A stretch of 64,000 bases of DNA. It comes from Isoetes taiwanensis. Taxonomy: Eukaryota; Streptophyta; Lycopodiopsida; Isoetales; Isoetaceae. How positions within the stretch are numbered: position 1 is the stretch's first letter; each line of letters opens with the position of its first letter. Below the pieces are notes generated by a model that was given only the letters and a program-made list of their open reading frames with translations, was not told the DNA's origin and made no database searches. The DNA lies in NCBI GenBank assembly GCA_021234155.1, contig JAJEKV010000036.1, positions 1,374,777 through 1,438,776 of the forward strand. The letters run 5' to 3'. Made by a program: the position numbers and the translations under genes. This document shows positions 1 to 64,000 of the stretch, in pieces.

Positions 1-258
1 CATTCAATGCACAATACTTCTTTGTTATTGGCTTGAATGTATCTTTTAAAGATATCATATGAAAGATAAAGTTCAGGATTATCAACAGCTATAAATATGC
101 CTGTTATAAATTCAGAAAATCTTTTGCCTCTGAAAAAGCATATCATTTGCTAGAGCCACATTAGAGATATCTTGAGCTTGATAAAAGCTATTATCATTAT
201 GCATGTTTAATTCCTGCGTAGATGTATTGTTCATGTTTTTCCCTACTTTCTATAACAG

Positions 259-1186
259 CCAGGCTTGTTGAGGAGCAGGTGTTTGGAAAGGACAACGTGT
301 CATGGTTGTCTGGAAGTTATCTTGGAGAAGCTGGTACACTTGCCGAGTTTCTTATCCTTTAAACGGGGATGACTGCACTAGGGAAGATATCTTATGATAC
401 TGATCGTGATCTTGTCTATAACGTGAGTGTTCATCTGGTACTTGTTAAATTAGAATGCACTATTACGGCCTCGGTTACTTTATTATTGGCATTTGTACAG
501 ATGCATCCCAAGGTACAGGCACTACGAGATGAATACATGCGATATGCCATTCAAAAATGCTCATCAGGGAATATCATTCTGCTGTGGAAACTATTGCAGG
601 TTTGATATTCATCAGTATATAATATCATTGGACCATAAGCGGAAGCATGCAAAATTTTTATTCTTTTTGTTGAATTTTGGGAATAGATCGTCTCCTAGAG
701 AAGAAAGAGATATACAACGACGAGATTTGGGATATCTTTAACAAAGCACCAAGGATTCCACAGGTAAATGGTGTTACAATTTTTTGCATGGTAGATGATG
801 TATTTATCTGGTCTTTGCATGGTTTCAGCCCGAAGTGATACCAATTGATGAATATGGAGCTCTTGTATACGCTGGTCGTTGGGAATGGGAACTCCCTTCC
901 GGGCAGAGCGACATTCTCTCCTGGAAACTTTGGTTTTGTCACCTTTGGAGCACCACGTCCAAAACAGGTCAGTTCCTCGAAAATCTATCCTGCCCTCTCA
1001 TATTTTGAATTCAATTGTCTGATTGTGTCTGTGTTTGGCCAGGTACAACTGATAAAAGATGAGACCTGTAAAATGATGGATGCCCTAGTGAAGAAAAATA
1101 TTTCCAAAGTTCGAGAAAAAGTTGCCAAGAGTGGACAGCCACCTGTTGAAGAAGATATGTTGCTCCTTCCTGAGCACATTTTGTAG
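259..1186 (+). pseudogene. 3' part of a plastid FtsH-like (FTSHI) protease gene, broken
   Basis: Five exon-like blocks (about 259-420, 501-600, 686-763, 829-966, 1042-1186) with GT/AG borders encode in order VSWLSGSYLGEAGTLAEFL, LRDEYMRYAIQKCSS, EIWDIFNKAPRIPQ, PIDEYGALVYAGRW, LPGRATFSPGNFGFVTFGA and a final DETCKMMDALVKK block ending in TAG. This order matches the C-terminal part of plant FTSHI proteins (inactive FtsH-like subunits of the chloroplast envelope motor), from memory of the family and closest in my recall to FTSHI4/5. Breaks seen: TAA at 360-362, a small deletion and frame change near 565 (the EYHSAVETIAG stretch is in another frame), and a frame change near 885. The AAA+ and upstream parts lie outside the window or are lost. 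I read it as a pseudogene or relic. The family is fairly sure, the exact paralogue is not. Confidence 0.7.
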
Positions 1187-1242
1187 GATAATCTCAGCTC
1201 ACAAAGAGTGGACAGCCACCTGTTGAAGAAGATATGTTGCTC
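1127..1242 (+). repeat. 39-bp tandem-like duplication at the end of the FTSHI relic
   Basis: The 39 bases from 1127 to 1165, coding the end of the FTSHI-like reading frame (SGQPPVEEDML), recur at 1204-1242 with a 77-bp offset. The second copy lies after the stop codon and is out of use. Confidence 0.85.
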
Positions 1243-1249
1243 AATTTGT

Positions 1250-1977
1250 GGATGCAGGGAAATCACACGAATTTTGGTGGGCATTTAAAACAAATGTCAT
1301 GCACATGGCTTTCTAGTCTTGTAATATCTGTTCCAACAATTCTTGTTGATATCAAAATATTTATCTGAGATACAGATTGGCTGGTTTACCTTTTATGTTC
1401 AATGCAACATTTGCGGACTGGATGTAAAAATACGGTAGAGGGTAGGATACATGAATGAAAAATGGACGTAAAAATAAGGTTGAGGGTAGGGCAAGAAGTG
1501 CTTAGACTGGGTGTAAAAGTATGGAATCGGGTATGATTCTTCGACAGTATGGGACCGTATACATAGGGGTTTCTATGGAGGGTCAGCTGTATACAGAGGG
1601 GTTTCTCCTGACTTGATGCACGCACATGCCATATGCCCCTTATATAGAGGTGAACCCCCCGGGGGAACGTCTCACGATCCCATCATCGCACATGATCACT
1701 TTGACCTTCACCATGACCCCCTATGGCCAGGTGTGCGAACCCCGCATCGTGGCATAGGGAGCATCCGACCGATGTCCCATCATCGCGCACTATGCCTTAC
1801 TTCTCTCTCTCTCGCATGACCCTATTGGTCATGCGCACCTCTTGGTGCATGTTGGCCTAGAGAACGCCTTAAAGGCTTATCTCATCATCGCCCACATGTT
1901 CCAAGATTCTGGCATATGTATTCCACTAGCTAGAATACATCTGCCAGAGCTAGAGGCTAACTAAGAAACATACTAAG
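1250..1977. other. Non-coding stretch with an LTR-like TATA segment
   Basis: No gene recognised. At 1386-1560 a motif of the type GTAAAAATA-GGGTAGG recurs loosely. Around 1610-1700 a segment (ACGCACATGCCAT, then a TATATAG box, then GGTGAACCCCCCGGGG) closely resembles 32970-33040. The 3' LTR expected for the adjacent minus-strand gypsy element is not found: nothing here resembles the LTR at 9158-10773. So this is either the flank of a truncated element or part of another, unrecognised repeat. Confidence 0.4.
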
Positions 1978-3204
1978 CTAACCTCCTGGCAAGTCGGGGT
2001 CGACCAAGTCGGAGACGACTCGCCCATCAAACTCCTTCATAAACTCTGGGTATTGCTTCTCCAAATCCTGCTTCAATACCCATGTCGCGTCTTCCACGGG
2101 CAAGTGCTTCCACTTGACCAAATACTGGAGGAACTGAGACCTCCTAGTCTTCTTGAATGACTTATCAAGAAGTAACTCAGGCACAATTTCGACTTGCTCC
2201 TCCATCATTTCCAACAAAGTTTGAGTATCCAAGACCTCCTCAGGGTTAGGATTGTGCTTTTTCAATAAACTTGCATGGAAGACCTTGTGAACTTTGAGAT
2301 GGGCCGGAAGATCCAACTTGTAGGCTTGGGAGCCCACTCTCTCCAAAATCTTGAACGGACCAGCCCATCGAGGGGCAAGCTTCTTGCAACTCCCAATCCG
2401 AAGCTTAGCTTGCTTTACCTTGATCTTCAACCACACGCTATCGCCTACCTTGAACTCCCTTACGGTCCTGTGCCGATCGGCCACACTCTTCTGCCGACTT
2501 CTTGCTGCTAGAAGGTATCCCCTTACTTCTTCCACCAGCTGCTGCATATCACCTAGCATCTGCTGGGATACTTCAACCTTTGACACAGGATTGTGCCAGG
2601 TGTCCGGGGTTAGGCACTGGTACCCGTAATTTACCATGAAAGGAGACATCTGAGATGACTCCTGCTTGGCACTGTTGTAGGCGAATTCCACCAAGTGGAT
2701 GTACTCATCCCACTTGGACTGCTTATTCCACACATAGCTTCGAAGCATGTCTTCAATGATTCGATTCATCCTCTCCGTCTGACCATCTGTTTGGGGATGA
2801 TATGCCGTGCTCATGGAGAGCTTCGTCTGAATGGTGCTAAAGAGGTCCTGCCAAAAAGCACTCATAAACTTAGAATCTCTGTCAGATATTATCTCCCGAG
2901 GCATGCCATGGAGCCTAAAAATCTCCTTCACAAATAGCTTGGCAGTATCTAATGCAGTGTCCGTAGTCTTGCAAGGCACAAAATGTGCCATCTTAGATAA
3001 CTTGTCTACGACAACCATCAATGCATCCTTGCCTCGAAGAGTTCTAGGGAGTCCTGTGATAAAATCCATACTTATGACCTCCCACTTAGCATTTGGCACT
3101 CCCAATGGCTCTAAGGCACCTGGAATCCGAAGCTGCTCTGCTTTGGTCTGCTGACACAACTGGCAATCCCGAATATATCTAGCTATCTGCCTCTTCATTC
3201 CTGG
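1978..3204 (-). pseudogene. Gypsy integrase and chromodomain
   Basis: The first residues complete an HHCC zinc finger (H-x-H in the preceding frame, then CQLC). The integrase core follows with its three acidic residues visible in MDFITGLPR, SDRDSKF and GQTERMNR (D, D, E). A GPY/F-type region (RWAGPFKILERVG, VHKVFHASLLKKH) and a C-terminal chromodomain with YLVKWKHLPVEDATW complete it; the last is the aromatic-cage-type fold that targets chromoviruses to modified histones. The frame upstream is separated only by a TAG at 3207-3205 in the place of the conserved tryptophan of the F-W-P-G motif (SSYF stop PG), so this was one polyprotein with RT. Start at 3198 is only the first ATG after that stop. 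Confidence 0.9.
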
Positions 3205-4482
3205 CTAGAAATAACTACTTTGAATCTTGAAATAGGTCTTCATGAACCCTGCATGCCCTGCTATTGGGCTGTTATGTGTGTCATGAAGAATTAGCTTCCT
3301 TACCCCTGATGATTCGGGCACACACAACTTATGTTTATGATACAACAGGTTGCCTTCCTTCTTATAATGCTTGAAGGCTTCCCGTTCTTTATCTGTTCTA
3401 GCTTCCCTCGAGAGGCTTTCCCATACTTCCTTGAATTCTTCATCCGATGGCAAGGTCTCCTCAATTTTCTTGCCAAATTCATTCAAAAGAGTGGAAATCG
3501 CATTACAATGCGTTTTTGTCTCAAGGGGTCTTCTAGAAAGAGCATCAGCAACCACATTCAACTTACCTGGCTTATAAGCAATCTCAAAATCATACTCTTC
3601 TAGGAATTCCATCCACCTCCTTTGCCTTAGATTGAGGAGCGGTTGGGTAAAGATGTATTGGAGGCTCTGGTGATCAGTATCTAACTGAAACTTCCTCCCA
3701 AGCAAATAATGCCTCCAAATACGAAGAGCTCTTACAATAGCTAGAAGTTCCTGATCATGGGTTGGATAGCGCTGCTTGGTGTCGTTCAACTTCTTGGAAT
3801 CATAGGCCACTACTCTTCCTTCTTGCATAAGGACTCCACCTGTTGCTATCTTGCTTGCGTCTGTTGCTACTATCTTGTCCTTGTCTAGATCTGGCAGAAC
3901 TAGCACTGGTGCTGTTGTTAAGGCTTCCTTAAGCTTTTCAAATGAAGCTTGAACATTTTCTAGCCAATGTGTTCTCCAATCTTTCACCTTAACACTCTTA
4001 GTGAGGTCCGTCAAAGGGGACGCCCACTTAGCGAAGTCCTTCACGAACTTCCTGTAATAACCTGCCAGACCTAGAAAGCTTCTTACCTCCGCCACATTCT
4101 TTGGTGCTGGCCAATCCACTACTGCTTCAATCTTTGCGGGGTCGGTGGAGATCCCTTCCGCCGATATGACATGGCCCAAGTACTCCACTCTTTCGGTAGC
4201 AAAGTGGCATTTGGAGAGCTTTCCATACAAGCGATGCCGCCTTAACTTTTCCAACACCCTTCTCAAATGCTGACCATGATCTTCAATGGACTTGCTGTAG
4301 ACTAGAATGTCGTCGAAGAAGACAATGACAAACTCATCTAGGAATTCCCTGAAGACGTCGTTCATGAGGCGCATGAAAGTTGCTGGAGCATTCGACAACC
4401 CAAAGGGCATTACTGTAAACTCAAAGTGACCATACCGCGTTTTGGAGCTGGTCCATAAAATCATCTGCCCTTGGCAATGCAT
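3205..4482 (-). pseudogene. Gypsy reverse transcriptase (palm, connection) and RNase H
   Basis: RT motifs begin at [19 protein letters not shown] and include the catalytic box as FFDDILVYS. The thumb and connection follow ([20 protein letters not shown]). RNase H then shows [26 protein letters not shown] and ADALSRR. The end carries the start of the integrase zinc finger (HNSPIAGH). The first RT catalytic aspartate region that should precede TRYGHFEF (about 25-30 residues, the K-x-D-L-x-x-G-Y-H-Q segment) is missing. The reading frame also shifts against the upstream gag-protease frame, with the junction near 4440-4450. The enzyme cannot be functional as encoded. Confidence 0.9.
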
Positions 4483-6286
4483 ACTTATTCTTTATCGTCT
4501 TCTTGTTGAGCTGGCGATAGTCTATGCACATTCTTAAGCTCCCATCTTTCTTCTTCACGAAGAGTACAGGTGCTCCAAAAGGAGACACACTTGCTCTAAT
4601 AAAACCAAGCTCAAGCAATTCCTGGAGCTGCTTCTTGAGCTCAATCAACTCCGGGGTGCTCATCCTATAAGGCGCCTTGCTGGTAGGCTTAGCATCTGGG
4701 GCTAGTGTGATCTCACACTCCACACCCCTATAAGGTGGTAGCTGCCGGATTTCATCCGAGAATACATTCTTGAATTCCGAAATGAGCCTTGCTACTGGCT
4801 TGGGCAACTGATTCCCCTTTTGGTCGCTTCCATCCTGCTTATTGGGCTCAATTGCCTCTAACATCAAAATGTAATCCACCTTATTTCTTTCTATACTTTT
4901 CCTTAGCTGCTTCAAGGAAATACACTGCATAGAAGAAGCTGCCTTCTTACCTTTCACTATGAATTTGGTGCCGTCCGGTGCTGTCATGGCGATCTCATTA
5001 TGGTCGCAATCGATCATGGCTTTTGCTGGTTTTAGGAACTCCATTCTTACTATAAGGTCATATCTTCCAATTTCCATGACCTCTGCCCCCATCGGCCACT
5101 TACTTCCACTAAGGTCTATGTCGAATGTGATCCTCCTCCCCTTAGTGTGCCGAATGGCGCCGTTTGCCATAGCAACTGGCCTTGGCTTAGACTTCAATAC
5201 CTTGTTCTTCATTAGGGCAGCCAGCCCAGGAGAGGCAAAGTTGTGAGAGCTACCTGTGTCTATGAGGACTACATATGGGTTGCTATCTATGATTCCATCA
5301 GCCGCAATGACTGTCGACTGATTTTCAATATCACCTGACTCAATATTTGCACAGATATGGCACTCACCATCTATGAAGTCCTGGGCCTCATGCTGGTCGT
5401 CGTCTTCATCTGCTTCTGTTGGTGAATCCCAATCCCCAAGCTCTGCCAAAGCTGCCTGCATGACGAATGGGCAATTATGTGTTCGGTGCCCTGGCGGGAA
5501 GCACCTGAAACATAGCTTCTTCTCGATACACTCTTGTCTCTTCTCCTTCGGTAGACTGTCTAAAAGACGCTTTAGGGCACTACCCCCTGATGCATTCTGC
5601 GGCTTACGATCCCCAAAGTTCTTACCCTGAGCTCTTCCTTGCTGCTGGTCTCCTGATGGCGTAGCTGCTGATTGCTTACTCTGGTACTGCCCTTGGTACT
5701 GCCCTGTTGACTTTCCTTTGAAGGCCGATTGTTTCTCCCCTGGCGTTGCTGGAGCTTCTTCTAAACTTATGGCTTTATCCTCGGCTTCTGCCACTGATTT
5801 TGGGTTGATTGCTCGGACTAGCCTTTTGATATTACTGTTCAATCCCTCAATGTAAGTTTCAACCGCTTGCCTTTCCGAAACCCCGGGGACATGGAGCCTG
5901 AGTCGCATGAATTCCTCTGTGTACTTTGCTACTGATAAGGTACCCTGGTTCAATCTGTAGAATTGCTGGATCTGCCTGCTAGTATGTGATCTAGGCACAT
6001 AATGTCTGCGAAAGGCCTTGCTGAAGGTCTTGAATCTGCAACTGTTCCTTTTGAGCTTGTTGGACTTTGCGTAGCCTTTCCACCAGATTCTAGCGGCTCC
6101 TATCAAGTTTGCTGTAGCAACCTTCCCTATATCCTTGTCCTTCATGCCATAAGAGTTGCCAAATTCCTCCATCTCGTCAAGCCAGGCTTCTGCCTCCATA
6201 CCTGACCTGTCCTTCCCTGAGAACTGACCCAACTTCCTAGTCTTCCACACATTGCTCATAGCTGTTAACTTTCTTTTGATAGTCAT
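4421..6286 (-). pseudogene. Gypsy gag, protease and N-terminal RT
   Basis: The capsid-type Retrotrans_gag region is seen at residues about 15-170 ([50 protein letters not shown]). A CCHC knuckle [14 protein letters not shown] follows, lacking the usual glycine spacing. An aspartic protease has active site [11 protein letters not shown], and RT fingers run [19 protein letters not shown] to DDFMDQLQ. The frame then hits the deletion that removes RT motif A. Length and order are normal for a chromovirus gag-pol single ORF. Confidence 0.9.
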
Positions 6287-6311
6287 CTGCCATCCTTGCC
6301 CTGGCTCTTAC

Positions 6312-6614
6312 CTATGAAGTATCGGACTCACTTTCTGAGCTAGAACTGTCTTGGCTGTCTGAAGTGTCTAATGAACTGGAGCTAGGTGGTGTTGGAGTCC
6401 TTCTGTTTCTCCTTTTCCTCTTCCTGTCTCCGACATTTCCTTGATTGTCTTGCCTTTCCGGTTGTGGACCTTCCTCGATGCCTTGCTGAGGTAGTGGTGG
6501 AGGTGGTGCAGGTGCATATTCTTGGGCATTCATCAATGGGGTGGCCCAGTGGATCAGCTGATGCATCTGATTCCTCATCTGGACGAGCCTTGCGTTGATT
6601 GATTCCACCGTCAT
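6312..6614 (-). pseudogene. N-terminal gag segment, low complexity
   Basis: The frame starts MTVESINARLVQMRNQMHQL (amphipathic helix), followed by a proline run, a basic cluster KRKRRNRR and a serine/acidic tail. It ends just before the main gag frame at 6286, in a different frame, and has the position and composition expected of the gag N-terminus. A single frame change would join it to gag. It might instead be a separate small ORF. Confidence 0.55.
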
Positions 6615-6941
6615 TTCCTCGTTATTGTCATCTTGGTCACGTCCGAATAGGTTTCTGGGTACCCACTGGTGATGTCGGCCCTAGCCTTGAGAACCTGAGC
6701 CGGTGTTCCTTGCTGCAAGGATTAATCATCAATGCTTGTTATTTAAGTTACACACTAATCATTCTTGCTTACAATTGAATTGTTGTTAGGTACAAAAGAA
6801 TTATGTGAAAATTCCACTTACAAGTCAAGATCATGGTAAGACATTAATTAGTATATAGAAATACATTTCATGAATTACATGATAATAACTGAAGAGAGGA
6901 TTTCCAATACAATTTAATTAATCTAGAAAGCAACTTTTCCA

Positions 6942-8560
6942 TCATCGATGCCCCCTCATAGACTTGAAGAAGTTCTTGACATTCTTCAATCGTAGCCCCT
7001 TGCCGACGTTCTGCAGAATTCTTGCCGCCGATCCTCCTTCTAATGCTCTTGCCATCTGTGGTGCCGGAAGTTCTGGTGCAGTTGCCGCCACTACTGACAA
7101 GTGTGCATCCCTGAGGTGGCCTCTGGCGAAGTCGAGAGAATGGAGAACTACGGCTCTCTTGAAGAGGATAACATGATCTGCTTTGTAGTCTATTCTTGCA
7201 TGCTGCCCGAAGCCTGAAAGTGCTATAAGGAGCGCCACGGACTCCTAACCCCTTGGGCTAAACTCCTTATGGAAAACTATCATCTGTCCTTGGCTAAGGG
7301 CTGGAAGATAGTACCTGAGTGATTTGCCCTTAATTCCGCCCCCGGCTCCCGTACCTCTCCTCTCAGCTGCTTCGTCGAGCACATCTAATGCGGTAAGGTC
7401 TTCGTGGTCTCTCCACATCGTAGTTGGATTCTCCAAGTTGATGCTGCTAGAAGCTTCGCGCATACTCCTGGAGCGCACTTGTCGGCTGGAGCTTGGGCCT
7501 CTTCCCGGCTTATACAGCCTGCTTTGGATCTGTTGGAATTCTTCTTCTGGAATGATGGGTTCTTGATGCTGATACATCTGCCTTATCTGCTAGTACGCTT
7601 GAATGTCTGACATGGTTTCCCCGGCGTAGGAGTGTCGCTCGGCTACTTCCCTTGGGATTTCTTGATAGGAGTAGTCGATGAAGTCACTGCCCTGTTCCTG
7701 TGCAATTAGGCCTAGGAGCTCATCGATCCTGAGACCTTCTTCTTGGCAATGGGGAAGGTTGAGGATGTCGGTGGCGAGTATGTACTCCTCGCCTTCGATG
7801 ATGACTGGGGTCAGGGCCGTGATACCAACAGACGGTTCGAAATCTCGCCTTAATACTTCCTGTTGTCGGGCTATATGCCTCTTAATCCTTCTTGCCTCCC
7901 TCATTTCCCAACTTGGGTTCTCCTCCCCTTGCTCTTCGTAATCCTGCTCAATCTGCAACATAGGTGTTCCCGATGTGGAGCCGTAGTATTCGTACTCCGC
8001 AGTCTCGATCTCGTGGATATCTATCTGCTGCCTCCGAGTGTCGAGAGGTGCCAAATCCAAAGGTTGAATTGACGGTTCCCCTGGTTGGTTGACTGCGTTG
8101 TACTGCATGAACAAAGCTAGGGCTGCTTGGGCTGAGAGGTATCTATGCCTATGGTGCTTGCAAGTCATGTAATCTGGCATGTTTCTGGTTCTATCCCACA
8201 ACCTACTCTTGCCCCTGGATCCTCCACCTATAGCTTGGGTAAGAGAGTCTAGGGAAACCCATTTCCCTCCCCTAGGTGGCAAGCTAACTTCCCAGGGTAG
8301 GATCTGCTCCTCATACTGGCAAATGATGTCGGTGTAGTAGGGAGTTCTGGTCAATGTGGCATGGAGATCAAAGAGGTGATCGAAGACATGGAAGGCTTGC
8401 TCGGCAGGGAAGTCACGGATGTGGTTGGTCTCATTGTACCATCTGACAAAGCTTGATGGCTGACTATGAAAAATGGCTTGCGAAGACGAGTAGGGAGCTG
8501 GAAGATCGCCTGAAGTGCTGAGAGCAGTTTTGATGGGGAGAAAATGACAAATGAGGCCCC
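6942..8560 (-). pseudogene. Extra ORF upstream of gag, unknown function
   Basis: One reading frame runs from about 8540 to 6942 on the minus strand (about 500 codons), interrupted only by TAG at 7592-7590 and TAG at 7247-7245. It contains SSFVRWYNETNHIRDFPAEQ, WEVSLPPRGGKW, TCKHHRHRYLSAQAALALFM and a glutamate-rich middle, and ends LRLKNVKNFFKSMRGHR. I see no gag, pol or env motif and no membrane segment, and I do not recognise it. No in-frame ATG is seen in the N-terminal third, so the start is unclear. It lies between the primer-binding site and gag, where additional ORFs of some plant gypsy elements sit. It could be captured host sequence. Confidence 0.6.
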
Positions 8561-8570
8561 CTTTTATAGA
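8561..8570 (-). promoter_or_regulatory. TATA box inside the retrotransposon, before the extra ORF
   Basis: The minus strand reads CTATAAAAGG about 20-30 bases before the open frame of the extra ORF. It lies inside the element rather than in the LTR, so it would be an internal promoter if used. This is a sequence match only. Confidence 0.4.
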
Positions 8571-9141
8571 CTAGGGTTGCCTCGGGTTCCGTGCACAAGG
8601 GTTCTTGATGGGAAAAACTTTTGTTCTAAGGGTATGGGTATCCAAATAAGCTACCATGAAGTGCAATCCTAAGCTAAACAAGGTAAGAAACTCTACATGG
8701 CCGTTTGTTGGGTGAAAATTGGTCAAATTTGGCAAGAAATGGCAAAATCGGGTCAGAGCGCGCAAATGGCCTCTGCGTCGCGAACGCAGGCGGTTTCTGC
8801 GCGGTGTGACCCGATTTGGGTCAATTTTGGGTTTGAATGAGCGTTTTGGGGAATTTGGAGATGCTAACATGACTAATTGGCATGATTCTTCGACCCATTT
8901 TAGGTGAAATTTGATGCAGATGCATAATTTTCACTTCAAATTTACTAGAAGGTGAATTTGACTCATCCATTTCTTCGTCTAACACTTAACCTATTTTCGG
9001 ACCCACTACCTAGGAGAAAAAATTTTCCCCTATTTTCGAGGTTCGATGGTGGGAAATTTTTTTATTTCACACCCCTATAGGCCTAGCTGTTAGACTACTT
9101 TCATGGTTATGGCCAGTGCTAGTTCCTGGTCAACCAAGAAC
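8571..9141 (-). other. Untranslated leader of the gypsy element
   Basis: No coding potential recognised. The stretch lies between the primer-binding site and the internal TATA box and holds only AT-rich and G-rich simple sequence. Confidence 0.5.
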
Positions 9142-9156
9142 ATCGCTCTGATACCA
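9142..9156 (-). promoter_or_regulatory. Primer-binding site, initiator tRNA-Met type
   Basis: The minus strand reads TGGTATCAGAGCGATG one base after the LTR end CGTCACA. TGGTATCAGAGC is the standard complement of the 3' end of plant initiator tRNA-Met used by many LTR retrotransposons. Confidence 0.9.
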
Positions 9157-9157
9157 T

Positions 9158-10773
9158 TGTGACGCTCCCTGCTAAACATAGAGGCCCGGCCGTACACTTG
9201 GCAGGAAATCCCCCGTCCGGCTCAACAACTGCACAGGCCCTTCGTCTACCCCGCACTCTGAGGTGACCCTAGTGCGGGGAGGGGACACGAAGATGTCTTG
9301 CGCGCCCTTCCCCTATGGGCTCCTATATCAGCGGAAGCGATAAATATGTCAGAACTAGCATCAAACATATAAATACTACCTCGAAGGGTAGTCCATCACA
9401 CATATACCACTGCAAAGATGATAATCATAAACCGTAAAACATGATCTCCTACCCAGGCTCAGACTCGTAAGGAGGATGGTGGCCAAGCTAGGCCTCAAGA
9501 TAGAAGCGGACCGAGTCATAACAATGGCGGGGCTGGCATAAGACAATGGCTAGGGTTGACCACTCCATCCGCCCCTCCCCGCATACTTTGCGGATGGGCT
9601 AGATCAAGGCGTGGCATAACTCTAACCTTCCGGATCACGCAATCCCATGGCATCACCCATCGGGACTACTCGTGTTGCATCTCCCCGGTCCGGCGAGGTA
9701 GGAAGGGTTGCATCTCCCCTTCCCGGGGTCTAGAGGCTCCACGGGGCGGCTAGAGAATCGTGGCGACACCGATTTGTACCCGTGAACCCCCCCAAAACAA
9801 GAGCCAAGGCGACACTTGCAACTCTTGAGAGAGGCGACACCATTGCCCGGGAGGTGTCGGACCCATGCTCCGACCCACGGAAGTGACCCACCATAAGCCT
9901 AGCCCACTATGGGATCCCTCGAAGCCCCCACTCGGCAGGGATCCACCCTCCATCTTGCCTCTAGCCCCGTTGTGTAGTGCTGAGTCACATCATAGCTTCC
10001 ACCCGGTGGGCTCTTATGCACAGGCCGCAACTAATAGGAACTAAGGGATCTACACTAGGAGCATACTACATATGGCCCTAGGTCTCTACCCCCCTTCCCA
10101 ATACAAGAGGAGCAAACATGATCAACCATCCCATAACATCATATCATGATAATCATAATAAGAACATCTTAACCTAATCATACATATCTAACTAACAGTT
10201 AGGGTTCCTTGATTAGGGTTCAAGATGTTCAACAAAGGTTCTAGGGTGGCTCTACTCTAGACACGAAATACTAACCCCTCTGGAGTGCTAACCTCCAGAT
10301 GTACTAACATGAACTCTACTCAACCTACCTCCTCCAGAAGCGCTTCCTCCCATCCCTGGCGTCTCCATGCTCCTAGGCTTGCTCCCTCAACGATTATGCA
10401 CACCTTCCAGGGGCTGCTGCTCCAGGCTAGGCTATGACGAACGATGCTCGAAACGGGGTTTCGGGCACGTAGATGAGAGTTCAGGTGCTAGGTCAGGGGG
10501 AAAGGGTCTAGGGTTAGGGTTAGAGCCCATATAGGTGTGGGTCCACATGGGATGCCACGTGGCACCACTAGGACGAGGCCGTGTGGCGGTTGCCCAATAG
10601 GATAAGGCCATGTGGAAATGGGCCTTATCCTAAGGTTATCTAAGTTAAACAATTAACTTAGATGTGCACCCCTTGCCACTTTCTAAGGCATACAAGGCTA
10701 CCTAGGTAGACTTGTATGGTGACGGGTCCAGGAATATACGTATTTATAGCGTATATTCCCCTGGAACGTCACA
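9158..10773 (-). repeat. 5' LTR of the minus-strand gypsy element (1.6 kb)
   Basis: The plus strand begins TGTGACGCTCC at 9158 and ends GGAACGTCACA at 10773, a 7-bp terminal inverted repeat TGTGACG/CGTCACA of the TG...CA type. The primer-binding site adjoins the left end. The upstream terminus (10720-10773) is itself an imperfect palindrome around ATATACG-TATTTATAG-CGTATAT. No second LTR copy is present in the window to confirm the ends. Confidence 0.75.
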
Positions 10774-10779
10774 GCTTGC

Positions 10780-11150
10780 AATTGTTCAGCCTCTGGATGA
10801 TGAAAGTCAGGTTTTCTATTTTATGCGTGGCATAAATGACACTGCACTTAAAATGAAGCTTAAGAAGCTGCATCCGAGGGATTTAGATACAGCCGTATTC
10901 TATGCTTGCATATGCAGTCAACCAAGCAGAAGGTCTAGCCTAAAAGATGAAGAACAACCGGGTTGTTCGAGTAGTTGTCATGGGCACAATTCCAGTTCTT
11001 AACCAAGACGGGAAGTTCTGGGTGGTTCTAAGGAACAGGATGGTATTAACGGGTTTAATACGGATAAACCTTGTCTGGGTTGTGGGAAAAGAGGACATGA
11101 TGTATGGAATTGTCTTAATATTTAATCAAGTTACCTTAGGGGCTTGATTG
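10780..11150 (+). pseudogene. Gag remnant with CCHC zinc knuckle
   Basis: Capsid-like FYFMRGINDTALKMKLKKL is readable around 10815-10875. The knuckle CLGCGKRGHDVWNC (C-x2-C-x4-H-x4-C) is at 11072-11113. Frames change between the two parts. Confidence 0.75.
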
Positions 11151-11739
11151 GGAACTATAGTAAAGTTCTCGAAAACTAATAGCAAAATTGACTTTGTTAT
11201 TTAGATAAATTTTTTTTACTTGTAGGCACAAGTGATGGACAGTTGGAAAAACTGTTGGATGTAAGTATCAGAATTAGTAAGGTATGTTTTATTTTTTTAT
11301 ATATCTCGAATTTTAGGTTATAATGCAATAAGTGCGATTATAATTTGCGTAAGTTTATTTGGCAATATACAAAACTTACAAGATGGGAAGGATATTGGAA
11401 TATCTTGACATCTTATAATTGATCCTAGTACGCACCTAGTTAAGGTTATATGAAAAAGGATTAGAATCATAGGAATTTTGGCTAAGCGACAGGGTCGATT
11501 TAGTGGACCAAATTCTTATGAGGAATTAGATAATTCCAAGTCATGGTTTAAGCCATGCAAGTGCCTCGGGCAATTTAAGAGCACTTGGGTTATATATTCT
11601 TAGGACTTTTACAAGTCCGTGTTTAGAAAACAATGCAATTGGGAATTGCATGTAAGAATATAGTTCTTTCTTAATGGATACCATGCCGGATAATGACATG
11701 GTTGGGTAGGGATGTAAACATTGAACTACGTTCCGATGT

Positions 11740-12625
11740 AAATCAAGAATTACGAAATCTTTTGGAAAGATTTAAAGACGTGTTCCCAGACGAGAGTTGC
11801 CGCAAAGGCCACCACCTTCTCGGGGGTTGAGCATAAAATTGTGCTTGAACCAGGGGTTAAGCCAATGGTGCGTGCTCCATATCTTAGTCCTCTAAAACTT
11901 GAAGAGGTTAAAAAGCAAGTGAGGGAATTGTTAAGCAAAGGTTTACCAAGTTCGACCTCTGTAATGGATATCATCAGATTCTGCCAAGGTACAAATGGTA
12001 TAGCAATGGCTCCCACCGGAAAACGTGTCAGAGTTACGCAGTTTTCTGGGGTTAGCCACGTACTACCGTAAATTTGTACCTAGATTCTCTAAAAGTTATT
12101 GCTCTTCTCACCGATCTTTTGGGAAAAGATCACGATTTTGTGTGGGGGAGAGAGCAATAAGAGGCATTTCGGCGCGTTAAGAATTTTGCTAATGAGCAGT
12201 CCTGTGCTAAAAGTGCCGGATTTGAATCAGGCATTTGAGGTATATATTAACGTTTGTGGCCAAGCGTTAGGAGCAGTACTAAGGCAGTAGGGTCATGTAG
12301 TGGCTTATAAAAGTCGAAAACTAAGTCCCGCGGAAAGGAATTATGCAACTTAAGAGCAAGAGTTGCTAGCCATTGTACATGCTTTAAGGTCGTGGAGGCA
12401 CTACTTACGTAGTGGGACGAGCCAAGATCCGCGCAAGTTTATCATCGATACTGACCATAAACCTGGGATTCTTGCAAAGTCAAGCCGAAATTAGCCGAGA
12501 CAGGCTAGGTGGCTAGAATTCCTCCATGAGTTCGATTTTTCCATTGAGCATATGCCGGGCAAAAATAATCCAGTTGCCGATGCATTATCAAGGGTTAAGC
12601 ATATAAATACCTTGACGACTTTGGC
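11740..12625 (+). pseudogene. RT and RNase H remnant
   Basis: Pieces of RT are visible: an HKIVLEPG-type start near 11830, LEEVKKQVRELLSKG near 11900, and KFDLCNGYHQ (motif A with its aspartate) near 11950-11980. Then come RNase H blocks VAYKSRKLSPAERNY, QELLAIVHALRSWRHYL, DTDHKPGIL, ARWLEFLHEFDFSIEHMPG and ADALSRV. A large internal part of the RT palm is deleted after motif A. Several TAA and TAG codons interrupt it. Confidence 0.85.
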
Positions 12626-12779
12626 AAGTGATCTTATACAAGAGATCGAGGATGCATATCCTGAGGATCAGTAAGATCCGACGATGGGCAAGCTTGGGGA
12701 GCTGTGGACTGAGCAAGAGGGTTGCATTTCTATAAGGGAAGGATTTATGTTCCTTCAAGTGGGGACCTTAGGGAATCAA

Positions 12780-13992
12780 TTCTACGTGAGCATCATGACA
12801 CTCCATAAGCTGGACATGGAGGTGAATGGAAGATGTATGAGTTGGGAAAAAGGTTCTACGACTCGCCAAAGTTGCAAGATCAAGTCAAGGACTTGATAAG
12901 TCACTGCTTGGTGTGTCAAGCGGTGAAGGCGGATCATGGGAAAACTCCAGGATTGTTATAACCTCTCCCTATACCAAATAAACGCTGGGAATATGGGCTT
13001 TATAAGTCGTATTACCTAGAACTGCTAGGTAACATACTCAGATTTTGGTAATAGTGGATTGGTTAACCAAGTATGTTAAGTTTATAGCATTAGAAAAAGG
13101 GAGGCTGCGGGGCATGATGTAGCAGTTGTCTATTCCCTTGTCCATTGTGAGTGATCGAGATACTAAGTTCACGGGTCACTTCTGGAGGGATCATGAAAGG
13201 ATCCGATTATATATGAGTAGTGGAAATCATCCACAAATGGATGGGCAAACTGAGCGTATAAACATGATCTTGGAGGACATGTTGCGAAGTTTTGTCCACG
13301 AGAAGCAGTCTAGGTGGGAAGATTATTTACCCTATCTAGAATTCGCTTATAATAATAGCCATCACACGGGAATTCGGATGACTCCCTTTGTGGCTATGAT
13401 GGGCCGGAACCCAAGGGCTTATTCTGGTATGCATAAGTACCTTAGAACCGAAGTTGCAGTACACATGCTGCATGATATGGATGCAATCCTGCGGCAGTGC
13501 AAGCAAGCATTGCGAAAAGCTTAAAATAGGGCACAAGCGTCTGCTAATCAGCATCGAAGAGATATTTCTTATGCGGAAGGTGATTACGTTTTCTTAGGGG
13601 TTGTTTATCCTTCGGCATTAAGAATGAACACATTGCGGCCTTTAACCAAGGGTCGGGTGCCTAAACTTACTCCGCGGTATGCTGGGCCTTTTAGGATTAC
13701 TAAAAGGATCGAGGAAACAGCGTACGAGTTGAACTTACCACAGGAAGTAGGGATCCATCCTGTGTTTCATGTAAGTCAGCTGAAGAGGGCTATACTAGAT
13801 ATCGCTAACATGGTTAGTCCGCAGAGTGTACCGATCGTCTTAAACTCATCTGTAACGCCAGAACGTCTTTTAGATAAAAGAGTTCGGCAGCTGCGCCATC
13901 TGGTTTAGTGGCAGGACCAGTCTCCTGAGGATGCCACCTGGGAGACGGAGGAATTTGTGCAGCAGTTCCCTCATCTAAAGGATCAACCTTGA
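12780..13992 (+). pseudogene. Integrase and chromodomain remnant
   Basis: The zinc finger is seen as HHDTP...AGHGG and CLVCQAVK at 12790-12925. The catalytic core includes SDRDTKFTGHFW and the glutamate in GQTERINMILEDML. PRYAGPFRITKR and HPVFHVSQLKRA follow, and the chromodomain relic reads WQDQSPEDATWETEEF to 13980. The first catalytic aspartate region near 12990-13080 is badly broken. Confidence 0.85.
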
Positions 13993-14002
13993 GGGCAAGG
14001 TC

Positions 14003-14020
14003 CAAAAGGAGGGGGAGGAA
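14003..14020 (+). promoter_or_regulatory. Polypurine tract
   Basis: AAAAGGAGGGGGAGGAA immediately before the LTR start TGTTATAGG; this is the normal plus-strand primer position. Confidence 0.85.
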
Positions 14021-15312
14021 TGTTATAGGTGCTCCCAAGGGCATAGCCGGAATCGGGCCCTTGACGGACGTCCATGAGCACGGGGGTACTGTTGGTCGCG
14101 ATTGCAGGGCAGTTGTGATTTAATGGGCCGTGTTGACTGTAATCAGTCTACGGTGATGAGATGCGGGGTAAAATGAAATAAAGGCTAGCGGGGGGTAATG
14201 GTCCGCTAGGGGGCGCTAATATTATTAATATTAGTGCGGCAAGAGATAGCAGGGATTGATCAGGGCAGAAGACCCATAAACTTACATGGTTAACATTAGC
14301 TATTAATGTTAATGTAAGGCCCTAGGAGCAAATGTTATTTAAATGTAAGTTAGAAAGTTAGCTATGGTTTTTAATGGTATTAAAAACGGACACGTGGCTT
14401 CAAATGGTTCGATGGGTCTTATAAATCTGTTATATATCAGAAACAGAATCGTGTAACAAAGCCCGGGCTGCCAGATCTCTAACAAGAGCTCCAGTGCATG
14501 AATCCGGATCAAATAAGGACCTGATCTGGCCGGTTTTAGGCATGCAAGACTGCCTGTGAACTCAAAGAGGAGTTCTATAAAGTCTAGAGATGGAATTCGA
14601 GCATACAGATGAACCGGGTTCTTGAGATTGGAAGCCGATTCTGCCTAAACCATTTGCTGTAGGATTCATAGGTCAGGCCCTAGTTTCGGAATTGGATTCC
14701 GAATCTGATAGTGTGGCTTTAAGGGCAGCCTGATTCTGCCAGAAGCCAGACCAACACTAGACCCATAAGGTCAGTTTGCAGCCCAAGGCTGTGTAAATGA
14801 TCATGGAGCAGTGCCAGACCAAGGCTTGGGCCTTGAGATCGAAATTGCAGCCAGGGGCTGTAGTAAGAGTCCCAGGGCAGATTGCTACTGCCCATGAATG
14901 AATAGGGATCAGAGGGCTTGATAGGCCAATTCTGTACTGCTCGTTTGTATCAGGGATTTGGCTCTTAGAGACAGAATATCAGCCTAAGGCTGGGATTAAG
15001 GCCATAGGGCAGATTGTGCTGCCAGGGTTGGATTAGGCTTGTTAGCCAGTGGATAATCTCCCAGGGAGGATTCTCTGGAAGAATCCGGATTACTGTGAGA
15101 GCAGCAAACAAAAGGTCAGGTGGGGAATCAGGGATCCACGGTGTGGGCGGTATTGACCGGCGTGACAACGCGGGCTCTGTGTGAAAGTTCACATAGCAGT
15201 AAGCCGATTAAGACTAGCGTGGGGGATCCGGGATCCAAGGTGCGGGTGGTAGCTAGTCGGTGTTAACACGTGGGCAGAGATTGTTCTTAAGGAAATTTTT
15301 TGCCGTATAACA
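14021..15312 (+). repeat. 3' LTR of the older gypsy element (1.29 kb)
   Basis: It starts TGTTATAGG at 14021 right after the polypurine tract and ends CGTATAACA at 15312, giving the inverted terminus TGTTATA/TATAACA. A TATA-like TATAAATC lies near 14420. The 5' partner is absent, so the ends rest on the polypurine tract and terminal symmetry. Confidence 0.75.
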
Positions 15313-15763
15313 TTGCATGGGGGAAGAGATCTCTGACACCATCTTCCCAGGGCTGCCACTACCCTTGCTCTATGTGAGATTCTAGAGTCCAAGAGGAGAA
15401 GAACAAGCCCCCTTAAGATATTTATAATTTTTTGAACAAATATTGGCCATCCATGTGTCATCATCTTGGCACTCCTTTTTTACACCTCATCAATCCTTTG
15501 TTTTTTGTCTTCTTCTTCTTCTCCTTAACCAATTTTGTTTTTTTTTGTTTAACAACTAACACAACTTAATATTTGCCCTTGGATTCTAACAACAAGCACA
15601 AATTAATCTAGGCCCTTGATCTTCACCTCCCCTTTAGACCTTGGTAGTGTCCTTCTATGTTGACCCCAATTTGTCAGAAATCGGGTCAACATCACGCCCA
15701 AACAAAAAGATGTGGCCGGTTCCTCGGCCACTGACTTCAACACTTTTCACATTTAAGTACAAT
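15313..15763. other. No gene seen
   Basis: Pyrimidine-rich and AT-rich sequence beyond the LTR. I see no coding or repeat structure I can name. Confidence 0.4.
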
Positions 15764-16811
15764 AAGGGTCAATTCCCACTGGCATTTAGGTTAGGTTAAA
15801 TAGGGCAAATAATGGAAACTTGCGTTCATACTAGCACTTATGTTACTACTAGTTAAGTTAGGATTTGGTTAAATTTTAATTATGGTTAACTTAACCAGAC
15901 CGCTTTCATACTGATAATAGTTACGTTAAGTTAAGCTAAAAATTTAACTGGACCCCTATTTTAAACTAGAAATTAAGTGACCTAGGAGAGGTACACTTAA
16001 CTCAGTTAAGAACTAACTTTACCTAACTGTAAGTGAGAAAGGGGTAACAATCTAGTTAGGTTATTTATTTTTTATATGAAAATGGCGTATTCCTTGTTGC
16101 TTCTTTGAACATCTAGAGAAGCTTGAGGTTCAAAAATTTTTGAATTGCCCCCTCAAGGGACAATTCATTGGAATCGAATTGAATTGAGGGTTAGTTTTGG
16201 CACCTTGGAACATGTTTTGGGCATCTCTGAACATCTAACAACTAGACTCTATGATTCTTTTTTCGGTAGTAGAAACATTTTTTAGATTTTTTTCAGGGAA
16301 CGTGTACTTACAGTGTTCTCTTTCCCAATGTCAAGAAAAATGCGACACCCACTAAAAAGAATGAGACATCCAATTGATATTCAAAAGGAGAGAAAAACAG
16401 ACAGAGAAATCGAGACAAAGAAAGAATATCAAAAATATAGAAAGTGAAGAGATAGAAAATACATGTATCTCTTCATGGATTGTTGGTTTCAACAACTAAG
16501 AAATGATATCTTTAACTTAATGGCATATCTTAACTAAAGTGAGAAATGGACGTAGTTATCTCTAACCTAGCAAAGCCTCTTAACTACTAGTGCGAAGCAC
16601 CAACTCATTGTAAATGTTAGGTTAAGTTGATTTTATGAATCTAACCTAAGTGATCCCTAACAAGTCTAGTGGGAATGTATATCCTCGTAATCCGTGAAGT
16701 TAGTCTTAACTTAACAACCCTAATGGGAAAGCATAATCTCTTTTTAGTTAAGTTAGAAGATAACCAACTGGTTAAGTTAACTTAACTTAATGGCGAGTGG
16801 GAAATGGTCCT
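15764..16811. mobile_element. Fold-back/MITE-like DNA element with TTAAGTTA repeats
   Basis: The left end AGGGTCAATTCCCACTGGCA and the reverse complement of the right end AGGACCATTTCCCACTCGCC are imperfect inverted repeats. Each continues inward into many copies of TTAAGTTA/TAACTTAA. Motifs resembling the terminus (AGTGGGAA, AATGGGAA) recur inside near 16670 and 16725. No transposase frame is present. The structure fits a non-autonomous fold-back element; superfamily unknown. Confidence 0.55.
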
Positions 16812-18168
16812 AAGTTAGTCTTCTTTGGCACAAAGATGAGCTAACTGGGGGTTCTACGGATCCCACCAAACTTACTAAGAAAATCGGGGTTTTAACGGAC
16901 CCTCCAAACCTATTTGAAGAAGATAATATTTTGGAGTTTTTAAGGTGTAATCCAAATCCAAAATGTAACTTATATGCCATGGGAAAGATTTTGAAAAATT
17001 GATGGTGGTATTTGGCCTTGGGGTAGGGCTTAAAAATGCAAAGGGGCTTATGTAATAAAGATATTGGGGGATGGTGAGATAGAGTCGCACAAACAAAAAT
17101 ATGTCGCGTTACTAAAGTATCCAACAAGGTGTGTAGCAAGGCAAATGATAATTTTTTTCAAAATAAAGAAGTGAAGATAAGATATGTGAAGGTGCAAAAG
17201 ATGGCAATAATGTGTGCAAGGTATGGCCAAGGCATAACAAGAACTGGTAAACAAGGTGCTGCGCACGGAGGGTTGCCCTCCATGGACGGAGGGTGAAGTG
17301 GCTTAAATCATTTTTTAAAGTCATGCATGATGATATTGCAAGTGTGCATTCTTCGTAGTTCTACTTATAACACAATTGACGAATGGCTTGGAAGTACTTT
17401 GGGATCACATCCTATACAGGTGCTCTTCAGGTGGCTTTACCTAAGCTAGCTGAAGGGTTAGAACCAATTTTCTTCTCAAGGCGAGTTAGCCCCACATGTA
17501 TGTGAAAAGCCATCTAGCTTAACTAACAGAAGTAATTAAGAACTGTAACATTAACAGGTGTAACAACTTGAATAAACAATTTACTAAAGCTGGATTTTAT
17601 CAAGTAAAGTGAATTATAAGAAGTTATTTAGCTCAACATAATAAGGTAATAAATAGGTCTAACAACTTGAATAAACAACTTATTAAAGCCAAGTATTATG
17701 GAGAGTAAAGTGAACTCCACTGCAGACAATGGCCAGGTTAATAAATAGGTCTAACAACTTGAATAAACAATTTATTAAAGCTGAGTATTATGGAGACTAA
17801 AGTGAACTCCATTGTAGACAATGGCCAGGTTAATTGAAGCCATGTAGCAGCCACTTCGTTTGAAAAAATGTTAGGTCATAACATTCTGCAAGGTGAGAAT
17901 ACCTTATAGTATGCTAATATAGAAATGTAAGTACATCATATGACCATATCTGACTGTGTACACCTTAAGGTTGACCTTTTCCAGTGTCCTCTTTTCCATA
18001 ATTATGATTACAACCCTTCTCTATGATCCGTATCATCATTAGTTTTCCATTTGTTTGATGCTTTGTGAGTATAGTGAGGCAATTACATTGTTTAATTGTT
18101 TAGTTCCTGTCTGACAAGGGTAATGTGCAAACTGTATCCTATTTAATTGTGTTTTCCTCCGTTTTCAG
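16812..18168. other. No gene; short internal repeat
   Basis: AT-rich. Between 17540 and 17830 a segment with AATAGGTCTAACAACTTGAATAAAC and AAGTGAACTCCA recurs two to three times with small changes, a local tandem repeat of roughly 100 bp. Nothing else recognised. Confidence 0.5.
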
Positions 18169-18350
18169 TGTCCTCCGGGACCTTAAAAAGAATGGATATA
18201 ATGTAGGCATTCCAGAGACAATTGATGCCTTGATTTAAGATGTCATACAAGACAAGGAAGCTAACTTCAACAATGTTTGTGAATATGAGAAGCCAACTCC
18301 ATACTCAAATGCATTGGAGGAAAGCTGGGGAAAACCACCAGGAAATCTGA
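18169..18350 (+). pseudogene. CHLH: Exon fragment of Mg-chelatase subunit H
   Basis: After a good acceptor (GTTTTCAG) the frame reads [20 protein letters not shown], then a TAA in place of a conserved glutamate, then [11 protein letters not shown], a short gap, and [18 protein letters not shown]. This is the CobN/BchH-type motif region of the large subunit of magnesium chelatase, which inserts Mg into protoporphyrin IX in the chloroplast (family recognised from memory). About a dozen residues are missing between EANFN and the TPY block. The frame loses similarity at 18350, and no other CHLH exon is seen nearby. It is an isolated, dead fragment. Confidence 0.8.
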
Positions 18351-19440
18351 CCATAGGACTTCATTGTAGGATCTTGACTATCAGCAAACATAACTACAAA
18401 ATATCCAAAAAGAGTACGAAACAATAAGCTATATCTTACAAGTAAGCACTGCATCAACTCCAGCAATGGAACCTAAAGTGAAGATGCATCTGCACAATCA
18501 AGAAATGAAATACTTCTGTTTGTTGGTTCTGTTGATTCCTTGTTGCATTACTCACTGCCCATTCTTTTATTTCAAATACAAATATATAAAGCTGCATATG
18601 CCAATTTGCAGGAAACGCAGAAAACTAACGCTAGAAAACACAGTTTGCAGGCCCAGATCCCAGACTGACATTGATAGAATTGAACAACCAAACTTTGCTT
18701 TAGAACATGATGAAAGCTCTTCCCTTTGAATAATGCTAAACAATGGCTTAAACCCTTGAGAATATCTCCAGCATCATCTACACTTAAATTGACATTGTTG
18801 TTTGGGAAAAGAAAGAAAGCTGTTACGTTACACAAGGCACAAGCATATACATGAGATTGAAGGTTCAGAGGCCAAATTGTTCTTGAATGTTAATCCAGGG
18901 TGTCTGATAGTTCCACTATGTGAGGGCATGTGAAGCCAAAAGTAGCCAGGCCACAATTCCACTGTACAATAGCAGATGTTCGCTTACACATCGCCATTAT
19001 CTGCAATACACTATAACCATACTCTTCATTTGATGCTTAAAATCAGGCTCTATGGCTTACCTCAATCTCATCTTTGTTTGTTATCACTTGATTAACATGG
19101 CTGTGATAAATTTCCTTTGAATTTAAAGTAGTTCAATATGTCTATATGCTGTTTGAAAGTGTCACCATGGCCAGTCTGTTCTTCCTCTTCGTTCACATAC
19201 CTTCCTCAATCTAATCAGAACATCAAACCACTTTGGCAAACATTCAAAGACTTTGCTGCATGATGCATAATCAGCAATTAGCTTCAGGACATTTTATAAG
19301 TACGGGAGACCCATTGGCAATGTTACATCAAATGCCCTTATTGCTGATCTCAATGAGCTATTTACACCATTGTGATATACAATCCAGATACAGCCCCGGC
19401 TAAACAGCTGCAATTAGTGTCCTAGTCAGTAAGGCTTACA
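18351..19440. other. No supported gene
   Basis: Intronic or intergenic-looking AT-rich sequence between the CHLH fragment and the NTPase gene. Short open frames have no recognisable product. Confidence 0.4.
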
Positions 19441-19449
19441 ATTATTCCC

Positions 19450-20455
19450 CGATCAGCTTGTTGAGCTCCACAAAAATCTCTCTGCGACTTCATCTCGGTT
19501 TTGCTTGGTAAGTCTATAAAGAGTACATTGTGGATGTTTCTTGATCCTTCCAACTGATATATAATAAGAAACAATTACAGATGGAACTATAAATCTCAAT
19601 ATTACATGTTGATATGCCGCTATTCCTTATATTGCAATAGATGGTACCTTCTTCAATGTCGCGACCGAACTTGGCAATTGGCACTGAACCTAACACTGGA
19701 ACATGGGAATGCAAGACATTCCAAACTGCTGGAAAGAACTGCTAACTGAACAACTCCATTTTACCAACTTCATCAATTATGAACAGTTTACAGTCCCCTT
19801 TCACCTGAGATATGTAAAAACTGTTTAATTCGATGCATCAACATCTAAGACATGTTCTGATTGTGTCATTCATCACTAGCACCTCCAATTCAGGCAATGC
19901 CACAACTTCCAGGGATGGCACATCGACCTTGTATTTACCAACCATTCACTGTGTGCTACCACCTTCTCTGTATATCAGGGGTCAATGCTTCAGATTTAAA
20001 TTTGCGTTGTTTTAGATGTATTCATACAAAAAAGAGTGTTCTATGAAGGAATAATAGCTACCTTGCAAGGCTGCTAGATGCAAGCACTCCTTTTGGACCA
20101 TTTACACTGATGATCTCAAAACCTATTCTTTCTCCATCCTTCCTAACTTCACCTAAATGTCAAGTGAGAATATGAGTCCAGCATTAAAGAAAGAAAAAAA
20201 CATAGACAGAAAAAATAAAAACAAATTTGTGAGCGGTTCACTTGTATAAAAGCCTTGAGCTTTGAGATTGGGATGAGCGTCCTTCAAATGCTGCAGCACC
20301 TTAATGATAAGAGTAGTTTTTCCTACGCCCTAATCAAAAGGATACTAAATGATGAGCAAACATGGCAGCAGATTAAAAGAACCGAAGGAGGAAAGCTTAC
20401 TCACCGGAGAACCTGTGACGAAGAATAGACGCGGTTTCCCCGCGAGGTTTTGCAT
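19450..20455 (-). pseudogene. NTPCR/THEP1-type nucleoside-triphosphatase gene, one in-frame TAG
   Basis: Exon 1 (20455-20405) begins ATG and ends ...FFVTGSP. Exon 2 (20329-20242) continues GVGKTTLIIKVLQ, so the splice rebuilds the Walker A GxxGxGKT. Exon 3 (20152-20062) has EVRKDGERIGFEIISV. Exon 4 (about 19948-19883) has GKYKVDVPSLEVVALPELE. Exon 5 (19804-19648) has the Walker B LFIIDEVGKMELF and later LGSVPIAKF. A last exon near 19510-19450 (NRDEVAE, then VELNKLIGE in a shifted frame) is uncertain. Order and motifs match the small THEP1/NTPCR NTPase family. A TAG at 19744-19742 interrupts the frame right after MELFS, and the C-terminus needs a 2-base frame change, so the gene may be dead. 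Exon borders 1-3 are phase-consistent. Confidence 0.75.
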
Positions 20456-20513
20456 TTTGTTTCTTAAGGGACAACTACTCAAATATCCTTATTATTAGTA
20501 TATACAAGAAATT

Positions 20514-20584
20514 TATCGCGGCGGCCTTGACCGCCGCGAACATTTCTCTCTATCAACCGCCGCGAACATTTCTCTCTATCAATT
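20514..20584. repeat. Small GC palindrome in AT-rich surroundings
   Basis: ATTTATCGCGGCGG...CCGCCGCGAACATTTCTCTC can fold on itself. The right half (CCGCCGCGAACATTTCTCTCTATCAA) is repeated directly. The same motif, ATTTATCGCGG...CCGCGAACATTTCT, recurs at 57565-57592. It sits about 60-130 bases upstream of the NTPase start codon. Confidence 0.7.
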
Positions 20585-20614
20585 TTCATGTATTAGGGAA
20601 ATGACTTCTCTCTA

Positions 20615-21085
20615 CTGGCTGCCCTAGATTCTATGAAGATTCCCTTAGGTTCCATAGGGATTCTTCATGGTTCTCGTATGATTCCTCTAGGTTCTGGAAG
20701 ATTCTCTTATGATTTTGTTAGGTTACCGAAGATTCTATAAAGATTACCCCAAATTCTCTTAAGATTCTGATGCATTTTCTGATATTCTATGAAACTTCCC
20801 CTAGATTCTCTAATATGCCATCAAGATCCTCCTAGATGCTCTAACTTTCCTCTAGATTTTCTTAAATACCATGAAGATTCCTCAGTACTATATAAAAGTT
20901 CCCCTAGATTCTCAAAGATTCTATGAAGCTTCTCTAAGAATCTGTAAGATTCTATAAGAATTCTTTTAGATTCTCCTATGATTTGTCTAGATTCCTAAAG
21001 ATTCTCTCAAGATTCTTTTAGATTCCCTCAGATTCTAAGAATATTTCACATAGGTTCTCTAAGATTCCATGAAGATTCTCCATTT
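20615..21085. repeat. Degenerate tandem repeat of GATTCT/AAGATTC units
   Basis: Over about 470 bases the sequence is built from diverged copies of short units such as AGATTCTATGAAGATTCCCCT and CTAAGATTCTC. No coding capacity. Confidence 0.7.
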
Positions 21086-22377
21086 CGATTACATTGGATA
21101 TGATGGCATTGAAACAATGGCAAATTACCGGTTGTTGGAAAGTTCTCGGCGAGGAGGAATCTAATGGCATGGGGCCTCCTTGATCCGACTCAACCATTGT
21201 GGGATATGGTTGTTTAAAGCGAGCCATAAAAGGGAGATTTCTAGAATGCTACTCTGATTAAACTCACCCTTTCCTCGATTAATTATAGTGCCACTTCTTG
21301 GCACCTTCCTTAACCTACTCAAAAAGTTCGCACACATCTCAAGATTTTTGAATAGAATGTTGGATAACAAAATGTTGACGTGTCAATTTTTAGAAAGAAG
21401 TCATTAATACTAAATATGCCTTAGGACATGTGTAAAAAAAAAGCCTTAAAAGTGTTAAAAACGTTATCTAAATTATATTATCCAAAATAAATAAATAAGC
21501 CTTTGGACACGTGTCAAAAAATGGCTTTAAAAGTGTTACAAACGGATAAGGCTACGTGTCCACAAAACAAACAAGTATGCTTTGAGCATATTCTCTAAGA
21601 ATCTTGCCTATAGCAATTATATAGTTTAGATATATACAATCTCAAAGCTTCAAATTGAAGCATGAAATAGCTCGTCTAGGTATCGTACAGAATCGTCCAA
21701 ACCTAACACTTCAAGAACAGAAGGAAAAAATTGCAAAGCATCGTTTTCCCTAGCCCTAATTTCAAAAACATGGAGAAGAAAAGGATGCATGGCGATAATG
21801 GGAAATCTATCACTGGTTTCCATACTCAAGAGGAGGGAAAACTGTAATCAATAATCTTAGAATAGTGCATTGGCAATAGCCGTTGTAAAAAAAAAGCACC
21901 TTGGAGTTTTTTATACCACGGTGGGATCTGCAGTCTGGAATATCTGTAAATTTTTCATATCAGCATTTGCATCAGGCAAGAAGCAATTCCAAGACAGGTG
22001 CATTTCCTTTTTCTTTTCGGGAGGAGAAAATCCGTTGGAGGATCATGCGTGGCCTCGATAATTTGGATCAAGCAAGAGCTGCGGTCTTGCTGCAAAGGGA
22101 TGGGCTGCCATATCCTAAACTGGCTACCGGCTTATACAGTGAAAGAAGAGCCTCCCCACTAAGGAGGATGACCAGTTTAAGGGCAATAGCAAGTTTGGAG
22201 CAGTTTTCCGAATATACTAGGTATATACCAGCATATCTTGGAATATGCTAAAAACCCACCTCAACAAGGGTTTGCCCCTCTAGGGGCAACCCAAAAATAA
22301 TAAGTGGTAAAAAGGCAACGTGAGAGCATGGTGAAAAATGATAAAACATTTGCAATGGATGGATAGGTAAAGAAAAG
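21086..22377. other. No recognised gene; one open frame
   Basis: Between 21400 and 21560 a segment with GCCTT-GGACACGTGT-AAAAA-GCCTTAAAAGTGTTA recurs two to three times. A 116-codon frame at 21901-22251 (with MRGLDNLDQARAAVLLQRDG) has coding-like composition but no family I recognise and no visible neighbours. Confidence 0.35.
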
Positions 22378-23042
22378 TAAAATATATGTCTATTGCACCT
22401 GTAATAAAATGTTTATTGCATGAATGTCTAGGCTATCTAGTTTTGTAGGATGGTAGGTAATTGTCTTCCAAAACTGAAAAACAAAAAGAATCATGTTGAC
22501 TCAACATATAGAGAATGGGATAGTAGCTTAAGCCAACATTCTCAACATGAATTGTAGATAAATATGTATATTTGCAAACAAATTCTTTTTGGTGATGATA
22601 CATATATTTGCAAAGAAAAAACTAGTCAAAAGCACGTTTGATTACTTTGTATAGCAAATTATAAGATGTGGTGTAGGCAGTGTTTTGTAATATAAAATTG
22701 AACTAAGAAATGTGTGCCTGGTGTTGTCGGGCAAGTTTTGGCCCACATCAATTTGGTCCCATTGCTTGAATAATATTGCCCTCTTCATAGTAAGGCCGCA
22801 TTAACATGTAGCTACATAATTAAATGTAAGCTAGCTGCCACTTTGCATGAAGACCAACAAATGACAATGATATGTCCCATGTTGCATCTTTATGCAAGAG
22901 TTTCTGTATTTATGCAATTTATGATATAGGTAGGTCATACAACCTTGAAGAGTTGCAACCTACCTTCTGCCTATGCCCTCCTTTTCTGCCAGAGAAAGAC
23001 GCAAGGACGAAGCCCGCACTGTATGCATCAACACTGCTCGGA

Positions 23043-24015
23043 TTATGTTAGGACTAACTGTATCAAGGCTTCTTTGGACCTCGGCAGTTCCTGAGATGCA
23101 GCATTTGCCTTCTTGTTAATAGGCTCATTCTCCCCAATATTAAGGTCCTTGTAAGCAAACTTTTTCCCATAGAGCTTCACTTCATACACCTTCCCATAAG
23201 ATCCACTTCCCATAAGATCCACTTGCAATGCTTCATTCTACCTCGATGTCTGCATGAGGAACGTTAAAATGTTCAATGTTGAGCATGGAAAGCAAAAGCT
23301 TAGCTTGCTTTTCAAGCTGTCCGTCTTTGCCAACGTAATGCTCCTCCACGTAAGATTTTAGCATTTTTTCGTCCTTTGTTGGGGAACTACTGCTCTCTTT
23401 TCCTTCTTCTTCTTCTTTCTTGTACTTTTCTAGCAACATCTTTGAGGTGCTCATAAATTGATCTCACAATTTCTTAGTTTGGAAGTAGGATCTAAAGATG
23501 AAAGTGGACGAGTCGATCAAATCCAGAGCATTTTGCAGGCTAGTTTCTAGTTTGTCCCAGGTCCGGTGAAGGCGATGGCTGCGGCGGTAATTCTTTGGGG
23601 TTGATTGCTTTGTTGCTTTCCGTGAGTTTTTTGTCTTATTTGGGCTGTTACGTACTCATCAGATTCACTGCTGCAAGTCGTCGTCTTCACTTGGGGGGGG
23701 GCGCAAACTAGAAGTCTCCCCATTTTGCATAATGTCCATTCCCAAGGTAACTATTTCCACTGATTCTAATGAGGAAAGTGGATCTTTCTGCTTACAACGA
23801 CATAGGAGTTGCAAACCCCTATTGGCGATGCGGACTAATAGGTCCTTCAAAACCAGTTCTTCCTCTTTCATTGTTCCATGTAGGAATTTCCTCACATCCA
23901 CATACAGTCCAAGTAAAAAGGTTCCTCTCGATTTAAAAATAATCAACTTCTCAATCTTTATCTTCACAATTTGGTCAGTGACGACCATTAATTCCAACAT
24001 GTACTTTCTCTCCAT
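23043..24015 (-). pseudogene. Protein-kinase gene fragment (N-lobe plus upstream exons), copy 1
   Basis: The most N-terminal exon (24015-23665) has KIKIEKLIIFKSRGTFLLG and KFLHGTMKEEELVLKDLLVR. The next (23454-23233) has a KYKKEEEEGKESSSS linker. The kinase N-lobe at 23228-23043 has the glycine loop GSGSYGKVYEV and the ATP lysine in KFAYKDL. The catalytic loop and activation segment are absent, so it cannot be an active kinase. A 16-bp direct duplication (GTGGATCTTATGGGAA twice, near 23190-23225) disrupts the glycine-loop frame, and a TGA lies just before it. Both changes are also in copy 2, so they predate the duplication. The kinase subfamily is not recognised. Confidence 0.6.
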
Positions 24016-25619
24016 CTGCCTGCTTGCATTGCGGAATTCAAATTGCCCATTATTAACAACTTCAACAACCTAAACACACATTCTCGTTACTTGTTTGCTC
24101 TTTTCAAAGCAATCTAACCTAACAAATACCAGATCTTACCGTAGTGAATGCTTCTGAAACTCCTCAAATCCAGTTGATACCACAAACATTCGTAATATTT
24201 TGCATTCGTAATAACAGGAATAGAGTTCACGTGTAAAATCTGAAGCAATTATTTCTTAGCTTAACGGCACACAGATGATAACATATTATTTTTTTTGTTG
24301 GAAAAAAAAAAAGAAAGTTTTAACAATTTTAAAAATTTTCTTGACTAATTAGAACATACTGAATTCAATTATGCAATCAGAATTCACAACAACCTACTAA
24401 ATTTTACTAAAACCTACTGAAACTTCATCTTAGTACCTAGACATGTTGAAGAGAGAAATCCGAAGGAATCCCATCTTGGAAGGGAAGACAGAAGGGAAAA
24501 TTGGTTCTGACTATGGCAGTGTTTGGCAATTATTGGATTAGTGGACAGTGGAATATGGCCAGAGAGTTCTAGTAGTTTTATGAATGCAGGATTAGGACCA
24601 GTGCCATCAAAACGGAAGGAATTCTATGTGAAACTGGAGCACAATTTAATGCTTCAAACTACAACAAGAAGTTAATTGGAGCTAGATATTACTATCAGGG
24701 GTACTCCTGCATCAAATTGTGACATATATCATATCTCCTAGATCAAGCGTTAGTATTCAACGTGGTAAGCCAACAATGTGTAAAGCAAGTTTACCATGAA
24801 AGAGATGAGCACATCTTTTAAACATTATTTCTACCATTGATTAGGACAACTTGGCATTACGGATAGGAGCAAGTATGGGCATATGTTCATCCGTAATATG
24901 TGCATATCATTGTCTATCCTCAACAAAGATCGAACATCGATTCTGACCTTTTCTGTTCCCGGTTTGGAAAGGTGCCCCGCAAAGGAGGATAGCTTTCAAG
25001 ACTGCTTCATAAGTACTAACATCAAGATGCAATGGTGGATCGCACAATTTATCTTGGTCTGCATGATCATCTATGTTCTTGGCGGGGAAGGATATATTCT
25101 GTAGTATCTAATGCACCAGTTTCTCTACATAACTGAGCATTGTGATGAGCCCTAATCCACTTCATTCTAGCAGTAATAGTGTAGCAAATAATGTTTCCTC
25201 TTTGAAAACTGTATTTTCCACGCTCATCTAGAATGACAATCACCTTTTAATTCATAGAGCAACAACAAGAATGGAAAGGCAAATGCTTATCTTATACTCC
25301 AATTGCCATGGAAATGTTAATGCTTAGGTTTACAGTAGCCCATATTATAATCCTGCAAGTAGACAAAAGAACTAAGCAATAATTTTGCACAAGGATAATA
25401 AACATGCTATAATGTCTGATGCAAGTCACAGAAGATGGAAATCATGCCATATAGATCTAGCTATAAGTAGCACGACCTGCAAGACACCAGTGAGATTGTT
25501 AACACGTAGATAACATATGAATTAATGAACTAAATCTGGCATGAAGTAATGAACTAAATCACTTCATATCTTGGGTTGAAGAATGAGTGATATTCTGGAA
25601 ACATGTTCATCTTGTCCTG
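24016..25619. other. Remainder of duplication copy 1, no gene seen
   Basis: AT-rich sequence with poly-A/T runs near 24290 and no recognisable coding block. A short open frame at 24883-25104 is also open in copy 2 but with altered residues and no known family. Confidence 0.4.
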
Positions 25620-25686
25620 CCACGTGCGTTAATAGGGTCAGCAAAAAACCTTCCGTATATGCCTTGTCCAACCTTCTAAACACCCC

Positions 25687-25716
25687 AACAAAGTTTAAAA
25701 TGAAACGCACTTATTT
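25687..25716 (+). repeat. Left terminal inverted repeat of element A
   Basis: AACAAAGTTTAAAATGAAAC followed by GCACTTATTT; inverted match at 34517-34546. A second AAACGCACTT lies just inside at 25722. Confidence 0.7.
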
Positions 25717-26161
25717 GCTGGAAACGCACTTCAAAAGGAATCTTTGAAAGATTCCCTAAAATTCCCTTAAAAAAGTCCATTTTTAAGATTTTTTTGTGAC
25801 AGGTGTGACAATTTAAGTAATTTAGGTACCATTTTTGAGGGGTTGATTGAACATAACTTTCATACAAAAATTTCAAATAGCAATTTTCATCCTCCTAAAC
25901 TAGAACAAAAAATAATTACTTTTATAAAGTGTAGCAAAAAAGGGGCAATTAAAAAAATAGCAAGGGTAATAGAGTGACAAAGAAGTGATATATTCATGGT
26001 TGTGAAAATTGTACAAAATTATGAACAAAATTGTCAAAAATATAGAACATTTTGACAGAGACAGGTCATCACACGCTCTTTTCGTTTTTACATGTTTGAG
26101 TCATCGGACAAACTTACATTTTGCGACAAAGATCGGGGATGCATCTCATCCTCCCACTCAT

Positions 26162-29100
26162 TTAATCCCCTGATCACTTGAGCCTTCATCCTCGGCTTCA
26201 CTCTCAAACTGGATGTACTCGAGCGATCTTCTTCCTCACTTTGTCTACAAGTGAGTCCTCATCATCATCTTTTTTGGCCACCTTTCTAGGTTGTTTGTCT
26301 AATCCACATGCTGACCTTATTAAAGTTTGAGTGACCATACGTAACTTATTAGCGGCAAATGAGAACAAAGTCATATGCAAGAACCTTCACTTCAGATAGA
26401 TCTATGACAGCAGTACTTGCTTTGGACTTTGCTCTCTTTCCCACTCCTGTTTTACCATCTCCAAAGTATAACTCCCACTGAAAGCACTGGCAGGCATTTG
26501 TTCTCATCCGGTGCACTTTTAGTTGAGTGGGAATTCCATCCTCTCTTGTTACCTCCATTACTTTAGCTAGCCGAGCGGCTTCCCGGACTCATCATTATCG
26601 GTGGGGACAGCTATGAGCATTCCTTTCTGAATCTCTGAGACTGAACCAGATACTCGAGCAACTTGTTGTGCTGTGCGTCTGGGGCCAGTGTACATGACTC
26701 TGTCATCTTCATCTGAGCTAGCCAATATCTCTACATGTTCCTCTTGATTATCAACTTGCACGGGGAGAGTTTGCCTAGATGGCCAGTTGAATGTAACTGG
26801 TCTTCGACCTTGTAATGAAGCTTGCAAAATATCACGTTGTTGAAAAAAGCGAGGCCACCATAAAAGCATCTGCCTCTCCAAAGTGGTTAGAACACGGTGA
26901 ATACTTGTCTCAATAAAATCCAATGATTTGCTTGAGTCAAATGCTCTTCCCTCCTTTTTACTCTTTGTGATTTCTTTCAAGCTTTTTAGAGGCATTTGCT
27001 CTGCAGAGAGCATGGAACTAGTATTGGGGATGGTGCGAATGAATTGAATACACAACTGCTGGCTGCCTTTGCAAAGATGTGGCATATTTCTTTCCTTGTA
27101 AGATGGCCCCGCCATCTACAAGTGAAATTTTGATCGATCTTGAAATGTAATATTTCTCAAGGGCTCAATAGCACAAAGGACCCAGTTGATCTCTTCAAAA
27201 ATCCATTCTTTGAAATCATAAGTTTCTTCCAACAACTTCGATGTCCGGGCGAGGATTGTAGGAATCTTGGATAACCTCAATCATTGCTTTAGGTAATTTT
27301 GAGCTTTTTTTTGCAAGGCGTTTAGAGAACCCTCTTGAACATCGATCAATTTGGTCGTGTGTATGACCAACAAGCAGGAAACCAATCTTCACCTTCTTGA
27401 AGATTTGTTTCTCTACTAGCATAGCACAGTAAGCAAACAATGCCTGATTCTTATTTTCCCTTTGTCGTGTTGTCTAGCTGAAGATACAGAACCGGTGGTA
27501 TATGTTCTAGATTGGAAAGAAGCTTATTCAATATTGTGATAGTGAGATTTGGATCAACATGAATGTTTGGATAATTCAAAAATGCCTTGCAAGATAGTTT
27601 TCCATTAAATACCATAGCACCAACAACATGCAGATGTATGAAATCTTCTTGGCCCGGCATCCTTAGGCACATTGACAAAATGTGGTAGGGTGGTCTTCTT
27701 CCGTCCATTCCATCAATAACAAGCGATATGTAGTTGAGTGGTTGTTCGATGCTTTCTTCCTATGTTTTGTCAATTTTCTCCTTTCCAAAGATTGTTGTTC
27801 TCTTTTGTTGTTCAGTTTCTCCTTCAATGCATCTGAAATGAAAATATGTTTAGGAAAAAGGCAAGAACACGTCCTGGAAGCTTACTTTTAGTGTGAAGTG
27901 TCCTTGCATTTTGTCTCTGAGCTTTTAATTCAGAGCATGTAGCACAAACATGGACATCCTATGCTTTCTAGGAATGGCCACGCGAGAAAACTCTTTTTCG
28001 AAAAGCACGATAAAGTAAGAGTAGCGGACAAAGCGTTCTCCCACCTCAACACACATCTCCTTATAATTATCGTAGACTTCTTGTTTAGGTGAAATTGTCA
28101 CTCAAGTGGTACATAGGGCTATTAGGGAGTTTCTCACAAGACTCCTTAAAGAAACCTTCCATCCGGGGAGACACATTGAAGGGCATGAATTACGGTTATG
28201 CCTCTGAATGGCGGTAGTCATTAATGCACGGATTCTTGTCAAGCCTTTTTCTTTAGGCGGTCAAATCGTCTGCTGCCCTAAAGCATGAATCAATTTGAAG
28301 GCCGTTTGACCGAGCGGTTGTGGCCACCAGGCTGTGTAAGTAAACTTCTCACCATCATCGGCCTAATATTGAAGGCTAAGTAGCCCCTTTGGTCTAGCGA
28401 GTCATTGAACTGTAACTATCACGAATCAACCTCAATTCCTTTAGTCCAATCTTAAGCAAACAACGTTGAGAACAACAGTGCTTTGTATGTGTTGCCCGCA
28501 AGTGAGCCTCGTCCATGAGTTTCTTTCTTCTAACAGTTGTACATGCTTTCTTGTGTAAGTTACGCTTAAGATTCTTACTTGCAGGGGCTTTGAATTGAAC
28601 ATAGAGTCTTGTGGCTTTGGTAGGTCCTCGCCCGAGACATCAACATGAGGTGTTTCTTAGCCTAAGAGATCAACTTGAGGTGTACTTGTAGATGCTGATA
28701 GGTTTGGTGTGTGCAAGTCCTGAGGGGAGGTGCTTTCCCTCTCCCTAGGAAAAAGTAATCGAGGTTGGTGACGTAGTTGACCAGCTCCTGAAGTGTCGTA
28801 GAAAACAGGAGTTGCATGTCGCTGACTGCTCCCACTTGTTGTAGTACCATTTAGCGAAATTGATGGAGTTGGCGTGATTTGCCTCCGGGGATTTAGCCTC
28901 TGGTGGACTAAGGGCGACGTACTAAAATGAACTGGAGGAGGCGATCCCGACCTCTCTAGGTCGTGGTGGAGTAAAACGCATTGGTGGGGGCAAACGGCGT
29001 TCGAGGCAGGGGGGTGTGGTGGAGTAAATTGAACTGGTGGTGGAAGCCGAGGTGGTCGTGCTGGAGTGAGCTCAACAGAGCTGGGTGTTGGAATGTCGGA

Positions 29101-29214
29101 GCTAGAATATTCATGACTACTTCCTGGTGTCTGTTGTGGAGGTGTGAAGCTCATTGCAGGAGGGAGCCTGCGAACAGGAGTTGGAGGCTCTGCAGTTCTT
29201 TTCTCTCGAGCCAT
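26162..29214 (-). pseudogene. DUF7869-like (transposase-type) gene of element A, frameshifted
   Basis: From ATG at 29214 a proline/serine-rich N-terminal region runs to about 28660 (repeats of the type PPVQFTPP, PPAMSFTPP). A zinc-binding-looking part follows (HCCSQRCLLKIGLKEL near 28470; CATCSELKAQRQ near 27930), then SPRMEGFFKESCEKLP and EVGERFVRYSY. The core has LYLQLDNTT at about 27470, then in the next frame ENKNQALFAYCAML and FLLVGHTHDQIDRC at 27340. LQLDN...VGHTH-x-x-ID is the hallmark I associate with the DUF7869 domain, which I take to be an RNase H-like transposase. The C-terminal part (27115-26567) is basic/acidic and ends ESEAEDEGSSDQGIK at 26162. An extra G in the GGG at about 27452 breaks the core, and a TAA ends the proline-rich exon. 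Gene limits are approximate. Confidence 0.6.
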
Positions 29215-29237
29215 ACTCAGGAAGCTAGCGTCACACT

Positions 29238-29406
29238 GTATAAATTTATACGACAGAAGAACAAACGGTATAAATTTATACAGAGATGGTATAAATTTAT
29301 ACAAGGAAGGGAAACTCTTGGCAAGAGACAGTATGAATTTATACGAAGATGGTATAAATTTATACAGAGCAGGGCAACATAGAACAAAAACCGTATAAAT
29401 TTATAC
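29238..29406. repeat. Palindrome A cluster 1 (six copies)
   Basis: Six copies of GTATAAATTTATAC, one with a G substitution, spaced 22-40 bases between the start of the DUF7869-like gene and the shared promoter region. Confidence 0.95.
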
Positions 29407-29541
29407 GAAAACTCACAGACACTTGTATTAGAAACTTTATAGAGAAAGGCTATCTGGCTTGGCACTTAGCGGGTACTTAAGCGTGCCCGGCCACCTATTT
29501 TCCATATCACGCACATCGGTCGAAGGCGCCAAGGGTCCGCC

Positions 29542-29549
29542 TTATATAC
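29542..29549 (+). promoter_or_regulatory. TATA box of the ParB-methyltransferase gene of element A
   Basis: CTTATATACC lies about 50 bases upstream of the ATG at 29598, a suitable spacing for a short leader. It sits between palindrome clusters 1 and 2, in the region shared with the divergent gene. Confidence 0.55.
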
Positions 29550-29671
29550 CCCCTCTTATTTGCTCTCCGGAACCTCTATACGCTAGTCCATACGGTCATG
29601 GCCACGTAAGTCTACTTTCCGTACTGTTTTAGTTTCTCTTTTGTTTTAATCTGTTAGAGTGTAAGCCCCAC

Positions 29672-29937
29672 GGTATAAATTTATACCGAGATGACTCTGG
29701 AACGGTATAAATTTATCACGCCGAAAGCACGGCGGTATAAATTTATACCGCCCGTAGCACTTCATGCGGTATAAATTTATCACATAAAGTGCTCGAGCAA
29801 GATAAAATTTATACCGCTCGAGCACAAGGCGTATAAATTTATACGGCTCGAGCACGAGCGGTATAAATTTATACCGACTGTGCTCTGGAGCGGTATAAAT
29901 TTATACCGCTCGTGCTCGAGCCGTATAAATTTATACC
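29672..29937. repeat. Palindrome A cluster 2 (nine copies) inside intron 1
   Basis: Nine copies of GGTATAAATTTATACC or close variants at about 30-base spacing. The short spacers are themselves self-complementary (GCTCGAGCAC, GCTCGTGCTCGAGC). The cluster lies wholly within intron 1 (29606-30165) of the ParB-methyltransferase gene. Confidence 0.95.
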
Positions 29938-30552
29938 GTTTCAGAATTATTTCAGATTTTTGATGTCCAGTGCTCAACGAATGGTCCCGAACCTTAATAT
30001 TTTCGTAATATTGTTGTGTTTCCAGCTTAAATGACACAAATAAAGTGTTAATTTAGTGTGGATTTTATGCCCTTTCATCCTCTTTTTCTACTGTTTTTGT
30101 GTTTCAAAAACTCGAAAAAGGTTAATATTCTTGTGTAAAAATGGTTTTTTTTGCGCGTTTTCCAGCCCTAAGATCAAGTTTGTGCTCGGCGGGTCATCAT
30201 CAAAGGCTGCACCACCAGAGCCACAGACTTATGAACTAAAGGATCAGACTTGGTACGTCCACAGGGGCGCAAGAGAGAGCAAACCCACTGATACGTACCT
30301 TTACTTGTGCAATAAATCAGGGAAGGGCAAGTTCAAGTCTGATGATTATTACCCTGCTGGCGAAATTATGAAACTTGTTGCTACAGAGAACGATGATGAA
30401 GTTCTAATGCAGTGCAACCATGACAAGGGCCCCGTCTACTATGTTCTGAATACTAGAATGTTTAGAATAAGCATGTGCAAGCCTAAAAGGCGTGCGATTA
30501 CATCTCGGACAATTACAAGAACGGCTTTGTAAGTTATTCTTAGTTGCTTTTC

Positions 30553-30568
30553 GGTATAAATTTATACC
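30553..30568. repeat. Single palindrome A inside intron 2
   Basis: A perfect 16-mer GGTATAAATTTATACC lies in the short intron that begins with GTAAGTT at 30529 and ends with a CATTACAG-type acceptor near 30602. Confidence 0.9.
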
Positions 30569-31636
30569 AAATCGCCGTCTCTTAACATAACCCTGCATTA
30601 CAGGACGTAGTAGAAATTCTGATGTCAATAGTGCTGTGCGACGAAAAAGTGTTGGTCAAGGGTCTATGGTACCCCCGTAGTATCGAAGAGGAAGTAGTAG
30701 AGGAAGAGGTAGAGGAAGAGGAAGAGGAAGAGGAGGAACCAATCAACACAAAGGGGAAAGGGTAGGAAGCATTCCACGGTACTAGATACACGACCTCCTA
30801 CCAAGAAAAATCTAGAAAAACAAAGCCCTTGACTATAGAGGAGTCAGCGAAGCTCTTCGGAAGGCTCATGGAGCGGATTATCGTTGTGAAGCCCGGGCAG
30901 ATAAGTCAAGTGCTATTCTCAAGCGGGTTAATGAAACCAAACTGCTCAAACAAACCATTTCTTTGACACTAAGCACTATCAAGAGGCCACCAAAAATGAA
31001 GATGGGGTCGAAAGTGCAGGTCGAAAAGTTGTGCGCGGCACATGTGGCCATTCTTAAGCAAAGAATGAGAAGAAATCCTCATGCGCATGTGTTGCCTCTA
31101 GTTGTTATGGTTGATAGAAGTCAATGCAATCGATTGCGGGATTACAAAAAAGCAGACTTCGAAGATTACACCTACTACGTCCTTGGAGGCACACACGCCT
31201 ACAAGGCTAGAAAAAACTCTCAAAGGAGGAAACCCGTAACGAGGTGTGGAAAAGCGTGGAAGCCCATATTTACGTGGGTATCACAGAGGGCGAAGAGGCA
31301 AAAGTCATTGCCGTGAGTCACAATCTTGACAATGACTTTCGGTTAAAAATGAGCCTAATAGATAAGATCCGATTCATGCATCGAGTACGTGGAGTTCAAA
31401 CAAATGCATGGAGAGGACTTCAAAAAAGCGAAGAATAAGCTTCAAGAGCTTCGAGAAGCCCATTGTGACGAGTGTTGCCTGAGCTATGATTCTGATAAGA
31501 AGCCCATTATGGCTGTCAAACAATACGATAACTACTTTCATTTCGCTTTTCGGAGATGGTCAAGTAAGTAAAAGATTCAATTCAATCTTTTGTAGTATGT
31601 TTAAGCGTGGTTAGAATCTTGTAGTAGCCTCTTGAC

Positions 31637-31852
31637 GGTATAAATTCATACGTGCACGGCAGCGGTATAAATTTATACCGTGCACTGCCGCGCCAGTATA
31701 AATTTATACCGGTGCACGGTCGCATGGTATAAATTTATCTCAGTGCTGATCCTTGATAAAATTTATACCTGTGCTGGTCATGATATAAATTTATACCGCG
31801 AACAGGCACGATATAAATTTATACCGCCGCCGGCACGGTATAAATTTATACC
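31637..31852. repeat. Palindrome A cluster 3 (eight copies) in an intron
   Basis: Eight copies, some with one or two changes (TTCATAC, TTTATCT, GATAAAATTT), at 26-32-base spacing. They follow a GTAAGTAAAAG donor at about 31565 and precede the CGCTTTACAG acceptor near 31921. Confidence 0.95.
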
Positions 31853-32776
31853 GCGTGTTGAGTCGCCGCGTGCCCATCCTCTTACGCCATTCAAGACTAA
31901 ACTTCGTTTGACCGCTTTACAGTGTGGGATCTTCAAGAAAGAATTTTTTGTATGTTTCGAAGATGGGGAGCTCAAAGAACAAGCTAAAGACGCAGGGGGA
32001 AAGAAACCAAAGAAAGGTGGTGAATCAAAACAAAAAATATGAGCATTGTACCACGGGCGATTCTGAGGTCTTAAAAAAAAAAAATATTTGTTCGCCTGTT
32101 GGAAAAAGTAGTTGCCAAAGAATTCACATTAGGCGAGATGGCCAAGGAAGCTAAAACGTAAGCCTCACTTGCTATGCCATGTTTTTTTTCTACCTTTTTT
32201 GTCTTATAATATTTTTCCCTTTGCAAAATCGGAAAGACATTGTCACTTGCCGGCCGAGTTAATGAAGCGGCTCAACCTAGAAGATCGGAGGAGTGCAAAC
32301 TTTGTACCCAAGTTGTACCACGCATGGTATCATCGAGAGCACGCAGTTAACCCGATTGTAGGGTAAGTTTTGCAAAAAAATGTTATGTGTTTGTGCCTTT
32401 GTCTCACATTACTCTTACGAAACAAGAAGAAGGGGCTACCCAATGGATTTTTGAACCTGGTTAAGTAGGGCCAAGGAAGAGAGGCAAAGGTTAAAGGCAA
32501 TTGAACAGGGGTAGAGAGGTCGCCACTTCCGGTTTGATGTACATATGAGAGATTTACCACATTTGGTCGGGGCGTCCAATACGAGGGGTTGTTGAGGGTG
32601 ATTGTACAAGGTTGGGGACTCTTTTAGACAAGCAACATTTTACATTATGCATTGCGAGATATTCCTTATGGATTTAAAATAAAGGATAGCGCGTTTGATG
32701 AGGAGGCTTTCACTCACGTGCAAGTCCGGTCTTTCCTGGATGGCCTCAAAGAAGTCACGACATCTGAAAACTGGAG

Positions 32777-33060
32777 GGTCACAAGGGGGATTCACTGTAA
32801 GTGCCATACAATGTGCCCGAGTGACTTGTAGGGGGTTTTTTCGACCCATTTCCATAATGTTATCGCGTAAGAGGTAGGGGGGTTTTTTGCCACTACTTGG
32901 GGTAAACTTTGTACGGAAGGGGTCGAATTTGCCTTTCAAGAAATCGTATACGGGGGTGTTTTTGATCACCCTACGCACGCACATGGCATACCCCCCTTAC
33001 TATAAGTGAACCCCCCGGGGAGGGTCATCATTTTTCATTCTGACCTTCAGACGATGTCGG
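32777..33060. repeat. Inserted repeat resembling 1530-1700
   Basis: The methyltransferase-like reading ends at about 32776. What follows is unlike the gene and, at 32970-33040, matches the segment at 1610-1700 (ACGCACATGGCATA, then CCCCTTACTATAAG, then GTGAACCCCCCGGGG). It is probably a fragment of an LTR or other repeat inserted in the gene or its intron. Confidence 0.45.
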
Positions 33061-33153
33061 TGCTTAAACCTATGGGAGCTGATGCATGCTTGCCGGCCAG
33101 CTAGCGTTTGGTAAGCTTCACAATTAACGTTTTTTGTTTTACGGTAACTCCAC

Positions 33154-33314
33154 GGTATAAATTTATACCACATCTGTCTTAAGGTTTAAATTTTAAAGGC
33201 TGGAACAACCGTAGTATAAATTTATACAGCAAGGCAATGTCTGTATAAATTTATACGGCTTGCCGCCGTGGTATAAATTTATACAGCAAGGCAACCGTGG
33301 TATAAGTTTATACC
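33154..33314. repeat. Palindrome A cluster 4 (five copies) in an intron
   Basis: Five copies or near copies precede the TTGGCAG acceptor near 33388, after a possible GTAAGC donor near 33113. The spacer CAGCAAGGCAA is repeated between copies. Confidence 0.95.
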
Positions 33315-34057
33315 GCCACACTACTGGGCTAACTTATTTTCCTTGTTTTCTTTTTACTAATTTCTAATTTCTATATTGCTTGGCAGGCTTAAAACAAGCG
33401 TCAAGGGTCATGGTGGTGGTCCGCTTAGTGAGTGTTTTCGAGCATTTTCATATAGGTTTTTACAGCAGCGGACGCAAAAAACCATGGTTCATTTTAATCT
33501 GCAGAATGAAAAGACTCCTCCCCGCAATGCATTTCAGTTCCCAAAATGTTTTCGCGAAATTAAGAGACCCACGGCCCCGGCAGGCGTGGTGTCCCATTAT
33601 CGAAGCCACGCAATGGCTTATTAATAATTTGATGATGGTTTTCTACCGGCACGATCGGATCCTAGATGCCTTTTCCTCGATCGGGCACCACGGCGGTTCG
33701 CCCTTAAGCGGGCGCAATGTTGTCTCCGTCGACATAGACCCGGATAAAGTAAGCTTCATCGGGGACCGGGATAAGCTCTTGCGAATCCTTTCCCGATGAA
33801 AACGAAGGAACTGGGAGCAAAGAACGGTGCCCGGCGATGCTAAGGGCACTTACACGTAAATACGACCTCCACTTACGGGGAAGAAGAGATGAGGAGGTGG
33901 AGTTTGTTGACTTGGAGCTGTGGTGCCCGAGCGGAAGAAACCGCTTGTGCCAATAGGTTTGGAATCGGAAGGAGGCGTCCTTCTTTGTTGTGCTTCGCAA
34001 GAGCCGGATCCCAAAGGGTGCGAGAGTCCCGTGGAATTTGGGAAGAGCCACCTCTCA

Positions 34058-34071
34058 TTATAAATTTATAC
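34058..34071. repeat. Last palindrome A, overlapping the gene's stop codon
   Basis: TTATAAATTTATAC. The TAA of its left half is the stop codon (34061-34063) of the ParB-methyltransferase reading frame. Confidence 0.8.
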
Positions 34072-34516
34072 TGACGAGTTCTTAACCACTTTCATTGTAA
34101 ACTATGTGCTAAGTAATATTATAATTTATTTTGATGAAGATTTTTTAAACCTGAAAAGCTTTGTCTCTCTAACAATGCTTAATTGAAACAACTCTTTCTT
34201 GCTCCGAGATTTCACACTCTTTGTCTTTCCAATGTTTGACTTTTTTAGTACGTCTATTAAGCTTGCAAAAAAACAATCTATATTTTCTTCTGTTTTTAAC
34301 AATAAATACTTACTGAGTTATCAAAGTTAATGTCTCTCTCCTTAAAACAAGCATTTTTTTTTTTTGCCCTTCTTTTAAAATGAAAAAGCTTTAAAAATGT
34401 TGCTTTTTTGGGGGTATCCCGAATGCTAATTGCTCAACAATATATTTTGCTCCCTATTTTGTGTGTTTTTTTTAAGTTTTCAATTTTTATAAAGGAATCT
34501 TTCAAACGCACTTCTT

Positions 34517-34546
34517 AAATAAGTGCGTTTCATTTTAAACCTTGTT
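34517..34546 (-). repeat. Right terminal inverted repeat of element A
   Basis: AAATAAGTGCGTTTCATTTT then AAACCTTGTT is the inverse of the left terminus. A forward AAACGCACTT lies just inside at 34504. Confidence 0.7.
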
Positions 34547-34550
34547 CCCC

Positions 34551-35270
34551 TTCTCGTATACATATTACACTGGATTTCCCCCCAGAAAACCCCATAGCCA
34601 AGCCCCTATCCGTATGTATACATACGGTTTAGGGTAAAAAAAACCCACACCATTCACTCACATGTTATATACGCCTTAAACTATGTGACAAAGAAGGATA
34701 ATTGCAATCAAGTGATCGAATGACATGTTTGATTTCAAACATAGAACGGAGCGAAACCGACGTCTGGATTCGATGCCGATTCCTAAAGAATTGGTGCCGA
34801 CTGTAAATAAATTGAACAACGATGATCAGAACATGATATATAGACGATAAGCACGATAAACCGAAGTTTTTTTATCACCCCGTGGTAATATGTCATCACC
34901 CTTGACATTTACATGTATTATTATAAGTATTTACTAGGGACGTGTGCCCGGCAATGCCGGGCATTAGTCGGATGCATGGAATGGGTAGATGCAATGTTGT
35001 TTGTAGATCGAACGAAATGGGTAGAAATGGCATGTGTACATGGAGAGGAATGGAATGGAATACGTAATGGAGTGGTAGATGCAATTGAGAGCATAGAGTT
35101 TAGGATATTAATTACATGTGAGTCGAAGACGATGTGAATCGAAGATGATGTTATTGAAGTGTGGCAGTAGTGTGTGCGGAGAATGGGAAGTGGATGATGT
35201 GTATGTGAATATTCTGAATGTTTTTGCATATGTGTACTTGCATACATGAAGATGGAGTTGAGGGTGGGTA
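34551..35270. other. No gene seen between element A and duplication copy 2
   Basis: Includes ATACGTATACATACG-like repeats near 34555-34630 and a purine-rich stretch at 34960-35260 with repeated GGAATGG and GATGTG. No product recognised. Confidence 0.4.
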
Positions 35271-37099
35271 TAAAATATATGTCTATTGCACCTGTAATAA
35301 AATGTTTATTGCATGAATGTCTAGGCTATCTAGTTTTGTAGGATGGTAGGTAATTGTCTTCCAAAACTGAAAAACAAAAAGAATCATGTTGACTCAACAT
35401 ATAGAGAATGGGATAGTAGCTTAAGCCAACATTCTCAACATGAATTGTAGATAAATATGTATATTTGCAAACAAATTCTTTTTGGTGATGATACATATAT
35501 TTGCAAAGAAAAAACTAGTCAAAAGCACGTTTGATTACTTTGTATAGCAAATTATAAGATGTGGTGTAGGCAGTGTTTTGTAATATAAAATTGAACTAAG
35601 AAATGTGTGCCTGGTGTTGTCGGGCAAGTTTTGGCCCACATCAACTTGGTCCCATTGCTTGAATAATATTGCCTTCTTGGGCTCGTTGGAAAGCTTATCG
35701 AACGAGCTTTCCGTCGGTGTATGATTTGTACGGTGTTTCCCCTGTTTTAGTCGACGGAATCCACCTGACAGTCCCGGCCCTCTATGGCCGCCCCTGACAG
35801 CATGCATGCGTTGAAGAAAAGAGCCCGCAATTTGGATACCTCGTCCCCATCGAAGGCGGGTATCACAGTCGAGGCAATTAGGGTTATGCGAGGGCAGCGC
35901 CGGTTCCCTCCGGCTAAGGCGGCAAGCTTGGAGGCATCCGCGGGACAATTTGCGGGGCTGCGCTCAAGAAGCGGCTTCTCCAACGAAGGAGCGAATTTCC
36001 CTTGTGGAAGTTCGGCTTGGGGATTATGATTGCGGGGAGCCCAAAAGGCGATGACCGGGATAAGAGAGGAGATACAAGCAACAACGCGCGGCTAGTCCGC
36101 GGAGATGGGGCACCGCTTGGATAAGGTCCACCAGCAATGGATGGAAGACATAAAAGCAAAACGGGCCGACATGAAGGGGTTGCTCCAGCCAGGTTGTACA
36201 AGTCACAAGCATGGCTGGTCGGATAGATGCTAAGGAAAAGGATGTGGAAGCGGTGCGGGGCGGGCTCCAATTCCTTGATGAAGCAAAGGCGACATTGCGA
36301 GAGATGTCGAAAGATGCTCACATATAGAGAACCATATGGCCCACTTGCGGCAAGAGATGCAGGACCTCGAATGGAGGTGCAACGAACCCGGAGTACACCA
36401 CAAGCGTCTGCACCGCACCCCCATACCGAGGCCGAGGTGGCTCGGGGAATCGGCGGTGCCGTGAGGAGCAAGACATCCGTGCACGCCTCAACCTTATTGT
36501 GCGGGGATTGCCTGAGGAGCAAAGCGAGGATTTGCCGAGGTAAGCTTACCACCACGGTACTTGCAAAGCTCAATTCTGATATTTTGGTTATCAAGAGTCC
36601 AATCGTGGCTCCGGAGGACCGAGCATGAGACCTCGGCTAGTTAAGTTTGCGCCTCTTGGATTGGGAGGCAAAATCTTTGTTGTTGCAACGCACCGCCGCT
36701 TGAAAGGTATGCGTCCATATACACGGATCTGGATCTCACACCACCGCAACAACGGGGAAAGAAGCCAAGAGTTGGTCAAGATAAGAGATTGACAAAGCTG
36801 GAGGGGCTGCTGGTTTGGTTAATGGCAAGATGAAGGTATATGTGCCTCCTCGTCAGGGCATTCTTGCGGGAGGCGGCATTCCCACGAACAAATTGCGTCG
36901 CCGCAGGCGAGAAGCGATCCAGGGGCATCGGGCCGGCGGGCCGCCGGGGGGGCGGATTGAGGCCTTCCACCACCTGCAAAGACATCCATCGGGGTCCGTG
37001 AGCGAGCTGCCGAGTTATTCCAACCACGCCAGCGTCCCTCGGGCACTTTCGATGGGTCCACGGCCGCGGTCGGCATAGGGAAAGTGTCTTCGCATTCTT

Positions 37100-37830
37100 T
37101 CCGGAATTGTAGGGGCTTCCCGTGGCGTAAGAGGCGTGGGCTTGAATGGGATCGCGACGGACATGGACATCGTCTTCCCGCGGAGACATGGGAGTATGAA
37201 GGGCATCGATTGCCGATATTGAGGATATCGGCATTTCTCACTTGCTAATGGCGCCATGGCGACGCCGCGGTGCGGTGGAGTGGCTTGCTACTTTAGGGAT
37301 GCCTTAGCATGCAAGATCACACTTGAAGTCCGATGCATTTAATCGCTACATGTGGGTAATGGTATTAGAGCCCGGTCATGTCCCATTGTTTCTTGCTAGT
37401 CGCTACATTCCCCATCACGGGCTCTAAGTTCTACCAGTACATGATGCAGATTACCGAGATGTCCGTCTTGTCGTATAGGGATACAGTATGATGACATAGA
37501 CCGCTATAGGCGGCGGGGGCAGGTGTTTTTGCTTGGAGATTTCAATGCTCATACTGGCCGCAGATTGCGATCGGTGACCTTCCAAGGTGACGATAATGTT
37601 GATCCGCTTTGGCTTGAGACGGTAGCTATTCAAAGATACACGGCACTCCCGTGGATATGGTGGCTAGACCATTTGGCGTGCAGTTGGTCCAGCTCGCCAG
37701 GTTTTTGACATGGTAATTTGTAATGGTATGCGGCGATGGCCACACTCGGGGGTGTTACTTGCGAGTGATAAAGCGGGATGGGGAGCTAGTGTGTTGGATT
37801 ACCTTCGCCTCAGAAAAGACTTGACATGGT
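37100..37830 (+). pseudogene. LINE endonuclease domain
   Basis: The endonuclease signature VFLLGDFNAHTGR is at 37517-37560, and DMVICNGMRRWPHSG (frame-shifted) at about 37705-37755. A SVLDYL block near 37790 matches the S-x-x-D-Y/H end motif. These are apurinic-endonuclease-like motifs that nick target DNA in LINEs. Broken by several stops. Confidence 0.7.
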
Positions 37831-38639
37831 TACACACTTCTCCATTGGCACAAGCCGCGGGGGGATGAGGAGGCTTTGTCGGTCATTACCGCTTTATGTC
37901 ACGCTGAATTGGGAGCACTCAATAGTGGAGACACCGCAAAGGGGCATGGAGGGTTACCGTACATCCCACGCTATCGAGCGCGAGGGGCAGATGAATCGTG
38001 TTGGTCGCGGGAGTTACATGGGTTTGATAGCTTCTACACACCGCAAAGACAGGTGTGCATGGTCGGTGAGGGCGCTTGCTGCATTGCCGAGGCTTCCTTT
38101 GCGGTGAAGGGCCCTCAGGGAGGGACACCGCACATTTTCCCGAGAACCCGTGGTTTGATGTTGATTGCAAGGCTCTAAAGAGCCGGTTAAACTTGGTCAT
38201 AGATCCACGGTTAGCGGCCCACGAGGCCCCGCAAGACTATAAGATCTTCCTAAAAAGCCAAGAAGGGGAGATACATGGCGAAAACCCAGGGCCGCTGTTT
38301 GACATGCTTATGGCGAGCCAAAAGCTTTTGGCGTAAGGTGTTATACAAGAAGCGCCAGGTGGCTGGTAATGTAAGTGTGGAGCAATGGATGCACCGCTTG
38401 CAGGAGTTATATGACCCCCCAGGAGCTAATGCCAGGGTCCCAGATCAGGTAGGAGAGGTGCTTTGCAGCTCACGCGGGAGGATGTCCAGCCAGGGTCTCG
38501 GGCATCCGGCGAATGGCAAGGCAAAGGATTTACAGGGGGCGCGCAGTCGAAGCTGTTGAAGTGGGGTGGCCCATCTATGGTAGGGCCCCGGCGGTGATCA
38601 TTAACCGACTCGAAAGAGGGCCTCCCGAGTGGATGGTGG

Positions 38640-39300
38640 TTAGTAAGGTTGTTCCCGCTCATAAAGCTGGTATCTGGATGAGCCGTGAATTACCGGATGA
38701 TTATGGTAAGCTTCGGCCGTTTGCAAAGCTCTGGCGAGGGGTGGTGGAGAAGAAACTTACTAAGTGGGCGAGGCCGGAGGCGGGGAGCAATTGGCCGAGG
38801 CGGGCTTTCGCCCAGCTCACTCCACGACCGACCATATCTTCACTTTGAGAGTGTTGATGGAGGCAAGCCGCAATGCGCGACAGGACTTGTATTGCTGCTT
38901 TGTAGATTTTAAGATCGCATATGATACCGTCCCCGAGACATCTTTGTGGCGAGGGTTGCAAGAATTGCGAGTTCCACGGGAGTTGCGCAATGTGGTGCAC
39001 CAGCTTTATGATGGGATTTATCTTTGCTTACGCCTTAGGAAGATCGGGGGGTAGCTAGCACTATGGGAGTTAAGCGGGGCTGCCCGTTGTCTCCAACGCT
39101 TTTGGGTTGTACATTGATAGCTTGGAGGCGTGGATGCAGCACCATGGGGGGAGCCGGGGTGCAATTATCCGATCACGACCTCGTGGGCGGTTACTATATG
39201 CGGATGATGTAGCTTTGCTAGCCCACACGCGGCCAGCGGTATCAGGCAGCATTTGGATGCCCTCGGTGGGTTACGTGGGGCAACGGGAATGACAAAGGAA
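38640..39300 (+). pseudogene. LINE reverse transcriptase
   Basis: Readable RT blocks: PFAKLWRGVVEKKL, then EAGFRPAHSTTDHIF, FVDFKIAYDTVP (motif A, aspartate in FVDF, at 38899), GVKRGCPLSPTLFG (motif B), and LLYADDVALLAH (motif C, at 39191-39220). Frames change three or four times. Motif spacing is normal for a non-LTR RT. Confidence 0.85.
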
Positions 39301-40049
39301 CTTGCACAAAACTAAGCTTCTCGCGATCCCGTCCTCGCAACACCCTATCCCTGGAGTTATATTACGGGGGGGCGAGAAGTGGAGATGGTGTGGAGCTTCA
39401 AGTATCACGGGAATTGATTTCACTACTAACATGCCGTGGGATGAGTGTGTGGAGAGGAGAGCCAATGCAGCTGGAAGGCTTTATATCAAATTACAAACGC
39501 GCGTGTTGCCTGATAGATCTCTCATGGATCGGGCGAGGAGAGCACACCCGCTTAGAGCTTTGGTCGGCCGGTGCTGCTATATGGGGTGGAGGTTTGGGGC
39601 CCAAGCAGCTAGCAAAAAAAATACATGGGATAGGTTGGAAAGGGTGCGAAAGCTTTAAGTGACATATAGCTTGGGAGTGAAGGACACCGCATCGTGACGG
39701 ATTTTGTTGTATGAGGCGGGGTTCTCGGCCTTTACTGACGATTCGCTATCTTGCGCAGCATCTTACTTGCTTCCATAAGGTGGATGGGATGGATGAGCAT
39801 CGCTTGCCCCCACATTGTGTGTTGTTAATCCGAGGGCCCCCGTGAAGAGGGTATGGCACGAGCACCGTAAGGGATGGTTTAGGAGGTGGTCTATGGATTA
39901 CCAATAGATGGTGGCAATCGCGGTCATTCTCGATGCCAGAATGGGCAATTGGATCACGGGCTATGCTGCCACCACCCCTCGATGCCTCTACTCTTGCAAA
40001 GCCCAAGGACGAGCACTATCACGCCACGCCGAATCCCGGCCTTGAGCAT

Positions 40050-40409
40050 GGACCCCATCGGTACTTGAAAGCACACATCTCAGTGAAGAAACGGAGAGCT
40101 ATTGCTGCCATAAGGACGGGTTCCCATTACCTCAGAATTGAAACAGGTCGCTGGGGGTTGAATGGCGGGCACGGGATCCCCAGGGAGGAAAGGATATGTC
40201 AGTGTTGTGAGATGCACGTGATAGAGGATGAGCACCATGCCCTCCAGCGATGCCCAGCATATGCCCATGTCCGAGCAGTGCACACTGATCTTAGATGCTC
40301 TGACACACCGCTGCATCAGTTACTTGCATCACCTATGGTAGCGCGGCTGGGAGCTTACATCCTGCAGATTTCGGCCGTCAGACTTGCTCTTCTGGGGCAT
40401 GGTATTTGA
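40050..40409 (+). pseudogene. LINE C-terminal zinc-binding region
   Basis: HYLRIETGRWGLNGGHG is followed by ERICQCCEMHVIEDEHHALQ and RCPAY, a C-x2-C...H...C arrangement of the kind found after plant LINE RTs. The same block is in the truncated LINE at 60114-60395, so this open part is a family feature. Confidence 0.8.
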
Positions 40410-40875
40410 GAGCCTACTGCTAGGGTTTTTCCTCCCAAGTGGGGGTTTTTTCATCCCGGTAGTAGGGTTCTACTGTACAGTTACATTGTTTGTTTTTGGT
40501 GTTGGGGTTTTTGGCTTTTTTGCCTGTTCTCTGCATGTACCGTCTCATAGGCCTTTGGCCTCCGTGGACGTTAAAATAAACTTTCTTCCTTCCTTCCTTC
40601 CTCTTCATAGTAAGGCCGCATTAACATGTAGCTACATAATTAAATGTAAGCTAGCTGCCACTTTGCATGAAGACCAACAAATGACAATGATAGGTCCCAT
40701 GTTGCATCTTTATGCAAGAGTTTCTGTATTTATGCAATTTATGATATAGGTAGGTCATACAACCTTGAAGAGTTGCAACCTACCTTCTGCCTATGCCCTC
40801 CTTTTTCTCGCCGAGAAAGACGCGAGGGCTAAGCCCTCCGTCCGTATGCATCAACAACCTTTGCTTTCGGATTAT

Positions 40876-41868
40876 GTTAGGACTAAATGTATCAAGGCTT
40901 CTTTGGACCTCGGCAGTTCCTAAGATGCAGCATTTGCCTTCTTGTTAATAGGCTCATTCTCCCCAATATTAAGGTCCTTGTAAGCAAACTTTTTCCCATA
41001 GAGCTTCACTTCATACACCTTCCCATAAGATCCACTTCCCATAAGATCCACTTGCAATGCTTCATTCTACCTCGATGTCTGCATGAGGAACGTTAAAATG
41101 TTCAATGTTGAGCATGGAAAGCAAAAGCTTAGCTTGCTTTTTCAAGTCAGTCCGCCTTTGCCAACGTAATGCTCCTCCACGTAAGATTTTAGCATTTTTT
41201 AGTCCTTTGTTGGGGAACCATCGCTCTCTTTTCCTTCTTCTTCTTCTTTCTTGTACTTTTCTAGCAACATCTTTGAGGTGCTCATAAATTGATCTCGCAA
41301 TTTCTTCTTAGTTTGGAAGTAGGATCTAAAGATGAAAGTGGACGCCGAGTCGATCAAATCCGAGAGCATTTTGCGTGGCTAGTTTCTAGTTTGTGCCCCC
41401 GGTCCCTGTGAAGACGATGGCCCGCAAAGGTGATTGCTGGGGTTGATTGCTTTGTTGCTTTTCGTGAGTTTTTTGTCTTATTTGGGCTGTTCTCAGACTC
41501 GTCAGATTCACCTCGCCGCAAAGTCGCCGCCTTCTTCGACAGGGACGGGGCAAAACTAGAAGTCTCCCCATTTTGCATAATGTCCATTCCCAAGGTAACT
41601 ATTTCCACCGATTCTAATGAGGAAAGTGGATCTTTTGCTACGCACAGCGACATAGGAGTTGCAAACCCCTATTGGCGATGCGGACTAATAGGTCCTTCAA
41701 AACCAGTTCTTCCTCTTTCATTGTTCCATGTAGGAATTTCCTCACATCCACATACATACCCAAGTAAAAGGTTCCTCTCAATTTAAAAATAATCAACTTC
41801 TCAATCTTTATCTTCACAATTTGGTCGGTGACGACCATTAATTCCAACATGTACTTTCTCTCCATCAC
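40876..41868 (-). pseudogene. Protein-kinase gene fragment, copy 2
   Basis: Same content as 23043-24015: KIKIEKLIIFKLRGTFYLG and KFLHGTMKEEELVLKDLLVR (41868-41640), then the linker and the glycine-loop region with the same 16-bp duplication near 41020-41055. Small indels differ from copy 1, so both decay independently. Confidence 0.6.
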
Positions 41869-43466
41869 CTACTTGCATTGCGGAATTCAAATTGCCCATT
41901 ATTAACAACTTCAACAACCTAAACACACATTCTCGTTACTTGTTTGCTCTTTTCAAAGCAATCTAACCTAACAAATACCAGATCTTACCGTAGTGAATGC
42001 TTCAAACTCCTCAAATCCAGGTTGATACCACAAACATTCGTAATATTTTGCATTAATAATAACAGGAATAGAGTTCACGTGTAAAAATCTGAAGCAATTA
42101 TTTCTTAGCTTAACGGCACCTGATGATGATAACATATTATTTTTTTTTGGAAAAAAAAAAAGAAAGTTTTAACAATTTTAAAAATTTTCTTGACTAATTA
42201 GAACATCTTGAATTCAATTATGCAATCAAATTCACAACAACCTACTAAATTTTACTAAAACCTACTGAAACTTCATCTTAGTACCTAGACATGTTGAAGA
42301 GAGAAATCCGAAGGAATCCCATCTTGGAAGGGAAGACAGAAGGGAAAATTGGTTCTGACTATGGCAGTGTTTGGCAATTATTGGATTAGTGGACAGTGGA
42401 ATATGGCCAGAGAGTTCTAGTAGTTTTATGAATGCAGGATTAGGACCAGTGCCATCAAAATGGAAGGAATTCTATGTGAAACTGGAGCACAATTTAATGC
42501 TTCAAACTACAACAAGAAGTTAATTGGAGCTAGATATTACTATCAGGGGTACTCCTGCATCAAATTGTGACATATATCATATCTCCTAGATCAAGCGTTA
42601 GTATTCAACGTGGTAAGCCAACAATGTGTAAAGCAAGTTTACCATGAAAGAGATGAGCACATCTTTTAAACATTATTTCTACCATTGATTAGGACAACTT
42701 GGCATTCTCGATAGGAGCAAGTATGGGCATATGTTCATCCGTAATATGTGCATATCATTGTCTATCCTCAACAAAGATCGAACATCAGTTACGGCCTTTT
42801 CCTGTTCCCAGCTGGAAAGGTGCCCAAGCAAAGGAGGATAGCTTTCAAGACCGCTTCATAAGTACTAACATCAAGATGCCTGTGACTGCACAATTTATCT
42901 TGGTCTGCATGATCATCTATGTTCTTGAGCAGGAAGGATATATTCTGTAGTATCTAATGCACCAGTTTCTCTACATAACTGAGCATTGTGATGAGCCCTA
43001 ATCCACTTCATTCTAGCAGTAATAGTGTAGCAAATAATGTTTCCTCTTTGAAAACTGTATTTTGCACGCTCTTCTAGAATGACAATCACCTTTTAATTCA
43101 TAGAGCAACAACAAGAATGGAAAGGCAAATGCTTATCTTATACTCCAATTGCCATGGAAATGTTAATGCTTAGGTTTACGAGTAGCCCATATTATAATCC
43201 CCGCAAGTAGACAAAAGAACTAAGCAATAATTTTGCACAAGGATAATAAACATGCTATAATGTCCGATGCAAGTCACGAAGATGGAAATCATGCCATATA
43301 GATCTAGCTATAAGTAGCACGACCCGCAAGACACCGAAGAGATTGTTAACACGTAGATAACATATGAATTAATGAACTAAATCTGGCATGAAGTAATGAA
43401 CTAAATCACTTCATATCTTGGGTTGAAGAATGAGTGATATTCTGGAAACATGTTCATCTTGTCCTG
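41869..43466. other. Remainder of duplication copy 2, no gene seen
   Basis: Corresponds to 24016-25619 with scattered differences. Confidence 0.5.
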
Positions 43467-46400
43467 TCAGTGTCTCCTTCTTGAGCAGAAGATTTCGTAT
43501 GTGCATCCAAATAAAATATTTACACCCAAATTATAGATATCCATAAACTGGAGTTTTTAAACCGAGCAACAATCGCAACACAAGCAATGGCAGCTTAGTG
43601 TAGGAATTTGCTTAGAACAATCAGTTTTGTATTGATGCTAGGATAATGTTCATGAGGTTAAGATAAGTACCTGTTAAGAATACCAGAAGCAAAGGCACTC
43701 CTCCATTGCAAGCAACCTCTCCCAGATAGATTCAAACGACCTCCGGTGACCTCTTTGTGTAGATTCCTAGAGGCGTACCCAAGAGCCATAAAGAAACAAA
43801 ATGCACATAGGTCCATTTTACAAAGACTAGCATATGTGAATCAAACTGTTTATACAAGAGGAGATCAAGGCCATATCATGCATAGAGCACAATTTTGAAA
43901 TGATCTCTCCAGGTTTATCTGCTTTCGAGGTTCAACACCCGGGGATTTGCAATGCTATTCCTCTCCAACACAACCAACTTTTAGAGACGCAGCTAAGTTA
44001 GACCCATATACAATAGCTTGCTCCTACATGGGATTAGAGCCATTTTAAAACGTGCAAATACAAGGGTTGTAAATTTGAACAAGAACCCCAAGAAACACAC
44101 TTGGCAATGTGACCTTATGGTAGAGGGGTGGGTGGTCAACTTGCTCTTCATCAATATCTCATTTGGATGAGTGTAGATGCAATATTACCATGTCCTAGAT
44201 GCTGCTCCAAGGTTCCGTGAGGCTATATGTACGTGGCTAACATTTCTCAATCCCAAGAGATTTTCTATGTAATACCACAAAGAAAAATCTCTCATGAACC
44301 TTCCTCCGATGAAGAACATAAACCAAATACAAAGATTTCTCATCAGCACCAGGCATTGGTCTGTTTCCCGCCTTTGAAGTAGTCCAGAGTGGCAATTTGC
44401 CATTTCAATGGTCAAATTCTCTAGTCCTATATGAAAACCTAGGTCCGGACTTTTGAAGCGAAATCGCATTCATCATATCTAGCCCTACTTTCTCGGTTCA
44501 CAAAGTGTAGCATAAGCAACATGTACTCACGAGAAACCTTTTTGTGCTTTCTTCTTTCTCATTCTCACATACTACATCGGGTAATAAACGCCTGGCAAGA
44601 TCTCTCAGATCTTTGCCTTTTAGCCCTCTTGCGAGAAATAGACATTGGAACTCCTAGTATTTCATACAAATCAGGAGGTTCTTTCCTCTAATTTTGTGAT
44701 ATCAAATGCTATAATCGGAGGATTTACCTTTCTTTTTTTTTTTTTTACGCTGCAGATCTAAGCAAAGGGGGGCTTTACCGAATCTGAGATCCAGAAAAAG
44801 AGGCTGTGTTACAGAATGAAAAGGTAGGATTTGCACGTCTCCAACCAAAAGGGCAAGAATCCCAAATGCAAAGAAAAGTACCTCAGGTTGAATGCTTCTA
44901 AAAGCAACCCATCTCTCGAATTGGAGTAGCGTTCCATAACCGACATCCCACTTGGAATTTTCTTGAATTTCCATAGCCATGGATGAAATCGAGCAGCCGG
45001 AAGCAAAGACCACACACCACAAAAAAGTCGCGACTGGCGACAACGTGGACACTCTAGAATTGCTTCAAAGTGTCCACTTGCGTTTGTGCAAACGTGCGAA
45101 AAATTATACATATATTTGCAAAGAGAAAAATATCAAGTGGTGACCTGGAGCCCAAGTTGTCCATGCAAGCTTCATATTTAAGAAATAGCAAATAAATATT
45201 CTAATATCCATTGACTTATCAATACATGTTTCCAAATGTATACATAAGGGTTCTTATCTAAATTTGAAATATTTGTCCTTCATCTATAAATGCCAACATG
45301 ATATAACTTAACTTGAGGTAGTAACTTCATGTAGATCTCATATTGCATTCCATTATTTTGATGCTACTTTTCATTGACAAGTTTTAGGATCTTGAAACCA
45401 TTTGCTTCAAGGTTGTGTCCATGCTATCATTAAGAATGTAGCAGCTTAACCATTGTGGATGTGTCTAAAATTTGATCCAAAACTTGGAATATCTGCCATA
45501 GTAATGATAAACTCATGAGATACTGTATTTATCTAGTATTGACAATCTAGTATTGACTACTACATGATAATAAATAGCTTACAACATAAGTTGAGATATA
45601 TCCATTTACCTCATTTCCTGGACTGTCCATGGTTTTATGTACGAAAATGCTGATTCATCTATGAACAATTTATCCTGCCAAAATGCTAGGTCCGATTCAG
45701 TCGCCATTGAGGATCACTGAGGTATATGCACATGCATGCAACATAATATCCTAAAACTTTCAGAAGCATTGTTCGACATAAAAGTACAAACCTTCAATTT
45801 TCATTGTAGATCTATTGGAAAAGTTAGTTTGCGGAGAATAATTAGATGCATTAAACTCCCATGCTCAATGTACTGCCCATAATAAAGTTCAACCATCTTG
45901 CCTAATCTGCATTCACTTGAGCTTGAGTTGAATGCACCATCTCTAACTTAACAAAACTTCGGTGTTTTCAAATGAGCAAGAATGTATTGCCTTCTAATGA
46001 GACAACCTTCATACTTAAAGGTGTCCTTTCAACAATCTATTGCAAAATTCTGTGTAAGGCGACATGTTATAAAAATCTTAATTGCATGGCATCCGGCCAT
46101 AACATTCTGTGGAAATTCTCTTATTTATGCTATGTTTATCGGTTTTACATTTTCCTTTTTAGATTGGGCACCAAACATATATGTACCTATGAGAAGGAAA
46201 GATATCTTGAATTCAATATTCAAAGAACTTTGGTTTTTCTACAAAATGGGATTAAATTCTAAATAGACTTAAACCACATACAACACATTTGATGCAACAA
46301 ATTAAATTCACCTTAAGCAAAAAGACCCTAAACTTGTCCAATTTCTGAATCCCCGGATTAAAAGCGGATCTTTCACGACTGTTGCAAATCTTCCAAGCAA

Positions 46401-47431
46401 TTTTTAGCTTGAATGGACTTGTTTTATGTCTTCTTTGCAAAAACAGGCAAGACATTAGGCACCTAAAAAGACCCATAAAGGTGGATCCTTAAGTATTTTA
46501 TTCCACCAAGAAATGGGTCTGCGTTTGTGAAAGCTCAATCTGTTGTGTGCCAAGCGAAATGGGTCTTATAAAGCCCGATGCAATGCTTGATGGGTAAATT
46601 CAGATATTCATGGTCCGCAAAAATAAGTCGGTTTGAGATTATATGCTCTTTAACCTCCATAATGTTATATCAACAGATTTAGTTAGGAACTCGACTTTTT
46701 GCCACGGCTTGAACAATAGGCGGCTTCAACCGAGGAAATGAATTGCCGTAATGCTAGAGAAATAAATCGTGAAGCAACCCAACAAAGACAAAAAGTGTGT
46801 AAAGTCATTAAGCAAAGGCCGAAATCTTACATGAAATTTTATGTCTTGTTATCGGCCCCAATAAGCGTAGAGCATTTAGGGTGAACATTAGCTCAATTCT
46901 TTCTTCACGCTATAACTCAAATAATAAGCGATTGGCATGCAAATGAAAATAAATGCAATGATTAATTTGTGACAAAATTAAACCTCAAAAAAATCGCTGA
47001 AACTGTAGCTGGCCGCACCTTAGTATCGATATTCTTTGCAGATGTAGAACTGGCCTATAATTATAGAGACAGATCGCACCCTCTGACAGGAAAAAGCCGG
47101 TCGGGATTATGCATGAGAAGAATCCTAGAAGGGCAAAAGTCCATAGTCAGTCTCGCAACATCAGTTTTAGAAAAGCCGTTTGCAAATGAATAAAAAGAAA
47201 GCAAAATCGTGTCTACAAAAATTAAGGAGTTTACCTTCACCAAAAAGCTCGCCTCCAGGATGGGTAGGTATGCAAATATCCCGAAAGATAGAAAGAATGG
47301 CCACATTTGGGCGCCAAAGGCAATGAGGAGAATAATAATGATATAGCCGCTTAGCTACTCTCTGTAAGCTGGAAGCTTCATTTAGCCATTATCCGATATT
47401 TTTAAAAGGAGAAAGAATCAAATGCAAGAAT
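43467..47431. other. Four kilobases without a recognised gene
   Basis: AT-rich, with exon-like splice sites but no reading frame of a family I know. Short frames such as 44702-45052 (minus) end in a lysine run and look spurious. No terminal repeats identified. Confidence 0.4.
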
Positions 47432-47866
47432 CTAAAACATTTTAGCTGATATGGGCCTTGGGGTATCTAGTTCAATAGGGCCTTCCAAACTCTCACCATT
47501 CTTGTGTGTAATATATCTAATTGGCCATCTTAACTGTGCTTGGGACTCCAACAACCCGGAGCACACAATGCAATCACTAGAGCTTCCCTGGGACATGATT
47601 GTATCAACTTGGATAAGAAGCTTCACAATGCCAACTCCAAGATGATCATCTCCCAGCCTTTCATCATTCACACTATCAAAAGGAGCAACTGCAGTTATGA
47701 TGCCCTCTGCAAATACCGTCTCGTTGCACGGGTGCAACAATAAGCAGGCCATCTTCCTCCATTGGAGCCTAGGGCAATGTCCTGTGCTGGGCTTCCTTGG
47801 ATCCATTTTGCTCATCTCACATGCTCCCTGAATGAAAGAGCACACATATACAACCATTAAATCCAT
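47432..47866 (-). CDS. Unidentified ORF, possibly DUF8039-like plant transposon-associated domain
   Basis: An open frame contains KMACLLLHPCNETVFAEG, FDSVNDERLGDDHLGVGIVK and QLRWPIRYIT. The pattern (hydrophobic strand, A-E-G, P-x-x-V, LG, V-x-I, then a closing L-x-W-P) resembles a domain found in plant transposon-derived proteins that I recall as DUF8039. This is a weak, pattern-level match. It ends ISAKMF with a TAA. It sits upstream of the region-B gene on the opposite strand and could be part of the same mobile element, as could the exon at 50684-50839. Confidence 0.35.
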   Translation of the reverse strand: MDLMVVYVCSFIQGACEMSKMDPRKPSTGHCPRLQWRKMACLLLHPCNETVFAEGIITAVAPFDSVNDERLGDDHLGVGIVKLLIQVDTIMSQGSSSDCIVCSGLLESQAQLRWPIRYITHKNGESLEGPIELDTPRPISAKMF

Positions 47867-48150
47867 TTAAACCACTAAAACCATTTAAACCATACAGAAC
47901 CATTAAAAACATTACAACCATATAACCATTAAAAACATTAAAACCATATAACCATTAAAGAACATTAAAACATTATAACCATATAATTATTACAACCATT
48001 AACCATTGGAACCATTAACCATTGGAACCATTAAAAACATTATAACCATTAACCATTAAAACCATTAACCATTAAAACCATTATAATCATATAACCATTA
48101 ACCATTAAAAACATTTAAAACCATTAAAATATTGGAACCATTGAAAGCAT
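47855..48150. repeat. Minisatellite of AACCATTAAA units
   Basis: About 290 bases of irregular 8-17-base units built on ACCATTAA(AA)CATT. No coding sense. Confidence 0.85.
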
Positions 48151-48691
48151 TATTGTGCCCACGTGGCGCTTCGTCAGCGACCGCTGACATGGCCACATCA
48201 GCAATCCGGACACCCAGGTCACGGATGGCATGGCCCACACGTGACAGGGTGTCATAATGGCAACTTTATCGAGGTTCGAGGGTGCAGCCAGAAATAACTG
48301 CACCCTCTTCCTCTTCCCCTGCGACCCATTCATCCTCCCCTATTCTTTCTCTGTTCTGTTTTTCTATTCCACCTCTGGAGCCCCCTTGGCGATCCTTCTA
48401 TTCACTCAATTCCGACGTCTTCTTATGACAGCAGCCTGGTCTACGGATCACGACGCATCCAACGCCGAGGTTTTCGCGCAGTTTGAGTGTTCGAGCGGGC
48501 GTTACTGCCTAAGAAGAAAGTGAGGTTCTTCTCTGTAAGTTTTTAGCTTCTTTTATTGCTTCTTTTTAGTTTTATGTAAGTCCTTTACTGCACTCTTACT
48601 TATATTCTTTTATTAGAGGCTTTTACTATCCCCTGATACAATTTCCAGTCCGACAAATCCTTATTCTCGCTTTGCAAACGCCTGTTCAAAC

Positions 48692-51600
48692 ATGGAATCG
48701 AACACGGGAGCTTCCTCCTCATCCAACAAATCTCCCAGGTATGTTTTTTTAATATGTTCTCTTTTGTCTCCGCTGTTTCATTCTGTTTCACATGTTGTCA
48801 CTGTTTTCTGTTTTGCTTTTGTTTTGTTTTCTGTTTTTGTTTTCTTTTTCTTAGTTATTGTTTAATTAAATACCGTGTACATGCATAAGTGAGACTAGTG
48901 GTAAGACTAGTGGCAAGCAACTGAATTAGGAATCCTCAGAGACAGGTGATAGGAAGAAAAATATTGCAGAGCAGTAACAGAACATTACTATGAATGATTC
49001 ACAACAGAAATTGCAAAACTGTCTATGAATGTTTCATAACAGAACATAAGTATGAATGAATATTTCTAACTATGAACTAAGAACAGGAATTGCTTTACAG
49101 AAATTGCAATTCTAACTCACAGCATATCCTCCCTTGCAGGAGAGGTGCAGAAGGGAACCCGGCTTTCTCGACTTGCGAGTCGAGAATGCCTCAGCTTGAC
49201 AACAATCCAGGAAGTACAAGCCTTCTTCTCGACTCGCGAGTCGAGAATTTCTCGACTCGCGAGGCGAAAACAGGGATTGTACACCCTGGACTGTTGGCTG
49301 GTTGAGGAATTCTCGAATCACGAGTCGAGAATGCAGACAACTACCCAACGTCTTTCTAGTCAAAGAAAGCCTGCTGCAGCCTTTGTGCATTCTCGACTCA
49401 CGAGTCGAGAATGTCATACCCAGCCAATGCCCCTGTGTCCGGTCGCAGGTGCCTCCACCCAGTCCGAGCCACTCTCCTTCGAACCATCTTCGTCGAATAT
49501 TGCGAAGGGGACTAGCTCCGACTGGGTGGAGGCCTCGGCCGACTTTCAACCACAGATCTCTTGGGCGCTTTCGACTTTTCGTGAGTCGAGGAAACTTGCT
49601 AGTCTCACACACAGCAATGCCAGGACCTTAAATCACATCTACCCTTGTCCAAGCCAAGCTCTGTGTCTTGTCCGAGGTGTCTCTAGGCTGTCGAGAAGAC
49701 CCGCTAGTCTCACACACAGCAATGCCAGCTTCTGTGCATTCTCCAGGTGCCTGCAGACAGTCTGAGCCACTCTCCTTCGAACTATCTTGCTCGAATATTG
49801 CGAAGGGAAGTGGCCCTGACTGTCTGCAGGCCTCTGGGTCTAACCACAGGGGAATTTATTTGAACAGCCTCGACATGTTTTCTCGTGCATTCTCGACTCG
49901 CAAGTTGAGAATCCCCTAGCCATCCAATTCTCCTGTGTCTGGTCGCAGGTGCCTCTACCCAGTCAGAGCCACTCTCCTTCGAACCATCTTCCTCGAATAT
50001 TGCGAAGGGGAGGGGCTCGGACTGGGTGGGGGCCTCTGCAACTAACCACAGGGAAACCACAGGCAATAGGTTGGCTTGCTGTCTGCATTTTCGACTCGCG
50101 AGTCGAGAATGCCTTAACCACAGGGAAATGCATCCCTTAAGGCCAGCAAAGGCGCTCTGGCTGTTTTCTCGACTCGTGAGTCGAGAAGACCCGCTAGTCT
50201 CACAAACAGCCCAAGGTTGAGTGCATTCTCCTGTTTTTAGTCCTAGGTGCCTCTAGCCTGTCTGAGCCACTCTCCTTCGAACCATCTTCCTCGAATATTG
50301 CGAAGGGGAGTGGCCCGGACTGGGTGGAGGCCTCCGCGACTAACCACAGGGGGATGCATTTGAACCGCATCTCTAAGGCCCTAGACCTAGCATGATCTAT
50401 ACACAACTATCATGCCTAACAGATACTCGGACTGGATGGAGCCCTTTGCTTCTAAACGGAAGGGAAGGCATTCCAAGAAAAAATACAGACACATGAACAT
50501 GTTCGCAAGTTGCTCCAATTTATAGTTCCCTTGCTGAGCATCTCTCAATCCAAACATTATCTCGACGCTGAAATATGCTCAACAAGGAAATGATAAATCG
50601 GGCAGTTCCATGTTCTAAACACATCTGGCATGTTCTACACACATAATGAAACATGCATCTCTGAAACTCACCTCTTCTCGCAAGAATTCCTTGGGCCATT
50701 GTATCACACATCTCGCAGCCTCACCGAGAGTCTTCGCTTCTTCTGTTGGCCTCATCAACAATGCATCCGCATAAAGCGATTCTTGTGTATCCCTCTTCCA
50801 TGGCACTGCAGTGAAGAGTTCCCGTATGTTGCAGCTCATCTCCGCTTGCTACCTTAGCCCCATGCACATCGATCAAATCAACTATTTGCAAAAAGATGCA
50901 CAGTTAGAACTAGACAAAGAGTAAATCGCTGCTAGGAGCTTACAACGTCGTGGCGCCATCCGTGAACTCGCTCACAATCGATCTCCGCCTCCGGTCACTG
51001 TGTGCCCCAAAGTCACCAATGCCGCAGTAAAACTAAGTGCCCGAAAATCTCCACTGCGCTCACTAAGTCCTTGGAAATGAATGAATTTCGAATTGGTGTT
51101 TGGGCGGGCTAAAGATGGCCGTGCTGTACCCTTAGCCCGCTTTTTTGCCTTGAATGATTGTATGTCCTTAATTTCAAATTTAAGAACACGCCCGACCTTT
51201 TTTACGTGCAGTCCTAAAACCTCCAAGGCACGGAAGAGGCTCAATTTACAAGGGAATTCGAGAAGCAAGAGGATGCGGGGGCATATAGATATGACGACTC
51301 CATCTAAGAAGCGAGCCGCCGGAGCGGATGCTGGTTCAAGTGGCACCAAGAAAAGAAAGACAGAGACTCCAGGTCAGGATACCTTTTCTGATTTTGTGTT
51401 CGGTCAGGATACCTTTTCTGATTCATCCTTGTGTCTTGCAGCATTCACTGCGGAGACGCTAGTGATCATTGGCAGAACTCCGTTCTTTATTATCGAGGGA
51501 TTGGAGACAGACCTACTTGATACACCAGCAGATTCTTGGTGGTATGTCGAAGTTTCAACAAGTGGGAAGGAGAATGATCTGTTCCTGTGGCAAAGGGATA

Positions 51601-54600
51601 AGAAGAGCTCCGGCGACAAGTACAAGAAGGTCGGTGTTGTGCTCTCCGTCTCTGCGCCAGATTCGAAACATCTAACATTGTATGTGGAAGACTGCCTGAA
51701 GGGTAAGTTCTACCACACGAAGAAGTTATCAGTATCCAATTACTCTAACTCTTCAATGAGCAAGGCGAAGGGGACCGACAAAAGGCCGGCGCCTTTAAAT
51801 TGTCAGAACCTTGGGTGGAAGGATCTGGAAGGGATGAAGGAGGTCGGAATCCTGACATCCAGGGAGCTTGGAATGGAGATTTCCAGGGTGAGGGAGAAGC
51901 TGTTCAACACCGGGAGCTTTACGTCCAGCGTGCTAAAGACTCTAAAGCACTCGGCAGTTACCAAGGATGTAGTTCGGAAAGAAAAAACTCCGGACAGGAC
52001 TACAAGTCATGAAATAGATGAGAGTACACGGGAGGATTCAGATGTTGAAGAAGAGGAAGATATGGTCGATTCCCAATTCTTGGATCAAGATGAGCAGATT
52101 AGAAAATCACAGAGAGGGGCCCAGAAGATGGAGCAACTGGCTCAGTATTATCCATTAGGGATATCACACAAGTTGCTGCTGGACATCAGACGCCTGAAGG
52201 TTTGCACTGGAGATGCCGTCTTGTTCAACCACAGGGAATTTAATCCAGCACACATGCTGGAGATTCGGAACTTGATGGTGCGACATCCTGTTGCAGATCC
52301 AATGCCTGCAGATGTCATACCATTCAGCAGATCAACCGGGGACCTGAAGGGAAAAGACGTCAGGTTTTGGGTTGTGGACGGCCAGCATTCAGTGAGGACA
52401 GCACAAGTATTGCAGACGGAAAAGGAAGTGCCGCAAAGGATCAAGGACAGATATTCCAAACGAGAGTGCAGAGTTCTTTCAGCGGACACGCCACCAACGG
52501 AGCTCGCCAGCATTAGCCACTGTCATAACACAATAGCAGCAAGTGCCAGCTACATAAGGTAAATTACTGTCTCTGATTCGGGGCTTTCTCGACTCGCGAG
52601 TCGAGAAACTCCAGAGAAGTAAAGAAAAGTAAAGATTGAAGGGACTTTCTCGACTCAACCAGAGACAAAAACGGGAAGAAGAGTATGAAGGGGCTTTCTC
52701 GACTCGCGGGTCGAGAAAGTCCCTTCAATCTTCTCCTTTCCTATGCTCCTCTGACTTTCTCGACTCGTGAGTCGAGATACCCCAGGGCAATAGAGAGAAC
52801 ATTAGAGATTAATGGTTGATGAGCCTTCCCATCCTTTCTTCCCCCGCCTCTTCGGGCAATGTCGCTTAGTTTATATCCTAAGTTGCATTGTTCGAAGAGG
52901 CGGGGCAAGCAAGGATTTGGGAATGAGCGGTGCTTTCACTCTGGCCGTCACTCTTCTTCTATATTCTCCTCTCACATGGGGTATTCTCGACTTCATGAAG
53001 TCGAAAAAGTCCCTTGAATCTTCTCTTTTCCTGTGCTCCTCTGACTTTCTCGACTCGCGAGTCGAGAAACTCCAGGGTAATAGAGAGAACATTAGAGATT
53101 AATGGTTGAAGAGTGAAAGCATCGAGCCTTCCCAATCTTTCTTTCCCCGCCTCTTCGAGCAATGTCGCTTAGTTTATATCCTAAGTTGCATCGTTCGAAG
53201 AGGCATGAAAGCAAAGATTTGGGAACGCGCGATGCTTTCGCTCTGGCCTTGACTCTCCTTCTATGTTTTCTCCTCTCTTGTAGGTATTCTCGACTCGAGA
53301 GTCGAGAAAGTGCCTGCATCCTCCTATTCCTTGTTTCCCTCGGGTTTTAGGATATACTTTCATGCTCTGACATTGTGACATTTACTGAATGCAGCCCGTA
53401 TCCTGACCAGATCATACACTCTCGGCAACAGTGGAAAGCATTGGGTTGTCCTCAGCGTCCTAAAGGAAACAGGGTTCCCTCGGATAAGTGGAAAACCTTC
53501 GAGAAACTCTGCAGATATGTTCTTCTGGAAGGCCAGGAAGATGATGAGGGAGAGGAATGAGACGAGAAGAAGAAGAGAAACTAAGAAAGGGCAGGGAATC
53601 TCTATCAGACCAATATGACCTCATTCTTAGCACTGATGCGATCTGGGAGAAATGGACTGAGATATGGGTTCTATGGACAAGAGGCAAGCTTAAGGACAGC
53701 AATGGAGAATTGCCAACCAGGCCGGACCCAAAGTTATTCGACAAGCAATTCATGAAAAGGATACAGGATCTGACGGACAAGGAAACGCTTGATCTACAGG
53801 GCAGAATCCTGGATGGAACAATCCTGCTAAGGAAAAGTAGAAGTTCAAAAATGCAGGACGCAAAGGATTACGCCACAATCCTAAAGAGACGGCGTGCGTT
53901 GGAAGAAGGCATCACAGAGTTCTGCAATGTTGCCTCCAATGCATGCCATGATTTTGATTATTATAAGGAGAAGGCTGCGCTTGATGAGGAAGATATGAAG
54001 GAGTTGAACCATCTATGTCAACCCTACATCAACACCAAGCTAAAGCGTAACGTCAAAACCCTCCCCTTCCCTGAACGTGCTATGGCAATTCTGAAGAGGA
54101 AGCTTGGATTCGGGGTGGTTCCATTTAAGACCGATGATAGCTCCCCTCCATTCCTGGTAACCTTGGGACACAAGGGGTTTGGTGGTCTGGAACTGGCATC
54201 TGGGCCCGTGGCACTATTTGCCATGAATATGATCGAAGACCCCACCCTATTTTATGAAAAAACTGACATTGAGCAGTGGTACAAGACGTGTCTGGACATG
54301 ACCGAGCTGGATACTTTCAGTTTCCTTATCTTTTGCATGCCGGGCAATCAGACAACTGCTGTGTCACAATGGGCAGCTGATATTAACTTCACCAACAAGA
54401 TTTTGTATTCCATATACGAACTGGAACATGAGTGTAGACTTGGCCTGCCGAAGGCACCAAGTTTTGCCAATATAGTTTTGGTTTTGGTTTCAAGATCGGC
54501 TGCAGACCAGGACAAGTGGTGGTCTAGCGAACGCCACTATCTCGACAAGTTCATGATTTCTCAAGAGCAGATGGAACCCTAGAAGGGCGGCAGATTTATG

Positions 54601-55283
54601 GAGGATGTGCCATTGATGGACAAAATCAGCACTGATGGTGCGACAGGTCCAATATATAGAATTCCTATCCAGCCAAGAGTTATCAAGTACTTCATAACCA
54701 GCTTGGTCGAGGAAGATCATATTGTATACGAGTGGCACATGAATGGCCTGTTCTCTCAGGGGGCTATGCTGTATGGAATGAAACCAATATCTGTGGTTGG
54801 AAATATGGACATGGTTGAAACCATTCGGTCATACCTGGACCTGCTTCATGAGCATTTCAAAGGGAGGAAGACAAATGGAAGCAGTAAGGACGATGATGAC
54901 GAAGACAAACCTGACAGCCAGGGAGAGAAAGATGACAGAGACGAGAATGTCCAAGGTTTAGACGAGGATGCTGCGGAACAAATTCTGGAGAATCTAAGAT
55001 TGAGGTGAGTTCACTTTGCTCTCGGGGTGTTTCTCGACTCGCGAGTCGAGAAACCCTCCGAGTCTTTAACTTTTTCCTTTCTCGACTCGTGAGTCAAGAA
55101 AGTTGTTTCCTATCTGACGTCTTTCATCATTACAGGGACATCGACCGCAACCAATCCGGATCATTGACAATATCACAGGGATCTGCTGGCGGTTCAGGTC
55201 ATGAGGAGGATACCGCATCCCAAAAAGGCGGTCAAAGAGCAAAGCACAAAGGCGCGGCGGCAAGAAAGGAGATGAAAAAATAA
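48692..55283 (+). CDS. ParB-like/DNA-methyltransferase-like gene of region B, two breaks
   Basis: Exon 1 (48692-48738, MESNTGASSSSNKSP) joins in phase to exon 2 (51212-52558). Exon 2 has a nuclear-signal-like TPSKKRAAGADAGSSGTKKR, a domain shared with element A (SWWYVEV, DLFLWQRDKKSSGDKYKK, LKGKFYHTKKLS), an acidic DVEEEEDMVD stretch and a ParB-like part (CTGDAVLFNHREFNPAHMLE, VRFWVVDGQHSVRTAQVLQ, ECRVLSADTPPTELASISH). Exon 3 starts in phase at 53395 (PYPDQIIHSRQQWKALG). The methyltransferase-like half has NMIEDPTLFYE where motif IV (DPPY) is expected, so that residue set is altered. Near 54690-54850 come EWHMNGLFSQGAMLYG and MKPISVVGNMDMVETIRSYL, motif-I-like. The final exon (55136-55283) is also in phase and lysine-rich. 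Breaks: one frame change near 53557 and TAG at 54580-54582. A 75-base GTCAGG...TTGCAG stretch at 51374-51441 may be an extra intron. Confidence 0.7.
49432..49555. repeat. Long hairpin unit 1
   Basis: CCTCCACCCAGTC (49452-49464) pairs with GACTGGGTGGAGG (49520-49532). The inner arm CTCTCCTTCG pairs with CGAAGGGGA, and the outer CTGTG with CACAG. Confidence 0.85.
49735..49850. repeat. Long hairpin unit 2
   Basis: CCTGCAGACAGTC (49750-49762) pairs with GACTGTCTGCAGG (49818-49830). Both arms differ from unit 1 at matching positions, so pairing is kept. Confidence 0.85.
49932..50052. repeat. Long hairpin unit 3
   Basis: CCTCTACCCAGTC (49952-49964) pairs with GACTGGGTGGGGG (50020-50032) using two G-T (G-U in RNA) pairs. 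The stem extends outward through GCAGG/CTCTGC and CCTGTG/CACAGG (49932-49937 with 50047-50052). Confidence 0.85.
50230..50350. repeat. Long hairpin unit 4
   Basis: CCTCTAGCCTGTC (50250-50262) pairs with GACTGGGTGGAGG (50318-50330) with two mismatches. The outer stem TTAGTC/GACTAA is perfect. Confidence 0.8.
50684..50839 (-). CDS. Exon-like ORF, unidentified, possibly DUF8039-like
   Basis: The frame SLYADALLMRPTEEAKTLGE followed by CVIQWPKEFLREE ends at a good donor (GAG then GTGAGT). The L-x-R-P...E-x-K-T-L-G-x-A...I-x-W-P-K pattern is like the end of the DUF8039-type domain suggested for 47432-47866. It lies antisense inside intron 1 of the region-B gene. Weak evidence only. Confidence 0.3.
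52823..52922. repeat. Intron hairpin, copy 1
   Basis: CTTCCCATCCTT pairs with AAGGATTTGGGAA, and CCCCGCCTCTTCG with CGAAGAGGCGGGG. The loop is around GCTTAGTTTATATCCTAAGT, itself paired CTTAG/CTAAG. Confidence 0.85.
53115..53239. repeat. Intron hairpin, copy 2
   Basis: GAAAGCATCG (53115-53124) pairs with CGATGCTTTC (53230-53239), ATCTTT with AAAGAT, and GCCTCTTCGA with TCGAAGAGGC. It has the same loop as copy 1. Confidence 0.85.
55030..55100. repeat. Two palindrome B copies in intron 3
   Basis: CTCGACTCGCGAGTCGAG near 55030 and CTCGACTCGTGAGTCAAG near 55081, within the 131-base intron 55005-55135. Confidence 0.9.
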
Positions 55284-55999
55284 TGATCCCGCATATGGAT
55301 CCCGATCAAGGGGAAATCTGGTCAGAGTCAAACTCTAACTGGGATCCAGCGGGTCCCACCAAGTTTGTAATATTTGACGTCAATGGAGTATTAACTGCAG
55401 TATACCACGATAAAGACGTCCCTGAGCTTAACACCTCGCAGATGCCGACAAAAGTGGGGTCTAAAATCGTGTATCCTCGGCCTAAAGCAAAGGAGATTAT
55501 TGATTGGTGCACAGGCGAGGGGATTGAAGTGGCCATATGGTCTTGTATGGCAAAGAAAAATATTATCAATGTCCTTGGTGTTCTCGGCCTTCCAGTTTTG
55601 AAGTTCAAATTTGTTTGGGGAAACGAAAGGGTCGAGCATGTGTCAGACCTCGATCCAGCCATCACAAAGGGAAAGCCTATTATGGTGAAAAGCCTGGACA
55701 GGGTTTATGAAACATACTAGGACTTTAACAAACACAACACGCTGATCATAGACGACTCCGCCTACAAGTGCTATCATAACTCGCACAATACAATCATTGC
55801 CAAGAGTTATCGACCAGAAGAGTATGAAACGGATAGGTGGTTGTCTCTCAATCTTGTTCCTGTGTTTGCGGAATCCCTGTTTGCCATACTTGTGGCCGAT
55901 GTGATTAGGAACTATCCGAACCTCAAGGAGGTCGATCCAGAGAGCAGCGCGATCATGAAAGCTATGGACGACAAATATTATGGTGATCAAGGAGAGTGA
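55283..55999 (+). CDS. FCP1/NIF-like HAD phosphatase gene, one in-frame TAG
   Basis: The HAD/FCP1 nucleophile strand reads FVIFDVNGVLTAVYHD (a DxNGV form of DxDxT). RPKAKEIIDWC and VAIWSCMAKKNI (motif II region) follow, and after a TAG at 55718-55720 the same frame continues LIIDDSAYKCYHNSHN (motif III with the acidic pair) and AKSYRPEEYETDRWL. Family members dephosphorylate proteins such as the RNA polymerase II CTD; the substrate here is unknown. It starts at the ATG that overlaps the TAA of the preceding ParB-methyltransferase gene by one base (TAATG). So either the two are dicistronic, or the start is a relic of a longer fusion. Plant FCP1-like genes are common, so host capture is possible. 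Confidence 0.7.
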
Positions 56000-56107
56000 C
56001 CTCTGCTTTCAGATAGTCGAGTTGTGTAAATCTTGTAAAGAAACATGAAGAAATGTACTATATTATATTTTGTGATGAATATACTTGTACATTGAGTTTT
56101 CGCTGGC

Positions 56108-57150
56108 TTTCTCGACTCGCGAGTCGAGAAAGGCATGCTTGTCCTATTGATGAAACCATTTGTATGTTTGTTTGTGTGATTGGATGCAGCCATATTCTAT
56201 AATGATAATGGTTGTACATTGGGTTTCCTGGGCCTTTCTCGACTCGCGAGTCGAGAAAGGCACTGTTTGTCTCGTTGAGGAGACCATTTGTATGCTTCCG
56301 TGTGTGATTGGATGCAGCCATATTCTAATGAGAATGGTTGTACTTTGACTTTTTCCGCCTTTCTCGGCGAAGTCGAAAAGGCACTACTTCTGTCGTGATT
56401 GGATGCAGTTATATGGAATGAATGTTCTCCATTGTATTTTGAATTCACCATTCTTTTCTTCGTTTTGACTAATGGCACCGTAATTGTTAATCATAGACTC
56501 TCCTTGCTCCAGGTGGTTCAGGCCGCGATCCCGCACCGGCCACGATCCCGCTTCGGGCATCACGAAGATCGCTCGGCGACACGATCCCGCTCAAAGGCGG
56601 CGAGATACCGATTCTCGCACGTAATCCCGCTCACGCTTACACACTCTTACCCGGCCTTTGGGATAAGGTTGCTGCGTGAATCACGAGGCGCTATGCACAC
56701 GCTCGGGATAAAGAAGAGGGGAAGAAATTTGAGACAGTCCAGAAAGCTCAAAGCATCTTTCAAGCATTGCATAACATCCACGGAGGTTGGGAAAGGAGCA
56801 TATTCGATGAAAAGCTGCGGGAGGAGAGTGGAGAAGTCAGGTGGACAGGTCAGCCGGTGGCTCCCGAGGCACCTCTTCGTGAGGCATTCCACACTCTTCA
56901 GGTTGCCCCCAAGGCTTACAGATGGCATGAAGAAGCCCCGCAAGTTAATCCCCTAAGGTGGACCACCTACCATGATGATGTAACTGTAGTGACAGCAAGA
57001 CCGCCATGGTCTCTGCGTCCGATGTAAAATACATTGTACCTATTCAATTTATTAATAAAAATTCTTTTTCAACTAGAAATTTGGTTTCAATCTTTAATGA
57101 ATTTCCTTTGTTTGAGTTGTATTGTTCTTGTTCTCGACTCGCTATCCGAG
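56108..57150. repeat. Palindrome B copies downstream of the phosphatase gene
   Basis: Extended palindromes (CCTTTCTCGACTCGCGAGTC then GAGAAAGGC) near 56107 and 56236, and degenerate ones near 56357 and 57132. The first three sit in a local repeat of about 125 bases (GATTGGATGCAGCCATATTC, ATGGTTGTACATTG). Confidence 0.9.
56680..57027 (+). CDS. Unidentified C-terminal coding block
   Basis: An open frame with coding-like composition: KKFETVQKAQSIFQALHNIH, RSIFDEKLREESGEVRWTGQ, EAFHTLQVAPKAYRWHEEA and NPLRWTTYHDDVTVVTARPP, ending RPM with TAA at 57025-57027. A TGA lies upstream, and an acceptor may precede the block. I do not recognise it. Just before it (56520-56640) CGATCCCGC is repeated several times. 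It may belong to the same element as the two genes upstream. Confidence 0.45.
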   Translation: MTRRYAHARDKEEGKKFETVQKAQSIFQALHNIHGGWERSIFDEKLREESGEVRWTGQPVAPEAPLREAFHTLQVAPKAYRWHEEAPQVNPLRWTTYHDDVTVVTARPPWSLRPM

Positions 57151-57409
57151 AAAACTGGGAGAAAGCTCGAACCCACACTAAGAGACAAATATTCGAATTA
57201 TGGACAGTATTCGAGTCGGAGTTCTCCTTTTTGTGTAAAATAACAGGGTTCCGAAAAAAAGTGGGAATGGAATGAGACCCACTTTAATTAAATACGACTT
57301 TCCATTATTCTGCTACCTTGCAGTCTCTACAGTATCAGTACAAACAGAATTTAAAATATAAACTTTAATTTCAAAGTACAAACTATGAGAATGCATATTA
57401 GAATCATAC

Positions 57410-57889
57410 CTAGCAGATGTGATGGGACAGGATGCTGTGAATAATGGCATATACATTAAGCAGAGGATAAGAAGGTAGCCTTCCAATATCACGGAGTCCT
57501 CCAGTTAAGATATTAGATTCTAAATTATAGTTTCCAGTCCTATTGCTATCTAAAACAAGGAATTTATCGCGGCTCGCCGCGAACATTTCTTTGGTTCCAA
57601 ACTTGTCTAATTTAGACCCATTATTAAAGTCTAATTTATGCATATGCAACTCATAACAATTGGAATACTACTTACCTTCAGTTATTAATTCATCTGGTAT
57701 GGAGTTTGCAAGAGATGGCATCAACTTCTGCTCATATCGTTGGATTGGAATGCTACCCAATTCTCCTGCATTTTCTTGAAATATCTTATGAGCAAATCTT
57801 GCTTTCATGTAAATCATTTGAGATCTGCATTCTACATTGTTGTGCATTTGAAAATATTGCAAGCTTTCTAAATAAATAACAATCATCAT
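57410..57889 (-). CDS. Two exons of an unidentified gene
   Basis: The upstream exon (to about 57676) reads ARFAHKIFQENAGELGSIPI and MPSLANSIPDELITEG, then a GTAAGTAG donor. The downstream exon reads NLESNILTGGLRDIGRLPSY and PLLNVYAIIHSIL, ending at a GTATGA donor near 57415. Composition and splice sites look genuine, but I cannot name the protein. The intron holds the CGCGG...CCGCG palindrome at 57565-57592. Confidence 0.4.
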
Positions 57890-58017
57890 AAAAAACGAAA
57901 AAAAAAAGAAAAAAAACGCTTTTGTGGATATAGTGGCTTTGTGGATATATTATTACTTGTCATTGACGATATGCATTTGAAGTTTTCTATGTGATTTCAA
58001 GGTACTCCATCCATCCA

Positions 58018-58640
58018 TCCATCCATTATCATACGCCATGTGTTATCGATATCATTGTTTTAATGTTGTGAATCCTTTTTGGCCCCGAAGGGGCCCGAAA
58101 TTTTTTTAATATAACACGACCATATAACAATACATAACACTAAACCATTATGTCCAACACTTAAAAATTAAATCCCCCTTCAAACCCCCTTTGGTTTGGG
58201 TGCATATTCACACGGGGGGTGACTCCGGGCATCGAGAGCTGTTGGATAAGCATATTCACCCTTTATTCCTTAATCTACACCGTACGTAAAGTTCCTCGTT
58301 TGTGGGGTATGCAAGTACAAAATTTGCTATACTGTATAATAAGTTTTGCAAAATACTATAAGATTTGTGGTAATATACTACATGGTGTTGATTTTTACAT
58401 GCGAAACATAATTTTAGGGGCTCTCGCTGCCCTACGTCACCCCCCTGTGAATATGCACCCAAACCAAAGGGGGTTTGAAGGGGGATTTAATTTTTAAGTG
58501 TTGGACATAATGGTTTAGTGTTATGTATTGTTATATGGTCGTGTTATATTAAAAAAATTTCGGGCCCCTTCGGGGCCAAAAAGGATTCACAACATTAAAA
58601 CAATGATATCGATAACACATGGCGTATGATAATGGATGGA
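58018..58640. mobile_element. MITE with near-identical 200-bp terminal inverted repeats
   Basis: From TCCATCCATTATCATACGCC at 58018 to its exact complement ending 58640, about 195-200 bases at each end are the same in inverse orientation, down to a GTGCATATTCACA edge near 58212. An interior of about 220 bases has no coding frame. Each arm contains GGCCCCGAAGGGGCCCG. Long inverted arms suggest a Mutator-like MITE. A target duplication cannot be fixed because the left flank is a CATC repeat. Confidence 0.85.
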
Positions 58641-59560
58641 GAACCATTGGGATTTTTAATGATTCCATTAGAAGAAAAAATTAGAAATAAAAGCAAGTAC
58701 TACGATGATCTATGAGAATGGAATTCTAAATCCTCTAAACTAGAATGCTAAAAGATGCATTTTATGCATGTAATAGTAGAACAATTGCATACTTATGGCA
58801 TGGGTGGGACTCAAACCCAATCATATCATTGAAATCATTGCAGTCATATCTTTGCCAACATATGTTCTTGCAATAGGAAATACCATGTGAATTGATATTT
58901 AGCTTGCGAAGATACTAGTATTCCATATTTGAAATATGACCCGACAATGCATTTACCAAAGCACGCAACCCTTTTTTGGTCAATACACCACATCATCTTA
59001 ATGCTAGATGATGCATGAAGGAAGATTCACAAACATAAATTCTCATACATAAAATAATAATAGAACTTTGTCCTTATCTTTTGTCACTATACCGAGTTAT
59101 TCCCGATGAATCAGAATCATCGAGCTCCATGACTTCTCATTGAAAACGTCATTTAGGCCAGGTTGGCCAATTTTTCTCTAACAAGCATGCCTTAGCAAAT
59201 AACTCATGAAATTGATGGATGCTCTTCACTTCTACCGTGTGTCAACACATAATTTTAGAAAAACATCTCCCTTAATCGAGACATCTTCTCTTTGGTAAAT
59301 ACTAACATGAGTCAAGCCTCGAAGTTGAATGCATCCAAGCCCATCTTCTAAAACAGAAATATCATTTGATTTGGAATCAACGGTCCATGTATAATTCATA
59401 ATATGAAACCTCTATTCTCGCTCTCGTGTATTTTGAGCTATGGCAAGAATGGCTTTAAGGGCCAAGGTCATAAGTCCAGGTTCCCATCCCGCCCCGAAAA
59501 ATCCTCGATATCGAAGATAAACAGGAGATATTTGCATCTTTCTTGCAAGAATAAATTTAG
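58641..59560. other. No gene recognised
   Basis: AT-rich, possibly intron of the kinesin-like gene on the minus strand. No structured repeat found. Confidence 0.4.
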
Positions 59561-59568
59561 AGTTTTAC

Positions 59569-59790
59569 CTGCATTGTGTGCGTTTTGCCACTTCCGGTGG
59601 CACCATAAGCAAAAATTGTGGCACTATAGCCCTCGAACAACATGGGCAATATATGCTCCAGCTCCCCTGCAAAAATTTGAGTCAATTCATCCTTTTCTCC
59701 ATAGCAAGAATCCAGCTTGTATGTATAAGATTCATTAAGCAATATGAACTGGAAAAAGTCTCTCGTCCAAGCAGAGCTTGAGGATAGACT
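59569..59790 (-). pseudogene. Kinesin motor-domain exon
   Basis: The exon reads YKLDSCYGEKDELTQIF, then LFEGYSATIFAYGATGSGKT and HTMQ, followed by a GTAAAA donor. AYGATGSGKTHTM is the kinesin P-loop. The flanking YKLD...F-x-G is like KIN-10/KIF22-type motors, from memory. Later motor motifs (switch I NxxSSRSH, switch II DLAGSE) are not found downstream to 57.4 kb, so this is a fragment or a gene with very long introns. The start of the exon is uncertain. Confidence 0.7.
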
Positions 59791-59935
59791 TACCCTTTGT
59801 ATGGCAGATATCATAGAAGAATAAAAAAAAAAGGAAGAACTAATAACATATGTACAGGATGAAAGGCACTCAATTACAACCATTTCTGCAATTGGCATTA
59901 CCAATCTTGATATGCAGCAACAGTATATAAGCTGG

Positions 59936-60400
59936 GAGGAATAGAATAGAATAGAATAGTTTTTTTAACGTCCACGAAGACCAATAGGTCATGGGACCCA
60001 TACAATGGGCTAGTACAATCATTACTACTAGGATTAAAAAACCCCTGCCTCGAAAGGTTTTCAAGGGAAAAACCTTTGCAGTAATGATGATACTAGACAA
60101 GCTTAGATAATGACTACTGAGGGCTCAGTAATTGCAGACGTTTATCTAGAACCTCAAGTATGTATAATGCCAAGTCATGCACAGATGGTGCGCTGAGAAG
60201 TTGTGGAAGCGTGGAATGGAATGCTAAGGTCGAAAAATGATTCCGGACTATCTCAAAAGCAGGGCAACTCAGAAGAGTATGGCTTTCATCTTCAATAACC
60301 TGTAACTGGCAACAGGCACATAGTCTCGCTTCTCGCAGCAATTGCGGCCGCTCCCATCTACCTGTCTCAATCCGTAACACATATTCAGAACACATATTCA
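59936..60400 (-). mobile_element. 5'-truncated LINE, same family type as the one at 35.7-40.6 kb
   Basis: A 94-codon frame (60395-60114) has LRIETGRWERPQLLREARLC and CCQLQVIEDESHTLL then SCPAFE, parallel to the C-terminal zinc region of the larger LINE. Its 3' end GTGGACGTTAAAAAAACTA is followed by a (TTCTA)n tail at about 59960-59936. Confidence 0.85.
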
Positions 60401-60590
60401 GAGGTTGCCCATGCTAACAAGAAAAGAAAAATTAGATCCGTAACAAAGATATGTGGAGTAGGCGAGGAGATGGCGATGGCATGACGAGGACACAACAAGG
60501 TACCAAAAGACGGGTCTTAAATGCCCAAAAGATGAGCAAGGAGGATATAAGGAAAAAAACTGAAAGCATTGCTGCAAACCCCAAAAGGAA

Positions 60591-60881
60591 ATGGCGAGCA
60601 GAGCGGATTTGATTTTGGTATTGGCTATGACAGTAATGCTGGTTTCAGCATCTGCCCAATCTTCGGGGCAGTCATGCACCAACTACGTAATGCTTGCAAA
60701 CTGCTTCCAGGCAGCCCAGAGCAGCTCCGGCGACCCTGGCTCCACATGTTGCAGCAGTATCGCCAAATTTGACAACTACAAAAATCGTGCCGACTGCCTT
60801 TGCCAGACAGTAACCCTCCACATATCTTTCTGGAGGGAGGGATTCACGTGTTGGAAGAACAGTACGACCTTTCTTTCTTGA
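60591..60881 (+). CDS. Non-specific lipid-transfer protein-like, C-terminally short
   Basis: A signal peptide (MASRADLILVLAMTVMLVSA) is followed by a cysteine pattern typical of nsLTP/2S albumin folds: SC, NC, TCC, DCLC. One more cysteine in GFTCWK makes seven of the eight expected. The frame ends at 96 residues, shorter than usual; either the last cysteine is in a following exon or the end is altered. Such proteins are secreted and bind lipids in a helical cavity. The start is the first ATG before the signal peptide. Confidence 0.7.
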   Translation: MASRADLILVLAMTVMLVSASAQSSGQSCTNYVMLANCFQAAQSSSGDPGSTCCSSIAKFDNYKNRADCLCQTVTLHISFWREGFTCWKNSTTFLS

Positions 60882-62745
60882 TCCTAGTCCAAACATGTTT
60901 CCATTTCTTTCCCTTTCCATAGCTGCATGTCTCCAAGTAAGCAGCTGGCATCATGGATTCCACAAACCCTAACCGTGCCCTCAGCTGTGAATTTCATGAG
61001 AAAAGGGCTTCCATTATAAGCCCTTGGATCTTTTTGGATTAAAAGAGGGCTTTCTTTGTAAGCCCTCTGATCTTAACCATTGAGGAGCATGAAACAAAAA
61101 TTGCACAAATTGCATGCAAAAACTTGGTGCACTCTAGATATACTGATTAGTATGCCTCGTGCAATACGCTCATGAAATCATATGAAAACCATGCCAAAAA
61201 GCGTATAAAATCACAAAAAAAGCCCCCTGTTATAATGCTAGATATTTCAAAAGATATGGACGTTGCTTGTTAGATAAGAAGAGATGGGCATTTCTTCTTA
61301 GGTAAGTTTTGGTAAGTTTTATTGAATATTTTGATATATCTAGTGTCAATGTTTACATGCATTATAATGACGAACGTTGGCATATGATATGTAGCCAGGT
61401 TCATTTGCTGCTTCTTTTCAAGTAATTGTGCATTCACATATTCTATTATGTGCACATTATATACAGCCATGTCTCCATAAAGAAATTCTTATTCTTGCAT
61501 TGAAAGGATGCCGCTTCCTTCTGAAGCAACCTATTATGCAAACAACTATTATGCAGCTTTGCTAAAAAGCTGGATGATCACTAAGAGGACGGATTGTATG
61601 AAGGCTGATTCGAATCTCCCAAATTACCATAACAATAATTAAGATAAGATGTAATATATTGCTCTGCAAGACTGTTTTAGCATGGTCGTTTCCATTTCCT
61701 GACCGGATAGATAGAGCTCGACATCCAATCTTCGGACATAATCTTGAACGATTTTAGCATGATGTTTTGTGACCAGATACATAGAGCTCAACATCCATTC
61801 CACATAACCCTTTTGGCTTCCATTGTTGATCTCATTGGTGAAACTGTGATGCAAACCCTTTCGCAAACTGATTTAACCAGGTATGCTAGTACTGGATAGC
61901 CTCATTGAAGCTAAAAGAAAAGAAAGCGCAATAATCAGTTTAGATTCAATGTAGTTTAGTTTCCAAAGAATGTTCTGCTATTTAAACTTACCTTCAAGGC
62001 ACCTTGCAGTTGCATGGAAGGGCACAATGATAGCAATATTTTAACATTAAATATCCCAAATGAAGATGGTACAACATTAGCTGCAACAAACTTCGATATT
62101 AAAAGTGTAAGAATTGTAGGAGGAAATGCTTTAATTAGCCACTACCAGCTGTGTCTATTAAGCCAAATGGAAGAAGAATGTGCAAAAACTGTCTCCAGTG
62201 CAAGGCCATCTTTGGAATTGGCCTGATAACGATGCATATCAGTGAAACAAAATAATCCTTATTTTCATAACAATTCCTCTTTGACCTAAGACAGAAGCCA
62301 TCCATGCTTGTCTATTGAGAATGTGCAAATACCTGGAACCAAAGAGTAAACTATGTCAGCATTATTCTCGCCAAAGGTATCCATGTAATTCTGCCTCCAC
62401 GTGATTTAATGGCTCCCTCTTTAATAAGATCACTCAAAGTAGTATAGAGTATAATGCCTTCATTAAAATCATGCTGGTTCTGGCACCAAAAGACAACTAT
62501 ATCTTTGAATAGATTCTGCAAAGATTATGTAACCTTCTGCTTGGCATCAAGGAGCATGAGCACCAAGTCCATTTAATCCGTTTGACTTATCAAGCTTAGC
62601 GATCACTGAATCTTCACGTGCAAAAAAATATTAGTACGCGGAGAATAAACCTGGATTAAAACAAAAAGATCCTGGAATAAAGGAATACTATCCGGCATGG
62701 GAACCAAACAACAATAATGCAGATAGAAAAAAAGGGAGGACTCAC
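60882..62745. other. No recognised gene; a local repeat
   Basis: Two diverged copies of a 70-80-base unit (GAT(A/C)CATAGAGCTC(A/G)ACATCCA) lie at about 61690-61800. GGGCTT(C/T)...TAAGCCCTTGGATCT also recurs near 61010-61070. Minus-strand frames at 61639-61866 and 62300-62500 look partly exon-like but are unidentified. Confidence 0.4.
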
Positions 62746-62868
62746 CTTGACAGTGCCAATCGACACAAGCTTATGATTAGCAAGAGCTTGCTCTAGAAAC
62801 ATACTAACCAGCTCTGTGGCAGTGGGAGATTGTAAAACGCCAGAGCGCAGGGCCCATCTAATTGATGC
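62746..62868 (-). CDS. Single unidentified exon
   Basis: The frame ASIRWALRSGVLQSPTATEL then VSMFLEQALANHKLVSIGTV ends at a good donor (AAG then GTGAGT). Coding-like, but I do not know the protein and cannot link other exons with confidence. Confidence 0.4.
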
Positions 62869-64000
62869 CTTATAAAAACATAATCAATCCACATCGAACC
62901 TGCACCAAAACACTAGCTCCCACATCTCTGCTAAAAGGTATTGTCTTCTGAAGGAGTGGTTAATGATGCTGGAGTGACAAGGGGCAACGCTAGGCAAGGG
63001 GAATCAACTAATGCAACAACATTGTTTGCCGTTTTCTTGGAGCATCAAGGGGCAGAGACGCCGGAGGCAAACTTATTTTCTTTGCTTCAATTTCTATTGC
63101 CCTAAACAAATGTGTGAGATGAGAAGACCAAATAGGAGGAAAACAACTCCGTGCAAAAAATATACTACCAGATGATATGTTTTTTGCTACAGAAGCTGTA
63201 TCACCCATGCCTGAATAGCTCTATATCCAATAAGGTTGTGAAAAAAAAGAAATACCTGACATATCTGCGGAAAGAACAAGGATGATATATTTAACAAAAT
63301 TTGGACGTATCCAGATTTAATAGATAGTACTTCAAGAACACCATTTCAAGAATATATGTACTGTTTGATTCTTCTTGATTGTTATAATTTTTATAAATTT
63401 TAATTATATAAATTTATTTTTCAATTAAAGTTATAATTGTTATTAAAGAATAAACTTGATTTCAAAACGAATTTTCATTTGAATCTATTTAGAATTAGAC
63501 ATTTCAAGAATACAAAAGTTTCAATTTGTAGTGATTTAACAGATTTGAAATTCAGCAATCATGATAATTAAATGAAATCTGATGGTTTGATAAGCGATTG
63601 ACTTAAAACTATTATTAGAATTTAATAATTTACAAACTTTTACACTTTTAAAAATAGTTCAAGAAAAGTTTTAGGTCGAAATTAATTAAATGATATAAAA
63701 TTATTGGTTTAATAATAACTATTGAATAATTTATTATTGATGAAAATAAAATATATTGACATTTAATCAATAATAAACTATTTATTGTTTATTATACATA
63801 AACGTAATCATTTAATTAAATTCAATCTAATTTTTTTTTAAATATTTTGAAAAGAATAGTATTTTAATTATACGGATTTGGCTTAGACGAACCTTTGGAG
63901 TTTATCGCCAAACAATATGAGGTAGTTTTAGTACACTTATTTCTATCATTTTCTCTAGATTGTTGACCATAAACCACCTTAAATGGTCAAACCAGATAAT
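62869..64000. other. No gene seen
   Basis: Increasingly AT-rich, especially 63400-63860 (long A/T runs). No coding block. Confidence 0.5.

Follow-up and report, generated by a model that had tools for sequence, protein, structure and literature searches.

A multi-copy inverted-repeat DNA transposon of Isoetes taiwanensis with a DUF7869 gene, a putative CcrM-like methyltransferase gene and arrays of a palindrome

A 64-kb stretch of Isoetes taiwanensis DNA (the window) contains, at 25687-34546, an element of about 8.9 kb that is a multi-copy terminal-inverted-repeat (TIR) DNA transposon, flanked by the 4-bp target duplication CCCC. On balance, we favor a model in which the element combines a predicted DUF7869 transposase with a CcrM-like methyltransferase, which would place marks on the GTATAAATTTATAC arrays within the element and thereby sustain expression. 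A more far-reaching version, in which DUF7869 would define an undescribed eukaryotic transposase superfamily (DDD core plus BAH reader) and, in this lycophyte lineage, a phage-type ParB-adenine-methyltransferase would write a 6mA on-switch at palindromes in the promoter and introns of the element, strikes us as rather doubtful.

Ends, target duplications and copies

The inverted arms lie at 25687-25716 on the plus strand and 34517-34546 on the minus strand, and the termini of the element read AACAA...TTGTT. The first-pass annotation had described inverted termini of about 24 bases; they are present and in fact comprise 30 nt, 97% complementary with one mismatch. The CCCC it had placed outside both ends was found at 25683-25686 and 34547-34550, and its subterminal repeats correspond to four copies of AAACGCACTT or its complement, read in the sequence within the terminal 45 bp: three on the plus strand (25703-25712, 25722-25731 and 34504-34513) and one in reverse on the minus strand (34521-34530). 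The subterminal copy at 25722-25731 is possibly a transposase site.

Both ends recur in the host genome. The first 100 bp of the element matched with 100% identity at all 40 scored places (1174 first-look candidates), and the last 100 bp matched with 100% identity at 37 of 40 and 99% at the other 3 (1161 candidates). Twenty copies were fetched via the left 100 bp, and the 14 with the exact right terminus, together with the window copy, make up our full-length set of 15. The 4-bp duplications were exact in 13/15 (the exceptions being L010 and L020) and differed among copies (CCCC, TTTG, GGAT, GATG, TACA and others). The right end of L026 has diverged, and ATCC is present on both of its flanks. 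Inverted terminal repeats and a target duplication of constant length mark cut-and-paste (DDD/E) DNA transposons, and the element has both, as a 30-bp TIR and a 4-bp duplication. Because the 60-bp flanks of the 15 full-length copies are mutually different by eye, homology stops at 25687 and 34546, and the continuation past these points that might have overturned the first-pass reading did not occur. A tandem satellite or a chance inverted repeat is ruled out by the 4-bp duplications and the copy number. Rfam and tRNA scans of the whole 64-kb window returned no match, and no C-to-T decay was seen (CT 323 plus GA 336 versus TC 361 plus AG 328).

The two genes and their conservation

Two divergent multi-exon genes with splice-like joints lie within the element, as had been proposed: a DUF7869 gene on the minus strand (26101-29214), with one predicted intron at approximately 27833-27885, and a ParB-like/DNA methyltransferase gene on the plus strand (29598 to approximately 34060), with seven predicted exons. 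Both genes are frame-broken in the window copy. In each of the 15 full-length copies, both the DUF7869 gene and the last methyltransferase exon of the window are matched, which supports the view that one element carries both genes. When copies were instead chosen by their right end, the methyltransferase was present in 20/20 and the DUF7869 gene stood at the expected distance in 15/20; thus, the scenario in which the two genes never co-occur was not borne out.

The minus-strand gene was identified by the DUF7869 profile (PF25273, E 3.1e-23 and 5.9e-12), in keeping with the first-pass assignment, and the matched domain (27216-27759), a predicted RNase-H-fold catalytic core, includes the motifs VIDGMD (27703-27720), LQLDN (27469-27483) and GHTHDQID (27345-27368). 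AlphaFold models of two DUF7869 homologues adopt an RNase-H fold with conserved Asp residues and align best to retroviral integrases and Mos1/SETMAR transposases, with integrases and transposases occupying the first 42 rows of one VIA-align list and the first 32 of the other. In Foldseek alone, other RNase-H-like nucleases rank first, and the fold matches are middling. The homologue models also place a BAH-like C-terminal domain at 26349-26640 (approximate borders; GMLIAVP at 26603-26623), although its Foldseek match is weak (E 0.1-0.3, level with MazF). The Asp triad, RNase-H fold and BAH-like tail are predictions from models; the modeled fold and conserved acidic residues support the suggestion that the DUF7869 protein is a predicted transposase. 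Its homologues span Chara, a liverwort and mussels, with 20 of 120 coming from one Riccia species. A viral origin of the element was rejected, as no DUF7869 relative was confirmed among 32 pattern matches in viral contigs. In the open-licence literature, we found no paper on DUF7869 and none on a transposase with a BAH domain.

The first-pass label of ParB-methyltransferase held for its second half. The methyltransferase is firmly identified in sister copies, where PF01555 scores 59.2 bits in L014 and 54.9 in L071 against a curated cut-off of 26.7. Motif I reads LDAFSGSGTT in L009, L010, L014 and L016 (among the 16 rows shown) and in L071, and its region in the window (LDAF... NVVSVDIDPDK, 33658-33748, plus strand) has lost GSGTT. 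Motif IV is expected as (D/S)PP(Y/W) under the DPPY rule; here it is DIPYG in at least 11 of the 21 sequences searched and DIPYGFK in the window (32658-32678, plus strand). In the region of the motif IV exon, about 237 bp of the window copy (32782-33018) have no counterpart in the blastn alignments to the fetched copies, which stop at query position 7095 and resume at 7333, with a wider interval in some copies. The nearest solved relatives are the adenine enzymes CcrM and MboIIA, the CcrM sequence match spanning 176 residues, and the enzyme is likely a CcrM-like, adenine-specific methyltransferase. Its phage relatives comprise 668 phage records, all below 60% identity; two loci out of the 12 listed were retrieved, and the one phage protein scanned, Mycobacterium phage Amgine gp37, gave no ParB match and has an Mrr-type tail.

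For the ParB half of the label, matches are weak. The ParB-like core (LVVMVDRSQC ... GGTHAYKA) lies at 31098-31207 on the plus strand, and PHROG ParB-like families match in sister copies, three of eight sequences giving E 0.003-0.02. DUF6551 (PF20188), which we take to be ParB-like, also matches this part weakly (0.022). A direct search with a 254-aa ParB-like piece, limited by its length, found nothing at E <= 0.001, and comparison with solved structures gave unrelated rows only (E >= 0.42). A ParB-like domain in the methyltransferase is thus likely but weakly supported.

The methyltransferase is present in both diverged element types, and dN/dS between them was 0.03-0.18 across 16 hand-picked fragment pairs; selection has, therefore, kept the methyltransferase protein. 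The GTATAAATTTATAC arrays sit with this gene in an exchangeable right module, while the left 3 kb are shared and without arrays. The divergent promoter is near the border where methyltransferase modules of different types were swapped between elements.

Palindrome arrays and their possible function

In the window, the GTATAAATTTATAC palindrome forms an array of six sites in the divergent promoter (29238-29406), one of them carrying 1 mismatch, and further arrays within the methyltransferase gene, namely in intron 1 (29673-29936, six exact sites), intron 3 (31638-31851, six sites with at most 1 mismatch) and intron 6 (33155-33313, five sites with at most 1 mismatch), with a single site in intron 2 (30554-30567) and another, with 1 mismatch, at the methyltransferase stop codon (34058-34071). 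Across the 15 copies, 319 of 329 cores were located in the promoter and methyltransferase introns, and the other 10 sit at the stop codon. All 329 fall outside the exon model, and neither the left 3.3 kb of the element nor its final 0.4 kb contains any of them.

In the model that we favor, both proteins would act on their own element. The DUF7869 protein, as a predicted DDD cut-and-paste transposase, would act at the AAACGCACTT ends, while the methyltransferase would target the GTATAAATTTATAC palindromes in the promoter that the two genes share and in the introns of its own gene. Adenine methylation at these sites may hold chromatin open against host silencing or, alternatively, may time expression with replication. 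By analogy with VANDAL/VANC, we infer a system in which the element would mark itself against silencing, but by adenine methylation.

The arrays could instead be sites for the transposase or a host factor rather than for the methyltransferase, a reading that we consider possible but not likely: they do occupy the shared promoter, and the DUF7869 protein has a further N-terminal half as a candidate binder, but they lie in the exchangeable methyltransferase module, and the shared left 3 kb has none of them. It is less likely still that the methyltransferase serves transposition in the fashion of Dam, which controls bacterial elements, with hemimethylated ends or promoter switching the transposase on or off after replication. 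Palindromes at the transposase promoter and the Dam precedent would suit such a role, but most of the palindromes are in methyltransferase introns, and the left 3.3 kb and last 0.4 kb have none.

Transposons capture genes, and the methyltransferase might be captured passenger cargo of no use to the element, as the window copy without motif I and the 237-bp stretch unmatched in fetched copies could indicate. We regard this as improbable given that the gene is found in all 20 right-end copies and both diverged types and given its dN/dS values. Two further explanations seem to us very improbable. A selfish modification-and-nicking system, in which unmarked DNA would be nicked by the ParB-like domain and the element shielded by the methyltransferase, would punish loss of the element or cut rivals, and a bacterial ParB-methylase fusion, Bce_0392, is reported to have nicking activity (PMC5512222); however, the ParB-like domain here is weakly supported. 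Similarly, the middling fold matches and Foldseek ranking would be compatible with a DUF7869 protein that is not the transposase, with some unrelated enzyme mobilizing the element in trans. Against this are the integrases and transposases heading both VIA-align lists, the DUF7869 gene in 15 of the 20 right-end copies and the 20 homologues, out of 120, from a single Riccia species.

Adenine methylation is controversial in land plants, as it is elsewhere. In eukaryotic DNA, both its existence and its role have been disputed (PMC12695648). A transposon family that keeps a bacterial-type DNA methyltransferase under selection would be a natural writer of adenine methylation with a predicted address, the GTATAAATTTATAC arrays, and nanopore reads have been reported for Isoetes taiwanensis (PMC8566536). 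The favored model would also assign a function to DUF7869, a domain of unknown function, and would mean that transposons counter silencing not only through 5mC (VANC, TET) but also by adding a second mark.

Relation to known transposons and modification systems

The 4-bp duplication length agrees with the Sola superfamily, since Sola2 has 4-bp TSDs (PMC3627910). Other classes were rejected. The CMCT clade (EnSpm, Transib, Plavaka and Lanisha) is described in PMC12730594 as having C(2)C and H(3-4)H between the second D and the last acidic residue and, in most cases, CA...TG termini, whereas L024, by reading, has only a single Cys in the stretch from its second Asp to its third, and the element ends are AACAA...TTGTT. 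The C/DxxH found between the second D and last acidic residue in hAT, P, MuDR, Kolobok and Dada (PMC9587614) is absent in L024 by reading, and the varied duplications differ from the TTAA of piggyBac and Kolobok (PMC9587614). Judged by their titles, the papers retrieved from the open-licence literature on ParB, methyltransferases, N6-adenine and eukaryotic transposons did not deal with such an arrangement.

Several systems share parts of this arrangement. The Sola2-Fanzor chimeras of social amoebae likewise have TIRs, 4-bp TSDs, a large transposase, a second enzyme gene and a common 5' part that is combined with 3' parts of different kinds, but carry Fanzor rather than a PF01555 methyltransferase, and the TSDs of our element are not AT-restricted (CCCC, GGAT and GATG) (PMC3627910). 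Algal-virus Mariner elements combine a transposase and a DNA methyltransferase, but are viral, with C5 or Methyltransf_26 enzymes plus an endonuclease (PMC3627910), and charophyte and dinoflagellate elements are eukaryotic mobile elements with their own DNA methyltransferase, but are retrotransposons with C5-cytosine enzymes (PMC5890265). On the enzyme side, CcrM and MboIIA share the motif order IV, then X-I, but have DPPY rather than DIPY, and differ from the element enzyme in its N-terminal ParB-like fusion (weakly supported) and seven predicted exons. Fungal DNA transposons encode their own DNA-modification enzyme with a proposed escape from silencing, although they oxidize 5mC, while the element here is from a plant and its mark is likely adenine methylation. 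Finally, VANDAL21/VANC21, a MuDR system of Arabidopsis, has an accessory gene and short motifs densely placed in the introns and elsewhere in the non-coding sequence of the element, a confinement that all of the cores in our 15 copies also display; its transposase is different, and VANC, an anti-silencing protein, binds DNA and lowers 5mC, whereas the accessory protein here is a predicted methyltransferase (PMC5735166).

Ends and genome copies of the element

The first-pass annotation had proposed a TIR transposon at 25687-34546 carrying both a DUF7869-like gene, taken to be transposase-type, and a ParB-methyltransferase gene. In our analysis, the DUF7869 gene, a predicted transposase gene, lies on the minus strand at 26101-29214 and the methyltransferase gene on the plus strand at 29598 to about 34060. 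We found that the inverted repeats bounding the element, given as about 24 bases in that annotation, are 30 bp long with one mismatch; as described there, CCCC flanks the element on either side, and AAACGCACTT motifs lie paired and subterminal at its ends. When the genome (1,658,258,908 bases in 1110 contigs) was searched, the left 100 bp matched with 100% identity at every one of the 40 places scored out of 1174 candidates, and the right 100 bp with 100% identity at 37 of 40 and 99% at 3 of 40 (1161 candidates), both counts being lower bounds. We fetched 20 of the 40 left-end matches, and the exact right end was present in 14; together with the window copy, these 15 full-length copies measure 8,512-8,937 bp. 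Their 4-bp flanks are identical in 13 (CCCC, TTTT twice, TTTG, TAAA, TGAT, GGAT twice, CTAT, AGTT, GATG, TACA, and AAAA), the exceptions being L010 and L020. Length and duplication counts exclude L026, which has a diverged right end with ATCC at both flanks, as well as L014, L015, L023, L024, and L027, whose fetched stretches hold no right end. L015 holds a long insertion, and a frame leaving the left end of the insertion-bearing copy resembles Copia reverse transcriptase by eye.

Both the DUF7869 gene and the last methyltransferase exon were matched to the window by blastn in all 15 full-length copies, with the middle of L012, L018, L019, L020, L025, and L028 partly too diverged for blastn and visible only in the MAFFT alignment. 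To avoid selection by the transposase side, we also went down the list of the 40 right-end matches and took 20, passing over the window and two copies that had already been sampled. The methyltransferase domain turned up within 1.6 kb in 20/20 of these, and 15/20 also had the DUF7869 region at its expected distance; the remaining five may be shortened, enlarged, or without the DUF7869 gene. Together, these findings bear out the proposal of one element with both genes.

Frame breaks were common in the copies read, and gap letters outnumbered substitutions at conserved columns (2899 vs 2411, with long gaps counted per base). The Isoetes taiwanensis assembly is described as combining nanopore and Bionano data (1658.30 Mb, 204 scaffolds and 909 contigs; PMC8566536). 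Since assembling repeats from nanopore reads may introduce errors of this kind, frame breaks are no gauge of the intactness of a single copy. Elsewhere in the window, a Ty3/gypsy retrotransposon at 1981-6307 (minus strand) has gag, protease, reverse transcriptase, integrase, and a chromodomain in three open frames.

The methyltransferase gene

The window copy of this gene is broken, with motif I reading LDAFSSIGHH, and about 237 bp inside it (32782-33018) are skipped by matches of the fetched copies. Sister copies clearly encode a predicted methyltransferase domain (PF01555, E 7.3e-16 in L014 and 1.6e-14 in L071), with CcrM (2.3e-9 over 176 residues), MboIIA, and RsrI as the closest relatives of solved structure. 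Motif I (LDAFSGSGTT) comes after motif IV (DIPYG), as in the beta class of DNA methyltransferases, and the predicted target is likely adenine. The sole protein relative among 7991 scored candidates belongs to a fern, Adiantum nelumboides (46% over 15% of the query, E 3.7e-32), and its motif IV reads ADAPYG. The gene had been annotated as a ParB-methyltransferase fusion; the methyltransferase part holds, but the preceding exon matches ParB-like phage proteins only weakly (E 0.003-0.02 in 3/8 sequences; 0.022 against PF20188), and unrelated families score about as high.

We picked 16 fragment pairs by hand to compare the two copy types, A and B, and their dN/dS was 0.03-0.18; in two of these pairs, L012 is compared with type A; L014 and L024, neither full length, were assigned to types B and A, respectively, by identity to the window. 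Within type A, the values for three pairs were 0.05, 0.06, and 0.31. Only open frames were used as fragments, and trimming kept windows with 60% identity or more; this choice biases dN somewhat downward, but the conclusion that selection has kept the methyltransferase protein still holds, with dS at 0.36-1.6 and dN at 0.02-0.13.

Exchange between copy types

All copies resemble one another to a similar degree over the left 3.0 kb (0.85-1.00 per 200 bp). Beyond about 28690, they divide into type A (seven, including the window) and type B (seven), with L012 separate, and A-B identity drops to 0.68-0.89 before the last 60 bp are identical again. The history of the methyltransferase half thus reaches deeper than that of the transposase half, and modules have been exchanged between elements. 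The full-length L012, whose right part is neither A nor B, may be a mosaic or carry a third type of methyltransferase. The ratio of observed to expected CpG is 0.54 over the shared left part (25687-28690) and 0.95 over the exchangeable right part (28691-34546), compared to 0.54 and 0.72 in the flanks.

Palindrome arrays and a proposed working

The palindrome GTATAAATTTATAC occurs 25 times in the window with at most one mismatch (0.01 expected), always within 29238-34071. Full-length copies carry 12 to 33 cores each, most commonly spaced 27-32 bp apart, and all 329 cores in the 15 copies lie outside the exon model: 319 in the divergent promoter and in four introns of the methyltransferase gene (1, 2, 3, and 6), and 10 overlapping the stop codon of that gene. 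The outer bases are G...C in 293/329 cores, and the palindrome is unchanged between types A and B, despite an identity of just 0.68-0.84 across the array regions.

We propose that the DUF7869 protein would transpose the element at its AACAA...TTGTT ends with a 4-bp stagger, while the N-terminal part of the methyltransferase protein may address the enzyme to its target. The enzyme would then methylate the palindromes, or adenines close to them, both in the shared promoter and in the introns of its own gene, which may keep both genes transcribable. Alternatively, the methyltransferase may time transposition, the transposase may itself read the palindromes, or the ParB-like part and the methyltransferase may form a nick-and-protect unit. 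In AMT1-bearing eukaryotes, 6mA is described as accompanying permissive chromatin (PMC12695648), although AMT1 belongs to another enzyme family than the element's methyltransferase. Module exchange is also reported for Sola2-Fanzor elements (PMC3627910), and the VANC21 target motifs of VANDAL21, as described in PMC5735166, are arranged as the palindromes of this element are.
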